From: Subtercola boreus
GTDB lineage: Bacteria; Actinomycetota; Actinomycetes; Actinomycetales; Microbacteriaceae
Assembly: GCF_003399645.1 (NCBI RefSeq)
Contig: NZ_NBXD01000014.1
Coordinates: 186,001 to 250,000 of the forward strand
Direction of reading: 5' to 3'
DNA length: 64,000 bases
Part shown: piece after piece, positions 1-64,000 of the stretch
Layout of the letters: every line of letters starts with the position of its first letter
Position numbering within the stretch: position 1 is the first letter of the stretch
Notes under the pieces: model-generated
Seen by the model: only the letters and a program-made list of their open reading frames with translations
What the model was told of the DNA's origin: nothing
The model's database searches: none
Program-made: the position numbers and the translations under genes

Positions 1-1
1 C

Positions 2-1198
2 ATCCTGCTGGTGTTCGTTCTCTGCCTCGGGGTCGCGACGGCGCTGAACCGCAGCTGGCCCACCCAGCTCGTGGCGTGGGACTACCCCGCGCAGGTCTTC
101 GTCGCCGCGGCCATGGCGATCGCCGCCGTGATGGCCGCGCGGGCCACCCACCGGCTCGCTGCCGTGCTGCTCGTCGGCGCGACCGGTTTCGGCATGGTGG
201 TGCTCTTCGCGTTCCACGGCGCGCCCGACCTCGCACTGACGCAGGCACTGGTCGAGACAGTGACGATCGTGGTGTTCGTGCTGGTGCTTCGCCGGCTGCC
301 CCGCAAGATCGCACAACACAACAGGCCGGTGCGGCGCCGGCGGCGCGGGATGATCGGGGCAGCGGTCGGCGTCACGATGGGCCTTGTCGGATTCACCGCC
401 CTCGGTGCCCGCCAGGCCGGCGGTCTCGGCCCGGAGCTCGCGCGGCTCGCCGTCGAGGAGGGTCACGGCAGCAACGTGGTCAACGTGATGCTCGTCGACA
501 TCCGCGCCTGGGACACGATGAACGAGCTCTCGGTGCTCGTCGTCGTGGCGACCGGGGTCGCGAGCCTGCTCTTCGTGACAGGCCGCAACGTGACCGTGCC
601 GCGTCTGGGCGACTCCCGCAAGCGGCGGCAGGGCAGCGAACGCGGCCGGCTGGTCGGCGATCCGCACACCCAGCACGATGCTCCGGATGATCGCCAGCAC
701 ACCTGGTTGCTCGGCGGTCGAACGCTTGTGCCCGAGAACCGTTCGCTCATGCTCGAGGTGCTCGTGCGGCTGCTGTTCCACCCCGCCATCCTGGTCTCGA
801 TCTACCTCCTCTTCGCCGGGCACACCCTGCCGGGCGGCGGCTTCGCGGGTGGACTGCTGGCCGGGTTGGCCCTGATTGCGCGTTACCTCGCGGGTGGCCG
901 GTTCGAGCTCGGCGAGACGTTGCCGGTCGGCCCGGGCATCCTGCTCGGCGGCGGGCTGCTCCTCGCGACGGGTACGGCGCTCGGTTCCCTGTTCCTCGGT
1001 GGAGAGATTCTCACATCGGCATATTTCGAAGGCGACCTTCCCCTGCTCGGACACCTGTCATTCGGAACCTCCACGATCTTCGACATCGGTGTCTATCTCG
1101 TCGTGATCGGTGTCGTGCTCGACGTTCTGCGCAGCCTCGGTGGCGAGGTCGACCGCCAACAGGCCGAAGCCGACGAGAAGGCGGAGGCCACCGCATGA
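2..1198 (+). CDS. mrpA: Na+/H+ antiporter MrpA C-terminus fused to MrpB (5' partial)
   Basis: The frame is open to the left edge, so this is the 3' part of a larger gene. The first about 110 residues are hydrophobic and carry the GFGMVVLFAFHGAPDLALTQ-type segment of the MrpA C-terminal domain. From about residue 240 an MnhB/MrpB domain follows, with FHPAILVSIYLLFAGHTLPG and a glycine-rich membrane segment. A charged loop (about residues 195-235) joins the two. MrpA and MrpB are often fused in actinobacteria. MrpA/MrpB belong to a multi-subunit membrane complex that exchanges Na+ for H+ and supports pH and salt tolerance. The stop overlaps the mrpC start as ATGA, so the operon is translationally coupled. 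The true start lies outside the window. Confidence 0.9.
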   Translation: MLLVFVLCLGVATALNRSWPTQLVAWDYPAQVFVAAAMAIAAVMAARATHRLAAVLLVGATGFGMVVLFAFHGAPDLALTQALVETVTIVVFVLVLRRLPRKIAQHNRPVRRRRRGMIGAAVGVTMGLVGFTALGARQAGGLGPELARLAVEEGHGSNVVNVMLVDIRAWDTMNELSVLVVVATGVASLLFVTGRNVTVPRLGDSRKRRQGSERGRLVGDPHTQHDAPDDRQHTWLLGGRTLVPENRSLMLEVLVRLLFHPAILVSIYLLFAGHTLPGGGFAGGLLAGLALIARYLAGGRFELGETLPVGPGILLGGGLLLATGTALGSLFLGGEILTSAYFEGDLPLLGHLSFGTSTIFDIGVYLVVIGVVLDVLRSLGGEVDRQQAEADEKAEATA

Positions 1199-1659
1199 GC
1201 GCCTCCCTGACCCTCGTCATCCTGATGGCGATCATGTACGGCACGGGCGTCTACGTCATGCTCGAGAAGAGCCTCACCCGCATCCTGATCGGCTTCCTGC
1301 TCGTCGGCAACGCGACGAACCTGCTCATTTTCCTGATGTCGGGCCGGGCCGGGGATGCTCCGATCATCGCCGGGGGAGCGACCGGTGAGACGACCGTCGA
1401 CCCGGTACCCCAGGTGCTCATGCTCACCGCGATCGTGATCAACTTCGGTGTGACGGCGTTCATTCTGGCGCTCATCTACCGGTCGTGGTGGCTGGCGAAC
1501 CTCGGCGACGAGGGTGACGATGTGACCGTCGACGACGAGGACGCGATCGAGGCGGAGGAGGCCGGGGTCTACCACGCCTCGCTCGACGAAGACGATGAGG
1601 CCGTTCGGGCCCAGCTCGAAGAGGCGGCCGACCAGACCGACGATGGGGTGCACCCATGA
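1195..1659 (+). CDS. mrpC: Na+/H+ antiporter subunit MrpC
   Basis: A 154-residue membrane protein of the MnhC/NuoK family. Three hydrophobic segments occupy about residues 1-25, 30-50 and 75-100; the motif around GVYVMLEKSLTRILIGFLLV and the following GNATNLLIF is typical of MrpC/NuoK. MrpC is a core subunit of the Mrp cation/proton antiporter and resembles the K subunit of complex I. The last about 50 residues form an acidic cytoplasmic tail (rich in Asp and Glu), longer than the minimal family length. The gene starts in the mrpA stop (ATGA) and its own stop overlaps mrpD (ATGA), placing it in the middle of the operon. Confidence 0.93.
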   Translation: MSASLTLVILMAIMYGTGVYVMLEKSLTRILIGFLLVGNATNLLIFLMSGRAGDAPIIAGGATGETTVDPVPQVLMLTAIVINFGVTAFILALIYRSWWLANLGDEGDDVTVDDEDAIEAEEAGVYHASLDEDDEAVRAQLEEAADQTDDGVHP

Positions 1660-3218
1660 ACGTCCTCGTTCCCCTGCTCGTGGTGCTGCCCCTGGTGGGC
1701 GCCGCGATCACCCTCATCCTCGGCCGGAACCCCCGCCTGCAGGTGACCATCAGCATCAGCACGCTCAGTGTCGTGACCGGCATCGCGGGCATCCTGCTCT
1801 TCGTCGTCGACACCACGGGCGAGACGGCCGTCGTGAAGGTCGGCGGCTGGGAGCCGCCTTTCGGAATCGTTCTCGTCGTCGACCGGCTCTCGGCGATGAT
1901 GGTGGTCGTCTCGGCCCTGATCTTGCTCGGCGTGCTGGTCTTCGCCATCGGGCAGGGCATCGCCGACGGCGACCGCGACACCCCGGTGTCGATCTTCCAC
2001 CCCACGTACCTCATCCTCTCGGCGGGGCTGTTCGACGCCTTCATCGCGGGTGACCTCTTCAACATGTACGTCGGCTTCGAGATGCTGCTGGCGGCGAGCT
2101 ATGTGCTGCTCACGCTCGGCGGGACGGGTGCGCGCATCCGCGCGGGTACGACGTACATCGTGGTGAGCCTGGTCTCGTCGCTGTTCTTCCTCGCCGCGAT
2201 CGCGCTGATCTACGGCGCGACGGGAACGGTGACGATGGCGTTGCTCTCGACGCGCATCCAGGCCCTGCCGCTCGATGTGCAGATCATCCTGTGCGCGGCC
2301 CTGCTGATCGGGTTCGGGGTGAAGGCAGCCGTGTTCCCGCTGTCGTTCTGGCTGCCCGATTCGTACCCGACGGCACCAGCGCCCGTCACGGCAGTGTTCG
2401 CCGGGCTGCTCACGAAGGTGGGTGTGTACGCGATCATCCGTACCGACAAACTGCTGTTCTTCGCGGTGCCCCTGGCCATTCCGCTGATGGTGGTGGCCTT
2501 CTTCACGCTGGTGATCGGCATCTTCGGGGCCCTCACCCAGGCCGATGTGAAGAGGCTGCTGTCGTTCACCCTGGTGAGCCACATCGGGTACATGATCTTC
2601 GGCATCGCCATCGGCACGCAGCTCGGCACCGGGGCGACGATCTACTACATCGTGCACCACATCATGGTGCAGACCGCCCTCTTCGTCTCGGTGGGGCTCA
2701 TCGAGCGGGTCGGGCGGTCGACCTCGATCACCCATCTCGGCGGGCTGCTGAAGAAGGCGCCGTTCGTGGCCATCCTGTTCTTCATCGGTGCGCTGAACCT
2801 CGGCGGCATCCCGCCCTTCTCCGGATTTCTCGGCAAGGTGGCTCTGTTCGAAGCCGGCGCCGAGAGCCCGAACCCGCTTGTCTACGTGCTCATCGGCGCC
2901 GGAGCGCTCACCTCGCTGCTGACGCTCTACGCGCTCATGCGGGTGTGGAACAAGGCCTTCTGGCGCCCCGCAGCCGATGTGAAGGGGTATGAATCGCCCC
3001 TGCTGGCTTCTGTTCGGGAGAGCCCGGATGAGACGGGTGGCGTTGTGACCGCGACCCTGCCCAAACTGATGGTCGCCGCCACGACCGGCCTGATCGCCCT
3101 GACGGTGTGCCTCACCGTTTTCGCCGGGCCGCTGTTCGAACTCTCGGAGCGTGCGGCCGTGGGTGTGGCGACGCCGGCCGAGTACATCGACGCCGTGTTT
3201 CCGGGGGGTGCACCGTGA
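1656..3218 (+). CDS. mrpD: Na+/H+ antiporter subunit MrpD
   Basis: A 520-residue polytopic protein of the NuoL/M/N proton-antiporter family, with about 14 membrane segments. The conserved segment FNMYVGFEMLLAASYVLL carries the membrane-buried glutamate, and ADVKRLLSFTLVSHIGYMI carries the lysine/histidine positions of the proton path. Near the C-terminus LGGIPPFSGFLGK is the family hallmark. MrpD forms one of the two large ion-translocating channels of the Mrp antiporter. The start overlaps mrpC (ATGA) and the stop overlaps the GTG of mrpE (GTGA). Length matches the family. Confidence 0.94.
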   Translation: MNVLVPLLVVLPLVGAAITLILGRNPRLQVTISISTLSVVTGIAGILLFVVDTTGETAVVKVGGWEPPFGIVLVVDRLSAMMVVVSALILLGVLVFAIGQGIADGDRDTPVSIFHPTYLILSAGLFDAFIAGDLFNMYVGFEMLLAASYVLLTLGGTGARIRAGTTYIVVSLVSSLFFLAAIALIYGATGTVTMALLSTRIQALPLDVQIILCAALLIGFGVKAAVFPLSFWLPDSYPTAPAPVTAVFAGLLTKVGVYAIIRTDKLLFFAVPLAIPLMVVAFFTLVIGIFGALTQADVKRLLSFTLVSHIGYMIFGIAIGTQLGTGATIYYIVHHIMVQTALFVSVGLIERVGRSTSITHLGGLLKKAPFVAILFFIGALNLGGIPPFSGFLGKVALFEAGAESPNPLVYVLIGAGALTSLLTLYALMRVWNKAFWRPAADVKGYESPLLASVRESPDETGGVVTATLPKLMVAATTGLIALTVCLTVFAGPLFELSERAAVGVATPAEYIDAVFPGGAP

Positions 3219-3823
3219 GTGGCAGTGGTTCCGGCCCAGCCGGTTCGAACGGTTCCCGGTCCCGCCTGCGCCGGGCCCGCCTCGCAAGCGGACTGATCCC
3301 GTTCCTCGGGCTGGTGCTGCTCTGGATGCTGCTCTGGGGCCAGTTCACCTGGCTGGCATTCGCCACCGGGCTGGTGCTCGCGTTCATCGTCTCCGTCGTG
3401 TTCTATCTGCCCGCGGTGCGGTTGAGCGGCCGATTCAATGGGGGTCGGGCCCTGCTCTTCCTCGGCCGGCTGATCGCCGATGTCGTCGTGGCGTCGGTAC
3501 AGATCGCCTGGTCGGCCCTCAACCCGGGCTACCGGCCGAGCAACGCGATCCTCACCGTGCAGCTCGCCACCCGCTCCGACCTCCTCATGACGTTCACCGC
3601 GGTGGCGGTCGGACTGGTGCCGGGCTCGATCGTGCTCGACATCGATCGCGACGCGGGCATCCTTCACCTGCACGCTCTGAACGTCGCATCGGCGGCCGAC
3701 GTACCCGCCCTGAAGCGTTCGGTGTCGGCGGCCGAGCGGCGACTCATTCTCGCGATGGGGTCGGCCGACGACCTCGCACGCCTGGCGAAGTCTGCGAGCA
3801 TGTCTGAGGGGAGGGCCGGATGA
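3215..3823 (+). CDS. mrpE: Na+/H+ antiporter subunit MrpE
   Basis: A 202-residue protein of the MnhE family. The GTG at 3215 is chosen because it overlaps the mrpD stop as GTGA; an in-frame extension upstream would lie inside mrpD. Two to three membrane segments lie at about residues 25-65 and 80-100, followed by the family sequence NPGYRPSNAILTVQL and a soluble C-terminal domain containing GLVPGSIVLDID. MrpE is required for assembly or full activity of the Mrp complex. The first 25 residues are Ser/Gly/Arg-rich and probably unstructured. The stop overlaps mrpF (ATGA). Confidence 0.92.
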   Translation: MSGSGSGPAGSNGSRSRLRRARLASGLIPFLGLVLLWMLLWGQFTWLAFATGLVLAFIVSVVFYLPAVRLSGRFNGGRALLFLGRLIADVVVASVQIAWSALNPGYRPSNAILTVQLATRSDLLMTFTAVAVGLVPGSIVLDIDRDAGILHLHALNVASAADVPALKRSVSAAERRLILAMGSADDLARLAKSASMSEGRAG

Positions 3824-4083
3824 TCGTCGTCATCGTCACCGCCGCCGTACTATTCGGCGCGGGGGCCATCGCTGCGCTGTGGCGGATCATCCGTGGTCCG
3901 TCGGCGCTGGACCGCATCATCGCCTCAGACGTTCTGATCGCGACCGCGATGTGTGCGCTCGGGGCCGAGATGGCGATCAACCGCCACACCGACACCCTGC
4001 CGGTGCTGCTCGGGCTCGCCCTCTTCACCGTGGTCGGATCGGTGAGCGTGGCCCGCTTCATCTCCACGAGGGACGACACATGA
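3820..4083 (+). CDS. mrpF: Na+/H+ antiporter subunit MrpF
   Basis: An 87-residue membrane protein with three hydrophobic helices, typical of MnhF/MrpF. The motif RIIRGPSALDRIIASDVL in the first loop is the family signature, and ALFTVVGSVSVARFI forms the last helix. MrpF is a small subunit of the Mrp cation/proton antiporter. Start and stop both overlap neighbours as ATGA, consistent with coupled translation in the mrp operon. Confidence 0.93.
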   Translation: MIVVIVTAAVLFGAGAIAALWRIIRGPSALDRIIASDVLIATAMCALGAEMAINRHTDTLPVLLGLALFTVVGSVSVARFISTRDDT

Positions 4084-4439
4084 CCGGCGACGGCGTTCGC
4101 GACGTGATCACGGCGGTACTCGTGCTGCTCAGCGCATTCCTCTGTTTCGCGGCCGGGGTGGGGCTCATCCGGTTCACCGACGTGCTGTCGCGTCTGCACG
4201 CCGCGACCAAGCCCCAGATCCTCGGCCTGATGGCCATTGTGGCCGATGTGGCCGTGTCGAACCCTTCCGTCTCGACGATCACGCTGGCGTTCGCGATCGT
4301 CTTCTTCCAGAGTCTGACGGCGCCGATGGCCGCGCACATGGTGGGCCGGGCCGCCTACCGCACCGGGCACTTCCGCAGCGACATCCTGGTCGCCGACGAC
4401 CTGGGCCCCTTCATTCCTCCACACGGAGGGAAATCCTGA
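4080..4439 (+). CDS. mrpG: Na+/H+ antiporter subunit MrpG
   Basis: A 119-residue membrane protein of the MnhG/YufB family. The ATG at 4080 overlaps the mrpF stop; a longer frame upstream would run through mrpF. Three helices are visible, with FTDVLSRLHAATKPQILGL as the conserved MrpG segment. This is the last gene of the mrp operon: the next gene begins 103 nt further on with its own leader. No strong terminator hairpin was seen after the stop. Confidence 0.93.
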   Translation: MTGDGVRDVITAVLVLLSAFLCFAAGVGLIRFTDVLSRLHAATKPQILGLMAIVADVAVSNPSVSTITLAFAIVFFQSLTAPMAAHMVGRAAYRTGHFRSDILVADDLGPFIPPHGGKS

Positions 4440-4542
4440 GTTCTGCACAAGCCCCCGGATTTAATTCTGCGGAAACATCGGTGGGAGTAGCGTTACCGGA
4501 TCGAGCGCCCGACCGGGCGAATCGAAACGATCGGGGGCACAG

Positions 4543-6114
4543 GTGTCGAAGATTGAGCAGAGCGGGTCGGGCCAGGAGTCGCCCGATTCGGCCAAGCTGA
4601 CGAAAGAGCGGGCAGACGGGCCCGGGCAGGACTTCTCGAACGAGCAGGCGGGCTACCACAAGGGCCTGAAGAACCGGCAGCTGCAGATGATCGCCATCGG
4701 CGGCGCCATCGGTACGGGCCTCTTCCTCGGAGCGGGTGGCCGGCTCAACCAGGCGGGTCCGCTGCTGATCTTCGACTACGCCATCTGCGGGTTCTTCGCC
4801 TTCCTCATTCTCCGGGCGCTCGGTGAGCTCGTGCTGCACCGTCCGTCGTCGGGCTCGTTCGTCTCCTACGCGCGCGAGTTCTACGGCGAGAAGGCTGCCT
4901 ACGTCGCGGGGTGGATGTACTTCCTGAACTGGGCGATGACCGCCATCGTCGACTCCACGGCCGTGGCCGTCTACGTGCAGTTCTGGTCGGCGTTCACCGC
5001 GGTTCCGCAGTGGCTGCTCGCCCTGATCGCCCTGGCGATCGTGCTCACCCTCAACATGATCTCGGTGAAGGTCTTCGGCGAGATGGAGTTCTGGTTCGCG
5101 CTCGTGAAGGTGGTGGCGCTGGTCGCCTTCCTCGTGATCGGTGCGATCTTCCTCGCGTTCAGCTTTCCGACCGACCAGGGCGCGACCGGCGTCGAGATGA
5201 TCGCGAACAACGGCGGGTTGCTACCGAACGGCATCTCCACCATCGTGGTCGCTGTCGTGATCATCCAGGGCGTCGTGTTCGCCTACGCAGGGGTCGAGCT
5301 CGTCGGCACGGCCGCGGGCGAGACGCCCAACCCCGAGAAGATCATGCCCCGGGCGATCAACAGCGTGGTGCTCCGTATCGCGGTGTTCTACTGCGGGTCG
5401 GTGCTGCTGCTCGCGCTGCTGCTGCCGTCGAGCACGTACGCGGCCGACGAGAGCCCGTTCGTCACGTTCTTCTCGCACATCGGCAACCCGACTGTGGCCG
5501 CGATCGCGAGCTCAGCGATGAACTTCGTGGTGCTGACGGCTGCCCTCTCGAGCCTGAACGCCGGGTTGTACTCGACCGGTCGCATCCTGCACTCGATGTC
5601 GATCAGTGGTGCGGCGCCGAAGTTCACCGGTGTGATGAACAAGCGCGGGGTGCCCTACGGCGGCATTCTGCTCACCTCCGCGGTGGCGCTTCTGGGTGTG
5701 GCGCTGAACTTCTTCGTTCCGAAGGAGGCATTCGAGATCGTGCTGAACGTGTCGGCGCTCGGTATCATCTCGAGCTGGGGAACGATCATCCTCTGCCAGA
5801 TGAAGCTGCAGAAGATGGCCGCACAGGGGTTGTTGACGCGCCCGGCCTTCCGGCTGTTCGGGGCACCCTTCACCTCGTATCTCACGCTCGGGTTCCTGGT
5901 GGTGGTGCTGGTGCTGATGGCGTTCGACTACCCGGCCGGAACGTACACGATCGCGTCGCTGGTGATCATCGTTCCGCTGCTCATCCTCGGCTGGTACCTG
6001 ATGCGGGGGCGCATTCTCGAGATCGCCCGCGCCAGAGACGGGTACACCGGGGCGTTCCCGACGATCGCCAACCGGCCCCAGGGCGGAGGCGAAACGCCTC
6101 AGACGAAGGAGTAG
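4543..6114 (+). CDS. Amino acid permease, AnsP/AAT-like (APC superfamily)
   Basis: A 523-residue transporter with about 12 membrane helices. [20 protein letters not shown] followed by FLGAGG is the TM1 signature of the amino acid transporter (AAT) branch of the APC superfamily; [17 protein letters not shown] is the conserved TM6-loop segment. Overall it most resembles L-asparagine permeases (AnsP), but substrate cannot be read from sequence. It should import an amino acid with protons. The N-terminal about 40 residues are polar. The GTG start at 4543 follows a GGGGGC stretch; a TAGCGT hexamer near 4490 may be the -10. It is separated from mrpG by 103 nt and from the glycosyltransferase by 44 nt. 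Confidence 0.85.
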
Positions 6115-6158
6115 GGGCAGAGCGCACATCGAAAGTCGCCGGGCGCAAGGGGTTGTCG

Positions 6159-7025
6159 GTGAGGCCGCCCGTACCGGAGTCTGGGTTGTATGCACCCCCA
6201 CCCGCACTCCGGTCGTTGACCGTCGCGCCGAGACCGTCGGGCCTGTTGTCACCCGGTGTCTCCGTCGTCATTCCGGTCAAGGATGACGCACCGGCCCTCG
6301 ACCGGTGCCTCGAGGCGCTCAGCCGACAGACACAGCCGGCGGCCGAGGTCATCATCGTCGACAACGGCAGCAGCGACGACTTACGTGAGGTGACCGAGCG
6401 GTGGGGGGCCCAAGTGCTCCACGAACCCGAGCCGGGAATTCCGGCGGCCAGCACCACCGGCTATGACGCGGCCCGCTACAGCGTGATCGCCCGGCTCGAC
6501 GCCGACTCGGTGCCGCCGCCGGACTGGATCGCCAGCGGACTGCGCGCCCTCGAGGGCGCTCCGCTCGCGGCTGCCGTCACGGGCCCGGGTGACTTCTACG
6601 ACGGTCCGAAGTACGGTTCGCGGATGCTCGCGGCCCTGTACCTCGGAGCGTACTTCTCGAGCATCCGGCTCGCCGTGGGTGAGACACCGCTGTTCGGTTC
6701 GAGCTTCTTCCTGCGCGCCGAGGCGTGGCGGGCGGTCAGATCGTCGGTGCACCGCTGGGGCACGACCCTACACGATGACCTCGACCTGACGATCCACCTG
6801 ACGCCGGAGCACGCGATCGTCTACGATCCGTCGGTGCGGGTGGGCATCTCGTTCCGGCCGTTCGCCAAGTGGAAGACGTTCGGCCTGCGCCTGCACCGCG
6901 GGTTCGTGACGCTGGCGGTTCACTGGCCGGGCGACTCGGCGCTGCTGCGGATGCGGCGCCGCATCCTCGACCGCCTCCCCGGCGAGAACACCGATGACGA
7001 CAGGCTGCCCAGCCCGATGGCCTGA
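6159..7025 (+). CDS. Family 2 glycosyltransferase
   Basis: A GT-A fold family 2 glycosyltransferase of 288 residues. VSVVIPVKDDAPALDRCLEA opens the nucleotide-sugar binding domain, VIIVDNGSSDD is the central strand, and ARLDADSVPPPDW carries the DxD-type metal-binding motif. It would transfer a sugar from a nucleotide donor to an unknown acceptor, perhaps for cell envelope or exopolysaccharide. The GTG at 6159 is chosen because AAGGGG at 6147-6152 lies 6 nt upstream; TTG at 6153 is an alternative. The C-terminal 60 residues are basic but without a clear membrane helix. Downstream lies the pabB promoter. Confidence 0.82.
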   Translation: MRPPVPESGLYAPPPALRSLTVAPRPSGLLSPGVSVVIPVKDDAPALDRCLEALSRQTQPAAEVIIVDNGSSDDLREVTERWGAQVLHEPEPGIPAASTTGYDAARYSVIARLDADSVPPPDWIASGLRALEGAPLAAAVTGPGDFYDGPKYGSRMLAALYLGAYFSSIRLAVGETPLFGSSFFLRAEAWRAVRSSVHRWGTTLHDDLDLTIHLTPEHAIVYDPSVRVGISFRPFAKWKTFGLRLHRGFVTLAVHWPGDSALLRMRRRILDRLPGENTDDDRLPSPMA

Positions 7026-7048
7026 GCCGCCCTCTCGGACGGGCCGGC

Positions 7049-7065
7049 AGGGCGGGCCCCGCCCT
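7049..7065. promoter_or_regulatory. Perfect 8-bp inverted repeat at the pabB promoter
   Basis: AGGGCGGG at 7049-7056 and CCCGCCCT at 7058-7065 form a perfect palindrome around one central base. It begins 23 nt after the glycosyltransferase stop and its last base is the first base of the putative pabB -10. It could be the glycosyltransferase terminator stem (no T tract follows) or an operator. Confidence 0.4.
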
Positions 7066-7070
7066 AAGAT
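7065..7070 (+). promoter_or_regulatory. Putative -10 for leaderless pabB
   Basis: TAAGAT fits the actinobacterial TANNNT -10. It ends 6 nt before the ATG at 7077, so transcription would start at or next to the start codon, and no Shine-Dalgarno sequence is available. Confidence 0.45.
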
Positions 7071-7076
7071 CGAGAG

Positions 7077-8600
7077 ATGACCGAACGAGTGGTGCGTTCT
7101 CCGCTCGACGGCAGCTATTCGGCGGCCGAGGTCTTCCGGGTGCTGCACGGCGACGACACCGACGTGTTCTGGCTCGACGGTGGCCAGACCAGCCTTGTCG
7201 GCAGGGGGGAGCCCTGGTACCCGGGCACCGCCTCCGATCAGAAGGGCGGCGTTCTCGAGTCGCTTCGTACTGCGCTGGCTGCGCCGGCGGACCGGGCGGC
7301 GGGGGCTGACCGGGCGGCGGGGGCGGACCGGGCGGCGGGGGCGGACCGGGCGGCCGGAGCGGACGTGGGTGCCCCGGCGGGAGTGCGGGCCCAAGCGATG
7401 CTCGGGTTGGTCGGCTGGCTCGGCTACGAGGTGCTGGGTGAGACCGTGGGTGCTGACGCGCTGTCGTTCTCGGCGCATCGGAGCTCGCCGCACCCGGACG
7501 CGGCGTTCCTCCGGGTGGATCGTGCCGTCGCCGTCGCTGCAGGGGGAAGCGCCGAGCTGCTCGCCGCGGGTGACGCCTGGGAGGGCGACCTCGAACAGTG
7601 GCGCCGCGTCACCGTCGAGCGCCTGGCCGCGGTCGCCACTCGCCCAGACTCCGACCCCGACTCGACGGCCGCCGCCGCCCCCATCCCGACCGCCGCCTCG
7701 GCCTGCACCCCCGCCCCCTCCCGTGTCACGGCACCGCATCGCCTGGCGCAGTGGCGGGAGACCGACGCCGAGTACCTCGCCAACATCGCTGCCTGCCAGG
7801 ATTCCATCCATGCCGGTGATGCTTACGTGCTCAACCTCACCACCACGGTCACCGTCGCCGCGGCACCCCGCACCACCGCTGGCGCGCAGCCCGCTCTCGA
7901 CCCCGTGGCGGTGTACCGCGCGCTGCGGCGCACGTCGCCGAGCGAGCACGGCGCTCTGCTGCGCATCGGTGGGGTCAGCCTGCTCAGCGCCTCTCCCGAA
8001 CTCTTTCTCGACATCAGCGCCGACGGCCACGTTCGCACGTCACCCGTCAAGGGAACGCGTGCCCGAGCCGATCATCCTGAAGCCGACGCCGCACGCGCGG
8101 CCGCGCTAGCAGCCGACGTCAAGGAACGCGCAGAGAACACGATGATCGTCGACCTCATGCGCAACGACCTCACTCGCATCTCGGTGCCGGGTAGCGTGCA
8201 CGTGACGAGCCTGCTGACGGTGGAGACCCATGCCCACGTGCACCAGCTCGTGAGTACTGTGGAGGGCCAGCTGCCTCCGGGGTCGGGAGTGGTCGACGTT
8301 CTGCGCTCCACCTTTCCGGCCGGCTCCATGACGGGCACGCCGAAACGACGCGCGGTGGAGATTCTCGACCGGCTGGAGGGTCGCGCCCGCGGCCTGTATT
8401 CCGGCGCCTTCGGTTTTCTGGGTGCCGATGGCAGCGCGGAGCTGGCGATGACCATCCGTTCGATCGTCATCGACGACCGGGGGGCGACGATCGGTGTGGG
8501 AGGAGGCATCACTGCGCTGTCGAACCCGGTCGACGAGCTCGCTGAGGTCAAACTGAAGGCGGCTGCGCTGCTCGAGGCCCTGGATGTCGCGGCGACCTGA
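7077..8600 (+). CDS. pabB: Chorismate-binding enzyme, aminodeoxychorismate synthase component I-like
   Basis: A 507-residue anthranilate synthase component I / PabB family protein. The chorismate-binding domain fills about residues 230-505, with SPVKGTRARAD, KERAENTMIVDLMRNDL and TFPAGSMTGTPKRRAVEI as the catalytic segments and GVGGGITALSNP at the end. The product would be 4-amino-4-deoxychorismate for folate, with a glutamine amidotransferase encoded elsewhere; PabB is favoured over TrpE because it stands alone and lacks trp neighbours. The N-terminal domain contains four ADRAAG hexapeptides (7287-7358) and an Ala/Pro/Thr-rich linker near residues 190-220 that are not part of the usual fold. 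The usual pabC partner is absent; a pseudogene follows. Confidence 0.82.
   Translation: MTERVVRSPLDGSYSAAEVFRVLHGDDTDVFWLDGGQTSLVGRGEPWYPGTASDQKGGVLESLRTALAAPADRAAGADRAAGADRAAGADRAAGADVGAPAGVRAQAMLGLVGWLGYEVLGETVGADALSFSAHRSSPHPDAAFLRVDRAVAVAAGGSAELLAAGDAWEGDLEQWRRVTVERLAAVATRPDSDPDSTAAAAPIPTAASACTPAPSRVTAPHRLAQWRETDAEYLANIAACQDSIHAGDAYVLNLTTTVTVAAAPRTTAGAQPALDPVAVYRALRRTSPSEHGALLRIGGVSLLSASPELFLDISADGHVRTSPVKGTRARADHPEADAARAAALAADVKERAENTMIVDLMRNDLTRISVPGSVHVTSLLTVETHAHVHQLVSTVEGQLPPGSGVVDVLRSTFPAGSMTGTPKRRAVEILDRLEGRARGLYSGAFGFLGADGSAELAMTIRSIVIDDRGATIGVGGGITALSNPVDELAEVKLKAAALLEALDVAAT
7287..7358 (+). repeat. 18-bp coding tandem repeat in pabB (ADRAAG x4)
   Basis: Four consecutive 18-bp units, GCGGACCGGGCGGCGGGG and near-identical copies, encode Ala-Asp-Arg-Ala-Ala-Gly four times in the N-terminal domain of PabB. 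Unit length keeps the reading frame, so copy number can change without breaking the gene. Confidence 0.9.
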
Positions 8601-8659
8601 TCGAGACAACCAGTGCGTCCTCTCGGCGCCCACGACCTGTCATCCGGTTGTCCAGACGC

Positions 8660-9394
8660 ACTCTCCGCACGATCGTCGCCCTGCACGCGCTCATGAAGGA
8701 GAAGGGCGATGGGGCGAAGAAGATCTGGATCACCGAGTACGGTTCTCCCACCAACCTGCACATCCAACAGCAGTAGTCCGACCTCGTCGTCTCGGGCCTG
8801 AGCTGCTGGAACGAACTCGCCTTCGCCGGACCCTTCCTTCTCTACACCGCCCGCGACGGAGCCACGGCTGCCGATTCCTTCGGCGCCGTCACGAACGCGT
8901 TCACCCCGAAGACGGTGCTCTGGGCGGTGCAGTACCTGCAGAACGCCGGCATGCCCTCGCGAGACGAGGCCAAGACCTTTGCGGCGAACGTCGACACGGC
9001 TCTGGGAGCATCCGTCTCCCCGGTCTATCCGCTCGGCGGTGGCTACACCCAGGAGTTCGAGAACGGTTCGCGCTACCTCTCGGGCAAGGGCTGGTTCAGC
9101 TCGCCCCCGGCGGTGGCGACTCTGGCACGCGCCTACCGGATCGTTCCCCTGGGCGCGCTGGTGGGCGGCCGCCAGGATTTCGATGTGGCCGACGGTTTCG
9201 CCGTCTTCTCCTCGCCGGCCACCGGGACGCACGCGGTGTACGGCGCGATCCGGCACTCCTATATCGCCCGCCTCGGTCTCGCGACCTCCGACGAGTACGC
9301 CTGGCAGGGCACGACCAGTCGCGCGGTCGACTTCCAGAACGGGCGCATCGTCTGGTCGCCGACCACCGGCCCCGTCGTCTCGCTGAAGAGCTGA
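8660..9394 (+). pseudogene. Decayed glycoside hydrolase with C-terminal LGFP repeats
   Basis: In one frame the sequence reads IVALHALMKEKGDGAKKIWI then TEYGSPTN, resembling the acid/base region of a TIM-barrel glycoside hydrolase (GH5/GH39-like), then a TAG stop at 8774-8776, then continues in the same frame through the end of the barrel. From about 8985 the C-terminal part has LGFP-type repeats such as LGLATSDEYAWQG and VDFQNGRIVWSP, which usually anchor proteins to the actinobacterial cell wall. The N-terminal two thirds of the barrel and the signal peptide are missing; pabB ends only about 60 nt upstream. The gene is therefore 5'-truncated and nonsense-mutated. A short product from GTG 8915 cannot be excluded but would lack a signal peptide. 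Confidence 0.75.
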
Positions 9395-9423
9395 CGGGGC
9401 TGCCGTCGAGGGATGCTCGGGAG

Positions 9424-9429
9424 TAGCAT
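9424..9429 (+). promoter_or_regulatory. Putative -10 for leaderless isochorismatase gene
   Basis: TAGCAT ends 6 nt before the ATG at 9436 and there is no Shine-Dalgarno sequence between them, the leaderless arrangement seen repeatedly in this window. Confidence 0.45.
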
Positions 9430-9435
9430 TCCGGC

Positions 9436-9999
9436 ATGACAACCTTCACCGACCGGCCGAACACCGCTCTCGTCGTGATCGATGTGCAGAACGGCGTCGT
9501 GGGCACGGCGCACGAGCGCGACACCGTGATCGCCCACATCGGCAGCCTGGTGGAGCGGGCGCGGGGCGAGGGTGTGCCGGTCGTCTGGGTGCAGCACCAG
9601 AGCGACGAGCTGCAGCCGGGCAGCCCCGGGTGGGAGTACGTTCCCGAACTTGTGCGCACGGATTCCGAGCCACTGGTGCACAAGCAGCACGGCGATTCCT
9701 TCGAGGGCACCCAGCTCGAGGAGGTGCTGGCCGCCGCCGGGGTCGGTCGCCTGGTGGTGACCGGAGCGCAGACGGATGCCTGCATCCGGTCGACGATCCA
9801 CGGCGCGTTCACGAGGGGGTACGACGTCACCCTCGTGGGCGACGCCCACACCACGGAAGACCTCAGCGAGTGGGGTGCGCCGACCCCCGACCAGGTCATC
9901 GCGCACACGAACCTCTACTGGCAGTGGCAGTCGGCGCCCGGCCGCACGGCGGAGGTGGGGGAGACCGCCACCGTCTCGTTCGCGGGAGCAGCGTCGTGA
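9436..9999 (+). CDS. Isochorismatase-family cysteine hydrolase
   Basis: A 187-residue cysteine hydrolase. The catalytic triad of the family is visible: Asp16 in ALVVIDVQNG, Lys83 in EPLVHKQHGDSF and Cys116 in VTGAQTDACIRSTIHGAF. Members hydrolyse amides or isochorismate in the cytoplasm (nicotinamidase, ureidoacrylate hydrolase and others); the exact substrate cannot be assigned. The stop overlaps the GTG of a RidA-family gene (GTGA), a pairing that also occurs in the rut pyrimidine pathway (RutB/RutC), which suggests a role in nitrogen compound breakdown with release of reactive enamine or imine intermediates. Confidence 0.85.
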   Translation: MTTFTDRPNTALVVIDVQNGVVGTAHERDTVIAHIGSLVERARGEGVPVVWVQHQSDELQPGSPGWEYVPELVRTDSEPLVHKQHGDSFEGTQLEEVLAAAGVGRLVVTGAQTDACIRSTIHGAFTRGYDVTLVGDAHTTEDLSEWGAPTPDQVIAHTNLYWQWQSAPGRTAEVGETATVSFAGAAS

Positions 10000-10430
10000 C
10001 GCACGACCCGGGCGGCCCCAGCCGCGGGGGCCTGCCCACCCCCGGCGGCCTGCCCACCCCCGTCGACCCGGTGGGGCTGTACCGCAGCACGGCCTTCGCG
10101 CAGGGGATGATCGCGCCGGCCGGCCGCACGCTCTACGTCGGCGGGCAGAACGGCGCCGACTCCTCCGGCGCCCTGCTCGAGGGGCTGAAGGCTCAGACCG
10201 AGCAGGCGTTCCGCAACGTGCTGGGGGTGCTCGCGGCATCCGGAACCGGCCCCGAATACGTCGTCAGGCTCACGATCCACGTGGCGCCGGGCATCGACCC
10301 GACCGACGGCTACGCCGCGACCGGGGCCGTCTGGGGCGAACACCGAACCGCTGTGACAGTGCTCGCGGTAGCGCCCGCCCGCCCCGGCGCCCTCGTCGAG
10401 ATCGACGCCGTGGCGGTCATCCCCGACTGA
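9996..10430 (+). CDS. RidA (YjgF/YER057c/UK114) family protein
   Basis: A 144-residue protein whose residues about 25-144 form the RidA/YjgF fold, with VDPVGLYRSTAFAQGMIAPA, LYVGGQNG and the end strand PARPGALVEIDAVAVIPD. RidA proteins deaminate enamine/imine intermediates, and the Arg in VVRLTIHVAPG corresponds to the substrate carboxylate-binding arginine. The GTG at 9996 overlaps the upstream hydrolase stop, so the two are coupled; a longer in-frame extension would sit inside that gene. The first 20 residues contain a GGLPTP duplication, reflecting a short DNA repeat. Confidence 0.85.
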   Translation: MTHDPGGPSRGGLPTPGGLPTPVDPVGLYRSTAFAQGMIAPAGRTLYVGGQNGADSSGALLEGLKAQTEQAFRNVLGVLAASGTGPEYVVRLTIHVAPGIDPTDGYAATGAVWGEHRTAVTVLAVAPARPGALVEIDAVAVIPD

Positions 10431-10514
10431 CCGCGCCCGCGCCGTTTCCAAAGCGCCGGTCGCTGGCGTCCGCCGTCGCCGCGCTGGTTCCGAGCGCGAC
10501 CGAGCGAGGAGAAA

Positions 10515-10526
10515 GCAAGCGTTTGC
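10515..10526. promoter_or_regulatory. LacI-type operator upstream of the beta-PGM/GH65 operon
   Basis: GCAAGCGTTTGC fits the LacI-family operator pattern GCAANCGNTTGC with both half-sites intact. It lies about 30 nt upstream of the putative -10 at 10557, in front of disaccharide-phosphorylase genes, so a sugar-responsive LacI-type repressor is a reasonable inference. The repressor gene is not in the window. Confidence 0.5.
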
Positions 10527-10556
10527 GATAAATCGTGCAGAGTTCATCCCAGGCGC

Positions 10557-10562
10557 TACATT
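10557..10562 (+). promoter_or_regulatory. Putative -10 for leaderless beta-PGM gene
   Basis: TACATT (TANNNT) ends 7 nt before the GTG at 10570. If this is the -10, the TTG at 10561 lies inside the promoter and cannot be the start codon, so GTG 10570 is the likelier start. Confidence 0.4.
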
Positions 10563-10569
10563 GAGCGTC

Positions 10570-11328
10570 GTGACACTTATTCCGGGCACTCAGCCCCCCG
10601 CGAACCTCGAGGCCTATGCCGCCGTGCTCTTCGACCTCGATGGGGTTCTCACCCCGACGGCCGACCTCCACATGAAAGCGTGGAGCGCACTGTTCACGGC
10701 CTATCTGGCGGAGCTTCCCGATGCCCAGCCCTACACCGACGACGACTACTACACCCACCTCGACGGCAAGAAGCGCGACGACGGCGTCTCAGCCGTGCTG
10801 GCCTCGCGCGGCATCGAGTTGCCGTTCGGCAGCCCGGACGACGACGAGAGCGCCGAAACGGTGAGCGGGCTCGGCAATCGCAAGAACGCCGAGTTCACCC
10901 GCATCCTGCACCGCGACGGCATCGCCCCCTACCCGGGCTCGAAGGCGCTGGTCGACGACCTCAGAAGCCACGGCGTGCCGGTCGCGGTCGTCTCGAGTTC
11001 GAAGAACGCCCGCTGGGTGCTCGAGGCCGCAGGCCTGCTGCCGTACTTCAGCGTGATCGTCGACGGGGTGGTCGCCACGGAGGAGGGGCTGCCGGGTAAG
11101 CCCGCGCCCGACCTGTTTCTCGACGGTGCGCGAAAGCTCGGGGTCACACCGGCCTCGAGCGTGGTCTTCGAAGACGCCCTGGTGGGCGTCGCGGCCGGCC
11201 ACGCCGGAGGCTTCGGCCTCGTCGTGGGCGTCGACAGGGGAGCGGGGCAGCAGGCCCTCCTCGACGCCGGAGCGAGCGTCGTCGTCGACGACCTCGCCGT
11301 CTTCGTGCGCACGGGGGCCGGGTCGTGA
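10570..11328 (+). CDS. pgmB: Beta-phosphoglucomutase (HAD subfamily IA)
   Basis: A 252-residue HAD-family phosphotransferase. AVLFDLDGVLTPTADLHMKA contains the nucleophile aspartate (motif I), VAVVSSSKNARWVL is motif II, and PGKPAPDLFLDGARKLGV plus VVFEDALVGV are motifs III and IV. It converts beta-glucose 1-phosphate to glucose 6-phosphate. The stop overlaps the GTG of a GH65 phosphorylase (GTGA), which produces beta-glucose 1-phosphate, so the two enzymes form a disaccharide-phosphorolysis pathway. The start is set at GTG 10570 because the in-frame TTG at 10561 lies within the likely -10; a LacI-type operator sits at 10515. Confidence 0.88.
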   Translation: MTLIPGTQPPANLEAYAAVLFDLDGVLTPTADLHMKAWSALFTAYLAELPDAQPYTDDDYYTHLDGKKRDDGVSAVLASRGIELPFGSPDDDESAETVSGLGNRKNAEFTRILHRDGIAPYPGSKALVDDLRSHGVPVAVVSSSKNARWVLEAAGLLPYFSVIVDGVVATEEGLPGKPAPDLFLDGARKLGVTPASSVVFEDALVGVAAGHAGGFGLVVGVDRGAGQQALLDAGASVVVDDLAVFVRTGAGS

Positions 11329-13811
11329 ACCGGGGTTTCGACCGCGACCGGTTCCCGGTCGACCCGTGGGCCCTCCGCGAGGTCTCCAGCTCGACGTCAG
11401 ACGTGGCTCTCACCGAGACGCTCTTCGCGATCGGCAACGGCTATCTCGGCATGCGCGGCAACAACGTGGAGGGGCGCAAGGCCCACGAGCACGGAACGTT
11501 CATCAACGGGCTGCACGAGACATTCAAGATCCACCACGCCGAGGATGCCTACGGTTTCGCCGAGGTCGGCCAGACCATCGTCAACGTACCCGACAGCAAG
11601 GTCATGCGGCTCTACGTCGACGACGAACCGTTCTCCATCGGCGACGCCGACGTGCTCGAGTACGAGCGCTCGCTGAACTTCCGTGAGGGTGTGCTGCGCC
11701 GCACCGTGCTCTGGCAGACGCCCTCGGGCAAGCTCGTGCAGATCGTCACCAGCAGAATGGTCTCCTTCTCCGACCGGCACCTGGCCGTGATGACGATGAA
11801 CGTCACCGTGCTGAACGCCGACGCCGCCCTGGTCATCTCGAGCCAGTTGATCAACCGCCAGGACGGTCACGACAGCGACGCGGACGGCGTGCATCCGGAT
11901 GCCGCGGCCAGAGACCCCCGGCGCGCCGAACGGATCGCAGACCGGGTCTTCCGCCCCGGTGAGTACTGGCAGGAGGGCTCGCGCAGCGTGCTCAGCTACC
12001 GCACCAACAACTCGCGCATGAGCATCGCGGTCGCGACCGATCACACCATCGAGACCGAGAACGAGTACGACGTCGAGCGGTTCGTCGAACCCGACATCTC
12101 GAAGGACGTCTACGCCGTGCGTGCCCGTCAGGGCGCGTCGGTGAACCTGACGAAGACGGTGAGCTACCACACCTCGCGGTCGACCCCGACACGTGAGCTG
12201 ATCGACCGCTGCGCCCGCACCCTCGACCGCACCGCCGCGGAGGGCGTCGCGGCGCAGTTCGACAAGCAGCGCCTCTACCTGGCCGACTTCTGGGAGCGTT
12301 CCGACGCCGAGATCGTCGGGCGTGACGATCTGCAGCAGGCCGTGCGCTGGAACCTGTTCCAGGTGGCCCAGGCGGCGGCCCGCGCCGATGGTCTCGGTAT
12401 CGCTGCGAAGGGAGTGACCGGCAGCGGGTACAGCGGTCACTACTTCTGGGACACCGAGATCTACGTCATCCCGTTTCTCGCCTACACGAACCCGATGTGG
12501 GCGCGCAACGCCCTCCGCCAGCGCCAGTACCTCCTCCCGGCGGCGCGCAAGCGGGCCCAGACCCTCAGCGAGGGCGGGGCGCTCTTCCCCTGGCGCACGA
12601 TCAACGGTGAAGAGGCCTCCGCGTACTACGCGGCGGGCACGGCCCAGTACCACATCAATGCCGACATCACCTATGCGCTGGCGAAGTACGTGCGCGCCAC
12701 CGGCGACCTCGACTTTCTCGCCTCCGGCGCGATCGACATCGCGGTCGAGACGGCCCGGATGTGGGCGACGCTGGGGTTCTGGCGGAGCAATGGCGAGGAC
12801 AAGTTCGAGATCCACGGCGTGACCGGCCCCGACGAGTACACGACGGTGGTCAACAACAACCTCTTCACGAACGTGATGGCGCGGTTCAACCTTCGTTACG
12901 CGGCCCAGATCGTCGCCGAGCTCACCGAGACCCGTCCGGCCGCCGCCGCGAGCATGCGCGAACGGCTCGCCCTTGCCGACGGTGAAGTCGTGGAATGGGA
13001 GCGGGCCGCGGCAGCCATGTTCATCCCGTATTCGGATGCCCTCGCGGTGCATCCGCAAGACGAACACTTCCTCGAGCGCGAGGTCTGGGACCTCGCGAAC
13101 ACCCCTGCCGTGCAGCGTCCCCTGATGCTGCACTTCCATCCGCTGGTGATCTACCGCTTCCAGGTGCTCAAGCAGGCCGACGTCGTGCTCGCCCTCTTCC
13201 TGCAGGGCGACGAGTTCAGCCTGCAGGAGAAGACGTCGGACTTCGACTACTACGACCCGTTGACCACCAGCGATTCGACGCTGTCGAACGTCGTGCAGTC
13301 CATCATCGCGGCCGAGATCGGCGACGAGCGCCTGGCCATGGAGTACTTCATCCACACTCTGTTCGTCGACCTCAGCGACCTGCACGGGAACACCGCCGAC
13401 GGGGTGCACATTGCGTCGGCGGGTGGCGTCTGGAACGCGCTGGTCTCGGGGTTCGGCGGCATGCGCGACCACGACGGCCTGCTGAGCTTCGACCCGCGTC
13501 TTCCCGAGGAGTGGCCCGAACTGCGTTTTCGACTCACCTGGCAGGGCAGCCGCATCCTCGTCACAATCACCGCGACCTCGCTGGTGGCCCGGATGCTCGA
13601 GGGCGACGAGAGCGTCACGTTCTCGGTGCGCGGCGACGTGCACGTGGTCGGTCCGGAGGCTGAGGTGCGGGTCGCCCTCTCCGGGCAGGGGCCGGTGCGC
13701 CGGGCCAACACCCACCGTGCACCCCACCGCCGCGAAGACGGCTCGGTCATGACGCCGTCGCTGCCGACCGGCCCCATCATGCTGCCGACCGGGCTCGAAG
13801 ACACGCGCTGA
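11325..13811 (+). CDS. GH65 family disaccharide phosphorylase (maltose/trehalose/kojibiose type)
   Basis: An 828-residue glycoside hydrolase family 65 protein. The N-terminal beta-sandwich (about 1-270) includes ALTETLFAIGNGYLGMRGNN; the (alpha/alpha)6 barrel (about 330-700) has GYSGHYFWDTEIYVIPFLAY and the catalytic acid Glu504 in GVTGPDEYTTVVNNN. GH65 phosphorylases split alpha-linked glucose disaccharides with inorganic phosphate to glucose and beta-glucose 1-phosphate. The specific disaccharide is not determined by sequence inspection. The gene overlaps beta-phosphoglucomutase by GTGA, which supports a phosphorylase rather than a hydrolase. The last about 40 residues are a basic Pro/Thr tail. 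A 14-bp repeat array follows the stop. Confidence 0.9.
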   Translation: MNRGFDRDRFPVDPWALREVSSSTSDVALTETLFAIGNGYLGMRGNNVEGRKAHEHGTFINGLHETFKIHHAEDAYGFAEVGQTIVNVPDSKVMRLYVDDEPFSIGDADVLEYERSLNFREGVLRRTVLWQTPSGKLVQIVTSRMVSFSDRHLAVMTMNVTVLNADAALVISSQLINRQDGHDSDADGVHPDAAARDPRRAERIADRVFRPGEYWQEGSRSVLSYRTNNSRMSIAVATDHTIETENEYDVERFVEPDISKDVYAVRARQGASVNLTKTVSYHTSRSTPTRELIDRCARTLDRTAAEGVAAQFDKQRLYLADFWERSDAEIVGRDDLQQAVRWNLFQVAQAAARADGLGIAAKGVTGSGYSGHYFWDTEIYVIPFLAYTNPMWARNALRQRQYLLPAARKRAQTLSEGGALFPWRTINGEEASAYYAAGTAQYHINADITYALAKYVRATGDLDFLASGAIDIAVETARMWATLGFWRSNGEDKFEIHGVTGPDEYTTVVNNNLFTNVMARFNLRYAAQIVAELTETRPAAAASMRERLALADGEVVEWERAAAAMFIPYSDALAVHPQDEHFLEREVWDLANTPAVQRPLMLHFHPLVIYRFQVLKQADVVLALFLQGDEFSLQEKTSDFDYYDPLTTSDSTLSNVVQSIIAAEIGDERLAMEYFIHTLFVDLSDLHGNTADGVHIASAGGVWNALVSGFGGMRDHDGLLSFDPRLPEEWPELRFRLTWQGSRILVTITATSLVARMLEGDESVTFSVRGDVHVVGPEAEVRVALSGQGPVRRANTHRAPHRREDGSVMTPSLPTGPIMLPTGLEDTR

Positions 13812-13834
13812 CGGCTGACGGCTGACTCGCCCCG

Positions 13835-13958
13835 GGTGCAGACTGGGTTGCAGACACTGGGTTGCAGACACTGGGTTGCAGACACTGGGTTGCAGACACT
13901 GGGTTGCACACAGTGGAGTGCACACAGCCGGGTGCATACAGTGGAGTGCACACGCGGG
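13835..13958. repeat. 14-bp tandem repeat array upstream of the flavin dehydrogenase
   Basis: After a 12-bp partial unit, eight units of exactly 14 bp run from 13847 to 13958. The first four are identical, GTTGCAGACACTGG; the next is GTTGCACACAGTGG, and the last three are diverged (AGTGCACACAGCCG, GGTGCATACAGTGG, AGTGCACACGCGGG). The array fills the gap between the GH65 stop and the Shine-Dalgarno (GGGGAGG, 13956-13962) of the next gene. The later units contain the palindrome GTGCAC. No spacers are present, so this is not a CRISPR array. Confidence 0.93.
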
Positions 13959-13966
13959 GAGGCCGG

Positions 13967-15643
13967 ATGGATGCCGATGTGATCATCGTGGGAGGCGGGC
14001 TGGCCGGCCTCGTCGCCTCGAACGAGCTGGTGCGCGCGGGCAAGCGCGTGGCGATCGTCGAGCAGGAGAACCGGGCGAACCTCGGCGGCCAGGCCTTCTG
14101 GTCGTTCGGCGGCATCTTCCTGGTCGACACCCCCATGCAGCGAAGATACGGGGTCAAGGACTCGCTCGAGCTCGCCTGGCAGGACTGGCAGGGCAGCGCC
14201 GGCTGGGACCGACTGGCCGGCGACCTGCCCGAAGACGAGTGGGCGACGAAGTGGGGCCGCGCCTATGTCGAGTTCGCGGCGGGCGACAAGCGGCCGTGGC
14301 TGCAGGAGCAGGGCGTGAAGTTCACCCCGCTGGTCGGATGGGCCGAGCGCGGCGACGGCAGGGCCGGCGGCCACGGCAACTCGGTGCCGCGCTTCCATGT
14401 GCCGTGGGGAACCGGCACGGGAATCTCCGAGCCGTTCGCCGACAAGGCCCGTGCGGCGGCGGAGAGCGGCCTGGTCACCTTCCACTTCCGCCACCGGGTC
14501 GACGGACTGATCATGAAAAACAATACGGTCACGGGGGTGCACGGCACCGTTCTCGCGCCCGAGGAGGCGGCCCGGGGCGTCACGTCGAACCGAACGAAGG
14601 TCGGTGAATTCGAGCTGACCGCCCAGGCAGTGGTGATCGCCTCCGGAGGCATCGGCGGCAACCACGACCTCGTCAGGAAGTGGTGGCCGAAGCGGTTGGG
14701 CACACCGCCCAGAACCATGATCACGGGAGTTCCGAAGCACGTCGACGGGCGGATGCTCGACATCGCCGACAGCGCGGGCGTTCGGCTGGTGAACCGTGAC
14801 CGCATGTGGCACTACACCGAGGGCGTCGAGAACTGGAATCCGATCTGGCCGGGCCACGGCATCCGCATCCTGCCCGGCCCGTCATCGATGTGGTTCGACG
14901 CCCTCGGCCGGCGTCTGCCCGCCCCCGGCCTGCCGGGCTACGACACCATCGGCACCCTGGCGCTGCTGCGCAACACTCCCGACATCCAGCAGTACGACCA
15001 TTCGTGGTTCATTCTCGACCAGAGCATCATCAAGAAGGAGTTCGCGCTGTCGGGGTCGGAGCAGAACCCCGACATCACCGACCACGACCTGAAGCTGCTG
15101 CTGAGAAGCCGGCTCGGAAGAAGTGCCCCGCCGCCGGTGGAGGCCTTCAAAGACAACGGTGCCGACTTTGTCGTCGCCGACACCCTGCGGGAGCTCGTGG
15201 CGGGCATGAACGACCTCACCGACGAACGGTTGCTCGACTACGCGGAGATCGAACGACAGATCGTGCAGCGAGACGCGGAGCTGGCCAACGCCTACGCGAA
15301 GGACGCGCAGGTGGTCGGCATCCACAACGCCCGCCGCTACCTCGGCGACCGGCTGTTCCGCGTGGCTAAACCGCACCGCATCCTCGACCCCGTCCACGGT
15401 CCGCTGATCGCGGTGAAGCTGCACATCATCACGCGGAAGACGCTCGGCGGCATCCAGACCGACCTCGACGGACAGGCGTTCACGGCCGACGGGTCGCCCC
15501 TTCACGGCCTGTACGCCGCGGGCGAGGCGGCCGGGTTCGGTGGCGGCGGGGCACACGGCTACAACGCCCTTGAGGGAACCTTTCTCGGCGGCTGCATCTT
15601 CACGGGTCGTACCGTCGGCCGCTCCCTCGTTCGGCGACTCTGA
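13967..15643 (+). CDS. FAD-binding dehydrogenase, KsdD/fumarate-reductase flavoprotein-like
   Basis: A 558-residue flavoprotein. DADVIIVGGGLAGLVASNEL is the N-terminal FAD-binding (Rossmann) motif with the acidic VEQE following; AVVIASGGIGGNHDLV and the C-terminal GLYAAGEAAGFGGGGAHGYN complete the FAD_binding_2 pattern shared by 3-ketosteroid dehydrogenases and fumarate reductases. It belongs to the group usually annotated simply as FAD-binding dehydrogenase; substrate unknown. ATG 13967 follows GGGGAGG by 4 nt. The upstream open frame through the repeat array is unlikely to be translated because it begins within the repeats. It stands alone, with an unusual 14-bp repeat array directly upstream. 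Confidence 0.85.
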   Translation: MDADVIIVGGGLAGLVASNELVRAGKRVAIVEQENRANLGGQAFWSFGGIFLVDTPMQRRYGVKDSLELAWQDWQGSAGWDRLAGDLPEDEWATKWGRAYVEFAAGDKRPWLQEQGVKFTPLVGWAERGDGRAGGHGNSVPRFHVPWGTGTGISEPFADKARAAAESGLVTFHFRHRVDGLIMKNNTVTGVHGTVLAPEEAARGVTSNRTKVGEFELTAQAVVIASGGIGGNHDLVRKWWPKRLGTPPRTMITGVPKHVDGRMLDIADSAGVRLVNRDRMWHYTEGVENWNPIWPGHGIRILPGPSSMWFDALGRRLPAPGLPGYDTIGTLALLRNTPDIQQYDHSWFILDQSIIKKEFALSGSEQNPDITDHDLKLLLRSRLGRSAPPPVEAFKDNGADFVVADTLRELVAGMNDLTDERLLDYAEIERQIVQRDAELANAYAKDAQVVGIHNARRYLGDRLFRVAKPHRILDPVHGPLIAVKLHIITRKTLGGIQTDLDGQAFTADGSPLHGLYAAGEAAGFGGGGAHGYNALEGTFLGGCIFTGRTVGRSLVRRL

Positions 15644-15683
15644 TGCCGCAGGCGTAGGAGTTCCGTATGGATTCACGCACCGT

Positions 15684-15702
15684 GCGTTAGGGAAGCGTTA
15701 GG
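15684..15702 (+). promoter_or_regulatory. 11-bp-phased direct repeats before kdp operon (likely KdpE site)
   Basis: GCGTTAGG occurs at 15684-15691 and again at 15695-15702, offset by 11 bp, one DNA turn, as expected for tandem binding of an OmpR-family regulator dimer. TCTAAT at 15730-15735 could be the -10, which would put the repeats just upstream of the -35. The same core, CGTTAG, reappears in 11-bp phase after kdpE (23725-23763), supporting a KdpE role. This is inference from position and spacing. Confidence 0.55.
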
Positions 15703-15757
15703 ACCGTAAAAAGCGTGGCATCACGGGTGTCTAATCATGTGCTGTACCTGTGAGCGA

Positions 15758-15771
15758 TCGAAGATCTTCGA
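15758..15771. promoter_or_regulatory. 14-bp perfect palindrome in the kdp leader
   Basis: TCGAAGATCTTCGA is a perfect palindrome lying between the putative kdp -10 and the first small ORF. It may be an operator or an mRNA hairpin; no regulator can be named. Confidence 0.35.
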
Positions 15772-15806
15772 CTGACTCCTGCCTTCTCACCCGGATGGAG
15801 TTCTCC

Positions 15807-15890
15807 GTGCTTGACGTGTTTTTCGTAGCGGGCATCATCGTGCTGTTCGCGATCGTCGCCCTTGTGGCCAAGGGGGTCGAGAAACTGTGA
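15807..15890 (+). CDS. Small single-helix membrane protein at head of kdp operon
   Basis: A 27-codon ORF starting GTG at 15807 with GGATGGAG 6 nt upstream; an in-frame ATG at 15795 would give 31 residues. The product is one hydrophobic helix followed by a short basic-acidic tail (VAKGVEKL). Its stop overlaps the kdpF GTG start as GTGA, so it is likely translated and coupled to kdpF. From memory, similar 25-30 residue ORFs ending in a charged pair plus leucine occur in front of kdpF in other bacteria, but I cannot search to confirm. Function unknown; a Kdp assembly or stability role would parallel KdpF. Confidence 0.6.
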
Positions 15891-15976
15891 TCGTCTTCAC
15901 CGTTCTCGCCGCCGCGCTGGCGGTGGCCTCTCTGGGCTACCTCGTGTACGCCCTCGTGAAACCGGAGCGTTTCTAG
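15887..15976 (+). CDS. kdpF: K+-transporting ATPase small subunit KdpF
   Basis: A 29-residue peptide with a single membrane helix and the family ending [13 protein letters not shown]. KdpF is a small lipid-like stabilising subunit of the KdpFABC potassium pump. The GTG start overlaps the stop of the preceding small ORF (GTGA). The gene precedes kdpA by 5 nt. Confidence 0.88.
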
Positions 15977-15981
15977 CCACA

Positions 15982-17655
15982 ATGGACACTTTCTTCGCCA
16001 TTCTGCAGGTCGCGACCCTGGTGTTGCTGCTTGTACTCATCCATCGCCCGCTCGGCGACTACATGGCCCATCTCTACACGAGCCGCAGGGACCTGAAGGT
16101 CGAGGGAGGGTTCTACCGCCTCATCGGCGTCGACTCCCAGGCCGAGCAGACCTGGCGCGCCTACCTGCGGAGCGTTCTGGCCTTCTCCCTCGTGGGAGTG
16201 CTCATCCTGTATGCGATGCAGCGCCTGCAGGCCGTGCTGCCCTACTCGCTCGGCATGCAGCCGATTCCCGAGGGCCTGTCGTTCAACACCGCGATCTCGT
16301 TCGTCACCAATACGAACTGGCAGTCGTACTCGCCCGACGTCACCATGGGCTACAGCGTTCAGCTCGCCGGTCTGGCCGTGCAGAACTTCGTCTCGGCCGC
16401 TGTCGGCATCGCGGTCGCGATCGCCCTGGTGCGGGGTTTCGCCTACAAACGATCGGGAACGATCGGGAACTTCTGGGTCGATCTCACCCGCGGTGTGCTG
16501 CGGCTGCTCCTGCCCCTCTCGATTCTGACGGCGATCATCCTCATCGCGGGTGGCGTCATCCAGAACTTCAACGGCTTCACCGACGTGACGACCCTGACGG
16601 GCGGCACCCAGTCGATTCCCGGCGGGCCGGTGGCCTCACAGGAGGCGATCAAGGAACTGGGTACGAACGGTGGCGGTTTCTTCAACGCCAACTCCGCACA
16701 CCCCTTCGAGAACCCGACCGCCTGGACGAGTCTGCTCGAGGTCTTCCTCCTTCTCGCTATCCCGTTCAGCCTGCCGCGCACCTTCGGAACCATGGTCGGC
16801 GACAAGCGCCAGGGCAACGCGATTCTCGCGGTCATGTCGACGATCTTCCTCGTCTCGCTCTCGGCGCTGTCGATCTTCGAGTCGATCGGCGGCGGCTCGG
16901 CACCCCAGGCCGCGGGGGCGGCGATGGAGGGCAAAGAAGACCGATTCGGCATCTTCGGCTCCACGCTGTTCGGAACGGCCAGTACGCTCACCTCGACCGG
17001 TGCGGTCAACTCGATGCACGACTCGTACACCGCCCTGGGCGGCATGATGCCGATGCTGAACATGATGCTCGGCGAGGTGGCACCGGGTGGAGTGGGATCG
17101 GGTCTCTACGGGATGCTGATCCTCGCCGTGATCGCCGTCTTCATCGCCGGCCTGCTGGTGGGTCGTACGCCCGAGTACCTCGGCAAGAAGCTCGGCCCGC
17201 GCGAGATCAAGCTCGCCAGCCTCTACATTCTCGTCACCCCCACGCTCGTGCTCGCCGGCACCGCGGCGAGCTTCGCGATACCGGCCATTCGCGACGATGT
17301 CACGACGACGTCGATCTGGAACCCGGGCATCCACGGCCTCTCCGAAGTGCTGTACGCCTTCACGTCGGCCGCGAACAACAACGGGTCTGCGTTCGCAGGC
17401 CTGACAGCGAACACCCCGTGGTTGAACACGGCCCTGGGTGTCGCCATGCTGCTCGGCCGGTTCCTGCCGATGGTTCTCGTTCTGGCGCTCGCGGGGTCGC
17501 TCGCCGCACAGGACAAGATTCCCGCCACCTCCGGCACCCTGCCGACCCACCGCCCGCAGTTCGTGGGCCTGCTGGTCGGCGTGACGGTCATCATCGTCGC
17601 CCTCACGTACTTCCCCGCAATCACGCTAGGACCGCTAGCGGAAGGACTCCAGTAA
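15982..17655 (+). CDS. kdpA: K+-transporting ATPase channel subunit KdpA
   Basis: A 557-residue channel-like subunit of the KdpFABC high-affinity K+ pump, related to Trk/Ktr transporters. Four selectivity-filter repeats are visible, for example [16 protein letters not shown] and [20 protein letters not shown], and a later [16 protein letters not shown] 15982 is used, 5 nt after kdpF; the in-frame extension upstream overlaps kdpF in another frame. It selects K+ in the membrane and passes it to KdpB. Length is as expected. Confidence 0.95.
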
Positions 17656-17660
17656 CAGCC

Positions 17661-19823
17661 ATGTCGACACTGACACCGACCCGTTCCTCCGAACCGAGCC
17701 CGACAGAGACTCACCACCCGAAGACGGGTGGCGGCGCCTTCAGCGTCGGCCAGCTCGTTGCGGCGACTCCCGGCGCGCTCGCGAAGCTCGATCCGCGCGA
17801 GATGTGGCACAACCCCGTGATGTTCATCGTCGAGATCGGCGCCGCCCTCACGACGGCCCTGGCCATCGCCGAGCCGTTCATCGGCGGCCCCGAGCAGTCC
17901 GGCGGGGCCGCGGTACCGGGCTCGTTCACCTGGGGTATCGCCATCTGGCTCTGGCTGACGGTGGTCTTCGCGAACCTCGCCGAATCCGTGGCCGAAGGCC
18001 GTGGCAAGGCCCAGGCCGACAGCCTGCGGAAGACGCGCACGAGCACCTCTGCGAACAGAGTCACCCGCTATGACGAGAAGGCCGACGCCTCGGCCGACAA
18101 CAGCGCGACGCAGGTCGTCTCCTCGGCCGACCTGACCCTCGGCGATGTCGTCGTGGTCACGGCCGGCGACCTGATCCCCGGCGATGGCGACATCGTCTGG
18201 GGCATCGCCAGCGTCGATGAATCCGCCATCACGGGTGAGTCGGCCCCGGTCGTCCGCGAGTCCGGCGGTGACCGAAGCGCCGTCACGGGCGGCACCCGCG
18301 TGCTCTCCGACCGCATCGTCGTTCGCATCACCTCGAAGCCCGGAGAGACGTTCGTCGACCGGATGATCGCCCTGGTCGAGGGCGCTTCGAGGCAGAAGAC
18401 GCCGAACGAGATCGCTCTGAACATCCTGCTCGCGAGCCTCACCATCGTCTTCGTCATCGTCACCCTTACGCTCAACCCGATCGCGAGCTACGCGGCGTCT
18501 GCGGTCAGCCTGCCGGTGCTCATCGCTCTGCTCGTGTGTCTCATCCCCACGACGATCGGTGGTCTGCTCTCGGCGATCGGCATCGCCGGCATGGACCGGC
18601 TTGTCCAGCGGAACGTGCTCGCCATGTCGGGCCGCGCGGTCGAAGCCGCCGGTGACGTGACGACACTGCTGCTCGACAAGACCGGCACGATCACCTATGG
18701 CAACCGGCAGGCCGCGGAGTTCACCCCGCTGGCCGGGGTGCGAATGGATGATCTGCGGTACGCCGCCGCCGTCAGCTCTCTCGCCGACCCGACCCCCGAG
18801 GGCAAGTCGATCGTCGACCTCGCGGCCCAGCAGGGATTCAACCGCAGCGTGGTCATCCCGGGCGACATCGTGCCGTTCACGGCGCAGACCCGCATGTCGG
18901 GGCTCGACCTGCCCGACGGCTCTCAGATCAGAAAGGGTGCGGGTTCGTCTGTCACGGCCTGGGTGGAGGAGTCCGGCCGCCTCGCCAGCAGTGAGCACGC
19001 CGAGCTCGAAGAGAGCATCGAGCGCGTCTCCAACGCCGGCGGCACTCCGCTTGTGGTCGCCGGCAAAGACGCACAGGGTGAGGCCCGCGTTCTCGGCGTG
19101 ATCTACCTGAAAGACGTGGTGAAGGAGGGGATCGCAGAGCGCTTCGCGGAGTTGCGCGAGATGGGCATCCGCACCGTCATGGTGACCGGCGACAACCCGC
19201 TGACCGCCGCCGCGATCGCGAAGGAGGCGGGGGTCGACGACTTTCTCGCCGAGGCGACGCCCGAGCAGAAGCTCGCTCTGATCAGGCGCGAGCAGGAGGG
19301 CGGCAACCTGGTCGCGATGACTGGTGACGGCACGAACGACGCCCCGGCTCTCGCGCAGGCCGATGTCGGGGTCGCGATGAACACCGGAACCTCCGCTGCG
19401 AAGGAGGCCGGCAACATGGTCGACCTCGACAGCGACCCGACCAAGCTGATCGACATCGTGCGGATCGGGAAGCAACTGCTGATCACCCGCGGCGCCCTGA
19501 CGACGTTCTCGATCGCGAACGATGTGGCCAAGTACTTCGCGATCATCCCCGCGATGTTCGCCGGTATCTTTCCCGGGCTGCAGGTGCTCAACATCATGGT
19601 GCTGCACTCGCCGGCCTCGGCCATCCTCTCGGCCATCATCTTCAACGCGATCATCATCGTCATCCTGATTCCGCTGGCGCTTCGCGGCGTGAAGTACCGT
19701 CCGCTCAGCGCATCGCGCGTACTGAGTCGCAACCTCCTCGTCTACGGCGTGGGCGGCGTCATCGCCCCGTTCGTGGGCATCAAGATCATCGACCTGCTGG
19801 TCAGCGTCATTCCGGGCTTCTGA
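17661..19823 (+). CDS. kdpB: K+-transporting P-type ATPase subunit KdpB
   Basis: A 720-residue P-type ATPase. The phosphorylation site is Asp339 in [13 protein letters not shown]; the actuator loop has [12 protein letters not shown]; the nucleotide domain ends in [20 protein letters not shown]. KdpB hydrolyses ATP to drive K+ uptake with KdpA. The ATG lies 5 nt after the kdpA stop. The N-terminal about 35 residues are polar and Thr/Ser-rich. Confidence 0.96.
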
Positions 19824-19852
19824 GCGTCGCCCGACAGGAAAGGTTTCACATC

Positions 19853-20464
19853 ATGAGTACCACTTCACGCACCGCCGGGCGCCAGTACTGGGTCGCCCTC
19901 CGGGCGATGATCGTCTTCACCGCCGTGCTGGGCGTCGCCTACACCCTGCTGATCACCGGCATCGGGCAGCTCGCGCTGCCGGCGCAGGCTAATGGGTCCC
20001 TCGTGCGGTCCGGCGATGCCGTCGTCGGATCGGCGCTGATCGGGCAGTCCTTCACCGACGCAGACGGCAACGCGCTGCCGGAATGGTTCCAGTCCCGCCC
20101 GTCGGCGGCCGGCGACGGTTACGACGGCGCGGCGTCCAGCGGCAGCAACTACGGCCCCGAGAATGCCGACCTCCTGGCCGCGATCGCCGACCGGAAGGCT
20201 GCAATCGTGGCATCCGATGGAGTGACCGAAGACCAGATCCCGGCCGACGCGCTGACCGCATCCGCGTCGGGACTCGATCCGCACATCAGCCCCGAGTACG
20301 CTCAGCTTCAGGTCGAACGCGTCGCGGCGGCCCGTTCGCTGCCCGTGGAAGAGGTACAGAAGGTGGTTGACCGTGCAATCCAGGCCCCCGACCTCGGCTA
20401 CCTCGGCGAGCCGACCGTCAATGTGCTGCAGCTCAACATCGCGCTGGCCGAGCTGGCCGGTTAG
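19853..20464 (+). CDS. kdpC: K+-transporting ATPase subunit KdpC
   Basis: A 203-residue protein with one N-terminal membrane helix (about residues 14-35) and a periplasmic-side domain. The family segments IGQSFTDADGNALPEWFQSR and ASGLDPHISPEYAQLQVERV are present, as is the C-terminal GYLGEPTVNVLQLNIAL. KdpC is the essential accessory subunit of KdpFABC. Shine-Dalgarno AGGAAAGG precedes the ATG by 9 nt. Confidence 0.95.
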   Translation: MSTTSRTAGRQYWVALRAMIVFTAVLGVAYTLLITGIGQLALPAQANGSLVRSGDAVVGSALIGQSFTDADGNALPEWFQSRPSAAGDGYDGAASSGSNYGPENADLLAAIADRKAAIVASDGVTEDQIPADALTASASGLDPHISPEYAQLQVERVAAARSLPVEEVQKVVDRAIQAPDLGYLGEPTVNVLQLNIALAELAG

Positions 20465-20479
20465 GCAGCGACACACGAG

Positions 20480-22990
20480 ATGAAGCGGGGAACATTCCGG
20501 GTGCTGCTGGGTGCGGCACCCGGGGTCGGCAAGACCTACAGCATGCTCGAGGAGGGCCGTCGCCTGAAGGGCGAAGGCAGAGACGTCGTCGTCGCGATCG
20601 TCGAGACGCACGGCCGCAAGGGAACCTCCAGCATGCTGCTCGGTCTCGAGACCGTTCCCCGCACCGTCTCTGTGCACCGTGGCGTCGAGCTCACCGAGAT
20701 GGACCTGCAGGCCGTTCTCGCCCGGAAGCCCGACGTGGCTCTCGTCGACGAGCTGGCCCACACCAACGCGCCCGGATCGACGAACGTCAAGCGCTGGCAG
20801 GATGTCGAGACCCTGCTCGACGCCGGCATCAGCGTCATCTCGACCGTCAACATCCAACACATCGACTCGCTGACCGACGTCGTGGAGCAGATTACCGGCG
20901 CCCCGCAGCGCGAGACGGTTCCCGACAGCGTGCTGCGATCGGCCGAGCAGATCGAAGTCGTCGATCTGGCACCGCAGGCTCTCCGGGACAGACTCGCCGG
21001 GGGCTTCGTCTACCCCGCGACCCGGATCGACGCCGCGCTGTCGAACTACTTCCGGCTCGGCAACCTCACCGCGCTGCGGGAGCTCGCTCTGCTCTGGCTG
21101 GCCGATGAGGTCGACAGTGCCCTGAAGAACTACCGGCGCGAGCACGGCATCCAGAACAAGTGGGAGGCCAGGGAGCGCGTCGTCGTCGCACTGACCGGGG
21201 GACCCGAGGGGGAGACCCTCATCCGCCGGGGCGCGCGCATCGCGGCGAGATCGGCCGGGGGGCAATTGCTCGTCGTGCACGTCTCCAGCGACGACGGTCT
21301 GCGCGATGCGAGCCCCGGGGCCCTCCTCGCCCAGCGGAAACTCGCGGAGACCCTCAACGGTTCGTACCACCAGGTCGTCAGCGACGACATCCCGCACGGC
21401 CTCGTCGAGTTCGCCCGGGCCGAGAACGCCACCCAGCTCGTCATCGGGGTGAGTCGCCGCAGTCGGCTCAGCGCTCTGCTCACCGGGCCGGGCATCGGTG
21501 CCACGGTCATCCGTGAGTCGGGCGACATCGATGTGCACATCGTCACCCACGCTGCCGCGGGTGGGCGGTTCGCGCTGCCGCGGCTCGGGGGAGCGCTGAC
21601 ACGCAAGCGCCGGTTGCTCGGCCTGGCCATCGCGCTGGGCGGCGGGCCGCTGGTCACGTGGCTGCTCGTCAGCCTCCGGTCGGATGACTCGATCACCAGC
21701 GACGTGCTCACCTACCAGTTGCTCGTGGTCGTCGTCGCGCTGGTCGGCGGGTTCGGGCCGGCCCTGTTCGCGGCCCTCCTGTCGGGACTCACGCTCGACT
21801 TCTTCTTCGTCGACCCGGTCTACACGATCACGGTGACCGAGCCGGTGCATCTCTTCGCCCTCGGCCTGTACGTCGTCAACGCCGTTCTGGTGAGTGTCGT
21901 CGTCGACCAGGCCGCGCGCCGATCCCGTGCCGCCACGCGCGCTGCTGCCGAGTCGGAGCTGCTCGCCACGGTCGCCGGCAGCGTGGTGCGGGGACAGGAC
22001 GCGCTGCAGGCGCTCGTCACCCGCACCCGTGAGGCCTTCGGGCTCAGCTCCGTGAGGCTGCTCATCGACGGAACGGTCTCGCACAGCGACGGCGAGTCCA
22101 CCGGGTCTGACGAGATCACCGTGATCCCGGTCGGCGACCACGCTCAGTTGGAGCTGCACGGCGGCGATCTGGCGGCATCCGAACGTCGCCTGCTCACCGT
22201 CATCGCGACCCAGCTGGACGCCGCCCTCGAGTACAGCGACCTGGCCGAGACCGCTGGCGAGGTCGCGCCGTTGGCCCAGACCGACAGGGTCAGGAGCGCC
22301 CTGCTCGCCGCGGTCGGGCACGACCTCAGGCGTCCGCTGACCGCCGCGACCGCTGCGGTCGGGGGGCTGCTGGCCACTGACGTGACGCTGGCCGAGCCCG
22401 ACCGACTGGAACTGCTGACGACGGCGCAGGAGAGTCTGGACACCCTCTCCCTGCTCGTCACCAACCTGCTCGACGTCACCCGGTTGCAGGCGGGTGCGCT
22501 CGCCGTGTTCCTCAGCTCCGTCGATGTGGAGGACATCGTGCTGCCCGCCATCGACGAGCTCGGTCTCGGCCCGGACACCGTCGAACTCGACCTCCCCGAG
22601 ACCTCCCACCCCGTCACGGCCGACCACGGCCTGCTGGAACGGGTGGTGGTCAACCTGCTCTCGAACGCCGTGCGGTTCTCGCCCGCCGGCAAGCGTGTTC
22701 TCATCTCGACGAGCGAGTTCGCCGGCACCGTCGAGATCCGCATCGCCGACCAGGGGCCGGGCATCGCGCCGGAGCGCCGCGAGGAGATCTTCGTGCCGTT
22801 CCAACGGCTGGGCGACACCGACAACCTCACCGGCCTCGGCCTCGGCCTCGCCCTCTCGAAGGGGTTCGTCGAGGGCATGGGCGGCACCCTCGAAGCCGAT
22901 GACACCCCCGGGGGCGGCCTCACCATGGTCATCGCCCTTCCCGCCGCCCGAACCCCAGCCCCCGAACCGATGCCGGAGCTCACCCCGTGA
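20480..22990 (+). CDS. kdpD: Sensor histidine kinase KdpD
   Basis: An 836-residue sensor kinase with the full KdpD architecture. The KdpD domain (about 1-210) has Walker A GAAPGVGKTYSMLEEGRRL and DELAHTNAPGS; a universal-stress-protein-like domain follows (about 230-355); four membrane helices lie at about 375-475; then a GAF-like region, a HisKA dimerisation domain with the phospho-accepting His near 614 in VGHDLRRPLTA, and an HATPase domain with DQGPGIAPERR and GLGLGLALSKG. It senses low K+ or turgor and phosphorylates KdpE. It starts 15 nt after kdpC and overlaps kdpE (GTGA). Confidence 0.95.
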   Translation: MKRGTFRVLLGAAPGVGKTYSMLEEGRRLKGEGRDVVVAIVETHGRKGTSSMLLGLETVPRTVSVHRGVELTEMDLQAVLARKPDVALVDELAHTNAPGSTNVKRWQDVETLLDAGISVISTVNIQHIDSLTDVVEQITGAPQRETVPDSVLRSAEQIEVVDLAPQALRDRLAGGFVYPATRIDAALSNYFRLGNLTALRELALLWLADEVDSALKNYRREHGIQNKWEARERVVVALTGGPEGETLIRRGARIAARSAGGQLLVVHVSSDDGLRDASPGALLAQRKLAETLNGSYHQVVSDDIPHGLVEFARAENATQLVIGVSRRSRLSALLTGPGIGATVIRESGDIDVHIVTHAAAGGRFALPRLGGALTRKRRLLGLAIALGGGPLVTWLLVSLRSDDSITSDVLTYQLLVVVVALVGGFGPALFAALLSGLTLDFFFVDPVYTITVTEPVHLFALGLYVVNAVLVSVVVDQAARRSRAATRAAAESELLATVAGSVVRGQDALQALVTRTREAFGLSSVRLLIDGTVSHSDGESTGSDEITVIPVGDHAQLELHGGDLAASERRLLTVIATQLDAALEYSDLAETAGEVAPLAQTDRVRSALLAAVGHDLRRPLTAATAAVGGLLATDVTLAEPDRLELLTTAQESLDTLSLLVTNLLDVTRLQAGALAVFLSSVDVEDIVLPAIDELGLGPDTVELDLPETSHPVTADHGLLERVVVNLLSNAVRFSPAGKRVLISTSEFAGTVEIRIADQGPGIAPERREEIFVPFQRLGDTDNLTGLGLGLALSKGFVEGMGGTLEADDTPGGGLTMVIALPAARTPAPEPMPELTP

Positions 22991-23730
22991 AAATCCTGGT
23001 CGCCGACGACGACCCCCAGATCATCCGTGCCCTCACCGTCACTCTTCGCGCGCGCGGCTATGACATCGTGACCGCCGAAGACGGAGCGGGGGCGCTGAAC
23101 CAGGCTATCGAGCACCACCCCGACCTGATCATGCTCGACCTCGGCATGCCGAACCTCGACGGTATCGACGTCATCCACGGCATCCGCGGCTGGTCGACAG
23201 TGCCCATTCTCGTCGTCTCCGGCCGTACGGGAGAGGCCGACAAGGTCGAGGCTCTGGATGCCGGCGCCGACGACTACGTCACCAAGCCGTTCAGCATCGA
23301 CGAGCTCCTCGCCCGCATCCGTGCCCTGACCCGCCGGGTGCTCACCGTGGAGGATGCGCCCCTCATCACGTTCGGGACGGTCACCGTCGACCTGGTCGGC
23401 AAGCACATCTACCACGGCAGCATCGACGAGCCCGACACCATCCGGCTCACGCCGACGGAGTGGGCCATCCTGGAGGTTCTGCTCCGCAGCCCGGGAAAGC
23501 TGATCACGAGAGACGCCCTGCTCACCGAGGTGTGGGGTGTGCACCACACGAACGACTCGGGATACCTGCGCGTGTACATCGCTCAACTGCGCAAGAAGCT
23601 CGAACCGGTGCCGGCCCAGCCCCGGTACCTCATCACCGAGTCGGGGATGGGGTACCGGTTCAACCCCGATCGCATCGCGTCGGAGCGGCCGGCCGAGTCG
23701 CAGCGACCCGCTCAGAGCGGCGAGCGTTAG
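22987..23730 (+). CDS. kdpE: Response regulator KdpE
   Basis: A 247-residue OmpR/PhoB-family regulator. The receiver domain has the acidic pocket ILVADDDPQ, the phosphorylation Asp near residue 52 in LIMLDLGMPNLDGID, and the Lys in DDYVTKPFSIDELL. The C-terminal winged helix contains LTPTEWAILEVLL and YLRVYIAQLRKKLE. It should activate kdp transcription when phosphorylated by KdpD. The GTG start overlaps the kdpD stop. Its last codons and stop form the first of four 11-bp-phased repeats, perhaps a KdpE site for the following gene. Confidence 0.94.
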   Translation: MKILVADDDPQIIRALTVTLRARGYDIVTAEDGAGALNQAIEHHPDLIMLDLGMPNLDGIDVIHGIRGWSTVPILVVSGRTGEADKVEALDAGADDYVTKPFSIDELLARIRALTRRVLTVEDAPLITFGTVTVDLVGKHIYHGSIDEPDTIRLTPTEWAILEVLLRSPGKLITRDALLTEVWGVHHTNDSGYLRVYIAQLRKKLEPVPAQPRYLITESGMGYRFNPDRIASERPAESQRPAQSGER

Positions 23731-23763
23731 AAGTCCGTCAAGGAAGCGTAGGAACCTCGTTAG
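23725..23763 (+). promoter_or_regulatory. Four 11-bp-phased direct repeats after kdpE
   Basis: CGTTAG (23725), CGTCAA (23736), CGTAGG (23747) and CGTTAG (23758) recur at exactly 11-bp steps. The first overlaps the kdpE stop codon; the last lies 29 nt before the putative -10 of the next gene (23792). The core matches the repeats in front of kdp at 15684, so KdpE probably binds here and controls the downstream membrane protein gene. Confidence 0.55.
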
Positions 23764-23791
23764 TGCTCTGGAATGAGCCCGAACACGCTTC

Positions 23792-23797
23792 TAGCCT
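23792..23797 (+). promoter_or_regulatory. Putative -10 for leaderless gene at 23804
   Basis: TAGCCT (TANNNT) ends 6 nt before the ATG. GAGGAG fills those six bases but touches the ATG, too close to serve as a Shine-Dalgarno sequence, which favours a leaderless transcript. Confidence 0.35.
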
Positions 23798-23803
23798 GAG
23801 GAG

Positions 23804-24400
23804 ATGACCCAGTTCCACTCCCTCTCGGCGGCCGCCCACCGGGCCAGGACGCCCAGAACCGTGGCCCGCGCCACGGAGCATTTCCTCGAAGGCCCGCACC
23901 CCTGGGGGAGCGTCGACGTTTCGCCGACCGGGCGAACCACGTGGAACCGCACCCGCCTGACCGTCTTCCCCCCGGGCACCAACCGCGGCGAGAGGCGGGC
24001 CCTGCAGTTCTACCGCACCTGGCCCGTGGCCGGCGCGGTCATCGGACTTCTCACCTTCCTGGCACTCGACTCGTGGCCCCCGATGGCGGCGACCGCGATG
24101 GTGCTCGGCGTGTACGTGGCCGGCTTCGTGGTCGCCCTGCGCCTCACGACGACGCTCCGCCCCGGGCTGCGGCGGCTCACAGTGATGTCGATCCCCGTCG
24201 GCGGCCGGTTCGAGACCGTGGGCGACGTCGAGTACTTCGACCACGCCACCGACCGCCTGCGGACGCTCGACACGCTGCGCGAGCGCGGTCTGCTCAGTCC
24301 ACTCGAGTACGAGGCGGGATGGGCCGAGATCTACGATGCGATCCCCGAACAGACCCTGTACCGCAGAACGCTGCGCAGCCGGACTAATCCCGCAGGATGA
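23804..24400 (+). CDS. Membrane protein of unknown function, possible KdpE target
   Basis: A 198-residue protein with two adjacent hydrophobic helices at about residues 68-88 and 92-112 (GAVIGLLTFLALDSWPPMAA and AMVLGVYVAGFVVALRL), soluble flanks, and a conserved-looking C-terminal region with FDHATDRLRTLDTLRERGLL and EYEAGWAEIYD. It may belong to a DUF6611-type actinobacterial family, from memory only. Placed directly after kdpE and behind four 11-bp repeats like those before kdp, it may respond to potassium or osmotic stress. Its 3' end overlaps the convergent TetR gene by 17 nt. Confidence 0.65.
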   Translation: MTQFHSLSAAAHRARTPRTVARATEHFLEGPHPWGSVDVSPTGRTTWNRTRLTVFPPGTNRGERRALQFYRTWPVAGAVIGLLTFLALDSWPPMAATAMVLGVYVAGFVVALRLTTTLRPGLRRLTVMSIPVGGRFETVGDVEYFDHATDRLRTLDTLRERGLLSPLEYEAGWAEIYDAIPEQTLYRRTLRSRTNPAG

Positions 24401-25064
24401 ACTCGAACGCCGCCCGGGCGCGCTCGGCGCTCGGTGTCTCGTCGTTGATGAGGTCGGCATAGGTGAACGACTCAGCGATGCGCACGAGCAGGTAGGCGAG
24501 ATCGTGGTCGGGCAGGGCGAACGCCGTGTGCCCGGCCGTTCTCTCCTCGCGAACAAGTGTCTCGACCACGGCGAGGAACCGCCGCTGCACCTCGCTGCCG
24601 GTGGTGGTCAGCAGGCGAAGCGCCCGGGCCGGTTCGCGGCGGAGGAAGACCCGGAAGTAGTCCGCCACGATCAGGTCGTCGACGAATATGGACAGCAGGG
24701 TGCAGATGCGCTCTGCGCCGCTCTGGTTCGCCGCCGCGCTGTCGGACTGGTCGAACGTCGGCACCGCGAGTGACCAGAGCACCTCCGACAGCAGCGCATC
24801 GCGGTTGCCCACCCAGCGGAAGAGCGAGGTGCGCTCGACCCCGAGACCGGCGGCCAGCTCGCCCATGTCGATGCGTTCGCCCGCGATGAAGAGCCTGCGC
24901 GCGGCGACGAATGCCCGCTGCGCGTCGGCGTGGGAGGCGGCACCCTCAGCAATGCGGCGTGACAGGGCCGTCGGCACGAGGGCCGTGCCCACCTCGCCCA
25001 GCGAGCTGCGGGGGACGCCCGGGGCCCGGCCGTGCAGGATGCCCAGGGCCTCTTCGCTCGTCAT
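24384..25064 (-). CDS. TetR/AcrR-family regulator divergent from acyl-CoA dehydrogenase
   Basis: A 226-residue TetR-type repressor. The helix-turn-helix lies at about residues 55-85 with DMGELAAGLGVERTSLFRWV; the C-terminal ligand domain resembles the QsdR-type group. The ATG at 25064 is chosen because TAGAGT (25072-25077 on the minus strand) ends 7 nt before it; a 43-residue extension upstream would cover the shared promoter. It is divergently transcribed from an acyl-CoA dehydrogenase/SDR pair with a palindrome between them, so it probably represses that pair in response to an acyl-CoA or related ligand. Confidence 0.8.
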   Translation of the reverse strand: MTSEEALGILHGRAPGVPRSSLGEVGTALVPTALSRRIAEGAASHADAQRAFVAARRLFIAGERIDMGELAAGLGVERTSLFRWVGNRDALLSEVLWSLAVPTFDQSDSAAANQSGAERICTLLSIFVDDLIVADYFRVFLRREPARALRLLTTTGSEVQRRFLAVVETLVREERTAGHTAFALPDHDLAYLLVRIAESFTYADLINDETPSAERARAAFEFILRD

Positions 25065-25071
25065 GTCCGGC

Positions 25072-25077
25072 ACTCTA
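25072..25077 (-). promoter_or_regulatory. Putative -10 of the leaderless TetR gene
   Basis: On the minus strand TAGAGT ends 7 nt before the ATG of the TetR gene, with no Shine-Dalgarno sequence in between. Confidence 0.4.
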
Positions 25078-25095
25078 TCGTTGGCTGGGAAGGCG

Positions 25096-25119
25096 TGCAA
25101 CATTTTGCAGAATGATGCA
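25096..25119. promoter_or_regulatory. Palindromic operator between TetR and acyl-CoA dehydrogenase genes
   Basis: Half-sites TGCAACATT (25096-25104) and AATGATGCA (25111-25119) match as an inverted repeat in 8 of 9 positions around a 6-bp centre. It sits in the divergent promoter region, the expected binding place for the TetR protein. Confidence 0.55.
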
Positions 25120-25174
25120 TAGTGGAGGGAGGCGCCCGAAGAAGGGCTGTCGACCAAGCAACGGAGATGGTCAC

Positions 25175-26350
25175 ATGACGATGAACCTGGCAAGCGATTT
25201 CTACTACTTCCAAGACGAACTGAGCGACCGTGAGAACGAGTCGGTGGCGAGCATCCGGAGCTATTTCGAGACGAACGTCACACCGATCGCCACGGACTAC
25301 TGGGCGCGGGCCGAGTTCCCGCACCACCTCATTCCCGGCATCGCCTCGCTCGGGCTGTTCGGTCCCGAGTGGGAGGAGTCGCGGCAGTTCGAGAGCGGCG
25401 CGGTCTACCGAGGCTGGACCGGGCTCGAAATGGCCCGCGTCGACGCATCGCTCAACACCTTCACGGGAGTGCAGAGCGGGCTGGCGATGGGGTCGATCGG
25501 GGTCGGCGGCTCCGACGAGCAGCGTGCCGAGTGGCTGCCGCCCATGGCGACCGGAGAGGTCATCGGGGCGTTCGGTCTGACCGAGCCGCTGTCGGGCTCC
25601 GACACCGCGAAGGGGCTCCGCACCACGGCCGAGCGGCGCGGCGACTCCTGGGTGCTGAACGGCGAGAAGCGCTGGATCGGCAACGCCACCTTCTCCGACA
25701 TCGTCATCATCTGGGCGCGGGATGCGGCCGACGGGCAGGTCAAGGGTTTCATCGTGCCCACATCGACGCCGGGGTTCTCGGCCACGAAGATCGAGAACAA
25801 GCAGAGCCTGCGCATCGTGCAGAACGCCGACATCGTCATGACGGAGATGATCGTCCCCGAAGAGAACCGGCTGCAGAAGATCGATTCGTTCCGCGACCTT
25901 GCGGTCATCCTGAAGCTGACCCGGGCCGGGGTCGCGTGGCAGGCGGTCGGCAACTCGATCGGCGCCTACGAGGCAGCCGTCGCCTATGCCGGCGAGCGGG
26001 TGCAGTTCGGCAAGCCGATCGCCGCCCACCAGCTCGTGCAGGACCGGCTCGCGGGGTGCCTGGCGAACATCACGGCGAGCATCGCACTCTGCGTGCGGGT
26101 ATCGAAGCTCCACGACGAGGGTCGGCAGGCCGACCAGCACTCCGCGCTCGCGAAGGCGTTCGTCACGGCAAAGGCCCGGGAGACGGTCGCGTGGTCTCGC
26201 GAGGTTCTCGGCGGCAACGGTATCGTGCTCGAGTACGGAACCGCCAAGCCGTTCGCCGACGCCGAGGCGATCTACTCGTTCGAAGGCACCCGGGAGATGA
26301 ACACGCTGATCGTCGGGCGTGCCATCACCGGGCACGCCGCGTTCGTGTGA
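25175..26350 (+). CDS. Acyl-CoA dehydrogenase family protein, glutaryl-CoA dehydrogenase-like
   Basis: A 391-residue flavoenzyme with the complete acyl-CoA dehydrogenase fold. GAFGLTEPLSGSDTAKG is the FAD/substrate motif, WVLNGEKRWIGNATFSDI the beta-domain, and the C-terminal YSFEGTREMNTLIVGRAITG carries the catalytic glutamate at the position used by glutaryl- and isovaleryl-type enzymes. It would introduce a 2,3-double bond into an acyl-CoA, possibly with decarboxylation if glutaryl-CoA is the substrate. GGAGATGG precedes ATG 25175. It is followed by an SDR gene 86 nt later and is divergent from its likely TetR repressor. Confidence 0.87.
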   Translation: MTMNLASDFYYFQDELSDRENESVASIRSYFETNVTPIATDYWARAEFPHHLIPGIASLGLFGPEWEESRQFESGAVYRGWTGLEMARVDASLNTFTGVQSGLAMGSIGVGGSDEQRAEWLPPMATGEVIGAFGLTEPLSGSDTAKGLRTTAERRGDSWVLNGEKRWIGNATFSDIVIIWARDAADGQVKGFIVPTSTPGFSATKIENKQSLRIVQNADIVMTEMIVPEENRLQKIDSFRDLAVILKLTRAGVAWQAVGNSIGAYEAAVAYAGERVQFGKPIAAHQLVQDRLAGCLANITASIALCVRVSKLHDEGRQADQHSALAKAFVTAKARETVAWSREVLGGNGIVLEYGTAKPFADAEAIYSFEGTREMNTLIVGRAITGHAAFV

Positions 26351-26436
26351 CGGGCGATCATCCCCTCTCCGTCGACCACGACAGCCACTCTTTCACCTCC
26401 CGTCCCAGACCCGCACATCTCTCACCAGGAGCACAC

Positions 26437-27192
26437 ATGACCGACCACCGCACCGCCATCGTCACCGGAGGCGCCAAGGGCATCGGCAGAGCCGTCGCCA
26501 TCCGGCTCGCTGCAGACGGGTTCGCGACAGCCGTCATCGACCTGCGCGAAGAAGACACGGCCGCCACCGTGTCGGCGATCGAGGCGGCGGGCGGCCTGGC
26601 GCTCGGCGTGGGCGCAGACGTGTCGAATTCGGAGGATGTCGCGCGCGCGGTGGCGACCGTGGTCGACCGGCTCGGTGCACCGACGGTTCTGGTCAACAAT
26701 GCGGGCATCCTGCGCGACAACATGCTGTTCAAGATGACGGATGGCGACTGGGACTCCGTGCTGGCGGTTCACCTGCGCGGCGCGTTCCTGATGACCCGGG
26801 AGGTGCAGCGGCACCAGGTCGCCGCGAAGTGGGGCCGCATCGTGAATCTCTCGAGCACCTCCGCTCTGGGCAACCGCGGCCAAGCGAACTACGCGGCGGC
26901 GAAGGCCGGACTGCAGGGCTTCACGAAGACGATCGCCATCGAGCTCGGGCCGTTCGGCGTCACCGCCAACGCGATCGCGCCGGGCTTCATCGCCACCGAC
27001 ATGCTGCGGGCCACGGCCGACCGCCTCGGCATCACCTTCGAGGAGTTCCTCGACGGCGCGGCGAAGGAGATCCCGGTGCGCCGTGTCGGCACGCCCGACG
27101 ACATCGCGGCCGCCGCCTCCTTCTTCTGCTCGGAGGCGGCCGGCTACGTCTCAGGCCAGGTGCTGTACGTGGCGGGTGGGCCGAAGGCCTGA
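26437..27192 (+). CDS. SDR-family 3-oxoacyl reductase, FabG-like
   Basis: A 251-residue classical short-chain dehydrogenase. TGGAKGIGRAVAIRLAADG is the NAD(P)-binding glycine motif, NNAGILRDN follows, and the catalytic residues are Ser in NLSSTSA, Tyr and Lys in YAAAKAG. VSGQVLYVAGG is the FabG-like C-terminus. It likely reduces or oxidises a 3-oxo/3-hydroxyacyl thioester in the same pathway as the acyl-CoA dehydrogenase upstream. CAGGAG lies 8 nt before the ATG. Confidence 0.85.
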   Translation: MTDHRTAIVTGGAKGIGRAVAIRLAADGFATAVIDLREEDTAATVSAIEAAGGLALGVGADVSNSEDVARAVATVVDRLGAPTVLVNNAGILRDNMLFKMTDGDWDSVLAVHLRGAFLMTREVQRHQVAAKWGRIVNLSSTSALGNRGQANYAAAKAGLQGFTKTIAIELGPFGVTANAIAPGFIATDMLRATADRLGITFEEFLDGAAKEIPVRRVGTPDDIAAAASFFCSEAAGYVSGQVLYVAGGPKA

Positions 27193-27202
27193 GCCTCGAG
27201 CC

Positions 27203-27218
27203 GCGGCCGGTCGGCCGC
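27203..27218. terminator. GC-rich hairpin after the SDR gene
   Basis: GCGGCCG (27203-27209) and CGGCCGC (27212-27218) form a perfect 7-bp stem with a 2-base loop, 11 nt after the SDR stop. There is no T tract, so terminator activity is uncertain. Confidence 0.35.
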
Positions 27219-27284
27219 CTCGACGTTCGTGCCATTTCGGCCGAGGATTTGTGCCGCGAGCGGCGGCGGCGGCATGCTTCAGCT

Positions 27285-27932
27285 ATGGATGAGAAGAACG
27301 TCGACCTGGGCGAGCAGCGCGAGTGGGATGCGCGCTACGCCGACCTCTCCCAGCTCTGGAGCGGCCGGCCCAATGCGACGCTCATCTCCGAGGCGACGTC
27401 GCTGAACCCCGGCCGGGTGCTCGACGTGGGTTGCGGCGAGGGTGCAGACGCGCTCTGGCTCTCGGAGCAGGGCTGGCAGGTGACGGCGCTCGACGTGTCG
27501 AAGGTCGCACTCGACCGTGCCGAGAGCGAGGCCGCGGCGCGCGGGCAGCATGTGACCTGGTTGCACGCCGGTCTGCTCGAAGCCGGGATCGAACCGGGCA
27601 GCTTCGATCTGGTCTCGGCGCAGTACCCGGCCCTCGCCCGAACGGCGGGCGACCTCGCCGAACACGCCCTGCTTGACGCTGTGGCGCCCGGCGGAACCCT
27701 GCTCGTGGTGCACCACCCGCGGGCCACGACGGACGAGGCGGCGAAACACGGCTTCGACCCCGACGACTACGTCAGCCCCGCGAACGTACGCGCGCTGCTC
27801 GACGCCACCCTCGCCGCCCACCCCGGCGACTGGGTGATCGAACTCGACGAGACAAGACCCCGCCACGTGGCATCCGGCGCCGGCGCCCACCACACCGAAG
27901 ACATCGTCCTGCGCGCCCGGCGCCTCGCCTGA
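27285..27932 (+). CDS. Class I SAM-dependent methyltransferase
   Basis: A 215-residue methyltransferase. GRVLDVGCGEGADALWLSEQ is motif I for S-adenosylmethionine, WQVTALDVSKVALDRAE motif II, and SFDLVSAQYPAL the post-I acidic region. Members with this arrangement resemble tellurite-resistance TehB or thiopurine-type methyltransferases, but the substrate is not predictable. ATG 27285 is used; an upstream extension overlaps the SDR gene in another frame. The C-terminus contains two His-rich loops (VVHHPRA, GAHHTED). Confidence 0.82.
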   Translation: MDEKNVDLGEQREWDARYADLSQLWSGRPNATLISEATSLNPGRVLDVGCGEGADALWLSEQGWQVTALDVSKVALDRAESEAAARGQHVTWLHAGLLEAGIEPGSFDLVSAQYPALARTAGDLAEHALLDAVAPGGTLLVVHHPRATTDEAAKHGFDPDDYVSPANVRALLDATLAAHPGDWVIELDETRPRHVASGAGAHHTEDIVLRARRLA

Positions 27933-28050
27933 CCCCTCCTCCTCCTCCTCCCGCCGCCGCCTCCCGCTCCGCCCGCTGCTGGCCCGCTCCGCCCATCGGC
28001 TCCCGCTCGGGGGTTTCGCTCCGAGCCGGGCACCGGCATCCGGGGCGCTA

Positions 28051-28064
28051 TATAGTCGTCTATA
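28051..28064. promoter_or_regulatory. vapBC operator/promoter
   Basis: TATAG-TCGT-CTATA is an inverted repeat of 5-bp arms, 18 nt upstream of vapB, typical of the TATA-centred palindromes bound by VapB-type antitoxins. TATACA (28061-28066) overlaps it and could be the -10, so binding would autorepress the operon. Confidence 0.55.
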
Positions 28065-28082
28065 CAAGACGAGGAGCAACCC

Positions 28083-28292
28083 ATGACCGTGACATCGATC
28101 GACATCGATCCCGTCGAACTCCGTACGGCCCGTGCGCTCGCTGGTGCCTCGAGCAACCGCGAAACGGTCGACCTGGCGCTGAAGACGCTCATCGCGATCC
28201 GTCGCCAGCCTGACGTCGTGAGCCGCATCATCGCACGCGAGTTCTCCACAGAACAACTCGACCCCGGCACCGTTGCTCCGCGGGGAGACTAG
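28083..28292 (+). CDS. vapB: VapB-type antitoxin
   Basis: A 69-residue protein with an N-terminal ribbon-helix-helix-like segment (TVTSIDIDPVELRTARALAG then SSNRETVDLALKTLIAI), matching the VapB antitoxin family that pairs with PIN toxins. The C-terminal tail would wrap the toxin. GAGGAG lies 6 nt before the ATG. It is followed after 11 nt by the PIN-domain toxin gene and preceded by a palindromic operator. Confidence 0.82.
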   Translation: MTVTSIDIDPVELRTARALAGASSNRETVDLALKTLIAIRRQPDVVSRIIAREFSTEQLDPGTVAPRGD

Positions 28293-28303
28293 GCTCACCG
28301 CGC

Positions 28304-28708
28304 GTGAGCACCTATCTTGTCGACAACAGCATCTGGCAGAAGGCCGGCCGCAGCACGCGGATCGCCCATCGACTGACCCAGCTGTCGCCGCTGCACCTGT
28401 TCATCACCTGTCCGCCTCAGGTTCTCGAGTACTGTCACTCTGCCCGCACCGCTGCCGAGTACGCCGAGCTGCGGAGAGACATGGATGACCTGCTGCCCGC
28501 CCATGTGCACCCGAGCGCTGCCGATGCTCTCGACATCCAGCAGGCCCTCTGGAGAACCGGGCGGATGCGCGCCGCCGCCGCCTTCGACTGCCTCATTGCT
28601 GCCTATGCCCGGGTCAACGGCGCGATCGTGCTGAACAATGACCGGGACTTCGGCTACATCGCCGACGCCGTGGGCGAGAGCTTTCACCAGGAATACGTGC
28701 CCGAATAG
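28304..28708 (+). CDS. vapC: PIN-domain ribonuclease toxin VapC
   Basis: A 134-residue PIN-domain protein. The acidic Mg2+-binding residues are visible: Asp7 in TYLVDNSIW, Glu in VLEYCHSA, Asp in AAFDCLIAAYA and Asp in NNDRDFGYIA. VapC toxins cleave tRNA or rRNA and are neutralised by VapB. The GTG start at 28304 follows vapB by 11 nt. All catalytic acids are present, so the toxin is likely active. The stop codon is part of a terminator-like hairpin shared with convergent metE. Confidence 0.85.
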   Translation: MSTYLVDNSIWQKAGRSTRIAHRLTQLSPLHLFITCPPQVLEYCHSARTAAEYAELRRDMDDLLPAHVHPSAADALDIQQALWRTGRMRAAAAFDCLIAAYARVNGAIVLNNDRDFGYIADAVGESFHQEYVPE

Positions 28709-28733
28709 CCCCGGCGCGGCACCGCGGGGGCTA
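28706..28733. terminator. Bidirectional hairpin between vapC and metE
   Basis: TAGCCCC (28706-28712) pairs with GGGGCTA (28727-28733), and an inner stem CGCGG/CCGCG with a CA loop extends it, leaving a GG bulge. It starts at the vapC stop codon and ends 8 nt before the metE stop, so it can serve both convergent genes. Confidence 0.5.
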
Positions 28734-28741
28734 TCCGAGCG

Positions 28742-31063
28742 CTACTGCGCCGCGGCGGCGCGCTCGCGCACGTGTCGGGTTGCGGCGACGATGTTGCTCA
28801 GCGACGCAACGGTCTCGTCGTAGCCGCGCGTCTTCAGGCCGCAGTCGGGGTTCACCCAGACCTGGCGGTTCGGGATGGCGCCGAGCGCGATCTCGAGCAG
28901 GCCCTCGACCTCCTCGGTGCTCGGTACGCGCGGCGAGTGGATGTCGTAGACCCCGGGCCCGATTCCCCGGGCGAACCCGGCCTGCTGGATGTCGGGTACG
29001 ACCTCCATCTTGGAGCGCGCGGCCTCGATCGAGGTGACATCGGCGTCGAGACGGTCGATCGCGTCGATGACCACGCCGAACTCCGAGTAGCAGAGGTGCG
29101 TGTGGATCTGCGTGCGGTCGCTGACGCCGGCCGTGGCGAGCCGGAACGACCCCACCGACCAGTCGAGGTAGTCGGCCTGGTCGGCCGTCTTCAGCGGAAG
29201 CAGTTCGCGAAGCGCCGGCTCGTCGACCTGGATGATGCCGATGCCCGCCGCCTCGAGGTCGGCGATCTCGTCCCGCAGCGCCAGGGCGACCTGGTTCGCC
29301 GTCTCCCGGAGCGGCTGGTCGTCGCGCACGAAACTCCAGGCGAGAATCGTGACCGGGCCGGTCAGCATCCCCTTCACGGGCTTCGAGGTCAGGCTCTGCG
29401 TGAAGGTCGACCATGAGACCGTGATGGGCGCCGGGCGGGAGACGTCGCCCCAGAGCAGCGAGGGTCGGGTACACCGTGACCCGTAGCTCTGAACCCAGCC
29501 GTTCTCGGTCACCTCGAACCCGTCGAGGTTCTCGGCGAAGTACTGCACCATGTCGTTGCGCTCGGGTTCGCCGTGCACGAGCACGTCGAGCCCGATCTCC
29601 TCCTGCAGGGCGACGACGCGGCGGATCTCCTCCTGCATCGCCGTCACGTACTCGTCGTGACTGATCTCACCCTTCACGAGCCGGGCGCGCTCGCGGCGGA
29701 TGTCCCCGGTCTGCGGGAACGACCCGATCGTGGTGGTGGGCAGGAACGGCAGGCCGAGCGCGGCATCCTGAGCTGCGAGCCGCACACCGTAGGCTCCACG
29801 GCTGAAGTCGGCATCGGTCAGCGCTGCCTCGCGGGCACGCACCGCCCCGTCGCGGACACCCGGCGCGCTCTGCCGGTCTGCGAGGGCGGCGGATGCCGCA
29901 TCCAACTCGTCACGAATGGCGAGACGCCCCTCGGCCAGGCCCTTTGCGAGCGTTGCGACCTGGGCCACCTTCTGGTCGGCGAAGGCCAGCCAGCTGACGA
30001 GCCGCGCGGGGAGCAGCGTCTCGTCGGCCACGTCGTGCGGCACGTGGAACAGACTGGTGGATGTCGCGACCGCGACGGGCGCGCCGCTCCCGGCCAGGGA
30101 GGTCAGCTTGTCGAACCCCGCCGCGAGGTCGCCGCGCCAGATGTTGTGGCCGTCGACCACGCCGCCGACCAGGGTCTTGCCGGTCGTGATTCCGGCCGGA
30201 ACGGAGCCCTTCACGAGATCGAGCCCGATCGCTTCGATGGGGGCGTCGAGCAGCACGGGGAGGGCATCGTCGAGGCTGCCGTAGGGGGCTGAGACGAAGA
30301 GCTGCGGGCGGGCATCCACCCCACCGAGCTGACGGTAGGCGTGGGCGGTGCGCTCGAGTACGACCGCGCGGTCGACGTCGACCGATTCGCTGACGAGGAT
30401 GGGCTCGTCGAGCTGCACCCACTCCGCACCGGCGTCGGCGAGCTCGGCGAGCAGCCCTTCGTACACGGCGATGAGGTCGTCGAGGCGGTGGAGCGGGTCG
30501 TAGCCCTCGGGTGCCTGTTCGCTGGCCTTGCTCAGCAGCAGGAAGGTGATCGGTCCGACGATGACGGGGCGGGTGAGAAAGCCCGCCGCCTTCGCCTCGG
30601 CGAACTCTCGCACGAGCCGGTCGGAGGCGAAGTGCAGGTCGGTCTCGGGCCCGATCTCAGGTACCAGGTAGTGGTAGTTGCTGTCGAACCACTTCGTCAT
30701 CTCGGCGGGAACGTCGTCGCCCTCACCGCGTGCGATGGTGAAGTAGCCGGCCAGGTCGACGGTTCCGTCGGCGCCCACGACCCGGGCGAACCGGCTGGGC
30801 ACGGCCCCGACGGTGACGGCGGTGTCGAGCATCTGGTCGTAGAAGCTGAATCCTTCGGGAATGGAGGAGTCGTCACGACCGAGCCCGAGCGAGGCCAGGC
30901 GTTCACGGGTCGCGGCGCGCAGCTCTGCAGCGCTCGCCTCGAGCTGGTCGGCCGAGATCTTTCCGACCCAGAAGGCCTCCACGGCCTTCTTCAGCTCGCG
31001 GCGACGGCCGATGCGCGGGTAGCCGAGAACGGTGCCGCGGGGAAAGGGAGAGTGGGTTGTCAT
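28742..31063 (-). CDS. metE: Cobalamin-independent methionine synthase MetE
   Basis: A 773-residue 5-methyltetrahydropteroyltriglutamate-homocysteine methyltransferase, full family length. The N-terminal barrel begins with GYPRIGRRRELKKAVEAFW. The C-terminal catalytic barrel contains LPTTTIGSFPQT, DVLVHGEPERNDMVQYF, and the zinc ligands in IHTHLCYSEF, EAAR and VNPDCGLKTRG. It transfers a methyl group from methyl-THF to homocysteine. Its ATG overlaps the metF stop (ATGA), so metF-metE is an operon supplying and using methyl-THF. Confidence 0.96.
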   Translation of the reverse strand: MTTHSPFPRGTVLGYPRIGRRRELKKAVEAFWVGKISADQLEASAAELRAATRERLASLGLGRDDSSIPEGFSFYDQMLDTAVTVGAVPSRFARVVGADGTVDLAGYFTIARGEGDDVPAEMTKWFDSNYHYLVPEIGPETDLHFASDRLVREFAEAKAAGFLTRPVIVGPITFLLLSKASEQAPEGYDPLHRLDDLIAVYEGLLAELADAGAEWVQLDEPILVSESVDVDRAVVLERTAHAYRQLGGVDARPQLFVSAPYGSLDDALPVLLDAPIEAIGLDLVKGSVPAGITTGKTLVGGVVDGHNIWRGDLAAGFDKLTSLAGSGAPVAVATSTSLFHVPHDVADETLLPARLVSWLAFADQKVAQVATLAKGLAEGRLAIRDELDAASAALADRQSAPGVRDGAVRAREAALTDADFSRGAYGVRLAAQDAALGLPFLPTTTIGSFPQTGDIRRERARLVKGEISHDEYVTAMQEEIRRVVALQEEIGLDVLVHGEPERNDMVQYFAENLDGFEVTENGWVQSYGSRCTRPSLLWGDVSRPAPITVSWSTFTQSLTSKPVKGMLTGPVTILAWSFVRDDQPLRETANQVALALRDEIADLEAAGIGIIQVDEPALRELLPLKTADQADYLDWSVGSFRLATAGVSDRTQIHTHLCYSEFGVVIDAIDRLDADVTSIEAARSKMEVVPDIQQAGFARGIGPGVYDIHSPRVPSTEEVEGLLEIALGAIPNRQVWVNPDCGLKTRGYDETVASLSNIVAATRHVRERAAAAQ

Positions 31064-32040
31064 GCGATGCCCTTCGATACAGAGATGGGTGACTCGGGGA
31101 TGATGCCGGCGCCGGGTGCGCCGGGTGCGAGCCCGAGCGAGCGGAGCACGGCGAGCACGGCGTGGTGCTGGTTGAACGTGTAGAGGTGGAGGCCCGGGGC
31201 GCCGCCTTCGAGCAACTGCTCCGAGAGGGCCCGGGCGTGCTCGATGCCGACGCGCTGCTGGGCCTCGGTCGAGCCGGCGGCCTGCAGCTGCCCGAGCAGT
31301 TCCCCGGGCATCCGTTCGCCGGTCAGCTCGACGATCTTCGTCAGCCGTGCCTCGCTCAGCACGGGCATGATGCCGGGCAGGATGCGCATGCCGACGCCGG
31401 CCGCCCGGGCCAGTTCGACGAACCGCAGGTATTCATCGGCGTGGAAGAACAGCTGCGTGATGGCCAGGTTCGCACCGGCGGCCTCCTTCGCAAGAAGGGT
31501 GTCGAGGTCTTGCTGCACCGAGCGCGAGCGTGGATGCCCGTTCGGGAAGGCCGCGACCGCGATGGTGACCTTGGCGCCGCTTTTAAGTCTCTTGGCGCGC
31601 GGGAATCCCGGAACATCCGCCTGCGTGAACTGCTCCTTCTCGGCCTGCACGCGGTGCACGAGCTGCACCAGCTCGCCGGCACTGCCGAGGTCGCCCAGGA
31701 ACGTGTCGTTCTCGGTGCTCCCCTCGGGCGGGTCGCCCCGCAGCGCGAGGAACTTCGTGACGCCGGCGTCGAGGAACTCCCTGATCACCAGGCTCTCCTG
31801 GGCGTAGGTGGTTCCCACGCAGGTGAGGTGGGCCATCGGTTCGACGCCGAGTTCGCGCAGGCGGCAGAGCACGGCGAGGGAGCGGCCGCGGGTGCTGCCG
31901 TTCGCACCGTACGTCACCGAGATGAATTCGGGGCGGGCCGTGGCCAGGTGCTCGAGCGTCTCGTAGAGCCCCGCCTCGGCCTTCTCGCTACGAGGAGGGT
32001 AGAGCTCGAAGGAGACCGTCGGTGCAGATGGTGAAGACAC
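31060..32040 (-). CDS. metF: Methylenetetrahydrofolate reductase MetF
   Basis: A 326-residue FAD-dependent MTHFR. TVSFELYPPRSEKAEAGLYE and ISVTYGANGSTRGRS at the N-terminus, LTCVGTTYAQESL, KFLALRGDPPEG and QLFFHADEYLRFV are family segments. It reduces 5,10-methylene-THF to 5-methyl-THF, the donor for MetE encoded next. The start is GTG at 32040, with GGAGGG 8 nt upstream. A TAGTGT hexamer (32131-32136) would give a leader of about 85 nt containing a GC-rich 7-bp hairpin (GGCTCGG/CCGAGCC). No known SAM or SAH riboswitch consensus was recognised in it. Confidence 0.93.
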   Translation of the reverse strand: MSSPSAPTVSFELYPPRSEKAEAGLYETLEHLATARPEFISVTYGANGSTRGRSLAVLCRLRELGVEPMAHLTCVGTTYAQESLVIREFLDAGVTKFLALRGDPPEGSTENDTFLGDLGSAGELVQLVHRVQAEKEQFTQADVPGFPRAKRLKSGAKVTIAVAAFPNGHPRSRSVQQDLDTLLAKEAAGANLAITQLFFHADEYLRFVELARAAGVGMRILPGIMPVLSEARLTKIVELTGERMPGELLGQLQAAGSTEAQQRVGIEHARALSEQLLEGGAPGLHLYTFNQHHAVLAVLRSLGLAPGAPGAGIIPESPISVSKGIA

Positions 32041-32130
32041 GCCGAAGCCCTCCGAAGAATCACGGTGGGGCGGGTGCCGGGCTCGGCTGTCGCTCCGAGC
32101 CGAACGGGATGCCCGGCTCTTCTGCTGACG

Positions 32131-32136
32131 ACACTA
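32131..32136 (-). promoter_or_regulatory. metF: Putative -10 of the metF-metE operon
   Basis: On the minus strand TAGTGT fits TANNNT and would give a roughly 85-nt leader with a stable hairpin before GGAGGG and the GTG start. Unlike many genes here, this one would not be leaderless. Confidence 0.35.
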
Positions 32137-32210
32137 GCAACGTCGCCCGCCCGCGGGGCCGAATATTACGCCGGGGGTCGAACCGGGGCGGATGCGCCGG
32201 AGCTCGACGC

Positions 32211-32840
32211 TCAGTGACCGCGCGCGATCCACTCCTCGAGGTGCGGGGCCTCGGCCCCGATCGTGGTGGAGTCGCCGTGCCCGGTTCGCACCACCGTGTC
32301 GGCGGGCAGCGTGAGCAGCTTCGCGGTGATCGACTCGATGATCGTCGGAAAGTCGCTGTACGAGCGGCCCGTCGCTCCGGGCCCGCCGTTGAAGAGGGTG
32401 TCGCCGCTGAAGACGGTGCCGAGGGCCGGGGCTGTGAAGCACACGGCGCCGGGGGAGTGCCCCGGGGTGTGGAGCACCCCGAGCTCGATTCCGGCGACCG
32501 GGATGACCTGGCCGTCGGCGAAGCCGGAACTCGGCGCGGTGTCGGGGTAGACCTCGTCCCAGAGCATCCGGTCTGCCTCGTGCAGCAGCACCGGCGCTCC
32601 GGTCGCGGCTCGCACGGCGGCGACCGCATCGATGTGGTCGTCGTGGGCGTGGGTCAGCAGCACAGCCTTCAGCGTGCGCTCGCCGATGGCGGCGAGGATC
32701 GCATCGGCGTCATGGGCGGCGTCGATGACGACGCACTCGGTGTCGTCGCCGACGATCCAGACGTTGTTGTCGACCTCCCACGTGCCGCCGTCGAGGCTGA
32801 AGGTTCCGTGGGTGACGACGTTCTCGATGCGGGCGGCCAT
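32211..32840 (-). CDS. MBL-fold metallo-hydrolase of the mycothiol formaldehyde pathway
   Basis: A 209-residue metallo-beta-lactamase fold hydrolase. LLTHAHDDHIDAV is the HxHxDH metal motif; LHTPGHSPGAVCF and FSGDTLFNGGPG supply further ligands. It overlaps the upstream mycothiol-dependent formaldehyde dehydrogenase by one base (TGATG). In mycobacteria the same pair is adjacent, where the hydrolase is thought to release formate from S-formylmycothiol; here that role is inferred from this context. Confidence 0.85.
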   Translation of the reverse strand: MAARIENVVTHGTFSLDGGTWEVDNNVWIVGDDTECVVIDAAHDADAILAAIGERTLKAVLLTHAHDDHIDAVAAVRAATGAPVLLHEADRMLWDEVYPDTAPSSGFADGQVIPVAGIELGVLHTPGHSPGAVCFTAPALGTVFSGDTLFNGGPGATGRSYSDFPTIIESITAKLLTLPADTVVRTGHGDSTTIGAEAPHLEEWIARGH

Positions 32841-33934
32841 CAGAGCACCACGACGGAGCGCAGCATAGTGCCTCCGGCCATGCTGGCGAAGGCCTGCTCT
32901 ATCCCGTCGATACCGATGCGTTCGGTCACGAACTCGTCCAGCGGCAGGCGACCCTGCAGAAAGAGGTCGGTGAGCATCGGGAAGTCGCGCTCGGGCAGGC
33001 AGTCGCCGTACCAGCTCGACTTCAAAGACCCACCCCGGCCGAACACGTCGAGCAGGGGGATCTCGAGCATCATGTCGGGCGTGGGCACACCGACGAGCAC
33101 GACGGTTCCGGCGAGGTCACGGGCGTAGAACGCCTGGCGCCACGTCTCGGGCCGGCCGACGGCGTCGATCACCACATCTGCACCGAAGCCGTTCGTGAGC
33201 GCCTGGACGGCCGCCACGACGCCGGCCTCGTCGAGCCCACTGGAGTCGATCACGTGGGTGGCGCCCAGCCGCTTCGCAGCGACCAGCTTCTTCGGGTCGC
33301 GGTCGATCGCGACGATGGTGCTCGCTCCCGCGAGGGCTGCGCCGACGACGGCGGCGGTGCCGACTCCACCGCAGCCGATGACGGCCACCGAGTCACCGCG
33401 CCCGACGTTGCCGGTGTTCATCGCGGCGCCGAGGCCGGCCATGATGCCGCAGCCGAGCAGGCCGACGGCCGCGGGGTCGGCATCCGGGTTCACCTTCGTG
33501 CACTGTTTGGCGTGCACCAGCGTCTTCTCGGCGAAGGCGCCGATGCCGAGGGCCGGGCTCAGCTCGGTGCCGTCCTCGAGTGTCATCTTCTGCGTCGCGT
33601 TGAAGGTGTTGAAGCAGTACCAGGGTTCGGCGCGAAGGCACGCGCGGCACTCGCCGCAGACCGCCCGCCAGTTCAGCACCACGAAGTCGCCGACCTTGAC
33701 GTTCGTGACGCCTTCACCGATGGCGCTGACCCGGCCCGCGGCCTCGTGCCCGAGCAGAAAGGGGAAGTCGTCGCTGATGCCGCCCTCGCGGTAGTGGTAG
33801 TCGGTGTGGCAGACCCCGCAGGTCTCGACGTCGACCACGGCCTCACCGGGCCCGGGATCGGGCACGACAATGTTCACGAGCTCGACGGGCGTGCCCTTGG
33901 ATCGTGCGATGACGCCGGTCACGGTTGTGGGCAT
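32840..33934 (-). CDS. mscR: S-(hydroxymethyl)mycothiol dehydrogenase / S-nitrosomycothiol reductase MscR
   Basis: A 364-residue zinc alcohol dehydrogenase of the MscR/AdhE2 type. [14 protein letters not shown] and [16 protein letters not shown] provide catalytic zinc ligands, [15 protein letters not shown] the structural zinc lobe, and [20 protein letters not shown] the NAD site. It oxidises the mycothiol-formaldehyde adduct and can reduce S-nitrosomycothiol. Mycothiol occurs in actinobacteria, supporting the taxonomic call. It is the first gene of a two-gene operon with the MBL hydrolase. The leader upstream of 33934 is short. Confidence 0.9.
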
Positions 33935-33994
33935 GGGCGGGTGCTCCCTCGGGTGCGGCGGGTGGTGCTCAGGTCGCTTTCACCCTACCCGGCG

Positions 33995-35386
33995 TCACCC
34001 GCCGACGAGGGCCGGGGCGGGGGCTTCGCGCCGGCCGATTCCGGCGGATGCCCGCAGGGCCGCGAACGCGCGCTCGAGGTCCTCCAGCAGGTCGGTCTCG
34101 TCTTCGATGCCGATCGACAGGCGAATGAGACCCGGGTGGATGCCGAGGGTGCTCCGCTGGTCATCCGTCAGATGAGCATGCGAGGTCGTGCCGGGGTGCA
34201 GAATGAGCGATCGCACGTCACCCATGTGCGACATGCGGCTGAACAACTCGACGGAATCGATGAGGGTGCGTGCGGCATCCCGCCCTCCGGCCAGGGTGAA
34301 GCCGAAGACCGAGCCGGTGCCCCGTGGGTAGTGCTTGACGGCAATGGCGTGCGAGGGGCTCGAGGCGAGACCGGGATAGTCGACAGACAGCACCTCGGGC
34401 TGGTCTTCGAGCCAGGATGCCACGGCGAGTGCGTTGAGGCAGTGCCTCTCGACGCGCAGTGAGAGGGTCTCGAGGCCCTGCTGCAGCAGGAACGCGTTGA
34501 GCGGCGACAGCGTCGGGCCCAGCCGGCCGGCGATCACGGTACGGGTGTACTCGAGGTAGGCGGTGCGTCCGAACTTCTGAACGAGGGTAGGCCCGCCCGG
34601 GCCGTTCTCGCCGCCACCCGCGCCGACACCGATCGGGGTCGAGAACTGCGGGAACTTCTCGGGGTAGCGCGCCCAGTCGAAGTTTCCGCCGTCGACCACC
34701 ACGCCGGCCAGGGACGCACCGTGGCCGCTCAGGAACTTGCTCGCCGAGTGCACGACGATGTTCGCCCCATGCTCGATGGGCCTGATCAGATAGGGGGTGG
34801 AAGCCGTGCTGTCGATCACGAACGGCAGGCCCTGTTCTCGGGCGAAGCCGGCGATGAGGTCGATGTCGATGAGGTCGTTCTTGGGGTTCGGAATCGTCTC
34901 GCCGTAGATCGCCCGGGTGGTGGGCCGGATGCGCCGCCGCCAGTCGTCGAGGTCGTGCGGGTCGTCGACGAATTCCACCTCGATGCCGAGCCGGGCGAAG
35001 TTCTCGCGGAACAGCGTCTTCGAGCCCTCGTAGAGGCTCGGCGTGCTGAGGAAGTGGTCGCCCGACTTCAGGATGCCGAGAAGGGCGACCGTGATCGCCG
35101 CCTGTCCGCTGGCGACGAGCAGCGAGTCCACCCCGCGCTCGAGCGCGGTCAGCTTCGCCTCGACGGCGGCGTTCGTGGGGTTGGCGTAGCGCGTGTAGAC
35201 GAGCCCGCCGTCATGGCCGCGGAAGCGGGCTTCCGCGTGGTCGAACGAGTCGAAGAGAAAGCCGGCGGTGAGGTAGATCGGGGTGATGCGGGCACCGAAC
35301 TCGCCGCCGACGATCTCGCCTGCGTGAACCTGCTCGGTGGCGAACCCGAAGTTGTCTTCGCCGTACGCCTGCTGGGTGGTTGTCAT
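33995..35386 (-). CDS. metY: O-acetylhomoserine aminocarboxypropyltransferase MetY
   Basis: A 463-residue PLP enzyme of the Cys/Met metabolism family. YTRYANPTNAAVEAKLTALE, SGQAAITVALLGIL, and the PLP lysine in IVVHSASKFLSGHGASLAG identify it; HPGTTSHAHLTDDQR near the end is typical of O-acetylhomoserine sulfhydrylases. It forms homocysteine from O-acetylhomoserine and sulfide, which MetE encoded nearby then methylates. ATG 35386 is preferred over an extension of 22 residues. The leader carries an inverted repeat that touches the ATG. Confidence 0.92.
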   Translation of the reverse strand: MTTTQQAYGEDNFGFATEQVHAGEIVGGEFGARITPIYLTAGFLFDSFDHAEARFRGHDGGLVYTRYANPTNAAVEAKLTALERGVDSLLVASGQAAITVALLGILKSGDHFLSTPSLYEGSKTLFRENFARLGIEVEFVDDPHDLDDWRRRIRPTTRAIYGETIPNPKNDLIDIDLIAGFAREQGLPFVIDSTASTPYLIRPIEHGANIVVHSASKFLSGHGASLAGVVVDGGNFDWARYPEKFPQFSTPIGVGAGGGENGPGGPTLVQKFGRTAYLEYTRTVIAGRLGPTLSPLNAFLLQQGLETLSLRVERHCLNALAVASWLEDQPEVLSVDYPGLASSPSHAIAVKHYPRGTGSVFGFTLAGGRDAARTLIDSVELFSRMSHMGDVRSLILHPGTTSHAHLTDDQRSTLGIHPGLIRLSIGIEDETDLLEDLERAFAALRASAGIGRREAPAPALVGG

Positions 35387-35449
35387 CCGGGTGGTCGGCC
35401 TCTCTCGATCCCGCAACGCTACGGTCGCAACGCCCGGTCGGCCACCCGG
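35387..35449 (-). promoter_or_regulatory. metY: metY leader with inverted repeat adjoining the start codon
   Basis: CCGGGTGG at 35387-35394, directly before the metY ATG on the minus strand, is complementary to CCACCCGG at 35442-35449. In between, TAGCGT (minus strand, 35416-35421) may be the -10 and GAGAGAGG a Shine-Dalgarno. The distal arm would lie upstream of that transcript start, so it may act as an operator half-site rather than an mRNA stem. CGCAACGC also repeats directly at 35412 and 35426. Confidence 0.3.
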
Positions 35450-35507
35450 CACTTCACACGGCGAAACATTCGGGCGCGCTTCGTCGCCGGTCGTTCACAC
35501 TGGAGCC

Positions 35508-36833
35508 ATGTCACGCCTGCAGCACTTCGGTTGGTTCTTCGGTCGGGGCTTCGGCCCGCAGGGCTGGGGGCGCCTCGACTATCGGTGGAACTACGCCTGG
35601 CAGCGCCCGGACATCTACCAGCAGTCGGCCCGCGAGCTCGAGCAGGCGGGATTCGACCTGCTGATCATCGAAGACGCCCTCTCGCTCGGCTCGCCCGACA
35701 CTCTCGGCCTGCGCGTCGACTCGGCCTACGGCGGGCCGAAGCACGACCCGCTGATGCTCGCGCCCTACCTGTTCGCCGCGACCACGCACCTCGGCATCGC
35801 CCCGACCGTCAACGCCGGTGCGTACCCGCCCTACCTGGCGGCCCGACAGTTCGCGACCCTCCAGCACCTCAGCAGCGACCGGTTCGGCCTCAACGTGGTG
35901 ACGGATGTGAAGAGCGCCCGGCACTTCGGGCTGCCCGAGCTCTCCCACGATGCCGCCTACGATCGCGCGGAGGAGTGGCTGGGGGCGGTTCGCCGGCTCT
36001 GGCACAGCTGGGGTGCGGGGGCGTATCTCGGCGATGTCGACTCGGGCCGGTTCGCGGATGCGTCGAAGCTCGACGCCTTCCACCACGAGGGGGAGTACTT
36101 CACGCTCGACGGGCCGCTCAACGCGCTGCCGTTCACCGAGGGGGTGGGCGACCCGGTCGTGGTCTCCCCGGGCGGGTCGGGGCGAGGGCTGGCCTTCGCC
36201 GGGCACCAGTCCGATGTGCAGCTGGCGCTGGCGCCGCTGGATTCGGCGAGTGTGCGGGCGTACCGCGCCAAGATCCATGCCGCCGCGACCGCGGCGGGCC
36301 GCCGGCCGTCGGACATCTCCATTCTCTTCGTCGTCAAACCGGAGATCGTGGCCAGCGAGGAGGAGGTGCGGCGCGTGGTCGCCGAGTCCGAGCATCCGAC
36401 CGACGAGGCGCTGCGTGAGGTGCTCGCCGCCCAGTCGAGCGACCTCGAGACCGACCTCACGGTGCTCGACCTCGATGCGCCGATCGGCGAAGGGGTGTTC
36501 GGGCAGCACGTCTCGCGGGGCACGATCGACAACCTCGTGGGGCGCGGCGGATCGCTCGAGACCGACACCGTGCGCCAGATCGCGACCCGCAAAGCGAAGA
36601 AGGGCAGCCTCAGCGACGGCACGGGGTTCGTCGGCACCGCATCGCAGTTCGCCGACTTCGTCGAGGAGCTCGGCGAGTCCGCCGACAACGACGGCTTCAT
36701 CATCAACGGCGACCTGCACCCCGTCACCCTCCACCGGATGCTCGACCAGACCGTTCCCGAACTGCGCCGCCGGGGCATCCTCCGTACCTCGTTCGGCGGA
36801 GGGGGCCTCCGGGCGAACCTCCGCGACTTCTAG
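35508..36833 (+). CDS. FMN-dependent monooxygenase, NtaA/SnaA/DszA family
   Basis: A 441-residue luciferase-like flavin monooxygenase of the NtaA/SnaA/DszA group. LQHFGWFFGRGFGPQGWGR at the N-terminus, FDLLIIEDALSLGSPDTL, SSDRFGLNVVTDVKSARHFG and VVVSPGGSGRGLAFAG are family segments. Such enzymes use reduced FMN from a partner reductase to oxidise organosulfur or aminopolycarboxylate compounds. Its position divergent from metY suggests sulfur scavenging. ATG 35508 follows TGGAG by 3 nt. The last 13 codons belong to a 38-bp sequence that is tandemly duplicated across the stop codon (36790-36878). Confidence 0.85.
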   Translation: MSRLQHFGWFFGRGFGPQGWGRLDYRWNYAWQRPDIYQQSARELEQAGFDLLIIEDALSLGSPDTLGLRVDSAYGGPKHDPLMLAPYLFAATTHLGIAPTVNAGAYPPYLAARQFATLQHLSSDRFGLNVVTDVKSARHFGLPELSHDAAYDRAEEWLGAVRRLWHSWGAGAYLGDVDSGRFADASKLDAFHHEGEYFTLDGPLNALPFTEGVGDPVVVSPGGSGRGLAFAGHQSDVQLALAPLDSASVRAYRAKIHAAATAAGRRPSDISILFVVKPEIVASEEEVRRVVAESEHPTDEALREVLAAQSSDLETDLTVLDLDAPIGEGVFGQHVSRGTIDNLVGRGGSLETDTVRQIATRKAKKGSLSDGTGFVGTASQFADFVEELGESADNDGFIINGDLHPVTLHRMLDQTVPELRRRGILRTSFGGGGLRANLRDF

Positions 36834-36878
36834 GCGCCGCCGTTCGGCGGCAGGGGCCCGCGCGCGAACCTCCGCGAC
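36790..36878. repeat. 51-bp tandem duplication spanning two convergent stop codons
   Basis: A 38-bp segment at 36790-36827 recurs at 36841-36878 with 33 of 38 identical bases and a 51-bp (17-codon) offset. Both copies read FGG..G.RANLRD in the plus-strand frame of the monooxygenase; the first copy is its real C-terminus, the second lies after the stop and is read antisense as the C-terminal tail of the GrpB-like gene. Confidence 0.85.
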
Positions 36879-37423
36879 GTCCGGTCCCGGGCGCGGGCCA
36901 GGATGGCGGCGATGACCTCGGTCTTCGCGTCGGAGTAGTGATTCATGTCGGCCCAGGGGCGCGTGGCGAGTTCGCGTTTGGTGGCCTCGTAGAGGTCACG
37001 GTCGGCGGCGTCGGTGCGCAGGTGGTCGCGCAGCACGAGGTAGTCGGAGATCTGCGGGGCACCCGGCGGATACAGGTGAACGTGCACGTCACGCTCCGGC
37101 GTGCGGAACAGCACATGTCTGGGCTCGCGCACCCGCAGTACGAAGCCGGCCCGCTCAAGGGCGGGCAGGAACGCCGCCTCGTCTTCCAGGGAGAGCACGA
37201 CCACCAGCACATCGATGATCGGCTTCGCGGCGAGACCGGGCACAGAGGCCGATCCGATGTGCTCGATGTTCGTGGCCACCCGGCCCAGAGCATCCTGGAT
37301 CTGCATCTCGAGGCGGGCGTACTGCAGGGGCCAGGCGCCGTCGTAGTCGGCGATGACGATCTCCCGCTTCTCGCGACCCCCGATCAGCACGCGGTCGAGC
37401 TCGGCGTCACGGGCATCTGTCAT
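36830..37423 (-). CDS. GrpB/UPF0157 family protein
   Basis: A 197-residue protein of the GrpB (UPF0157) nucleotidyltransferase-like family. IVIADYDGAWPLQYARLEMQ, IEHIGSASVPGLAAKPIIDV and HVHLYPPGAPQISDYLVLRD are the conserved segments; the GSxxVPGLxAKPxIDxxV motif resembles a nucleotidyltransferase active site. Biological function is unknown. ATG 37423 is used; an upstream 22-residue extension looks non-coding. The last about 17 residues (arginine/proline-rich) come from the duplicated 3' end of the neighbouring monooxygenase gene read antisense. The two genes overlap by 4 nt at their stops. Confidence 0.82.
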   Translation of the reverse strand: MTDARDAELDRVLIGGREKREIVIADYDGAWPLQYARLEMQIQDALGRVATNIEHIGSASVPGLAAKPIIDVLVVVLSLEDEAAFLPALERAGFVLRVREPRHVLFRTPERDVHVHLYPPGAPQISDYLVLRDHLRTDAADRDLYEATKRELATRPWADMNHYSDAKTEVIAAILARARDRTSRRFARGPLPPNGGA

Positions 37424-37476
37424 GGCCCGATTCTCGCATCCGGGCCATCGGCAGACCACCGCGGGAGGCTCGCGAG

Positions 37477-38829
37477 TTGCCGGGGGCACCCTGCGGGCAA
37501 CAGACTGGGTGCACCGGATCGCGCCCGCGACCGCCAGCCGCTGAGGAGCCCACCATCACTGAACCGAACGAGGCCCGGGTCGGGTTGTACATCGACTTCG
37601 ACAACATCGTCATCTCGCGCTACCAGCAGTTGCACGGACGCCAGGCCTTCCAGCGTGACAACATCCGCGACTTCGACAAGCGGGCACCGGATGCCGACCC
37701 CGCTGTGGTTGCCCGGCTGGCCGCGGCGACGGTCGACTTCAGTGCCATCATCGACTTCGCCGCCTCGTTCGGCACGATGGTCGTCAACCGGGCGTACGCG
37801 GACTGGTCGGTTCCGATCAACGCGAGCTACCAGCGGCAGCTCATGTCTCGCGCCGTCGACCTGACGCAGCTGTTCACGACGACCACGCGGGGAACGAAGA
37901 ACGGCGCCGACATCCGGCTCGCGGTGGATGTGGTCGAAGACCTCTTCCGCCTGCCCGACCTCACCCATGTCATCATCGTCGCGGGCGACTCCGACTACAT
38001 CGCGCTCGCCCAGAAGACCAAGCGGCTCGGGCGGTTCATGGTGGGAATCGGTGTCGCCGGGTCGACGAGCACCTCGCTCGCGGCCGCCTGCGACGAGTTC
38101 GAGGACTACGACTCGCTGCCCGGTATCCAGAAGGTGACGCCGGCGCCGGCCGAGGGTGCGTCGGGTGGCGCGGGTGCGTCGGATGGTGCGGGTGCCGGTG
38201 GTGCGAGTGCGGGTGGTGCTGGTGCTGGTGCTGGTGCTGCGGGTGCGGGTACGTCGTCGTCGGGCGCTGCGGCGGTGACGTCGACGGGGTCGCGGCGGGC
38301 GTCGGCCTCGGGTTCGGCCGCGAACCCGCGTGCCACGGCGGGGTCTGCGGCTGCGCCTGCGTCTGCTTCTGCGTCTGCTGCTGGGGCCGCTTCTGCGCCC
38401 GCGTCCGCGTCGGCGTCCGCGTCGAAGGGTGCGGCAGCTGATGCTGCGCCGGATGCAGCATCCGCACCGGCCCGCTCCGGCGCGGGTACCTCCCGCCGGG
38501 TCACCACCATCCCGATGTTCTCGCACATGGAGGAGGTTCTGTTCGACGAACCCGATCCGGTGCCGGAATCAGACCCGCAGACCGTCGCCACCGAGCTTCT
38601 GGTGCGGGCGCTGCAGATCGGGCACGCCAAGGGAGACGCCGAGGAGTGGTTGAACACCGGATTGGTCAAGACGCAGATGCGCCGCATGGACCCGTCGTTC
38701 AACGAGAAACCGCTCGGCTTCCGCTCGTTCTCCGACTTCCTCTCCTCCCGGAGCGAGGTCGCCGAGTTGCAGGATGACGGCTCCCAGCGCCTGATCCGCC
38801 TCCGGCCCGACGCGGATGCCTGGGGCTAG
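37477..38829 (+). CDS. NYN-domain protein with C-terminal OST-HTH/LOTUS-like domain
   Basis: A 450-residue protein (from TTG 37477, GGGAGG 8 nt upstream). The NYN/PIN-like nuclease domain covers about residues 35-215: VGLYIDFDNIVIS, NGADIRLAVDVVEDLF and VIIVAGDSDYIALAQKTKRL give the acidic metal-binding residues. A 115-residue Ala/Gly/Ser linker follows (38145-38485). The C-terminal 85 residues resemble an OST-HTH/LOTUS RNA-binding domain. NYN proteins act on RNA. The coding start may instead be the ATC at 37555: GAGGAG lies exactly 6 nt before it, and the residues after it (TEPNEARVGLYIDFDN) begin where homologues typically begin. Its stop overlaps lepB (CTAG, convergent). Confidence 0.8.
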   Translation: MPGAPCGQQTGCTGSRPRPPAAEEPTITEPNEARVGLYIDFDNIVISRYQQLHGRQAFQRDNIRDFDKRAPDADPAVVARLAAATVDFSAIIDFAASFGTMVVNRAYADWSVPINASYQRQLMSRAVDLTQLFTTTTRGTKNGADIRLAVDVVEDLFRLPDLTHVIIVAGDSDYIALAQKTKRLGRFMVGIGVAGSTSTSLAAACDEFEDYDSLPGIQKVTPAPAEGASGGAGASDGAGAGGASAGGAGAGAGAAGAGTSSSGAAAVTSTGSRRASASGSAANPRATAGSAAAPASASASAAGAASAPASASASASKGAAADAAPDAASAPARSGAGTSRRVTTIPMFSHMEEVLFDEPDPVPESDPQTVATELLVRALQIGHAKGDAEEWLNTGLVKTQMRRMDPSFNEKPLGFRSFSDFLSSRSEVAELQDDGSQRLIRLRPDADAWG

Positions 38830-39566
38830 CCGGGCGCATCCGGCACGCCCGCAAATACTCCCGGGTAGTTGTCGAGGTAGGTCCACCGAGTGATCGGATA
38901 GGTCGTCACCAGCGCCCTGCCCACGACATCAGCGATGGGAACGAAACCCCCACCCGGCGTGTCGAGGTTCAGACGTGAGTCTTTCGAGTTACCCCGGTTG
39001 TCACCCTCGACCCAGAGGCTGCCCGCCGGCACGGTCACCGAGAACGGAACGGCGAGGGTCGTCGCCAACGGGTCGTGCAGGTACGGTTCGTCGAGCACGA
39101 CGTCGTTCACCGTCGTCTGCCCTTCCGCGTTGCAGCAGACGACACGGTCACCGGGCAGCCCGATGACCCGCTTGATCAGATGATCGTTCGAGTCGGTCGG
39201 TGAGATGCCGGTGAGGTCGAGCATCCCGTTCACGGCTGCGACCAGGGGCGGCTGGGTTTCAGGCGTCGTGGCGGTGAGCCAGCCACCCGGGTCGGAGAAC
39301 ACGATGACGTCACCGCGCTGGAGGGGGATCAGCGACGGCTCGAGCTCATTGACGAGAACCCGGTCGCCGTCGACGAGGGTGCTCGCCATCGATGCCGAGG
39401 GGATGAAGAACGAGCGCACGAGGAACGTTCTGATCAGGGTCGACGCGACGATCGCGATCAGCAGGATGACGAGCACATCGCGAGCGAACTGCCATCTGCT
39501 TCTCGGGCGTCGCTGCCGGGCCAGTCGTCTCTGCACACGGCGTACTCTACGGGCATCCGCTGCCAC
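38826..39566 (-). CDS. lepB: Signal peptidase I
   Basis: A 246-residue type I signal peptidase. A basic N-terminus precedes one membrane helix (about residues 30-50). The catalytic Ser59 lies in FFIPSASMASTL and the catalytic Lys in HLIKRVIGLPGDRVVC; GDNRGNSKDSR is box E. It cleaves signal peptides of exported proteins at the outer face of the membrane. The GTG start at 39566 fits the basic N-terminus. It stands apart from ribosomal genes, suggesting a second signal peptidase paralogue may exist elsewhere. Confidence 0.92.
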   Translation of the reverse strand: MAADARRVRRVQRRLARQRRPRSRWQFARDVLVILLIAIVASTLIRTFLVRSFFIPSASMASTLVDGDRVLVNELEPSLIPLQRGDVIVFSDPGGWLTATTPETQPPLVAAVNGMLDLTGISPTDSNDHLIKRVIGLPGDRVVCCNAEGQTTVNDVVLDEPYLHDPLATTLAVPFSVTVPAGSLWVEGDNRGNSKDSRLNLDTPGGGFVPIADVVGRALVTTYPITRWTYLDNYPGVFAGVPDAPG

Positions 39567-39659
39567 CGGGGTGCGCGCGTGTCAGCCGAAATGCCGACTG
39601 GTGAAAGCTGGCCCGAGGGTGGAACGTGATCATCAGGTTCGGGATGATCGGGGGAGCCT

Positions 39660-40130
39660 GTGACGGGAAATGCTGCAGGCGCGGTCGATGCTGCCGACGC
39701 CGCGGGCGGTTCAGGGTCACCGCCGCCGCGCGCCGGTTCCGGACGCCGCGACGTGCTGAAGTCCGGGGTTGTTCTTCTCCTGGTGACGGCGGCGCTCTTC
39801 GGGCTCGCCGAGGTCTGGTTCGCCTTTGGCGCATATTTCACGCTGGGCGGATCCACGCCGGATCCGCCCCTGGGCGAGCTGGTGAGAATCGACGTCTGCG
39901 CCGCCGTCTCGGTCGGGGCTGCGACTCTTTCCGTTGTGCTCTCGCTGATCATCCGGGGCCGATGGGGCCTCCTTTTCGCCGTACTGGGCGGCATCGGCAT
40001 GATCGTGGCCATTCTTCTGGCGCTGGTGATCACCTCGCCACAGGTGGACTGGCGCCCGGGGCCCGAACCGGCACCCGACCTGCCATCGAACTACCAGCCG
40101 TGTTACAGCGGCAGCGGAAAGTGCAACTGA
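39660..40130 (+). CDS. Membrane protein of unknown function
   Basis: A 156-residue protein with a polar Ala/Gly/Pro N-terminus (about 30 residues), then three hydrophobic helices at about residues 34-58, 74-98 and 104-126, and a polar Pro-rich tail with two cysteines (CYSGSGKC). GTG 39660 follows GGGGGAG closely. No domain was recognised. It is divergent from lepB (93-bp gap) and followed by a leaderless aminotransferase gene. Confidence 0.65.
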   Translation: MTGNAAGAVDAADAAGGSGSPPPRAGSGRRDVLKSGVVLLLVTAALFGLAEVWFAFGAYFTLGGSTPDPPLGELVRIDVCAAVSVGAATLSVVLSLIIRGRWGLLFAVLGGIGMIVAILLALVITSPQVDWRPGPEPAPDLPSNYQPCYSGSGKCN

Positions 40131-40187
40131 GGGCTGACGCCTGCTGCCGTGGTCGGGGGCTGTCGCTGCTGTTGCCGTTTGCTCTGG

Positions 40188-40223
40188 CGCCAGCTGTATC
40201 GCCAGCTGTATCGCCAGCTGTAC
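40188..40223. repeat. 12-bp tandem repeat (3 copies) upstream of aminotransferase
   Basis: CGCCAGCTGTAT occurs twice and CGCCAGCTGTAC once in direct succession. CAGCTG is itself a palindrome. The array lies about 80 bp upstream of the aminotransferase promoter. Surrounding sequence (40131-40300) is rich in GCTG/CAGC words but holds no gene. Confidence 0.85.
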
Positions 40224-40300
40224 CGCTGGCTGCTGTGGTTTGCTGCCTGCATCAGCTGCAGTCGGGGTCTGCTGGCGCCAGCTCTGTCGCTGGCTCTGGG

Positions 40301-40306
40301 TACGCT
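40301..40306 (+). promoter_or_regulatory. Putative -10 for leaderless aminotransferase gene
   Basis: TACGCT (TANNNT) ends 6 nt before ATG 40313; the bases between (GGAAGC) are too close to the ATG for a normal Shine-Dalgarno. Confidence 0.4.
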
Positions 40307-40312
40307 GGAAGC

Positions 40313-41554
40313 ATGATCCACCGACGACCCCCTCTTCCACACGCGGGTGCGCGTGCCGAGCGAGTCTCCGACCGCGCCCAGGCCGTCGAGCCGTTCTACG
40401 CCCTTCAGTTCGGGCAGGAGGCGGCCGAGCTGGCCGCTCTCGGGCACGACGTGGTGCGGCTGAGCATCGGCGAACCCAGTTTCGGAGCCCCGCCGGCCGT
40501 TCGGAACGCCATGCGTGAGGCGATGGACGGACGCCCGCTGCCCTACACGCCCCCGCTCGGGCTCCCGGCGCTTCGAGAGTTCGTCGCGACCTTCTACCGC
40601 GAGCGGCACGGGGTCGTCATCGATCCGGCCCGCGTGGTCATCACCTCCGGTGCGTCGGCAGCCCTGCTGATGCTGGCCGCCGCGACCGTGAACCCGGGAG
40701 ACGAGGTCATCATGGCCGACCCTTCCTACCCATGCAATCGACAGCTGGTGCAGACGTTCGGGGGCCGAACGGTAGCGGTTCCGACCGATGCGAGCACGCT
40801 CTATCAGCTCACTTCGGAGCTCGTCGACCGCGCCTGGACAGCCCGTACTGCTGCGGTGATGATTGCATCGCCGTCGAATCCGACCGGAACGAGCATCCCT
40901 CTCGCCGAACTGTCTGCGATCTGCGATCGTGCGCGCGAGCGGGGTGCCTGGCGCATCGTCGACGAGATCTACCTCGACCTGGCCGACCACGACGAGAGTG
41001 GGGCGCCAGCGCGAACCGTGCTTGCAATCGATCCTGATGCCCTCGTGATCAGCAGTTTCTCGAAGTACTTCGGTATGACCGGCTGGCGGTTGGGCTGGTG
41101 CATCGTTCCCGAGCGGTTGGTGCCGATCATCGAGCGGCTCGCGATGAACTACTTCCTGTGCGCGTCCGCTCCGGCGCAGCATGCGGCGCTCCAGTGCTTC
41201 ACGCCCGAGACTCTCGCGGTCTGCGAAGACCGGCGCGTCGAACTCGTGGAACGCCGGATGATCGCGCTCGACGGCCTCGCTGCCCTGGGTCTACCGGTGG
41301 AGGTGCCTCCGGTCGGCGCGTTCTACGCGTACTTCGACGTGAGCAGCACAGGCCTCGGCTCGTGGGAGTTCTGCGAGCGGGCCCTGCGGGAGGCACACGT
41401 TGCGCTCACTCCCGGCAGGGACTTCGGAACCCACACCGCCGACACGCACGTGCGACTCTCCTACGCTGCGTCGCCCGAAGAGCTGCGGGAAGGCCTCCGA
41501 CGCCTTGCGGGGTTCGTGAAGGGACTTCACGCCCAGGCCACGGCGGGGTACTGA
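40313..41554 (+). CDS. Class I/II pyridoxal-phosphate aminotransferase
   Basis: A 413-residue fold-type I aminotransferase similar to aspartate/aromatic or MalY/PatA-type enzymes. DVVRLSIGEPSFGAPPAVR opens the domain, MIASPSNPTGTSIPLAEL and VDEIYLDLAD bind the cofactor, SSFSKYFGMTGWRLGW contains the PLP lysine, and THVRLSYAASPEELREGLRR the substrate arginine. The amino donor is not predictable. ATG 40313 is supported by the leaderless promoter; earlier in-frame starts lie within the upstream membrane protein or repeats. A 51-bp repeat follows after about 95 nt. Confidence 0.87.
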   Translation: MIHRRPPLPHAGARAERVSDRAQAVEPFYALQFGQEAAELAALGHDVVRLSIGEPSFGAPPAVRNAMREAMDGRPLPYTPPLGLPALREFVATFYRERHGVVIDPARVVITSGASAALLMLAAATVNPGDEVIMADPSYPCNRQLVQTFGGRTVAVPTDASTLYQLTSELVDRAWTARTAAVMIASPSNPTGTSIPLAELSAICDRARERGAWRIVDEIYLDLADHDESGAPARTVLAIDPDALVISSFSKYFGMTGWRLGWCIVPERLVPIIERLAMNYFLCASAPAQHAALQCFTPETLAVCEDRRVELVERRMIALDGLAALGLPVEVPPVGAFYAYFDVSSTGLGSWEFCERALREAHVALTPGRDFGTHTADTHVRLSYAASPEELREGLRRLAGFVKGLHAQATAGY

Positions 41555-41649
41555 CCAGCTGATCGCGCGCTGGCCGCCGCCGCCGTTGCCGCGCGGCGCG
41601 CGCCGCCGCCCTTGCCGCAACGCCCATGCCGCCGCCGTTGCCGCAACAC

Positions 41650-41789
41650 GCACGCCGCAGCCATTTCAGCGGGCGTGTCGCGTCGCCCACACCGCACCGC
41701 GCACGCCGCAGCCGTTTCAGCGTGCGTGTCGCGTCGCCCACACCGCACCGCGCACGCCGCAGCCGTTTCAGCGTGCGTGTCGCGACGCC
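41650..41789. repeat. 51-bp minisatellite between aminotransferase and DEAD-box genes
   Basis: A 51-bp unit occurs at 41650-41700, 41701-41751 and partially at 41752-41789. Units differ by only a few bases; each contains CGCACGCCGCAGCC and TTTCAGCG. The array ends exactly at the stop codon of the DEAD-box helicase (minus strand). The preceding 41555-41649 is low-complexity GCC-rich sequence. No hairpin with a T tract was seen, so the array replaces a conventional terminator between convergent genes. Confidence 0.88.
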
Positions 41790-43703
41790 CTATTTATGCC
41801 GCGGCTTGCGCTCCGCACGTTGTGAATCGGCACCCCGGTCGGAACCCGCGCCGCCACGATCCCCGCGCTCAGCGCGATCTCCGTACGACGAACCGGAGCG
41901 GGGGGTCGTGCGCCGGGACTCTTCGATGCTGCGGGCGCCTCCGCGGCGGTCGGGGCGAATCTCGATCAGCTTTCCACTGATGCGGGTGTCGCGCAGGCGC
42001 TCGAGCACATCCCCCGGCATGTCTGCCGGCAACTCGACCAGCGAGAAATCGGGGCGGATCTGGATGTGCCCGAAGTCATCCCGGCCCAGGCCGCCTTCGT
42101 TGGCGAGCGCTCCGACGATCTGGCGGGGCTCGACCTTGTGTCGCTTGCCCACCTCGATGCGGTACTGAGACATGGGCTTGGAGCTGCGGGGTTGGCGCTC
42201 TGCACGCTCGCCCCGAGCATCCGTGTTCCCGTATGACGAGCGATCGCCGCGGTCGTCGCGACCACCTCTGCCGCCCTGCGCGCCGTCGGAATAGTCGCCG
42301 CGGCCGGTGCCTCGGTCGTCGCGCTCCGGCCGACGGCTCCGCGGATCGTCTGTGAGCAGCAGGGGAGTGTCGCCCTGCGCGACCACGGCGAGGGCAGCGG
42401 CGACATCGGCCTCGGGAACATCGTGATGCTCGACGTAGTGGCCCACGATGTCGCGGAAGGCGGCGATGCGCTCCTGCTGCTCGAGCGCTGCCGTGATGGC
42501 GTCGTCGAAGCGCGCAAGGCGGGTGACGTTGACGTCGTCGACCGACGGAAGCCTCATCTCGGTCAGGGGCTGGCGTGTCGCCTTTTCGATGGCGCCCAGT
42601 AGACGGCGCTCGCGCGGGGTGACGAAGCTGATAGCAGCACCACTTCGGCCCGCTCGCCCGGTGCGGCCGATGCGGTGCACATACGATTCCGTGTCGATCG
42701 GGATGTCGTAGTTGATCACGTGGCTGATTCTGTCGACGTCGAGCCCGCGGGCCGCAACATCCGTCGCCACCAGGATGTCGAGCTTGCCCGACTTGAGCTG
42801 GTTGACCGTGCGCTCGCGCTGAGCCTGCACGACATCGCCGCTGATGGCTGCCGCCGAATATCCGCGGGCCCGCAGCTTCTCGGCAAGGGTCTCGGTCTCG
42901 CTCTTCGTGCGCACGAAGACGATCATGCCCTCGAAGTTCTCGACCTCGAGGATGCGGGTGAGAGCATCGACCTTCTGCGGGTAAGACACCATGAGGTAGC
43001 GCTGGGTGGTGTTCGCCGACGTGGTGGTCTTGTTTTTGACCGTGATCTCTTCGGCGTCATTCAGGTATTGCTTCGAGATGCGCCGGATGGCCGCCGGCAT
43101 GGTCGCAGAGAAGAGGGCGACCTGTTTGTCGTCGGGAGTGTCGGCGAGGATTGTCTCGACGTCTTCGGCGAAGCCCATCTTGAGCATCTCGTCGGCCTCG
43201 TCGAGCACGAGGTATTTCAGCTCGGAGAGGTCGAGGGTGCCCTTGGCGAGATGATCCATGATGCGGCCGGGGGTGCCTACGACGACGTGCACTCCGCGTC
43301 GGAGCGCCGAGAGCTGCACACCATAAGCCTGGCCACCGTAGACCGGGAGTACGTGAACACCTCTCATCTGAGAGGCATACTGCTCGAAAGCCTCGCAGAC
43401 CTGAAGGGCGAGCTCGCGGGTGGGGGAGAGCACAAGGGCCTGCGGAGTCTTCTGCGAGACGTCGAGCCGGGAGAGGATCGGAAGGGCGAAGGCGGCGGTC
43501 TTGCCGGTGCCGGTCTGGGCGAGGCCGACCACGTCGCGCCCGGCGAGAAGGGGAGGAATGGTCGCGGCCTGAATCGCAGACGGCGTCTCGTAGCCGATCT
43601 CGCGCACGGCTTTGAGTACGGCGTCGCTCAGCCCGAGGTCGGAGAAGGTGGGCACGGCGTCGGCAGCGTCGGCCTCAACCTCGGCGTTCGTATCGGTGGT
43701 CAT
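41790..43703 (-). CDS. deaD: DEAD-box RNA helicase, CsdA/DeaD-like
   Basis: A 637-residue helicase. Motifs in order: Q motif (TFSDLGLSDAVLKAVREIGY then ETPSAIQ), GLAQTGTGKTAAFALP (I), PTRELALQV (Ia), VLDEADEML (II), LFSATMP (III), DILVATDVAARGLDVDRI (V) and YVHRIGRTGRAGRSG (VI). An Arg/Asp/Gly-rich linker precedes a DbpA-type RNA-binding domain (about residues 520-595, MSQYRIEVGKRHKVEPRQIV then GALANEGGLG). It unwinds RNA in ribosome assembly, mRNA decay or cold shock. ATG 43703 is set by the leaderless promoter; a 69-residue extension is rejected. The tail is Arg/Gly-rich. Confidence 0.92.
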   Translation of the reverse strand: MTTDTNAEVEADAADAVPTFSDLGLSDAVLKAVREIGYETPSAIQAATIPPLLAGRDVVGLAQTGTGKTAAFALPILSRLDVSQKTPQALVLSPTRELALQVCEAFEQYASQMRGVHVLPVYGGQAYGVQLSALRRGVHVVVGTPGRIMDHLAKGTLDLSELKYLVLDEADEMLKMGFAEDVETILADTPDDKQVALFSATMPAAIRRISKQYLNDAEEITVKNKTTTSANTTQRYLMVSYPQKVDALTRILEVENFEGMIVFVRTKSETETLAEKLRARGYSAAAISGDVVQAQRERTVNQLKSGKLDILVATDVAARGLDVDRISHVINYDIPIDTESYVHRIGRTGRAGRSGAAISFVTPRERRLLGAIEKATRQPLTEMRLPSVDDVNVTRLARFDDAITAALEQQERIAAFRDIVGHYVEHHDVPEADVAAALAVVAQGDTPLLLTDDPRSRRPERDDRGTGRGDYSDGAQGGRGGRDDRGDRSSYGNTDARGERAERQPRSSKPMSQYRIEVGKRHKVEPRQIVGALANEGGLGRDDFGHIQIRPDFSLVELPADMPGDVLERLRDTRISGKLIEIRPDRRGGARSIEESRRTTPRSGSSYGDRAERGDRGGAGSDRGADSQRAERKPRHK

Positions 43704-43710
43704 TCCGTTA

Positions 43711-43716
43711 ACGCTA
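43711..43716 (-). promoter_or_regulatory. Putative -10 for leaderless DEAD-box helicase gene
   Basis: On the minus strand TAGCGT ends 7 nt before the ATG at 43703, with TAACGGA between and no Shine-Dalgarno. Confidence 0.4.
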
Positions 43717-43897
43717 GTCGTACAACGGTGGTCGTTGGGGCCCTGTGAATAGTCAGGGTCGGGGTTGCGGCCTGTGAGGGGATGGATGCGACCCGTTCGT
43801 GCCCTTTTCTCTCCTCCACAGGCGGCCGTTTCGCGAGTTTGTCCACCGTTTCGGGCGCGTGGCGTCGGGTGTCGGATGCCCGTGGTTGACTGTCCGC

Positions 43898-45664
43898 ATG
43901 ACCCGAGCAATACTCACCGAACGACCGCCCGTCGGCTCGGCCGTCGCCCCGCGGACCGCCGACGCGCCAGCGCTCTCGTCGCGCCCAGAGTCGCCACGGG
44001 AGCCGCCGACTGAGTCACTGGAAGAGTCGCCCGGGTCACGGGAGGAGTCACGAGGGTCGCGGGAGGAGTCACGAGGGTCGCGGAGGGAGCGTTTCGCGGC
44101 GGCGGTGACCGCGGTGCTGCAGAGTCACCGCCTGCTGGCTGCGGCGCAGGCGGAGCACGCGGCGCTGGTCGAGGAGGCCCGACTGGCGGGTGTGGGTCTG
44201 CACTCGCAGGACACCTTCCGCGGTGGCCCGCAGTGGTCGAGCCAGATGGTCGCAGAGCGCGAGGTCACCACTGAGCTCGCTGTCGCCCTGCATCTCAGCG
44301 AAAGCGACGCCCGCCGACTCCTGCACACCAGCGAGGGCCTCACCGGCGTGTTCAGCTCGACGATGACCGCCCTCCGATCAGGCACCATCTCCTACCGCCA
44401 CGCTGAGAAGATCGTCGAATGTTCCCGAACCCTGCCCGCCGACTGCCTGCCCGCCTACGAGGCCGAACTCCTTCCCGCCGCCAAGAAGGTGTCCGTGCAG
44501 CGCCTCGAGAGGCTCGCGCGCTCAGCGGTCGAGCATGCGCAACCGGATACCGCGATCCAGCGCCACACCGACGCCGCGGCCTGCCGCCGTCTCTACCTCG
44601 AACCCGCCTCAGACGGAATGGCATACCTCTCCCTCTACCTCCCGGCGGTCGAAGCGGTCGCGATCTACAATCGCGCCACAGAACTGGGCCGGTCAGCGAA
44701 GAACTCGGGCGACCCCCGCACCCTGACCCAGTTGCGCGTGGACACCCTCACCGACCTGATGCTCAACGCCGAGACCCAGATCCCCACCGTCACCCCCGGC
44801 ATCCGCGCCCGCGTCAACATCACCGTCCCCATCCTCACCCTCCTCACCACTCGAATCCGTCCGGCTGCTGCCCCGGCTGCGGCTGCGGCTGCGGCTGCCG
44901 CCGAGCCTGCGGCTGCTGCCGAGCCCGCGGTTGTCACTCCGACGGGGACTGCTGCCCCGGCTGCGGCTGCGGCTGCGGCCGAGCCTGCGGCTGTCACTCC
45001 GACGCGGACTGTCACTCCGACGCGGACTGCTGCTCTGGCCGCACCAGCTACCGAGCCTGCGGCCGCCGAAGCTGAATTCGGCCTTGAGATTGGTGGTCGC
45101 TGCGCGGGTTCCCCTGTCGGGGTCGGGTCGCAGGTAGACGAAACGTTCGCTGACCTTATCGCCGGGTGGGGTGGCGGTGGTTCAGCGGAGCTTGAGGGCT
45201 ATGGGCCGATAGACCAGCACACCGCACTGCTCCTCAGCCGAACCGCCCCTTCCTTCCGGCGGGTGCTCACCGACCCCATCACCGGGGCCGCCCTGGCTTA
45301 CGGGCGCGAACGGTACAAACCACCCGCCGATCTCGACGAACTGATCCGGCTGACTCACACCGAATGCACCTTCCCTCTCGACTGCCAGCCCTCCGCAACT
45401 GCCGACCTCGACCATACAATCGCTTGGACCGACGGTGGCGGCACCGACTTCGGCAATCTGAGTCCGCTGTGCACCAGCCATCACAAAGTCAAACACCACA
45501 CCACCTGGAGAATCGAACAGACTCCAGACGGTTCTGTCACCTGGACTTCCCCCGCCGGTTTCGAATACCACGTCGACCCCACCCCCGTGACACACCCAAC
45601 CCGATCCACACCCCGTTTCGCTGACGACCCGGCCCTGGGAGTCGCCATTCCGCCCCCGTTCTGA
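43898..45664 (+). CDS. DUF222 / HNH endonuclease family protein
   Basis: A 588-residue protein of the DUF222-HNH type common and often multicopy in actinobacteria. The DUF222 region covers about residues 80-330 (VALHLSESDARRLLHTSEGL, ALRSGTISYRHAEKIVE). The C-terminal HNH nuclease is intact: CTFPLDCQPS, DLDHTIAWTDGGGTDFGNLS and CTSHHKVKHHTTW. ATG 43898 is chosen; the in-frame extension is Arg/Pro-rich and unsupported. Two low-complexity insertions are visible: GSREESR repeated (21-bp unit, 44033-44095) near the N-terminus, and an Ala/Pro/Thr stretch (44860-45070) with repeated VTPTRT. Function, perhaps mobile-element related, is not established. Confidence 0.83.
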   Translation: MTRAILTERPPVGSAVAPRTADAPALSSRPESPREPPTESLEESPGSREESRGSREESRGSRRERFAAAVTAVLQSHRLLAAAQAEHAALVEEARLAGVGLHSQDTFRGGPQWSSQMVAEREVTTELAVALHLSESDARRLLHTSEGLTGVFSSTMTALRSGTISYRHAEKIVECSRTLPADCLPAYEAELLPAAKKVSVQRLERLARSAVEHAQPDTAIQRHTDAAACRRLYLEPASDGMAYLSLYLPAVEAVAIYNRATELGRSAKNSGDPRTLTQLRVDTLTDLMLNAETQIPTVTPGIRARVNITVPILTLLTTRIRPAAAPAAAAAAAAAEPAAAAEPAVVTPTGTAAPAAAAAAAEPAAVTPTRTVTPTRTAALAAPATEPAAAEAEFGLEIGGRCAGSPVGVGSQVDETFADLIAGWGGGGSAELEGYGPIDQHTALLLSRTAPSFRRVLTDPITGAALAYGRERYKPPADLDELIRLTHTECTFPLDCQPSATADLDHTIAWTDGGGTDFGNLSPLCTSHHKVKHHTTWRIEQTPDGSVTWTSPAGFEYHVDPTPVTHPTRSTPRFADDPALGVAIPPPF

Positions 45665-45957
45665 CTGGTGGTGGTCGCACCCGATACCCGTAGCCCGGCG
45701 ACCTGCCCGGTTGGGTCCTGAAGCGCGCGCTGAAACGCTGCCTGGTACGGCACGTTGAAACTCAGCGCGCTCGGGATCGTGGTTCTGGCCCGGCCTCAGC
45801 GCGCTGCGGGGGTGGGGCTGTCGAACCCGGGGCCCTGTCGCAGGCTGATCGGTGTGTGATGCAACTTCCGCGGAAGCGACCGTATGTGCAGGGGTGACCT
45901 AGGATGGCGAGATCGAAACGCTCGTAGTCAGCGGGCGACACCTTTCCTAGGGGTGAC
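45665..45957. other. Intergenic region upstream of exported protein
   Basis: No gene is seen. GCGCGCTGAAACG and repeated CAGCGCGCT words occur around 45725-45800. TAGGAT at 45900-45905 is a candidate -10 giving a 50-nt leader, and AGGGG precedes the ATG at 45958 by 6 nt. GGGGTGAC occurs at 45891 and again at 45949, just before the start codon. Confidence 0.5.
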
Positions 45958-47598
45958 ATGAACGACGAGACCAATGCCGACGTGGACAAAGACAGTGTCA
46001 AAAGCGGTCTAAACGAAGACAATGTCGATGTCAATGCCGACGAAGAAAAAGGCACTGACCGCGGCGAGAGCTCTGTCTCTGTCAATGACAGTCGCACTGC
46101 AGGTGACAGTCGCACTGCCGATGACAGTCGCACTGCCGGTGACAGTCGCGCTGCCGGTGACAGTCGCGCTGCCGGTGACAGTCGCGCTGCCGATGACAGT
46201 CGCACTGACAGTGACATGAATGCCGACCAGGCAGGTGCGCCGGGGCGGGTAGACCGGCGGGCGGTGCTGAGGCTGGCCGCATGGTCTGTCCCGGTGATCG
46301 CGGCGGGGATGGCGGGTTCCGCGGCGACGCTTGGTGCTACCGCCGCGGCAGGTACTGCGGCCAGAACTGCGTCAGGTACTGCGGCCAGAACTGCGGCCGG
46401 AACTGCGGCCAGTACTGCGACCGGAGCGGTGGCCGGAACCGGAACCGCGGCAGAAACCGCGGCCGGCACCGCGGCCGGCGTGGCAGCAAGCGACGCGGGA
46501 ACGGCAGCCGCGGCATCCGGAGTCGTCACCGTCGGGGGATCGGGGTACGGCGCCATTGCCGCGAACGTGACGCGACGGGTCTACGGTCGCAACTTCTCGC
46601 AGTCGAACTACTGTTGGTATCTGCCGTCGACGCTCTCGGTGCGGAATGCGTCGTACACGATCACTCCGCTGACCTCGACCAAGGCGGCGCTGGTGCCGTC
46701 GCAGCCGTCTCCGGGGGCGACCAATCCGCTGGCGCTGTTGCGACTGGGACCGAACAACTCGCGATCCGGCAAGCAGGTGATCGTCGACGGCCTGGTGCTG
46801 ACCGGCACGGTTCAGCCGAAATCCGCGGCGAACCCGCTTCGGCCGGGGCACAACTACCACGGGTTGTCGGTGTACTGGGGGCGCCGGGCGAAGATCCTCA
46901 ACTCGACCTTCATCGCAGCAGAGTGGGGGGACTCGAACTCGCCGCCCGGCGAGACGTTCCAGATCATGGGATATCACGACGTCGACACGTACATCTCCAC
47001 TGTGGAGGTCGACGGTCGCACGGTGGCGGGTACCCGTGTGGGCGGTTCGCCGATCGGTTTCAATGCGTCGACACGTCCGGTTGTCGAGGATTCCTATCTG
47101 CACCATTCGCTCGTGTCGTCACTGACGTTCTCTACGGCCGGGGGTACGCCGAGCATGGCCACGGCGACCAGCAGTCCGACGACGCGTCGTGTTCGTATCG
47201 AGCACAATGCGAACACGAAGATGGCGCCGGGGTTCCGGTTCACGGGCATCAACCACGAGCACGTCGTCGGAGACATCACCCACATCCTGCCGAAGATCTC
47301 GATCGACTGGTGGGAGTGGACGGCCTCGCACATGTTCTTCGGCACCTGGCTCCCGTCGGCACGGGTTCACATCACCATCGATCCCGGCGAGATCAGCGGA
47401 GGCCACCCGAACAACCAGGGGTGCCTCACGGTGGCCATTCCGCGGCTGTTCAATGGAAGAGCGAACGGGCAGCGAGTGACGGATGTGGTGGTTCAGGATG
47501 TCTCGGGTCGACGACTGCGGGCCTACATCATCACCGGGGCCCAGTCCAAGCCGATGCCGGTCGACCGCGAGACGCACTTCATCGTGAATGCGGCGTGA
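45958..47598 (+). CDS. Probable Tat-exported protein with repetitive N-terminus, function unknown
   Basis: A 546-residue protein. Residues 1-98 are very acidic and include seven DSR[TA]A[GD] hexapeptides from an 18-bp repeat. A twin-arginine signal follows unusually late: VDRRAVLRLAAWSVPVIAAG (Arg-Arg at 100-101) and a helix ending in Ala. Then a GTAA-type 12-bp-repeat linker (46351-46482), and a 370-residue domain beginning VVTVGGSGYGAIAAN. Its alternating short strands (for example VIVDGLVLTGTVQP, AKILNSTFIAAEWGD) suggest a right-handed beta-helix, as in carbohydrate-active or phage-tail proteins; this is inference. An internal ATG at 46216 would give a normal Tat n-region but lacks a Shine-Dalgarno. 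The stop overlaps the next gene (GTGA). Confidence 0.7.
   Translation: MNDETNADVDKDSVKSGLNEDNVDVNADEEKGTDRGESSVSVNDSRTAGDSRTADDSRTAGDSRAAGDSRAAGDSRAADDSRTDSDMNADQAGAPGRVDRRAVLRLAAWSVPVIAAGMAGSAATLGATAAAGTAARTASGTAARTAAGTAASTATGAVAGTGTAAETAAGTAAGVAASDAGTAAAASGVVTVGGSGYGAIAANVTRRVYGRNFSQSNYCWYLPSTLSVRNASYTITPLTSTKAALVPSQPSPGATNPLALLRLGPNNSRSGKQVIVDGLVLTGTVQPKSAANPLRPGHNYHGLSVYWGRRAKILNSTFIAAEWGDSNSPPGETFQIMGYHDVDTYISTVEVDGRTVAGTRVGGSPIGFNASTRPVVEDSYLHHSLVSSLTFSTAGGTPSMATATSSPTTRRVRIEHNANTKMAPGFRFTGINHEHVVGDITHILPKISIDWWEWTASHMFFGTWLPSARVHITIDPGEISGGHPNNQGCLTVAIPRLFNGRANGQRVTDVVVQDVSGRRLRAYIITGAQSKPMPVDRETHFIVNAA
46087..46206 (+). repeat. 18-bp coding repeat (DSRTAG/DSRAAG type)
   Basis: Six full units, for example GACAGTCGCACTGCCGGT and GACAGTCGCGCTGCCGGT, plus a 12-bp partial unit run without interruption from 46087 to 46206. 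Differences between units are mostly single G/A or T/A changes. The unit preserves reading frame. Confidence 0.93.
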
Positions 47599-47930
47599 CC
47601 ATGCCGAACCGTTCGCCGGGTGAGTACCCCGCAGTGACTGCACATCACCACTTCTATCTGCCGTGGCATGAGAACGGTTCGAACGAGGCCGTCGGCGTCG
47701 CGCTCGCGCGCCAGCTCACGCACGAGAACGCGGGAGCGGAGGTCGTCACCCTGCTGCATCCGAACGAGCTATCGAACGCGCCCACCACCCCCACCGATCC
47801 GGCGCGGTACGTCGTCGGTATCGAAGGACCCGGGTGTTCCCTCATCGCCTGGGCCGCGCGTTTCGGCGCGCTGAACATCGATACCGGAGAAGTGGAGCAC
47901 GCGCGGGCCGAGACGGAATGGCACAGCTGA
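47595..47930 (+). CDS. Small protein of unknown function coupled to the Tat-exported protein
   Basis: A 111-residue protein (109 from the alternative ATG 47601). The GTG at 47595 overlaps the preceding stop as GTGA. It starts VTMPNRSPGEYPAVTAHHHF, has no signal peptide or membrane helix, and contains the segment NEAVGVALARQLTHENAGAE, a proline-threonine loop, and ARYVVGIEGPGCSLIAWAAR. The pattern of a three-histidine strand then alternating helix and strand suggests a small alpha/beta domain. No family was recognised. Coupling implies expression with the exported protein, perhaps as chaperone or regulator; this is speculation. Confidence 0.6.
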   Translation: MTMPNRSPGEYPAVTAHHHFYLPWHENGSNEAVGVALARQLTHENAGAEVVTLLHPNELSNAPTTPTDPARYVVGIEGPGCSLIAWAARFGALNIDTGEVEHARAETEWHS

Positions 47931-48066
47931 CTGGTAAAACTTTGCGGATCGCGCAAGAATTCACCCAGAAACGGGAATCCTCTCCGCCAGCATGGCGTTA
48001 CAGTGACCGTACCCGTGGTGGTACCGTCTGCCGCAGGGCAGATTCGCACTCTCGAAAGGACGATTC

Positions 48067-48483
48067 GTGACCAACACGACTCCTGACATCACAACCTTCA
48101 GCTCCGCGCAGAGCACGCACCAGACGCAGCAGCCGTTGCATGAGCTGATGAGCCCCGAGGTCAACGTTCAGCGCATCATGCGCACGGGCACGATCTGGTT
48201 CGCCGCCGCCGTCGGCGCCGTGGCCATCGTCGCCGGCATCCTGCTCTCGTCGGGTTGGCGTCCGGCCGTGCTCTCCGCCGGTCTGGCCGTGGCGTTCTGG
48301 GTGGGGGCGGGCTTCGTTGCGATCAGCGTCGGGCTGATCGGATGGTCGGGGTGCCCCATTCTCGAAGTCGACGTGCCCACGGCCTCCCGCAACAAGTCAC
48401 TCACCATGCAGCTCGGCACCATGATGTTCATCGTCGGCGGCGCCGTCACGCTGATCTCTGTGCTGCTCGGCCCGGCGGTCTAG
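48067..48483 (+). CDS. Membrane protein of unknown function
   Basis: A 138-residue protein with a polar N-terminus (about 38 residues, Thr/Gln/His-rich) and three hydrophobic helices at about residues 42-62, 66-88 and 115-136. GTG 48067 follows GAAAGGA by 6 nt. No family recognised. It is separated from the preceding small gene by 136 nt and its stop overlaps, tail to tail, the stop of the 3-hydroxyacyl-CoA dehydrogenase gene. Confidence 0.65.
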   Translation: MTNTTPDITTFSSAQSTHQTQQPLHELMSPEVNVQRIMRTGTIWFAAAVGAVAIVAGILLSSGWRPAVLSAGLAVAFWVGAGFVAISVGLIGWSGCPILEVDVPTASRNKSLTMQLGTMMFIVGGAVTLISVLLGPAV

Positions 48484-49373
48484 TTCTCCGCGGATTGGCT
48501 CCCGGCGGTCTGGGTGCCGTACGTGTAGAAACCCTCGCCCGTCGCGATTCCGAGCTTGCCTTGGTCGATGTACTCCGACTTCAGGAGCGCTGCGAAGGCT
48601 TGTGACTTCGGGTCGGGGCTCGCCGCAGTGATGTTGTAGGCCGTGGTCAGACCCACGACGTCGAAGATCTGGAAGGGGCCTGCGGGCGCACCCGTGGCGA
48701 GCCGCCAGGTCTTGTCGATCGTCTCGGTGTCGGCGATCCCTTCGACGAGCAGACCGGCCGCTGCGCTCAGCAACGGAACCAGCAGCGAGTTCAGAACGTA
48801 GCCCGCCTTCTCCTTCTTCAGCTCGATCGGAACCAGTCCGCTCCCCGTCGCGAACGCGACGACCGAGGCATAGACCTCTGGGTCGGTGTCGATCGTTCCC
48901 ATGACTTCAGCGGTGTTGTTCCGCCAGACCTGGTTCGCGTAATGCAGAGCCAGGAAGCGGTCGGGCCGGCCGGTGAATGCCTTGAGGTCGCTCGGCAGCA
49001 GCGTGGAGGAGTTGGTCGCGAAGATGGTTTTCGCCGGCGCCAGTTCAGCCAGCTTCGTGTAGGTGTCGCGCTTGAGCTCGAGAAGCTCGGGTACCGCCTC
49101 GATCACGAGGTCGGCGTCGGCGACCGCCTCGCCGAGGTCTGCCGTGAGGCGGATGCCGGCTGCTGCCCTGTCGGCGCGCCCGTCTGCGGCGCCCGGCATG
49201 CCGTCGGCCGTGTAGAGACCCGCGAGCTGGACGAATCGTCCGCGGGCCTTCTCCAGAATCGCGTCGTCGAGATCGTAGGAGGTGACGTCGTACCCGAAGT
49301 ACGCGGCCTGGTAGGCGATCTGCGAACCGAGCACGCCGGTTCCGAGAACAGTGACCGTGGTGATGTCTGGCAT
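48480..49373 (-). CDS. 3-hydroxyacyl-CoA dehydrogenase family protein
   Basis: A 297-residue NAD-dependent dehydrogenase. VTVLGTGVLGSQIAYQAAYF and DVTSYDLDD form the NAD site; LVIEAVPELLELKRDTYTKL and TIFATNSSTLLPSDL belong to the N-terminal domain; the C-terminal 3HCDH domain has KEKAGYVLNSLLVPLLSAA. It may oxidise a 3-hydroxyacyl-CoA or a related secondary alcohol. It lies 24 nt downstream of the TetR gene on the same strand, so the two are probably co-transcribed, and both are divergent from the monooxygenase-hydrolase fusion gene. AAGGAAG precedes the ATG. Confidence 0.87.
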   Translation of the reverse strand: MPDITTVTVLGTGVLGSQIAYQAAYFGYDVTSYDLDDAILEKARGRFVQLAGLYTADGMPGAADGRADRAAAGIRLTADLGEAVADADLVIEAVPELLELKRDTYTKLAELAPAKTIFATNSSTLLPSDLKAFTGRPDRFLALHYANQVWRNNTAEVMGTIDTDPEVYASVVAFATGSGLVPIELKKEKAGYVLNSLLVPLLSAAAGLLVEGIADTETIDKTWRLATGAPAGPFQIFDVVGLTTAYNITAASPDPKSQAFAALLKSEYIDQGKLGIATGEGFYTYGTQTAGSQSAEN

Positions 49374-49397
49374 GATTCTTCCTTCTTTTTTAGTCAG

Positions 49398-50036
49398 TCA
49401 GGCGGGGTGCGGGGTCGTGTCAGAGCCGTAGATACTGCGGATCCAGATGCCCGAGAGCACGTCGAGCACCCGGGTCTGCTCGATCGCCGGGGACTCACCG
49501 CTGAAAGCCGCCGACAGAACACGTTCGTTCATGAGGTTCAGGGCGATGGCGAGGTCGCGGGCATCCGTCGATGAGCCGGATGCCGCACCCCGCGCCCGCT
49601 CGGCCACGATGACGTCGGTGGCATATCCGACCCACGTCTGCATCGCCGTCGACCAGAGCGCGTGCACTTCCGGATTGCGCAGTCGGGCACCGATCGCGGC
49701 GGCTGATACCGCCCGATGGGCCGCGAAGACATCGACGAAGACACCGATCGAACGGCGCCACGCCGCTCGGGGCTCTCGATCGAACGTACGGGGCAGGGCA
49801 GCGACCTGGGCCTGCACCTCGGAGATCACGCGATCGAGCAGCGCGAGCAACACCTCGTCTTTCGACGTGTAGTAGAAGTAGAAGCTCGGCCGGGAGATGC
49901 CGGCGCCCAGCGCGAGGTCTTCGATCGAGATCTCGTCGAGGTTCCTCTCGGCGAGCAGACGCTCGGCCGTCGCGAGAATGGCCTCCTGGCGTTCGTCGCC
50001 GGAGAGGCGGGGAGATCGACGTCCGCGTGTGGCCAT
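49398..50036 (-). CDS. ethR: EthR-like TetR-family repressor
   Basis: A 212-residue TetR regulator. The DNA-binding domain is near residues 15-60, with ILATAERLLAERNLDEISIE and AGISRPSFYFYYTSKDEVLL, very like EthR. In mycobacteria EthR represses the divergent flavin monooxygenase gene ethA; here the same arrangement holds with a monooxygenase-hydrolase fusion gene. The intergenic region carries an inverted repeat (50066-50082). TACAGT (minus strand) 6 nt before the ATG suggests a leaderless transcript that continues into the hydroxyacyl-CoA dehydrogenase gene. Confidence 0.8.
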   Translation of the reverse strand: MATRGRRSPRLSGDERQEAILATAERLLAERNLDEISIEDLALGAGISRPSFYFYYTSKDEVLLALLDRVISEVQAQVAALPRTFDREPRAAWRRSIGVFVDVFAAHRAVSAAAIGARLRNPEVHALWSTAMQTWVGYATDVIVAERARGAASGSSTDARDLAIALNLMNERVLSAAFSGESPAIEQTRVLDVLSGIWIRSIYGSDTTPHPA

Positions 50037-50042
50037 GCCTTC

Positions 50043-50048
50043 ACTGTA
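50043..50048 (-). promoter_or_regulatory. Putative -10 for leaderless ethR-like gene
   Basis: On the minus strand TACAGT ends 6 nt before the ATG at 50036. It lies next to the operator palindrome, which would allow autorepression. Confidence 0.4.
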
Positions 50049-50065
50049 ACCACGAACCGGGTTGT

Positions 50066-50082
50066 ATCAACAGTGCGTTGAT
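50066..50082. promoter_or_regulatory. EthR-like operator
   Basis: ATCAAC (50066-50071) and GTTGAT (50077-50082) are perfect inverted arms around AGTGC. TCGACACTGTG just downstream adds EthR-site-like words. The right arm overlaps the putative -35 of the monooxygenase gene, a position suited to repression. Confidence 0.55.
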
Positions 50083-50105
50083 TAAATCGACACTGTGTCT
50101 ATAGT
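50078..50105 (+). promoter_or_regulatory. Promoter of the monooxygenase-hydrolase gene
   Basis: TTGATT (50078-50083) and TATAGT (50100-50105) are separated by 16 bp. The -10 ends 6 nt before ATG 50112, so the mRNA is probably leaderless. The -35 overlaps the EthR-like operator. Confidence 0.55.
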
Positions 50106-50111
50106 GGAGGC

Positions 50112-52517
50112 ATGACAGAGCACGTCGATGTGTTGATCGTAGGAGCCGGCCTGAGCGGAATCGGGGCCGCCAGCCATCTGAAACGCCGGATGCCCGGCAC
50201 CACCTTCGCGATCCTCGAGTCGCGGAGCGCCGTGGGCGGCACGTGGGACCTGTTCAGGTACCCCGGAATCCGCTCCGACTCCGATATGTACACGCTCGGC
50301 TACTCGTTCCGCCCGTGGACCGACGCGAAGGCGATCGCCGACGGTGACTCCATTCGCGAGTACATCACCGCGACCATCCACGACGAGGGCCTTCGCCCCA
50401 ACATCCGACTCAACACGCGCGTGCTGAGTGCCGCGTTCTCGAGCGAGACCGCCCTCTGGACGGTCACCGCCGTGCGAACCTCCGCGGCCGAGTACGTACA
50501 GGGCGACAGTGGCGGCGGCGACGAAGAGACCCTGACCTTCACCTGTTCGTTCCTCTCGGTGTGCTCGGGGTACTACCGCTACGACGAGGGGTACACCCCC
50601 GCGCTCCCGGGAGCCGATACCTTCGAGGGCCGGATCGTGCATCCGCAGCACTGGCCCACCGACCTCGACCACGCCGACAAGCGCGTCGTGGTGATCGGCA
50701 GCGGCGCGACCGCCGTCACCCTCGTTCCGTCGCTCGCGAAGACGGCGGCCCAGGTCACGATGCTGCAGCGCTCGCCCACCTACATCGCCGCCGTGCCGTC
50801 GAAGGATCGCACAGCCGACCGATTGCGCCGCCGGCTGCCCGCGCAGCTCGCCTACAACGCCGTGCGCGCGAAGAACATCGGCTATTCGATGTTCACCTAC
50901 CAGCTCAGCCGCCGTCGGCCCGAGACGATGAAGAAGCTGTTGCGAACATCCGCAGTCGCCAAGCTGCCGGCCGGCTTCGATGTCGACACCCATCTCGCGC
51001 CCTCCTACAACCCCTGGGACCAGCGTCTCTGCGCCATTCCCGACGGCGATCTCTACCGCGCCATCAGTCGCGGGAATGCCGACATGGTGACCGATGGCAT
51101 CGCCGAGATCACGGCCACCGGCATCCGGCTCGACTCGGGCAAGACGCTCGATGCCGACATCATCGTGACAGCGACGGGCCTGAACCTGCTGGTCATCGGT
51201 GGAATGACGCTGAGCGTCGACGGACGGACGATCGATGTGTCGAAGAAACTCAGCTACAAGGGCATGATGCTCGCCGGGGTACCGAATTTCTCGCTGACGA
51301 TCGGCTACACGAACGCTTCGTGGACGCTGAAGGCCGATCTGGTGGCCGAGTATGTGGTGCGACTGCTGAAGCACATGCACAGGCACGGCTACCAGACGGT
51401 GACTCCGGATGCCCCGGCCTCCGTTCTGCGCGGCACCCTCGTTCCGCTCATCGACCTGCAGGCCGGGTACGTGCTGCGGAACGCCGCGAGCCTGCCGCGG
51501 CAGGGGGAGAAGTCGCCCTGGCGGCTGCACCAGAACTACCTGCGTGACTTCCGGCTGTTCCGCCTGGGGCGGATCTCCGACGGCGTGCGGTTCGGGCGGC
51601 GGAGAACCTCGACACCGGAGAAGGCACGTCCGCTCGAATTGCCCGGCACTGCGTTCGTCAAGGTCGGCGGGGTACGACTGCGGTATCGCACCACCGGCAG
51701 CGGCGACCCCGTTCTGCTGTTGCACGGCATCGGCCAGAGCCTCGAAGACTGGAGTGAGCAGCACGACCGCCTCTCTGAGAACCACACCGTCTACAGCCTC
51801 GACCTCCCGGGTTTCGCCTACTCCGAGCGTCTGACGGGTACCGCAACGCTCGAGGGGCTGGCGAGCATCCTGCCCGCCTTCCTCGACGCGGTCGGCCTGA
51901 CGGAGCCGCTCCCGGTGATCGGCAACTCCCTGGGCGGCGCCGTGGCGATGACGTTCGCGGTCGCGCACCCCGAGCGGGTCTCGTCGCTCGTGCTCGCCGA
52001 CAGTGCGGGCTTCGGCGCGGAGGTCACCCTCGTGCTGCGGCTGCTCGCGATCAAGCCGCTCGGTGCCCTGTTGATGCGGCCGAACCCCGCGAACTCGAAG
52101 CGCACCGTCGAGTCGGTCTTCTACGACAAAACCCTGGCGACGGATGCCCGCATCCGGCACTCCTTCGCTCTGGCCCGGCGGCGGGCGCACGCGCAGACGA
52201 CGCTCGATGTCGCACACGACCTCGGCACCCTTCGCGGAGTGCGCCCGGAATGGCGCACACGGTTGCTCGCCCGGGTGTCGAGACTCGACATCCCCGTGCT
52301 CGTGCTGTGGGGCGACCATGACCACGTTCTGCCGTTCAGCCAGCACAGCGCGGCGACCAAGGCCCTGCCCCACGCGTCTGCGCATGTCTTCGAGCGCACA
52401 GGCCACATGCCGCAGATCGAACGACCCGACGAGTTCCGCGATGTCGTGGAACAGTTTCTCGAGAAGGCCGCGGGAAGTGCGGGCGAATCTCATCGGAGCT
52501 GTCCCGCGTTTGGGTAG
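50112..52517 (+). CDS. Flavin monooxygenase (Baeyer-Villiger type) fused to alpha/beta hydrolase
   Basis: An 801-residue two-domain enzyme in one frame. Residues 1 to about 490 are an EthA-like monooxygenase: VDVLIVGAGLSGIGAASHL (FAD), FEGRIVHPQHWP at 171-182 (Baeyer-Villiger fingerprint FxGxxxHxxxWP) and VVVIGSGATAVTLVPSLA (NADPH). Residues about 515-790 are an alpha/beta hydrolase: LLLHGIGQSLEDW (oxyanion hole), Ser606 in VIGNSLGGA, Asp735 in WGDHDHVLP and His765 in ERTGHMPQIE. The monooxygenase would turn a ketone into an ester or lactone that the hydrolase cleaves at once. Divergent from an EthR-like repressor. The frame is continuous with no stop or shift between the domains. Confidence 0.88.
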   Translation: MTEHVDVLIVGAGLSGIGAASHLKRRMPGTTFAILESRSAVGGTWDLFRYPGIRSDSDMYTLGYSFRPWTDAKAIADGDSIREYITATIHDEGLRPNIRLNTRVLSAAFSSETALWTVTAVRTSAAEYVQGDSGGGDEETLTFTCSFLSVCSGYYRYDEGYTPALPGADTFEGRIVHPQHWPTDLDHADKRVVVIGSGATAVTLVPSLAKTAAQVTMLQRSPTYIAAVPSKDRTADRLRRRLPAQLAYNAVRAKNIGYSMFTYQLSRRRPETMKKLLRTSAVAKLPAGFDVDTHLAPSYNPWDQRLCAIPDGDLYRAISRGNADMVTDGIAEITATGIRLDSGKTLDADIIVTATGLNLLVIGGMTLSVDGRTIDVSKKLSYKGMMLAGVPNFSLTIGYTNASWTLKADLVAEYVVRLLKHMHRHGYQTVTPDAPASVLRGTLVPLIDLQAGYVLRNAASLPRQGEKSPWRLHQNYLRDFRLFRLGRISDGVRFGRRRTSTPEKARPLELPGTAFVKVGGVRLRYRTTGSGDPVLLLHGIGQSLEDWSEQHDRLSENHTVYSLDLPGFAYSERLTGTATLEGLASILPAFLDAVGLTEPLPVIGNSLGGAVAMTFAVAHPERVSSLVLADSAGFGAEVTLVLRLLAIKPLGALLMRPNPANSKRTVESVFYDKTLATDARIRHSFALARRRAHAQTTLDVAHDLGTLRGVRPEWRTRLLARVSRLDIPVLVLWGDHDHVLPFSQHSAATKALPHASAHVFERTGHMPQIERPDEFRDVVEQFLEKAAGSAGESHRSCPAFG

Positions 52518-52844
52518 CCCCCGAACTGGGAATCGCAGACTTTATTCATCTGCATGAAACTGGTTACTGCGGCCCGATGGTGTCGCTGCGAACCCCCCGG
52601 CTCACTGAGGCGGTGGGTGAGCAGGCACCCATCGTCGAATGAAGGTCTTTCCTAGGGATCGGGCGGTGACTGCGAAGCTCCCGTGTGGGGCCGGTCGGGT
52701 TTCCGCTGGCTCCACCGGGCCGCACCGAGACGCATCCAGAAGCGCCGAGAGGTACCGCGAAGCGCCGTGACGTATCGCGACGCAGCGGTGACGTATCGAG
52801 ACGCAGCGAGACGCAGCGAGACGCATCGAGACGCAGCGCGACGT
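52518..52844. other. Intergenic region with 10-bp tandem repeats
   Basis: No convincing gene in this 327-bp gap between two convergent genes. TTCAT-CTGC-ATGAA at 52546-52559 is a weak inverted repeat that might help terminate the fusion gene. From about 52768 to 52842 a degenerate 10-bp array of GACGCAGCGA-type units (roughly eight, some GACGTATCGA) runs up to the amidase stop. A 10-bp unit equals about one DNA turn. Confidence 0.7.
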
Positions 52845-55097
52845 TCAGTTGGCGATCGGTGCACGATCGACGAACAACGGGTCGGTCGGCGCCGTGGTGA
52901 ACGCGCCAGCGATGACCAGGCCCCCGCGGCTGAGGGTCGCCACGACGAGCGGGTCGTGCGGGCCGCCCCATTCACTGTGTGGAAGCGGACGGTCTCGGGT
53001 GGGGAGGAACGCGGTGGCGCTGAAGAGCGCGGGTTCGCGTGCCGTGCCGGTGCCGGCCGGTGCCGTGGTGCCGGTGAGCGGTTTGGTGGCGGTCAGTGGT
53101 TTGGTGGCGGACGGTGCCGTAGTGCCGGTCAGCGGTGTGGTGACAGTCAGCGGTGTGGTGGTGCCGTTGATACTCAGGTCCACCGCGTCTGAGGGCAGGG
53201 CTCCGACCGCGGTACCGGTGACGGTGATCCCGAGTCCGCCGTCGACCTCTGTGGCTGTGGCTCGGAGTTGGAGCGTGACCGCTTCGGTCTGGGTGAGCAC
53301 GGCCGCGGGCATCCGTGTGTTCCGCTCATTCTCAAGCGGGGGTGTTCTGCCCGGGGGCACGCGGCGCCCGGCCCCGGACTCGTAAGCGTGTGCGTAGGCG
53401 AGCAGAGCACTGTCGTCGTAGGCCCGGCCGGCGAAGGTGAGGCCCACGGGCATCCCGGTGTCGGCCATCACCCCCATCATCACCGTGACCGTCGGAACAC
53501 CGAGGTGCCGCAGCACGAGGTTGCCGTTCGCGACCCACGTGCCGTTCCGCCAGGCGAGGGCAGCCGAATCGGGGTTCACGTCGGCATCGGCCGGGCCCAC
53601 GTCGGCGACGGCAGGGAAGACGAGGGCATCGATGCCGAGTTCGTCGAGCCAGTCTTCGAGGTCGACTCGCCGTGTGCGTTCGAGCCCGCGGAGGCCCTCT
53701 TCGAGGAAGGGGATGTTTTCGAGCGGAGTGATTCCGTCGCGGCGGGCCCGGGTGACGTAGTCGGCGAGGTCGACGTCCGTATTGTCGACGTCGGTGTTGT
53801 CGGCGTCAGTATTGTCGGCGTCAGTGTTATCGACGTGAGCCCGGGCTGAGCTGTGACCGGGGCTGTGCATCCCGTACCGGTCTGACAGGGCACCCGTTGG
53901 CGCAGGAAAGATCAGAGCCCCGTCGACGTCGGCCAGCGCGTGGAGCTCCGGGTCTCCGTTCGCGGCGAGGAAGTCGTGCCAGCCGAGCATCGACAGCTGC
54001 CACAGCTCGCTTTCGAGGAACTGCGGAGGCACGAATCCGCGCGTCGCCAGCGTCGGCGCACCCGGCCGGTCGCCCTCGTAGTTCGAGACCATCGGCAGCC
54101 CGACCTCGACCACCTCGGCACCCAGCGCTTCGAGGGCAGACCGGGCCTCGACCCAGAGCTCGATGACGGAGGCCCTGGTCTCGATCGGCGAGAACACGGC
54201 GTCGTCGCGGTCGATGTAGAGCCGCGGGATGCCCAGCCTCCGCCCGCGCAGGGTGTCGGCGGGGGCTGCCGTTCCGAGCTGCCGGTACGATTCCGGGCGC
54301 ACCGTCGACGCGGGCGGGATCGTGACGAAGGGCTGCTGGCGCCAGAAGTCGCCGCGGGAGTCGGGATCGTCGGCCACGATCACATCGAGCAGGATGAGCA
54401 GATCATCCACCGACCGGGTGTGGGGCACGACCACGTCCATCGTCGGCACGAGCGGCCAGTTGCCGCGCACGGAGATGACGCCGCGGGAGGGCGTGTACGC
54501 GACCAGGCCGTTGTTCGACGCCGGTGCCCGGCCCGACGACCAGGTCTCTTCGCCGAGGCCGAACGCGGCGAAACTCGCGGTCGTGGCGGTGCCCGATCCG
54601 TTCGAGGAACCCGAGGCGTAGGCGGCGGTGAGGTAGCCGGGGTTGTACGGGCTCTCGGCGCGGCCGTAGAGACCCCGCTGCATGCCGCCGTTCGCCATCG
54701 GCGGCATGTTCGTGAGGCCGATCAACACGGCCCCGGCCGCCCGCAGGCGTGCGATCGTGAACGCGTCATCGGTGGCGACCAGGTCGCGGAACGCGGGCGA
54801 ACCGGCTGCCACGGTGAGTCCGCGCACGCAGAAACTGTCTTTGGCCGTGTACGGGATGCCGTCGAGCAGTCCCCGCACCTCACCGCGCCGGCGGCGCTCG
54901 TCGGCGGCGCGGGCTTCGTCGAACGCGTCGGGGTTCAGAACGACGAGGGAGTTCAGCGTGATACCGCTGTGGTCGAAGTGCGCGATGCGGTCGAGGTAGC
55001 GGGCGACCAGGTCGACGCTGGTCACCGCGCCGCCCGCGAGGGCTGCGACGAGGTCGGCGATGCTCGTCTCGACGACGGTGAAGGCGCGCTCCGTCAT
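52845..55097 (-). CDS. Amidase signature family hydrolase with repeat insertions
   Basis: A 750-residue amidase, long for the family (about 480-550). The catalytic Lys is in DGIPYTAKDSF; the Ser cluster is YASGSSNGSGTATTASFAA followed by GLGEETWSSGRAPASNN, a variant of the usual GGSSGGS...DTGGSIR pattern. Ser-cisSer-Lys geometry seems conserved. Two repeat regions enlarge it: DNTDA/DNTDV units (53769-53828) and a C-terminal Thr/Pro domain with TPLTGT-type hexapeptides (53055-53162) near a beta-rich tail. It starts in the stop of the agmatine-deiminase-like gene (ATGA), so the two are coupled. It would hydrolyse an amide; substrate unknown. Confidence 0.82.
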   Translation of the reverse strand: MTERAFTVVETSIADLVAALAGGAVTSVDLVARYLDRIAHFDHSGITLNSLVVLNPDAFDEARAADERRRRGEVRGLLDGIPYTAKDSFCVRGLTVAAGSPAFRDLVATDDAFTIARLRAAGAVLIGLTNMPPMANGGMQRGLYGRAESPYNPGYLTAAYASGSSNGSGTATTASFAAFGLGEETWSSGRAPASNNGLVAYTPSRGVISVRGNWPLVPTMDVVVPHTRSVDDLLILLDVIVADDPDSRGDFWRQQPFVTIPPASTVRPESYRQLGTAAPADTLRGRRLGIPRLYIDRDDAVFSPIETRASVIELWVEARSALEALGAEVVEVGLPMVSNYEGDRPGAPTLATRGFVPPQFLESELWQLSMLGWHDFLAANGDPELHALADVDGALIFPAPTGALSDRYGMHSPGHSSARAHVDNTDADNTDADNTDVDNTDVDLADYVTRARRDGITPLENIPFLEEGLRGLERTRRVDLEDWLDELGIDALVFPAVADVGPADADVNPDSAALAWRNGTWVANGNLVLRHLGVPTVTVMMGVMADTGMPVGLTFAGRAYDDSALLAYAHAYESGAGRRVPPGRTPPLENERNTRMPAAVLTQTEAVTLQLRATATEVDGGLGITVTGTAVGALPSDAVDLSINGTTTPLTVTTPLTGTTAPSATKPLTATKPLTGTTAPAGTGTAREPALFSATAFLPTRDRPLPHSEWGGPHDPLVVATLSRGGLVIAGAFTTAPTDPLFVDRAPIAN
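53055..53162 (-). repeat. 18-bp coding repeat in the amidase C-terminus
   Basis: Six consecutive 18-bp units, for example GGTCAGCGGTGTGGTGAC and GGTCAGTGGTTTGGTGGC on the plus strand, encode PLTGTT/TKPLTA-type hexapeptides on the minus strand. Units are diverged, so the array is older than those at 7287 and 46087. Confidence 0.8.
53769..53828 (-). repeat. 15-bp coding repeat in the amidase (DNTDA/DNTDV x4)
   Basis: Four 15-bp units, from GTCGACGTCCGTATT to GTCGGCGTCAGTGTT on the plus strand, encode a pentapeptide Asp-Asn-Thr-Asp-[Ala/Val] on the minus strand. The segment forms an acidic loop inserted in the amidase core. Confidence 0.88.
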
Positions 55098-56275
55098 GGT
55101 CGGGTCGGCGCGGTGGGCCGGGTCGGCGGGGCCTGCCGGGTCGGCGAGGTGGGCAGGGTCGGTGCGGTGGGAAGGGTCGGCTGGATCTGCCCGGTCGGCA
55201 CCGACGGCTGCTGCTGGGTGATGCAGTGGATGCCGCCGCCCCGCAGGAGAATTTCCCGGGCATCGACGGTCACGACCCGCCGCCCCGGGTACGCCTCGGC
55301 CAGAACCTCGCGGGCCCGGCCGTCTGCCCGGTCGTCGTCGTAGCCGCAGGCGATGATCCCGTCGTTGACGACGAGATGGTTGACGTAGTTCCAGTCGACG
55401 AAGCCGTGGGCGTCTTCGAGTGCAGCGGGTGCCGGCAGGTCGACGATGTGAAAGTCGCGGCCGGCCGCATCCTGCGTCGTCTGAAGGAACGCCCGCAGGT
55501 CGCGGCTCACCGCGGCATCCGGATGATCGGGGTTCTGCTGCTGGTGCAGCAGCACCGTTCCGGGGCTCGGTATGGCCGCGACCATGTCGACGTGGCCACG
55601 GGTTCCGTACTCCTCGTAGTCGCGGGTGAGCCCACGCGGCAGCCAGATCACGTGGGTGGCACCGATCGTGCGCAGGAGCTCGGCCTCGACCCGCTGTTTG
55701 TCGAGGTTCGGGTTGCGGAGCGGATCGAGCTGCACGGTCTCGGTGATGATCACCGTTCCCTCGCCGTCGACGTGGATCGCACCGCCCTCGTTCACGAGCG
55801 TCGACGGGACGGGCTCTGCGCCCGCGAGAGCTCCGACGAGCCGGGCGATCTCGCCGTCGTGGCGGTATTCGGCGTGCGGTCCGCCGCCCCAGGCGTTGAA
55901 TCTCCAGTCGACCGCGCCAAGGGTGGGGGAGCTGGCGGGCGCGCTGCCGCTCGTGCTGTCGGATCCGTCGCTGCCGCCTCCGTCACCACCGTCCTCCCGG
56001 AGTACGAAGGTCGGGCCGAAGTCGCGCATCCAGAAGTCGTCGAGGGGTGCCTCGACCAGCTCGATTCCGGCCGACAGCATCCGCCTGGCCCGCCGCAGCT
56101 CGCTCGGATCGACCACCATCGTGACCGGCTCGAAGTCGGCCACCGCATGGGCGACCGCCGTCCACGCCTCGTAGGCGCCCTGCGGGTCACCGATGCTCAG
56201 CGTTCGGCACGCCCGGGGAAACGCCATCCAGATGCGGTCGTGCGGGGCGGTCTCAGCGGGCATCAGCCAGGTCAT
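55094..56275 (-). CDS. Agmatine deiminase family protein
   Basis: A 393-residue member of the PAD_porph / agmatine deiminase family. The guanidino-group fold is visible: WMRDFGPTFVLRE, EGGAIHVDGEGTVIITE, RGHVDMVAAIPSPGTVL, and the nucleophile cysteine in RGGGIHCITQQQP. It would hydrolyse agmatine to N-carbamoylputrescine and ammonia, or act on another arginine-like substrate. Coupled by ATGA to an amidase, which could act on the carbamoyl product, although the usual partner is a nitrilase-type enzyme. The last about 30 residues are a Thr/Pro repeat tail (LPTAP, LPTSP) from short DNA repeats. TAGGGT before the ATG suggests leaderless transcription. Confidence 0.85.
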   Translation of the reverse strand: MTWLMPAETAPHDRIWMAFPRACRTLSIGDPQGAYEAWTAVAHAVADFEPVTMVVDPSELRRARRMLSAGIELVEAPLDDFWMRDFGPTFVLREDGGDGGGSDGSDSTSGSAPASSPTLGAVDWRFNAWGGGPHAEYRHDGEIARLVGALAGAEPVPSTLVNEGGAIHVDGEGTVIITETVQLDPLRNPNLDKQRVEAELLRTIGATHVIWLPRGLTRDYEEYGTRGHVDMVAAIPSPGTVLLHQQQNPDHPDAAVSRDLRAFLQTTQDAAGRDFHIVDLPAPAALEDAHGFVDWNYVNHLVVNDGIIACGYDDDRADGRAREVLAEAYPGRRVVTVDAREILLRGGGIHCITQQQPSVPTGQIQPTLPTAPTLPTSPTRQAPPTRPTAPTRP

Positions 56276-56282
56276 GCCCGAT

Positions 56283-56288
56283 ACCCTA
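56283..56288 (-). promoter_or_regulatory. Putative -10 for the agmatine deiminase-amidase operon
   Basis: On the minus strand TAGGGT ends 7 nt before the ATG at 56275, again implying a leaderless transcript. Confidence 0.4.
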
Positions 56289-56335
56289 CCGGCGCGGGAG
56301 CACGCCGAGGCGAGCCCCAGGCCCGGCAGCGCTGC

Positions 56336-57376
56336 TCACGGCAGCAGGATGACCTTTCCGTTCAGTGTGTGCGACTCCGCGAGGCGCAGTGCGGCGGCAG
56401 CCTCGGTGAGCGGGAAGCGGGCAGCGATGTTGGCGGTGATGACGCCCTGTGCCAGCAGGTCGAAGACACGACCGAGATCGGCCTCCAGGTGCCGGCGAAA
56501 ACGTGCGGGACGAAAGCGGTGCCCGGCCCACAGATCGTAGAAGGTCGCGCGCCGCCCGTTCTGCAGCACCGACCAGAGCGCGGCCTGCCCGATCGCCTTC
56601 ACGAACGGCCAGACGAGGTTCCCCGTGCCGCTCACCTCGCCCACGATCGCGTAGGTCACCACGGTGCCGCCGGGTGCGAGCAGGTCGAAGGAGAGCCGGG
56701 TGATCGAGCCGCCGATGTTGTCGAAGACCGCATCCACCCCACCGGGGGCGAGGGCGCGAACCGTCGCGGCAAGGTCGGGATCTGCATAGTCCACCGGAGT
56801 CACGCCCGCCTCGCGGAGAGCCTCGTGGTGCCTCGGCGAGGCGGCCCCGATGACCCGCAACCCGTGGTGCAGGGCCAGCTGGATCAGGATGCCGCCCACT
56901 CCGCCGTTCGCGCCGAACAGCAGGATCGTCTGGCCGGGCTCGATCTTCGCCGCCCGGTGCAGCATCTGCCAGGCGGTGACCCCGTTCACCACCACCGTCT
57001 CGGCCTCGTCGGAGGGGACCTGGTCGGGCACGAGGATGCTGTCGCGGACCTCGACGACCGCGTGGCCCGCCCACGCCCCGGTCTTGGTCATCGTCGCGAC
57101 GCGTCGGCCGATCATCCCCTCGTCGGCGCTGTCGCCCGCCGAGAGGACCCGGCCGACCAGGTCATAGCCGGGGGTGAAGGGAAAGGCGGGCTGGCCGTAG
57201 TACCGTCCCCGTCGCATCGACTGTTCGGCGAAGGAGATACCGGTCGCCTCGACCTGTACGAGCAACTGCTTCGGCCCCGGGCTCGGCACGGGTACCGAGG
57301 TGACCTCGAGCCCGTCGGGTTCGACGAGCCCGGGGAGCACGATCCGGGTGGTGTGGGTGGCGTGCGTGGCGATCAT
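56336..57376 (-). CDS. Zinc-independent MDR, quinone oxidoreductase-like
   Basis: A 346-residue medium-chain dehydrogenase/reductase. GTTSVPVPSPGPKQLL-type N-terminal domain, FTPGYDLVGRVLSAGDSADE, and the NADPH site ILLFGANGGVGGILIQLALH with VDAVFDNIGGSITRL are typical of quinone oxidoreductases and enoyl reductases; zinc ligands are absent. It probably reduces an enone, quinone or aldehyde with NADPH. ATG 57376 is chosen because GGAAG lies about 8 nt upstream; an earlier start would run through the operator and G-rich array. A TetR operator precedes it and the TetR gene lies directly upstream. Confidence 0.83.
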   Translation of the reverse strand: MIATHATHTTRIVLPGLVEPDGLEVTSVPVPSPGPKQLLVQVEATGISFAEQSMRRGRYYGQPAFPFTPGYDLVGRVLSAGDSADEGMIGRRVATMTKTGAWAGHAVVEVRDSILVPDQVPSDEAETVVVNGVTAWQMLHRAAKIEPGQTILLFGANGGVGGILIQLALHHGLRVIGAASPRHHEALREAGVTPVDYADPDLAATVRALAPGGVDAVFDNIGGSITRLSFDLLAPGGTVVTYAIVGEVSGTGNLVWPFVKAIGQAALWSVLQNGRRATFYDLWAGHRFRPARFRRHLEADLGRVFDLLAQGVITANIAARFPLTEAAAALRLAESHTLNGKVILLP

Positions 57377-57394
57377 GGTGTCTTCCGTTCTGTT

Positions 57395-57415
57395 AGTTAG
57401 TGACTGAACAGTCAC
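57395..57415. promoter_or_regulatory. TetR operator upstream of the MDR gene
   Basis: GTGACTG (57400-57406) and CAGTCAC (57409-57415) are perfect inverted arms around AA. Read on the minus strand the site includes TGACTG-N8-CTAACT, the same pattern found at the TetR gene's own start (58075-58094), so one protein probably binds both. Confidence 0.65.
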
Positions 57416-57437
57416 AAATGGCGGCAAAGAAAAGCGG

Positions 57438-57492
57438 GGTGAGGGGGAGGAAGGGGGTGAGGGGGAGGAAGGGGGTGAGGGGGGAGGGAGGG
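57438..57492. repeat. G-rich 18-bp tandem repeat between TetR and MDR genes
   Basis: GGTGAGGGGGAGGAAGGG occurs twice (57438-57455, 57456-57473) and a 19-bp variant follows (57474-57492). The plus strand is purine-only except for T, with many runs of three to six G, so G-quadruplex or triplex structure is possible. It fills the gap from the TetR stop (57495) toward the MDR operator. Confidence 0.85.
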
Positions 57493-57494
57493 GG

Positions 57495-58073
57495 TCAGTC
57501 GTGCCGGATGCCGTGGTCGACCGTGCGCGCCCAGACGGTGTCGACGTCGGCGAGCCCTGCCTGCACGACCAGGTGGCAGAGCTGACCGTAGGCGAGGAAG
57601 CGCTGGATCGCGTCGTCGTCGGCTCCCGACTGCTGCGTGACGACGTGCACGACGCTGCTGATACCGCGACGGACCGCGTCGCGGATCTCGGGAACGTCGC
57701 AGGCGCTCTGCGCATGCACCTGGAGGGCGATCAGGCTGCGGTCGCGGATGAGTTCGATGTAGGCCAGAGACATCGCGTCGAGCCGGTCGGTGGGGGTCTC
57801 GCTCACGCTTCGACCGGCGCCGGCCGTGAGGGCGGCGGCAACCTGGGCGTAGCAGTCGTCGACCGCTGACACGAAGAGGCCGAGCTTGCCGTCGAACAGG
57901 CGGAAGACGTAGGCGGTCGAGACCTTCGCGGCGGCGGCCACGCTCGCCACTGGCGTCGCCTGGTAGCCCGAGCGGGAGAAGATCTCGACCGCGCGGGCCA
58001 CAATGCGCAACCGCTGGTCTTCAGCGGTCGATCTGGTGCCGCGGGACTGCGTTGCCACCGGTGTCGTCGTCAT
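57495..58073 (-). CDS. TetR-family regulator of the MDR gene
   Basis: A 192-residue TetR protein. The N-terminal HTH region has RIVARAVEIFSRSGYQATPV and AAKVSTAYVFRLFDGKLGLF. The ligand domain is Ala/Asp-rich without a named subfamily. It lies upstream of the MDR gene on the same strand, with a 118-bp gap containing the G-rich array and operator. A matching operator overlaps its own start codon, indicating autoregulation. Such pairs often sense quinones, aldehydes or drugs. Confidence 0.82.
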   Translation of the reverse strand: MTTTPVATQSRGTRSTAEDQRLRIVARAVEIFSRSGYQATPVASVAAAAKVSTAYVFRLFDGKLGLFVSAVDDCYAQVAAALTAGAGRSVSETPTDRLDAMSLAYIELIRDRSLIALQVHAQSACDVPEIRDAVRRGISSVVHVVTQQSGADDDAIQRFLAYGQLCHLVVQAGLADVDTVWARTVDHGIRHD

Positions 58074-58074
58074 G

Positions 58075-58094
58075 TGACTGATTGAACACTAACT
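58075..58094. promoter_or_regulatory. Second TetR operator, at the TetR gene start
   Basis: TGACTG (58075-58080), 8 bp, then CTAACT (58089-58094) repeats the pattern of the site at 57395 in opposite orientation. It lies 1 nt upstream of the TetR ATG, covering the leader or promoter. Confidence 0.55.
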
Positions 58095-58132
58095 AAGTGG
58101 CCATGTCAAGAGCACCCGGTCGCTGGGCGCGG

Positions 58133-59563
58133 TCAGGACGCGAAGCCGACCCCCGCGGCATCCATGGCCCGCAGGAGGAGATTGCGCCTGCCGCCGCGGG
58201 CGTCGGCCCGGTTCAGGGAGCGGCGGGTGAGCTCGACGAGGGGGTACGTGAGTGGTTCGGCCGGCCAGGGGATGGGTTTCGAGCGCACCATCCCGAGCTC
58301 GGTGAGTTCAGTCTGCTCGCCCGAGAGCAGGTCGATGAGTACCCGCGCCGCCCAGCGGGAGGAACCCACACCGAGCCCGGTGAAGCCCGCCGTGTACGCC
58401 ACCCGGCCACCGTGAGCCGTGCCGAAGAAGGGTGCGAACCGGGTACAGGTGTCGATCGCTCCGCCCCAGCGATGGGTGAAACGGATGCCCTCCAGCTGCG
58501 GGAACGTCAGGAGGAACTGCTCCGCGAGCTTCTGGAACGTCGCCGGCCGGTCTTCGTGGGCCCGGTTCACCCGCCCGCCGTAGTGGTAGATCGCGTCGTA
58601 GCCGCCCCACAGAATGCGGTTGTCGGCCGACAGGCGGTAGTAGTGGAACTGGTTGGCGAGGTCGCCCACGCCCTGTCGCCCACTCCAGCCGATCGACGCG
58701 AGTTGCGCATCGCTCAGCGGCTCGGTCATCAACACGTAGTCGTAGACCGCGATCACGTAGGGCCGGGCCCGGGCGAGAAGCGCAGGGAAGGCGTTGGTGC
58801 CGAGGGCGACCCTCGCCGCCTCGACCGAACCGTGCGGCGTCTGCACGACCATCCGCTCGCCCTCCCTGCGGAGGGCCCGCGCCGGGGAGTGCTCGGCGAT
58901 CGTCACTCCGAGCTCGAGGCAGGCCTGCTTCAGTCCCCAGACCAGCTTGGCCGGGTGCACCATCGCGGTGTCGTGACGCGACCATTCGCCGCCGAGGTAG
59001 AGCGGCGAATCGATGCTCGAGCGCATCTCGGCTGCGTCGAGCCGGGTCACCGCCGGCCCACTCTCGGTCGCGAGCCACTCCAGCTGGTGCGGTTCGGTCG
59101 CGACGGCCAACTGGCCCGTGCGCTCGAACTCGGCGTCGAGGCCGTAGCGCCGCAGGGTGTCGGCGATGCCGTCGAGGTTCTCCATGCCCAGCCGGTGCAG
59201 GGTGGGCAGCTCGGCGGCGAAGTGCAGTTCGCCGTTCGCCTCGCCGTGGGTGAGGCTGGCCTCGCAGAATCCGCCGTTGCGCCCGGAGGCACCCGAGCCG
59301 ACGGTGTTCCCCTCGAGCACGACGACACGGAGGCCGGGATCGAGCTCCTTGGCCTGCAGGGCCGTCCAGAGACCGGTGTACCCGCCGCCGACGACGAGGA
59401 GATCGGCCCGGTGGGCGCCCCGCAGCGCCGGTTCGGAGGTCGGCCCTGCGGCGTCGTCCGTCCAGAACGGGCGGAGTACCGCATCCTGGATCGACTGCGC
59501 GGCGGGGCGCGTGAGGTGCGCCGTCGACCGGTTGTAGCCGGCCCCGGAAGCGCCGCCGCTCAC
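58133..59563 (-). CDS. FAD-dependent amine oxidoreductase, DAO/PuuB-like (second of two)
   Basis: A 476-residue D-amino acid oxidase-type flavoprotein. ADLLVVGGGYTGLWTALQAK is the FAD motif, VGSGASGRNGGFCEA the conserved loop, and AYTAGFTGLGVGSSRWAARV the C-terminal FAD contact. It resembles gamma-glutamylputrescine oxidase (PuuB) and related amine oxidases. The GTG start overlaps the stop of the paralogous upstream oxidase (GTGA), so they form a two-gene operon and may make a heteromer or act on related amines. Confidence 0.85.
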   Translation of the reverse strand: MSGGASGAGYNRSTAHLTRPAAQSIQDAVLRPFWTDDAAGPTSEPALRGAHRADLLVVGGGYTGLWTALQAKELDPGLRVVVLEGNTVGSGASGRNGGFCEASLTHGEANGELHFAAELPTLHRLGMENLDGIADTLRRYGLDAEFERTGQLAVATEPHQLEWLATESGPAVTRLDAAEMRSSIDSPLYLGGEWSRHDTAMVHPAKLVWGLKQACLELGVTIAEHSPARALRREGERMVVQTPHGSVEAARVALGTNAFPALLARARPYVIAVYDYVLMTEPLSDAQLASIGWSGRQGVGDLANQFHYYRLSADNRILWGGYDAIYHYGGRVNRAHEDRPATFQKLAEQFLLTFPQLEGIRFTHRWGGAIDTCTRFAPFFGTAHGGRVAYTAGFTGLGVGSSRWAARVLIDLLSGEQTELTELGMVRSKPIPWPAEPLTYPLVELTRRSLNRADARGGRRNLLLRAMDAAGVGFAS

Positions 59564-60954
59564 TGCCCACGACCAGACACGAGATCAGCGAGCGAGGCGA
59601 TGGGCGAGGTCGAGCTCCGGCCGCGTCGCTCGGAGCGGTCGGCCGCATGATAGGCCGCGTAGAGCGCCTGCACCGCGATGTAGCGCAGCGGCTCGGGCTC
59701 CCATTTGCGCACGCGGTGGTTGACCCAGGGCAGCTCGGTGAGCGCCGAGGGCGTCTGCAGAATGAGGTCGCGGAGCGTGCGCCCGGCGAGGTTGGTCGAG
59801 GTGACCCCGGTTCCCACGTACCCGCCGGCCCAGCCCAGCCCGGTCTCGGGATCGAGCCCCACCGTCGCCGACCAGTCGCGCGGCACCCCGAGCACTCCCG
59901 ACCAGACATGCTCGATCCGGGCACCGGTCGTCGCGGGAAAGAACCGGTTCAGGATGTCGCGCAGCTGCCCGACGGTTCGGGGGTCGGTGGCGCCATCGTC
60001 GTCTGTGCCCGATCCGTAGCGGTATGGAGCACCCCGGCCGCCGATGGCGATGCGGTCGTCGGCCGTGCGCTGGGCGTACATGTAGGCGTGGGCCTGGTCG
60101 CCGAGGGTATCGTAGCCCGTCCAGCCGATGCTCTCCCAGGTCGAGGCGGGCAGCGGCTCGGTGACGATCAGCGAGGAGTTCATCGGCAGCCAGGTGCGCC
60201 TCAGGCCGCTCAGTCGAGCCGTGAAACCCTCGGTCGCCCGAATCACGGTCGACGCGGTGACGGTCGCGTTCGCGGTCACCGCTTCATGGGGGCGGATCTC
60301 CGTGACCCGGGTGTCTTCGTAGATCTCCACTCCCTGTGCCTCGACGACCCGTGCGAGCCCGGCGGCGAGCTTCGCGGGGTGGATGCGCGCGCAGTGCGGA
60401 TGCCACATGGCCCCGGTCGTGCCGCGCACGTCGATGCGGGCGGTCGCCTCCGCCGCACTGAGCAGTGCCACATCCGTCATCGACCAGGTCTCGGCCTCGG
60501 CGACGGCCTCACAGAGGCGAGCCTGCTGGGCAGCGCTCGTGGCCACGGTGAACTCACCGCCCTTCGCCACGTCACAGTCGATGCCCTCGAGCGCAGCGAC
60601 CCGGATGACCTCGTCGACCGTTTCGTTCATCGCCGTCTGAAGGCGCCCGACGCCCTCGCGGCCGTGTGAGCGCAGGTACGAAGCGCGCCCGCCGGTGATC
60701 TCGTTCGTCAGCCAGCCGCCGTTTCGGCCCGACGCTCCGAAGCCGGCGAAACGCTGCTCCAGCACGACCACGCGAAGCTCTGGTGCGGCCTTCTTGAGGT
60801 AGTACGCCGTCCACAGCCCCGTGTAACCCGCGCCGACGATGCAGACGTCGGCCTGCAGGGATCCGGGCAGGGGAGCGCGTGCGGGCCCTCTGCCGATGCT
60901 CCGCCACCAGAACGAGACATCGCCGTTCACCAGGTCGCGTGCCGCGCTGCTCAT
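59560..60954 (-). CDS. FAD-dependent amine oxidoreductase, DAO/PuuB-like (first of two)
   Basis: A 464-residue paralogue of the following gene. ADVCIVGAGYTGLWTAYYLK and GFGASGRNGGWLTNEITGG form the FAD-binding region; GGYVGTGVTSTNLAGRTLRD the C-terminal FAD site. It should oxidise a primary or secondary amine with oxygen or another acceptor. ATG 60954 is used in place of a 31-residue extension that would run into the upstream hairpin. Both oxidases and the agmatine deiminase nearby suggest polyamine use, inferred from neighbourhood only. Confidence 0.85.
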   Translation of the reverse strand: MSSAARDLVNGDVSFWWRSIGRGPARAPLPGSLQADVCIVGAGYTGLWTAYYLKKAAPELRVVVLEQRFAGFGASGRNGGWLTNEITGGRASYLRSHGREGVGRLQTAMNETVDEVIRVAALEGIDCDVAKGGEFTVATSAAQQARLCEAVAEAETWSMTDVALLSAAEATARIDVRGTTGAMWHPHCARIHPAKLAAGLARVVEAQGVEIYEDTRVTEIRPHEAVTANATVTASTVIRATEGFTARLSGLRRTWLPMNSSLIVTEPLPASTWESIGWTGYDTLGDQAHAYMYAQRTADDRIAIGGRGAPYRYGSGTDDDGATDPRTVGQLRDILNRFFPATTGARIEHVWSGVLGVPRDWSATVGLDPETGLGWAGGYVGTGVTSTNLAGRTLRDLILQTPSALTELPWVNHRVRKWEPEPLRYIAVQALYAAYHAADRSERRGRSSTSPIASLADLVSGRGQ

Positions 60955-60999
60955 GAGAATATCGAGGTCATGACAGAAGACTAGTTCAGCCCTGCTCGA

Positions 61000-61049
61000 C
61001 TTTGCGCACAGGCACCCACCCCTCCCGGGTTGGGTGCTTTTGCGCAAAG
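61000..61049. terminator. Long two-tier hairpin after the unknown gene at 61070
   Basis: Outer arms CTTTGCGCA (61000-61008) and TGCGCAAAG (61041-61049) and inner arms GCACCCA (61012-61018) and TGGGTGC (61031-61037) are all perfect complements, nested in order. It begins 21 nt after the stop of the minus-strand gene at 61070 and could terminate it. The outer palindrome could also be an operator for the downstream oxidase operon. Confidence 0.6.
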
Positions 61050-61069
61050 CGGGCCGCGTCGTTCGGCGG

Positions 61070-61951
61070 CTAGGCCCGGTCGTCGGGGTCGGGGTCGGGG
61101 TGCTTGAACCTGTAGGTGAGGAACCGGCCGTTCACGAGGAGCACGTCGGCATCGCCCCGCACGGCGGCCTCGTGCATCCCGGTCGCCGCCTGCTCGAGAA
61201 CCTCCAGCTGGGCGAGCAGGGCACCGTCGGGAGTGCTGCCGTCGGCGTAGACGTGGCTGTGCGCCCAGACGGCGGGGAGCGCGAGGTAGGCCTGCAGGGT
61301 TTCGGGCAGGTAGACCGTCGCCGTGCGGAGGGCGAGCGCCTGGGCTTCGCTCCCGGCGGTCGCCTTCGGCAGGGTGTCGCTGAGCAGGGTGACGATGCGC
61401 TCCAGCGCCGCTGAGGCCTCTGTCGGAAGGCGCCCGCGCACCTTGAAGGGCAGTGCACGGAGGTCGTCGAGAGCAGTGTCTTCACCGACATGGATGCTGG
61501 ACCCCGAGACCGAGATGCCCAGCGCTCGCAGAGCCTCGCCCGGGGTGATCGGCTGGTTGTCGGCCCCGACATCCTGCGACAGCTCGGCGATGCGCTGGGC
61601 GAACTCGGTGAGCCACTCCGCCAGACCGAGGGTTCGGCGGGAGACGACGATGCCGCGCACCACGCGGCTCGCGCGGGTGACGTAGCGGGGGGTCCGGGTT
61701 GGGCTGCGGCCGGGTGCTGAACTGCCATTCGGGGACGGGTCCCGGCCGAGCTCGAGGCGGTGGCTGCGGGTGCTGAGGCGGATGAGCGTGATGGAGCCTT
61801 CGCGGCCGAGCAGGCGATCGGGCAGAGTGCGCACGCGTTCCACCGTGAGGGCGGAATCGACCAGGGAGCCGGGCAGGGCAGCACGGGCGGCGGTGACGAG
61901 CCCCGACAGGAAGGCCTGCGGGTCGTCAGCCAGAAGAACGTGCTGGGCCAT
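61070..61951 (-). CDS. Conserved-looking protein of unknown function
   Basis: A 293-residue soluble protein with no signal peptide, membrane helix or recognised motif. The sequence is rich in Leu, Ala and Arg, with a central helical region (TLGLAEWLTEFAQRIAEL) and a C-terminal helical part (ATVYLPETLQAYLALPAVWA). The end is Asp/Pro-rich. A leaderless promoter (TAAACT, minus strand 61958-61963) precedes the ATG and is set back to back with that of the VOC gene. A strong hairpin follows the stop. Predicted mostly alpha-helical; nothing more can be said. Confidence 0.65.
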   Translation of the reverse strand: MAQHVLLADDPQAFLSGLVTAARAALPGSLVDSALTVERVRTLPDRLLGREGSITLIRLSTRSHRLELGRDPSPNGSSAPGRSPTRTPRYVTRASRVVRGIVVSRRTLGLAEWLTEFAQRIAELSQDVGADNQPITPGEALRALGISVSGSSIHVGEDTALDDLRALPFKVRGRLPTEASAALERIVTLLSDTLPKATAGSEAQALALRTATVYLPETLQAYLALPAVWAHSHVYADGSTPDGALLAQLEVLEQAATGMHEAAVRGDADVLLVNGRFLTYRFKHPDPDPDDRA

Positions 61952-61957
61952 GGCCCG

Positions 61958-61980
61958 AGTTTATCGCGCGGGTATATGCT
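61958..61980. promoter_or_regulatory. Back-to-back leaderless promoters in a 35-bp divergent gap
   Basis: TAAACT on the minus strand (61958-61963) ends 6 nt before ATG 61951, and TATGCT on the plus strand (61975-61980) ends 6 nt before GTG 61987. The two -10 elements are only 11 bp apart, so the -35 of each promoter must lie within or beyond the other's start codon. Confidence 0.5.
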
Positions 61981-61986
61981 GCCGCC

Positions 61987-62355
61987 GTGACAGTGACAGG
62001 AATCGGCGGACTCTTCTTTCGCAGCCGCGACCCCGAGGCGCGGGCGGCCTGGTACCTCGAGCACCTCGGCATCGAGGCGGGGGGCGCCGGAGTCTGGCAG
62101 CAGGATGCCGGCGCGACCGTCTTCGCCCCCTTCGCGGCCGACAGTGACTATTTCGCCCGAGACCAGCCGTTCATGCTCAACCTCCGCGTTGCAGATCTCG
62201 ATGCGGTGGTGGCGCCGCTCGAGGCGGCAGGGGTGGCCGTTGAACGCCGCGCCGAGTGGGAAGGGGAGTACGGGCGCTTCGCGCGCATCCACGACCCGGA
62301 GGGGCTGCCGATCGAGCTGTGGGAGCCGCCGGCGGATGCCGAGGGCAGCTGCTGA
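61987..62355 (+). CDS. VOC family (glyoxalase/bleomycin resistance-like) protein
   Basis: A 122-residue vicinal-oxygen-chelate protein. GIGGLFFRSRDPEARAAWYL begins the first beta-alpha-beta-beta-beta unit, and VERRAEWEGEYGRFARIHDP then EGLPIELWEP ends the second. Members include dioxygenases, glyoxalases and drug-binding proteins; no specific role can be given. GTG 61987 is supported by the leaderless promoter. It is divergent from the unknown gene at 61070-61951. Confidence 0.82.
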   Translation: MTVTGIGGLFFRSRDPEARAAWYLEHLGIEAGGAGVWQQDAGATVFAPFAADSDYFARDQPFMLNLRVADLDAVVAPLEAAGVAVERRAEWEGEYGRFARIHDPEGLPIELWEPPADAEGSC

Positions 62356-62393
62356 ACCCCTACGCGGTGCAGGGCCAGGGCTGATCGGATCGG

Positions 62394-62410
62394 GTGCCCT
62401 CGCCGGGCAC
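62394..62410. terminator. Hairpin between convergent VOC and AI-2E transporter genes
   Basis: GTGCCC (62394-62399) and GGGCAC (62405-62410) form a perfect 6-bp stem with a 5-base loop, 3 nt from the stop of the minus-strand gene. It lacks a T tract. Confidence 0.35.
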
Positions 62411-62412
62411 GC

Positions 62413-63456
62413 TCAGGCGAGTTGCTGGCGGGGGATGACCACCTGTTTGACGATGATCAGGATGGCGGCCGTGACGGGAACCGCGACCAGGGCGCCGAGA
62501 ACGCCCAGCAGCGTGCCGCCGATGAGCGCGCCGATCACGACCAGGATGCCGGGCACATCCACCGCCCGGCTCATGACCTTCGGGCTGAAGTAGTAGGCCT
62601 CGACCTGCATGTAGACCAGGAAATAGACGCCGATGGCGATCGCGGTCACGGGCGAGACCGACAGGGCGATCAGCGTCACCAGCACGGCGCTCACGATCGT
62701 GCCGACGAGTGGGATGAGGGCCAGCAGGAACGCGATCACGGCGAGCACCCCGGCGAACGGCACCCCGATGATGGTCATCGCGATGAACCCGAGCACCCCG
62801 TTGGAGGCGGCGAGGATCACCTGCCCGATGGTGTATTTGCCCACCGAGGTGACGATCTGCTCGGTGATGGCCTCGAACCCACTGCGCTTCGTGGCGGGGA
62901 TGAGCAGGTAGAGCGACTTCTTCGAAGCGTCGAGTGAGCCCAGGAAGAACAGGGCGAGGATGACGATGGTGATCGTGCCGAAGACCCCGCCGATGATGTT
63001 GCTGCCGACCTCCACGAGGCCGCCGCCGAGGGCCAGCAGGTTCTGCGGGTCGCTGAGGAACTGGCCGAGGGAGGCCGAGATGGCCTTCAGGTCGATGACG
63101 CCGCCGACCGAGGAGTTCAGTGCGCTGAACCAGGGCTGGCTGCCGAGGCCTTCGACAGAGGTGGGGAGTGAGGAGATGAGTGCCGCGCCCTCGGTGATGG
63201 CGACGGGAACGACGAGGAAGAGCATCCCGACCAGGATGAGCACGAAGGCCGCGAACACGATGGTGATCGCCCAGACGCGCTTGACACCTCGCCGCTCGAT
63301 GGCCCGCACGACGGGGTCGAGCCCGAGCCCGATGAACAGCGCCGCCGCGAGGTAGACGAGAACGGTGGCGATCGACGAGACCGCCAGCCCGAGCAGAAGC
63401 GCCAGGAGCCCGCCGAGGGTGAGGAGGAATCCCGTTTTGACCGCGCCGGTTCTCAC
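62413..63456 (-). CDS. AI-2E family transporter (PerM-like)
   Basis: A 347-residue polytopic membrane protein of the AI-2E/PerM family, with about eight hydrophobic helices. The family pattern is visible in GLGLDPVVRAIERRGVKRVW, VAITEGAALISSLPTSVEGL, and VPFAGVLAVIAFLLALIPLV then GTIVSAVLVTL; the last region has GALIGGTLLGVLGALVAVP. The transported substrate is uncertain; some members export autoinducer-2, others exchange Na+/H+ or act as permeases. GTG 63456 is 3 nt after the stop of the upstream hydrolase gene, so both may share a transcript. Confidence 0.85.
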   Translation of the reverse strand: MRTGAVKTGFLLTLGGLLALLLGLAVSSIATVLVYLAAALFIGLGLDPVVRAIERRGVKRVWAITIVFAAFVLILVGMLFLVVPVAITEGAALISSLPTSVEGLGSQPWFSALNSSVGGVIDLKAISASLGQFLSDPQNLLALGGGLVEVGSNIIGGVFGTITIVILALFFLGSLDASKKSLYLLIPATKRSGFEAITEQIVTSVGKYTIGQVILAASNGVLGFIAMTIIGVPFAGVLAVIAFLLALIPLVGTIVSAVLVTLIALSVSPVTAIAIGVYFLVYMQVEAYYFSPKVMSRAVDVPGILVVIGALIGGTLLGVLGALVAVPVTAAILIIVKQVVIPRQQLA

Positions 63457-63459
63457 CGG

Positions 63460-64000
63460 TCAGTACACCAGCGCGGCGGGTACGAGCAGACCCGTCACGT
63501 CACCGACGAGGTGCTCGGCCCGGGGGTTCATCGAGAGCACCTCGGTCTGCGCCGCGAGTTCGGGCAGCTCGGCCCAGATCACGTTCGGGCTGGTGGTCGA
63601 CCAGAAGTAGTACGTCAGGTTCGTCAGGTCGGAGGCCGAGTGCCACCAGGTCGGATAGATGCCCCCGTCGTCGTAGGGCGCACCGGCCGGAACGGCGACG
63701 TTCTGCGACACTTGCAGTACCCCGGCGACGGTCTGCTCGAGGTTCCGAGGTTCGGGCAGGTAGTGCCGAAAGTAGCTCGCCCGCACGAACCGGTCGGCCG
63801 AGGTGATGTCGCCGGGCGGCGGCAGCTCGCCGCCGAACGGTCGGTAGCGGGCCCGGTTCGCGAGCTGCTCGTCGAACGTGGGGGAGTTGGCCATCACCGT
63901 GAACTCCGCGCCGTGGTGCACAACCATCTCGCCGTTGATCGGTTCGAAGATCGCCGAGTCTCCCGAGGCATCCTCGATCGCGATGTGTGCGCCCATGTAC
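63460..64000 (-). CDS. Choloylglycine hydrolase family protein (C-terminal part)
   Basis: The frame is open to the right edge, so the N-terminus, including the catalytic Cys, lies outside. The visible 180 residues match linear amide C-N hydrolases (Ntn fold: bile salt hydrolase, penicillin V acylase): GAHIAIEDASGDSAIFEPIN, EFTVMANSPTFDEQLANRAR, SADRFVRASYFRHYLPEP and LTNLTYYFWSTTSPNVIWAEL. These enzymes cleave amide bonds of bile salts, beta-lactams or acyl-homoserine lactones. Because the active-site residue is not in the window, activity cannot be judged. The following AI-2E transporter gene is 3 nt away. Confidence 0.85.
   Translation of the reverse strand, partial: YMGAHIAIEDASGDSAIFEPINGEMVVHHGAEFTVMANSPTFDEQLANRARYRPFGGELPPPGDITSADRFVRASYFRHYLPEPRNLEQTVAGVLQVSQNVAVPAGAPYDDGGIYPTWWHSASDLTNLTYYFWSTTSPNVIWAELPELAAQTEVLSMNPRAEHLVGDVTGLLVPAALVY

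Follow-up and report, generated by a model that had tools for sequence, protein, structure and literature searches.

The window analysed here, a 64-kb stretch of the Subtercola boreus genome, carries three genes around one short intergenic region. On the forward strand lies an 801-aa open reading frame (50112–52517) in which the Pfam families FMO-like and Abhydrolase_1 occur in one frame: a Baeyer–Villiger monooxygenase (BVMO) fused to an alpha/beta hydrolase. Divergent from it, across a 75-bp gap, is the gene for a predicted EthR-like TetR repressor of 212 aa (49398–50036, reverse strand), which in the ORF list is followed after 24 bp, on the same strand, by a gene for a 297-aa dehydrogenase (48480–49373). 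All three ORFs were found where a preliminary description of this DNA had placed them, and Abhydrolase_1, FMO-like, TetR_N, EthR_C, and two 3HCDH domains pass their Pfam cut-offs. The 3HCDH domains agree with the assignment of the gene behind the TetR gene to the 3-hydroxyacyl-CoA dehydrogenase type.

The N-terminal half of the fusion (residues 1–498; 50112–51605, forward strand) is, by motifs and fold, a type I BVMO with a predicted NADPH-dependent ketone-to-ester activity. The fingerprint FxGxxxHxxxWP is present as FEGRIVHPQHWP (residues 171–182), and its F171, G173, H177, W181, and P182 are invariant in an alignment of 17 fused homologues that includes the window protein. A second fingerprint of type I BVMOs, [A/G]GxWxxxx[F/Y]P[G/M]xxxD, is matched by GGTWDLFRYPGIRSD (residues 42–56), and its fixed positions are invariant in the 17 fused proteins. 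Two Rossmann motifs are present, GAGLSG (11–16) and GSGATA (196–201), and the 50 Foldseek matches listed are all BVMOs. ORF, Pfam, and homologues thus bear out the earlier claim of an intact FxGxxxHxxxWP monooxygenase and an alpha/beta hydrolase in a single 801-residue frame.

A variable linker (residues 499–515; 51606–51656, forward strand), gapped in alignments and with pLDDT below 50 at residues 499–508, leads to the hydrolase domain (residues 516–785; 51657–52466, forward strand), delimited by Pfam and alignments. Abhydrolase_1 scores 99.3 bits against a cut-off of 25.8, and this half has the fold family and the Ser-Asp-His triad of alpha/beta-hydrolase serine hydrolases. Ser606 (51927–51929), Asp737 (52320–52322), and His765 (52404–52406) are invariant in the 17 fused homologues and all align to HsaD, with Asp737 on the aspartate of the HsaD WGxxD motif. 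Ser606 and His765 had been named correctly before, together with Asp735 as the catalytic acid; position 735 is Gly in the homologue at L027, whereas Asp737 is invariant and HsaD-aligned, which rules out Asp735. Among solved structures, the domain is closest to meta-cleavage C–C hydrolases such as HsaD (105.7 bits). The hydrolase half is probably ester-splitting, and action on the BVMO product is predicted.

The idea that sequencing or assembly joined two genes has practically no chance of being right. Relatives with split genes do exist, but the identical single frame is carried by 11 of the 12 genomes of the genus and also occurs in Arthrobacter, Pseudarthrobacter, and other genera; because single-frame homologues occur in so many genomes, an artefact is refuted. 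Looking for the same domain order in homologues, a check suggested in the preliminary description, therefore shows a genuine fusion. Across 299 genomes of the family, 13 intact single-frame fusions and 1 interrupted by a stop are spread over 5 genera. In related genomes, BVMO and hydrolase are separate adjoining genes, and at 10 of 13 split loci examined a possible start of the hydrolase gene overlaps the BVMO stop by 4 nt; the fusion probably originated from such translationally coupled, overlapping genes. On the hydrolase tree, labels must be gained or lost 5 times, with strong branches forcing at least 4 of these changes, and the BVMO tree requires 8 changes among fused, reverse, and separate states, so that on these trees several separate fusions are needed. 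Distant hydrolases are fused to BVMO in Sphingomonas rubra and at L196–L200. In Deinococcus radiodurans (pMP1, WP_010884002.1), a serine hydrolase and a related BVMO (51%) likewise share one chain, but in the opposite order and with an HSL-type (PF07859) hydrolase; the annotated stretch there lacks a TetR gene. Two members of the fused clade, L156 and L157, keep the TetR gene, dehydrogenase, and BVMO, and no hydrolase was found nearby; by this comparison the hydrolase half is lost there. No fused hydrolase was found in the long N-terminal extensions scanned (seven BVMO frames of 80 named loci, L152, L176), which look like over-long ORFs. Among the papers listed in searches of an open-access library, we recognised none on a natural BVMO–hydrolase fusion. 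The fungal name "arylesterase monooxygenase" occurs in the available text of PMC7379330.

What surrounds related BVMOs points to a recurring set of partners. Within 2.5 kb of 57 BVMO loci we counted HAD at 16, SDR at 14, HY hydrolase at 26 (9 of them fused), HSL at 5, and TetR at 27; the 506.8 kb further out at the same loci gave 1, 1, 0, 2, and 0, respectively. HAD and SDR never occur together at one locus (0/57). Rows of BVMO, HAD, and HSL genes stand at L159–L161, L180, and L181 (Pfam-checked for two HSL and one HAD). At 15 of the 57 loci, all six partners queried are absent within 2.5 kb; the L196 fusion is counted here because its hydrolase scores below the HY threshold. These comparisons support a set around related BVMOs in which HAD and SDR replace each other as dehydrogenase, and ABH and HSL types as hydrolase. 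The full set is not universal, since the fusions at L203 and L204 (SDR adjoining), L079, L080, and L116 have neither an EthR-like gene nor HAD alongside at the thresholds used.

The family name of the dehydrogenase understates what its relatives suggest. A profile that it matches, NF006143 (395.8 bits; cut-off 312), is named for 3-hydroxyacyl-CoA dehydrogenase, yet within the 3HCDH superfamily the protein is nearer the diketoreductase and long-chain secondary alcohol dehydrogenase group than the CoA-dependent HADHs: it is 67% identical to diketoreductase and 47–49% identical to a structurally solved long-chain secondary alcohol dehydrogenase from Micrococcus luteus, and its solved-structure matches are 4dyd (416.7 bits) and 6kq9 (282.9 bits), with the next solved entry at 134.8 bits. 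The structure model is poor (pLDDT 51.3), and from its Foldseek search only entry titles and identities were used; the order of entries agrees with the sequence search. Grouping it with enzymes that act on free ketones and secondary alcohols, as a predicted activity, is thus supported, and the alcohol-to-ketone step of the preliminary description has a firmer basis than the family name implied. According to the available text of PMC7101164, a Nocardia homologue annotated as 3-hydroxybutyryl-CoA dehydrogenase acts as a secondary alcohol dehydrogenase, and when it is knocked out oleic acid is converted only to 10-hydroxystearic acid. A search for oleate hydratase in the S. boreus genome gave no match, which makes an endogenous 10-hydroxy fatty acid route unlikely.

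The regulator resembles EthR in both sequence and setting. EthR_C scores 140.5 bits (cut-off 27), the best solved relative is EthR itself (5eyr, 210.2 bits), and the gene diverges from the BVMO gene, 75 bp from its start. Promoter-like boxes, here consensus matches with the TetR-gene -35 read by eye, lie in this gap. For the fusion gene (50078–50105, forward strand), TTGATT (50078–50083) and TATAGT (50100–50105) are 16 bp apart, with the ATG 6 nt on; for the TetR gene (50043–50070, reverse strand), TTGATA (50070–50065) and TACAGT (50048–50043) show the same 16-bp spacing, again with the ATG 6 nt on. A simple search recovers a -35-like box at 15–18 bp in only 13 of 22 relatives. The inverted repeat reported earlier over the fusion gene's -35 is confirmed as a putative operator palindrome, TCAACAGTGCGTTGA (50067–50081), which reaches into the -35-like box of each divergent gene, TTGATT included. 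What is new is a second palindrome, TCGACACTGTGTCTA (50087–50101), lying over the spacer and the beginning of TATAGT; the putative EthR-like site consists of two 15-bp palindromes spaced 20 bp apart. The pair exceeds chance, because the 64 kb contain no other site with 1 mismatch or fewer and shuffled upstream regions yielded 0/4400 such pairs. At up to 2 mismatches the window holds 19 sites against 6.92 expected, mostly within genes, and the operator analysis accordingly uses only the two sites with 1 mismatch. The pair is kept in 22 of 22 close relatives and, after deduplication, at 25 of 26 other BVMO loci with an EthR-like repressor versus 2 of 107 without one. Conservation thus supports a putative double site, which in the window covers both divergent core promoters.

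Besides the D. radiodurans protein, three known systems invite comparison. One is mycobacterial EthA/EthR, a BVMO with a divergent EthR-type TetR gene; the window differs in carrying the hydrolase as a fusion and a dehydrogenase gene downstream of the TetR gene. The published mycobacterial operator reportedly contains a pair of such palindromic elements, spaced as in the window; its letters were sought, but not found, in the available portions of the literature. The EthR intergenic region also measures 75 bp in the available text of PMC3511530, whereas in that of PMC4482099 the EthR motif is a larger and more complex one, lacking classical palindromic form, in contrast to the two palindromes here, and the physiological role of EthR is described as unknown. 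The mymA operon of Mycobacterium tuberculosis includes a lipase and an SDR. As described in the available part of PMC13234193, its BVMO MymA and further genes stand under one regulator, VirS; the genes there are separate and the regulator differs. Finally, an engineered cascade combines an M. luteus secondary alcohol dehydrogenase, a Pseudomonas putida KT2440 BVMO, and ester hydrolysis (available texts of PMC4911592, PMC6835665, and PMC8403116). Its three steps are identical to those proposed below and it draws on an M. luteus enzyme as ours resembles one; the S. boreus module differs in being natural and co-regulated, with BVMO and hydrolase in one chain and no oleate hydratase in the genome.

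We propose, with a probability of about 0.68, a small self-repressed catabolic module that would cut a carbon chain beside a secondary alcohol or ketone. Homology and gene neighbourhood suggest that the dehydrogenase would oxidise the alcohol to a ketone; the BVMO, with its complete motifs and fold, would insert oxygen to give an ester; and the hydrolase, through Ser606-Asp737-His765, would split the ester into acid and alcohol, as its intact triad suggests, together with the recurrent pairing or fusion of this BVMO family with varied hydrolases. A pair of EthR-like dimers may bind the two conserved palindromes over the core promoters, so that both divergent units, meaning the fusion gene, the TetR gene itself, and the dehydrogenase gene, would be repressed, with the ketone or the ester as likely inducer. 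Of the earlier picture, the route from alcohol to acid plus alcohol under one switch finds good comparative support in the recurring partners and the operator; direct handover of the ester between domains does not, given a hydrolase absent at L156 and L157 and separate in many relatives. The AlphaFold model, with a pTM of 0.66 and a low-confidence linker, is unusable for judging substrate channelling. Fusion would fix 1:1 amounts and closeness of the two activities; obligatory channelling lies outside the proposal.

Each enzymatic step has a rival. The dehydrogenase might act downstream of the BVMO, on 3-hydroxyacyl-CoA in beta-oxidation of the released acid, as its Pfam and NF006143 names and an acyl-CoA-ligase-like gene near the BVMO at L159–L161 and L073 would allow. 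We find this unlikely: its best solved relatives use free ketones and alcohols, the Nocardia activity and knockout point the same way, and SDR replaces it at other BVMO loci without the two ever co-occurring. That the hydrolase cuts another bond (a C–C bond, for instance, or that of an ester preceding the ketone), with fusion reflecting shared regulation only, would suit its kinship to meta-cleavage hydrolases and the missing half at L156 and L157. Nonetheless, this one BVMO family has hydrolases from several ABH lineages and from the HSL-type PF07859 family as neighbours or fusion partners, in either order, and ester hydrolysis is the most plausible activity common to such different families; the chance of another bond seems to us rather small. 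Still less probable is a BVMO that detoxifies ketones or sulfur compounds with EthA-like promiscuity and no fixed substrate chain; EthR-like regulation and the prodrug activation for which EthA is known (available text of PMC4482099) speak for it, against which dedicated dehydrogenase and hydrolase partners recur.

Beyond the catabolic module, we offer a speculative extension that we ourselves doubt. EthR-type regulators from Mycolicibacterium to Arthrobacter and the myxobacterium Nannocystis may share one operator code, the paired 15-bp palindromes 20 bp apart, and their natural job may be to sense a Baeyer–Villiger ketone or ester. The fused hydrolase would then destroy the inducing ester, and one protein making and removing the signal would form a self-resetting switch.

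The module would be a natural, co-regulated counterpart of a hand-built chemical cascade, with the BVMO and a probable ester-splitting step already in one chain, and it offers a ready test object for whether fusing the two enzymes helps. The fact that one BVMO family has repeatedly been fused to different hydrolases offers a clue to its product. With the operator rule, EthR-type targets can be predicted across phyla, and it provides a route towards the natural ligand of EthR-type repressors; if true, the self-resetting switch would give the EthA/EthR pair a natural role.

The preliminary description placed three genes in the window, and all three open reading frames are found there: an 801-residue protein joining a Baeyer-Villiger monooxygenase (BVMO) to an alpha/beta hydrolase (50112-52517, plus strand), a divergent EthR-like TetR gene (49398-50036, minus strand), and a dehydrogenase gene (48480-49373, minus strand). 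Both domains of the single fused frame are borne out by Pfam and by motifs: the first half is FMO-like and of type I, with both fingerprints and two Rossmann motifs, and Abhydrolase_1 covers residues 533-772. Across 17 aligned fused proteins, the window's among them, F171, G173, H177, W181, and P182 are invariant, as are Ser606, Asp737, and His765. Ser606 and His765 of the triad first proposed therefore stand; Asp735 was dropped as the catalytic acid, since the protein at locus L027 has Gly there and alignment with HsaD gives Asp737. On these alignments, the catalytic acid is Asp737. AlphaFold models two confident domains (mean pLDDT 88.3); the linker at 499-508 is of low confidence and pTM is 0.66, so domain placement in the model is uninformative on channelling. 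BVMOs account for 50 of the 50 Foldseek matches listed.

A sequencing artifact had been raised as an alternative origin of the fusion. Homologues show the same domain order: 11 of 12 genus genomes (the window's own counted) carry a match, every one a single open frame, and the sole genome without a match, G009, is 86% complete. A family sample of 299 genomes gave 43 matches at E <= 1e-80, including 13 intact full-length fusions spread over 5 genera. Additional to these, the fusion gene at L026 (G149) has an in-frame stop within its BVMO part; its TetR frame is whole, and its dehydrogenase frame is open up to the end of the stretch. The order sample (396 genomes, 61 matches) adds one close fusion, in G462, and five more distant ones with Pfam-confirmed hydrolase domains (L196-L200, in G588, G310, G398, G411, and G385). 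A C-terminal hydrolase occurs at six of 80 named loci, which are the best 80 of at least 590 from a genome scan and from which no carrier frequency is to be read: Arthrobacter sp. SO3, C9C5, and PsM3, Pseudarthrobacter oxydans, Rhodococcus phenolicus, and Sphingomonas rubra. Among plasmids, tblastn returned 62 records, 3 with coverage of at least 80% in one place. The Streptomyces sp. NBC_01717 plasmid (L073, 5956-8298) encodes a single 780-residue fusion frame adjoining genes for a window-type dehydrogenase (HAD), an acyl-CoA ligase, and a TetR regulator; its distributed gene table holds the hydrolase half only. In an open-access library, no earlier account of a natural BVMO-hydrolase fusion was recognised.

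Quick trees were built for both domains, the hydrolase tree having long branches for L080, L074, and paralogues. In the latter, the close group's 18 fused domains cluster in a single clade (SH-aLRT 98), sister to the separate hydrolase of L158 (SH-aLRT 96). The matching BVMO clade holds the 18 fused rows plus unfused L156 and L157 (support 99), and its sister group comprises L158, L159-L161, and L181 (86; joined at 95). At 10 of 13 split loci examined (several of the 13 being close relatives), the candidate hydrolase start overlaps the BVMO stop by 4 nt; two more overlap by 8 nt, and a script search gave no candidate start at L184. Because of these stop-start overlaps, translationally coupled separate genes probably preceded the fusion. 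To account for C-terminal fusion, the hydrolase tree requires 5 label changes, of which strongly supported branches force at least 4; the hydrolases of L196-L200 and L116 are distant from the window's, and D. radiodurans has the reverse order, with a PF07859 hydrolase preceding the BVMO. The fused hydrolase can also be lost, since L156 (G015) and L157 (G200) lie inside the fused clade and retain TetR, dehydrogenase, and BVMO, with no window-type hydrolase within about 7 kb either side. L210 and L211 (genus g34) encode proteins related to the hydrolase domain (54-55%), and no BVMO match lies within roughly 7 kb of them; the hydrolase thus occurs alone too.

To survey gene neighbourhoods, we fetched 60 stretches around family and order matches, hand-chosen and non-random with related genomes recurring; 57 contain the BVMO. 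Partners within 2.5 kb are TetR (27), window-type hydrolase (HY, 26, 9 of them fused), HAD (16), another dehydrogenase family (SDR, 14), PF07859-type hydrolase (HSL, 5), and acyl-CoA ligase (3), with identities checked for two HSL, one HAD, and the Micromonospora SDRs. Farther out (506.8 kb), the counts are HAD 1, SDR 1, HSL 2, ligase 1, and HY and TetR 0. HAD and SDR never occur together (0/57), and 15 of the 57 loci have none of the six partners within 2.5 kb. Gene orders include HAD-TetR / BVMO-HY, TetR / BVMO-HY, BVMO-SDR-HY, BVMO-HY-SDR, and TetR / BVMO-HAD-HSL. A fixed pathway would predict that the three chemistries stay constant while the enzyme families change, as is seen at BVMO loci. 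Five fused genes (L079, L080, L116, L203, and L204) have neither HAD nor EthR-like gene at the thresholds used, and these count against a fixed set. Elsewhere in the window, an amidase (PF01425) and a peptidyl-arginine deiminase-family gene overlap by 4 nt (52845-56275, minus strand) and are apparently unconnected with the module; a 546-residue frame at 45958-47598, without a match in a Pfam search, has by eye acidic Ser/Asp/Arg repeats at its head and a stretch resembling a twin-arginine motif.

The dehydrogenase matches NCBIfam NF006143, 3-hydroxyacyl-CoA dehydrogenase (395.8 bits; cut-off 312). Two solved relatives are set apart from the rest: the diketoreductase 4dyd, scoring 416.7 bits (67% identity), and 6kq9, a Micrococcus luteus long-chain secondary alcohol dehydrogenase, scoring 282.9 bits (47-49%); the next entry is at 134.8. 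The identities come from a Foldseek search with a poor model of the dehydrogenase, from which these and the entry titles alone were used. According to PMC7101164, a Nocardia enzyme annotated as 3-hydroxybutyryl-CoA dehydrogenase is 47% identical to an M. luteus enzyme and has secondary alcohol dehydrogenase activity, and in its knockout oleic acid is converted no further than 10-hydroxystearic acid. PMC4114983 describes diketoreductase as reducing varied ketones. These relatives and enzymes favour conversion of an alcohol to a ketone as the predicted activity.

The TetR protein carries the EthR C-terminal domain (Pfam, 140.5 bits), and its best solved relative is EthR (210.2 bits). The intergenic distance is 75 bp, as for EthR in PMC3511530, where TetR regulators less than 200 bp from a divergent gene are mostly its repressors. 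Two 15-bp palindromes, TCRACANNNTGTYGA, with at most 2 mismatches each, are present in 22 of 22 close-group intergenic regions (the window's and those of unfused relatives L028 and L029 included), spaced by 20 bp in 21 and by 19 bp in one. Sites two helical turns apart would suit two repressor dimers on one DNA face. In all 22 regions, a TANNNT box lies 6-7 nt upstream of the BVMO ATG and likewise before the TetR start, which suggests leaderless mRNAs on both sides (50037-50111 in the window); a simple search found a -35-like box at 15-18 bp in 13. The inverted repeat described over the fusion gene's -35 is recovered as palindrome 1 (50067-50081), which overlaps the -35-like boxes of both divergent genes. 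Outside the 22 and after deduplication, the pair occurs at 25 of 26 BVMO loci with a divergent EthR-like TetR, the lone miss having one perfect palindrome, and at 2 of 107 without one. It extends to Mycolicibacterium sp. P1-5 (L150), whose regulator scores 229.9 bits against EthR, and to Nannocystis (L149).

Long-chain esters are products of BVMOs acting on long-chain ketones. One such ester, hexadecyl octanoate, was co-crystallised with EthR, according to PMC5895659. Because EthR's crystallised ligand and the predicted BVMO product are both esters, the BVMO ester or its ketone may be the inducer, which the fused hydrolase would then remove.
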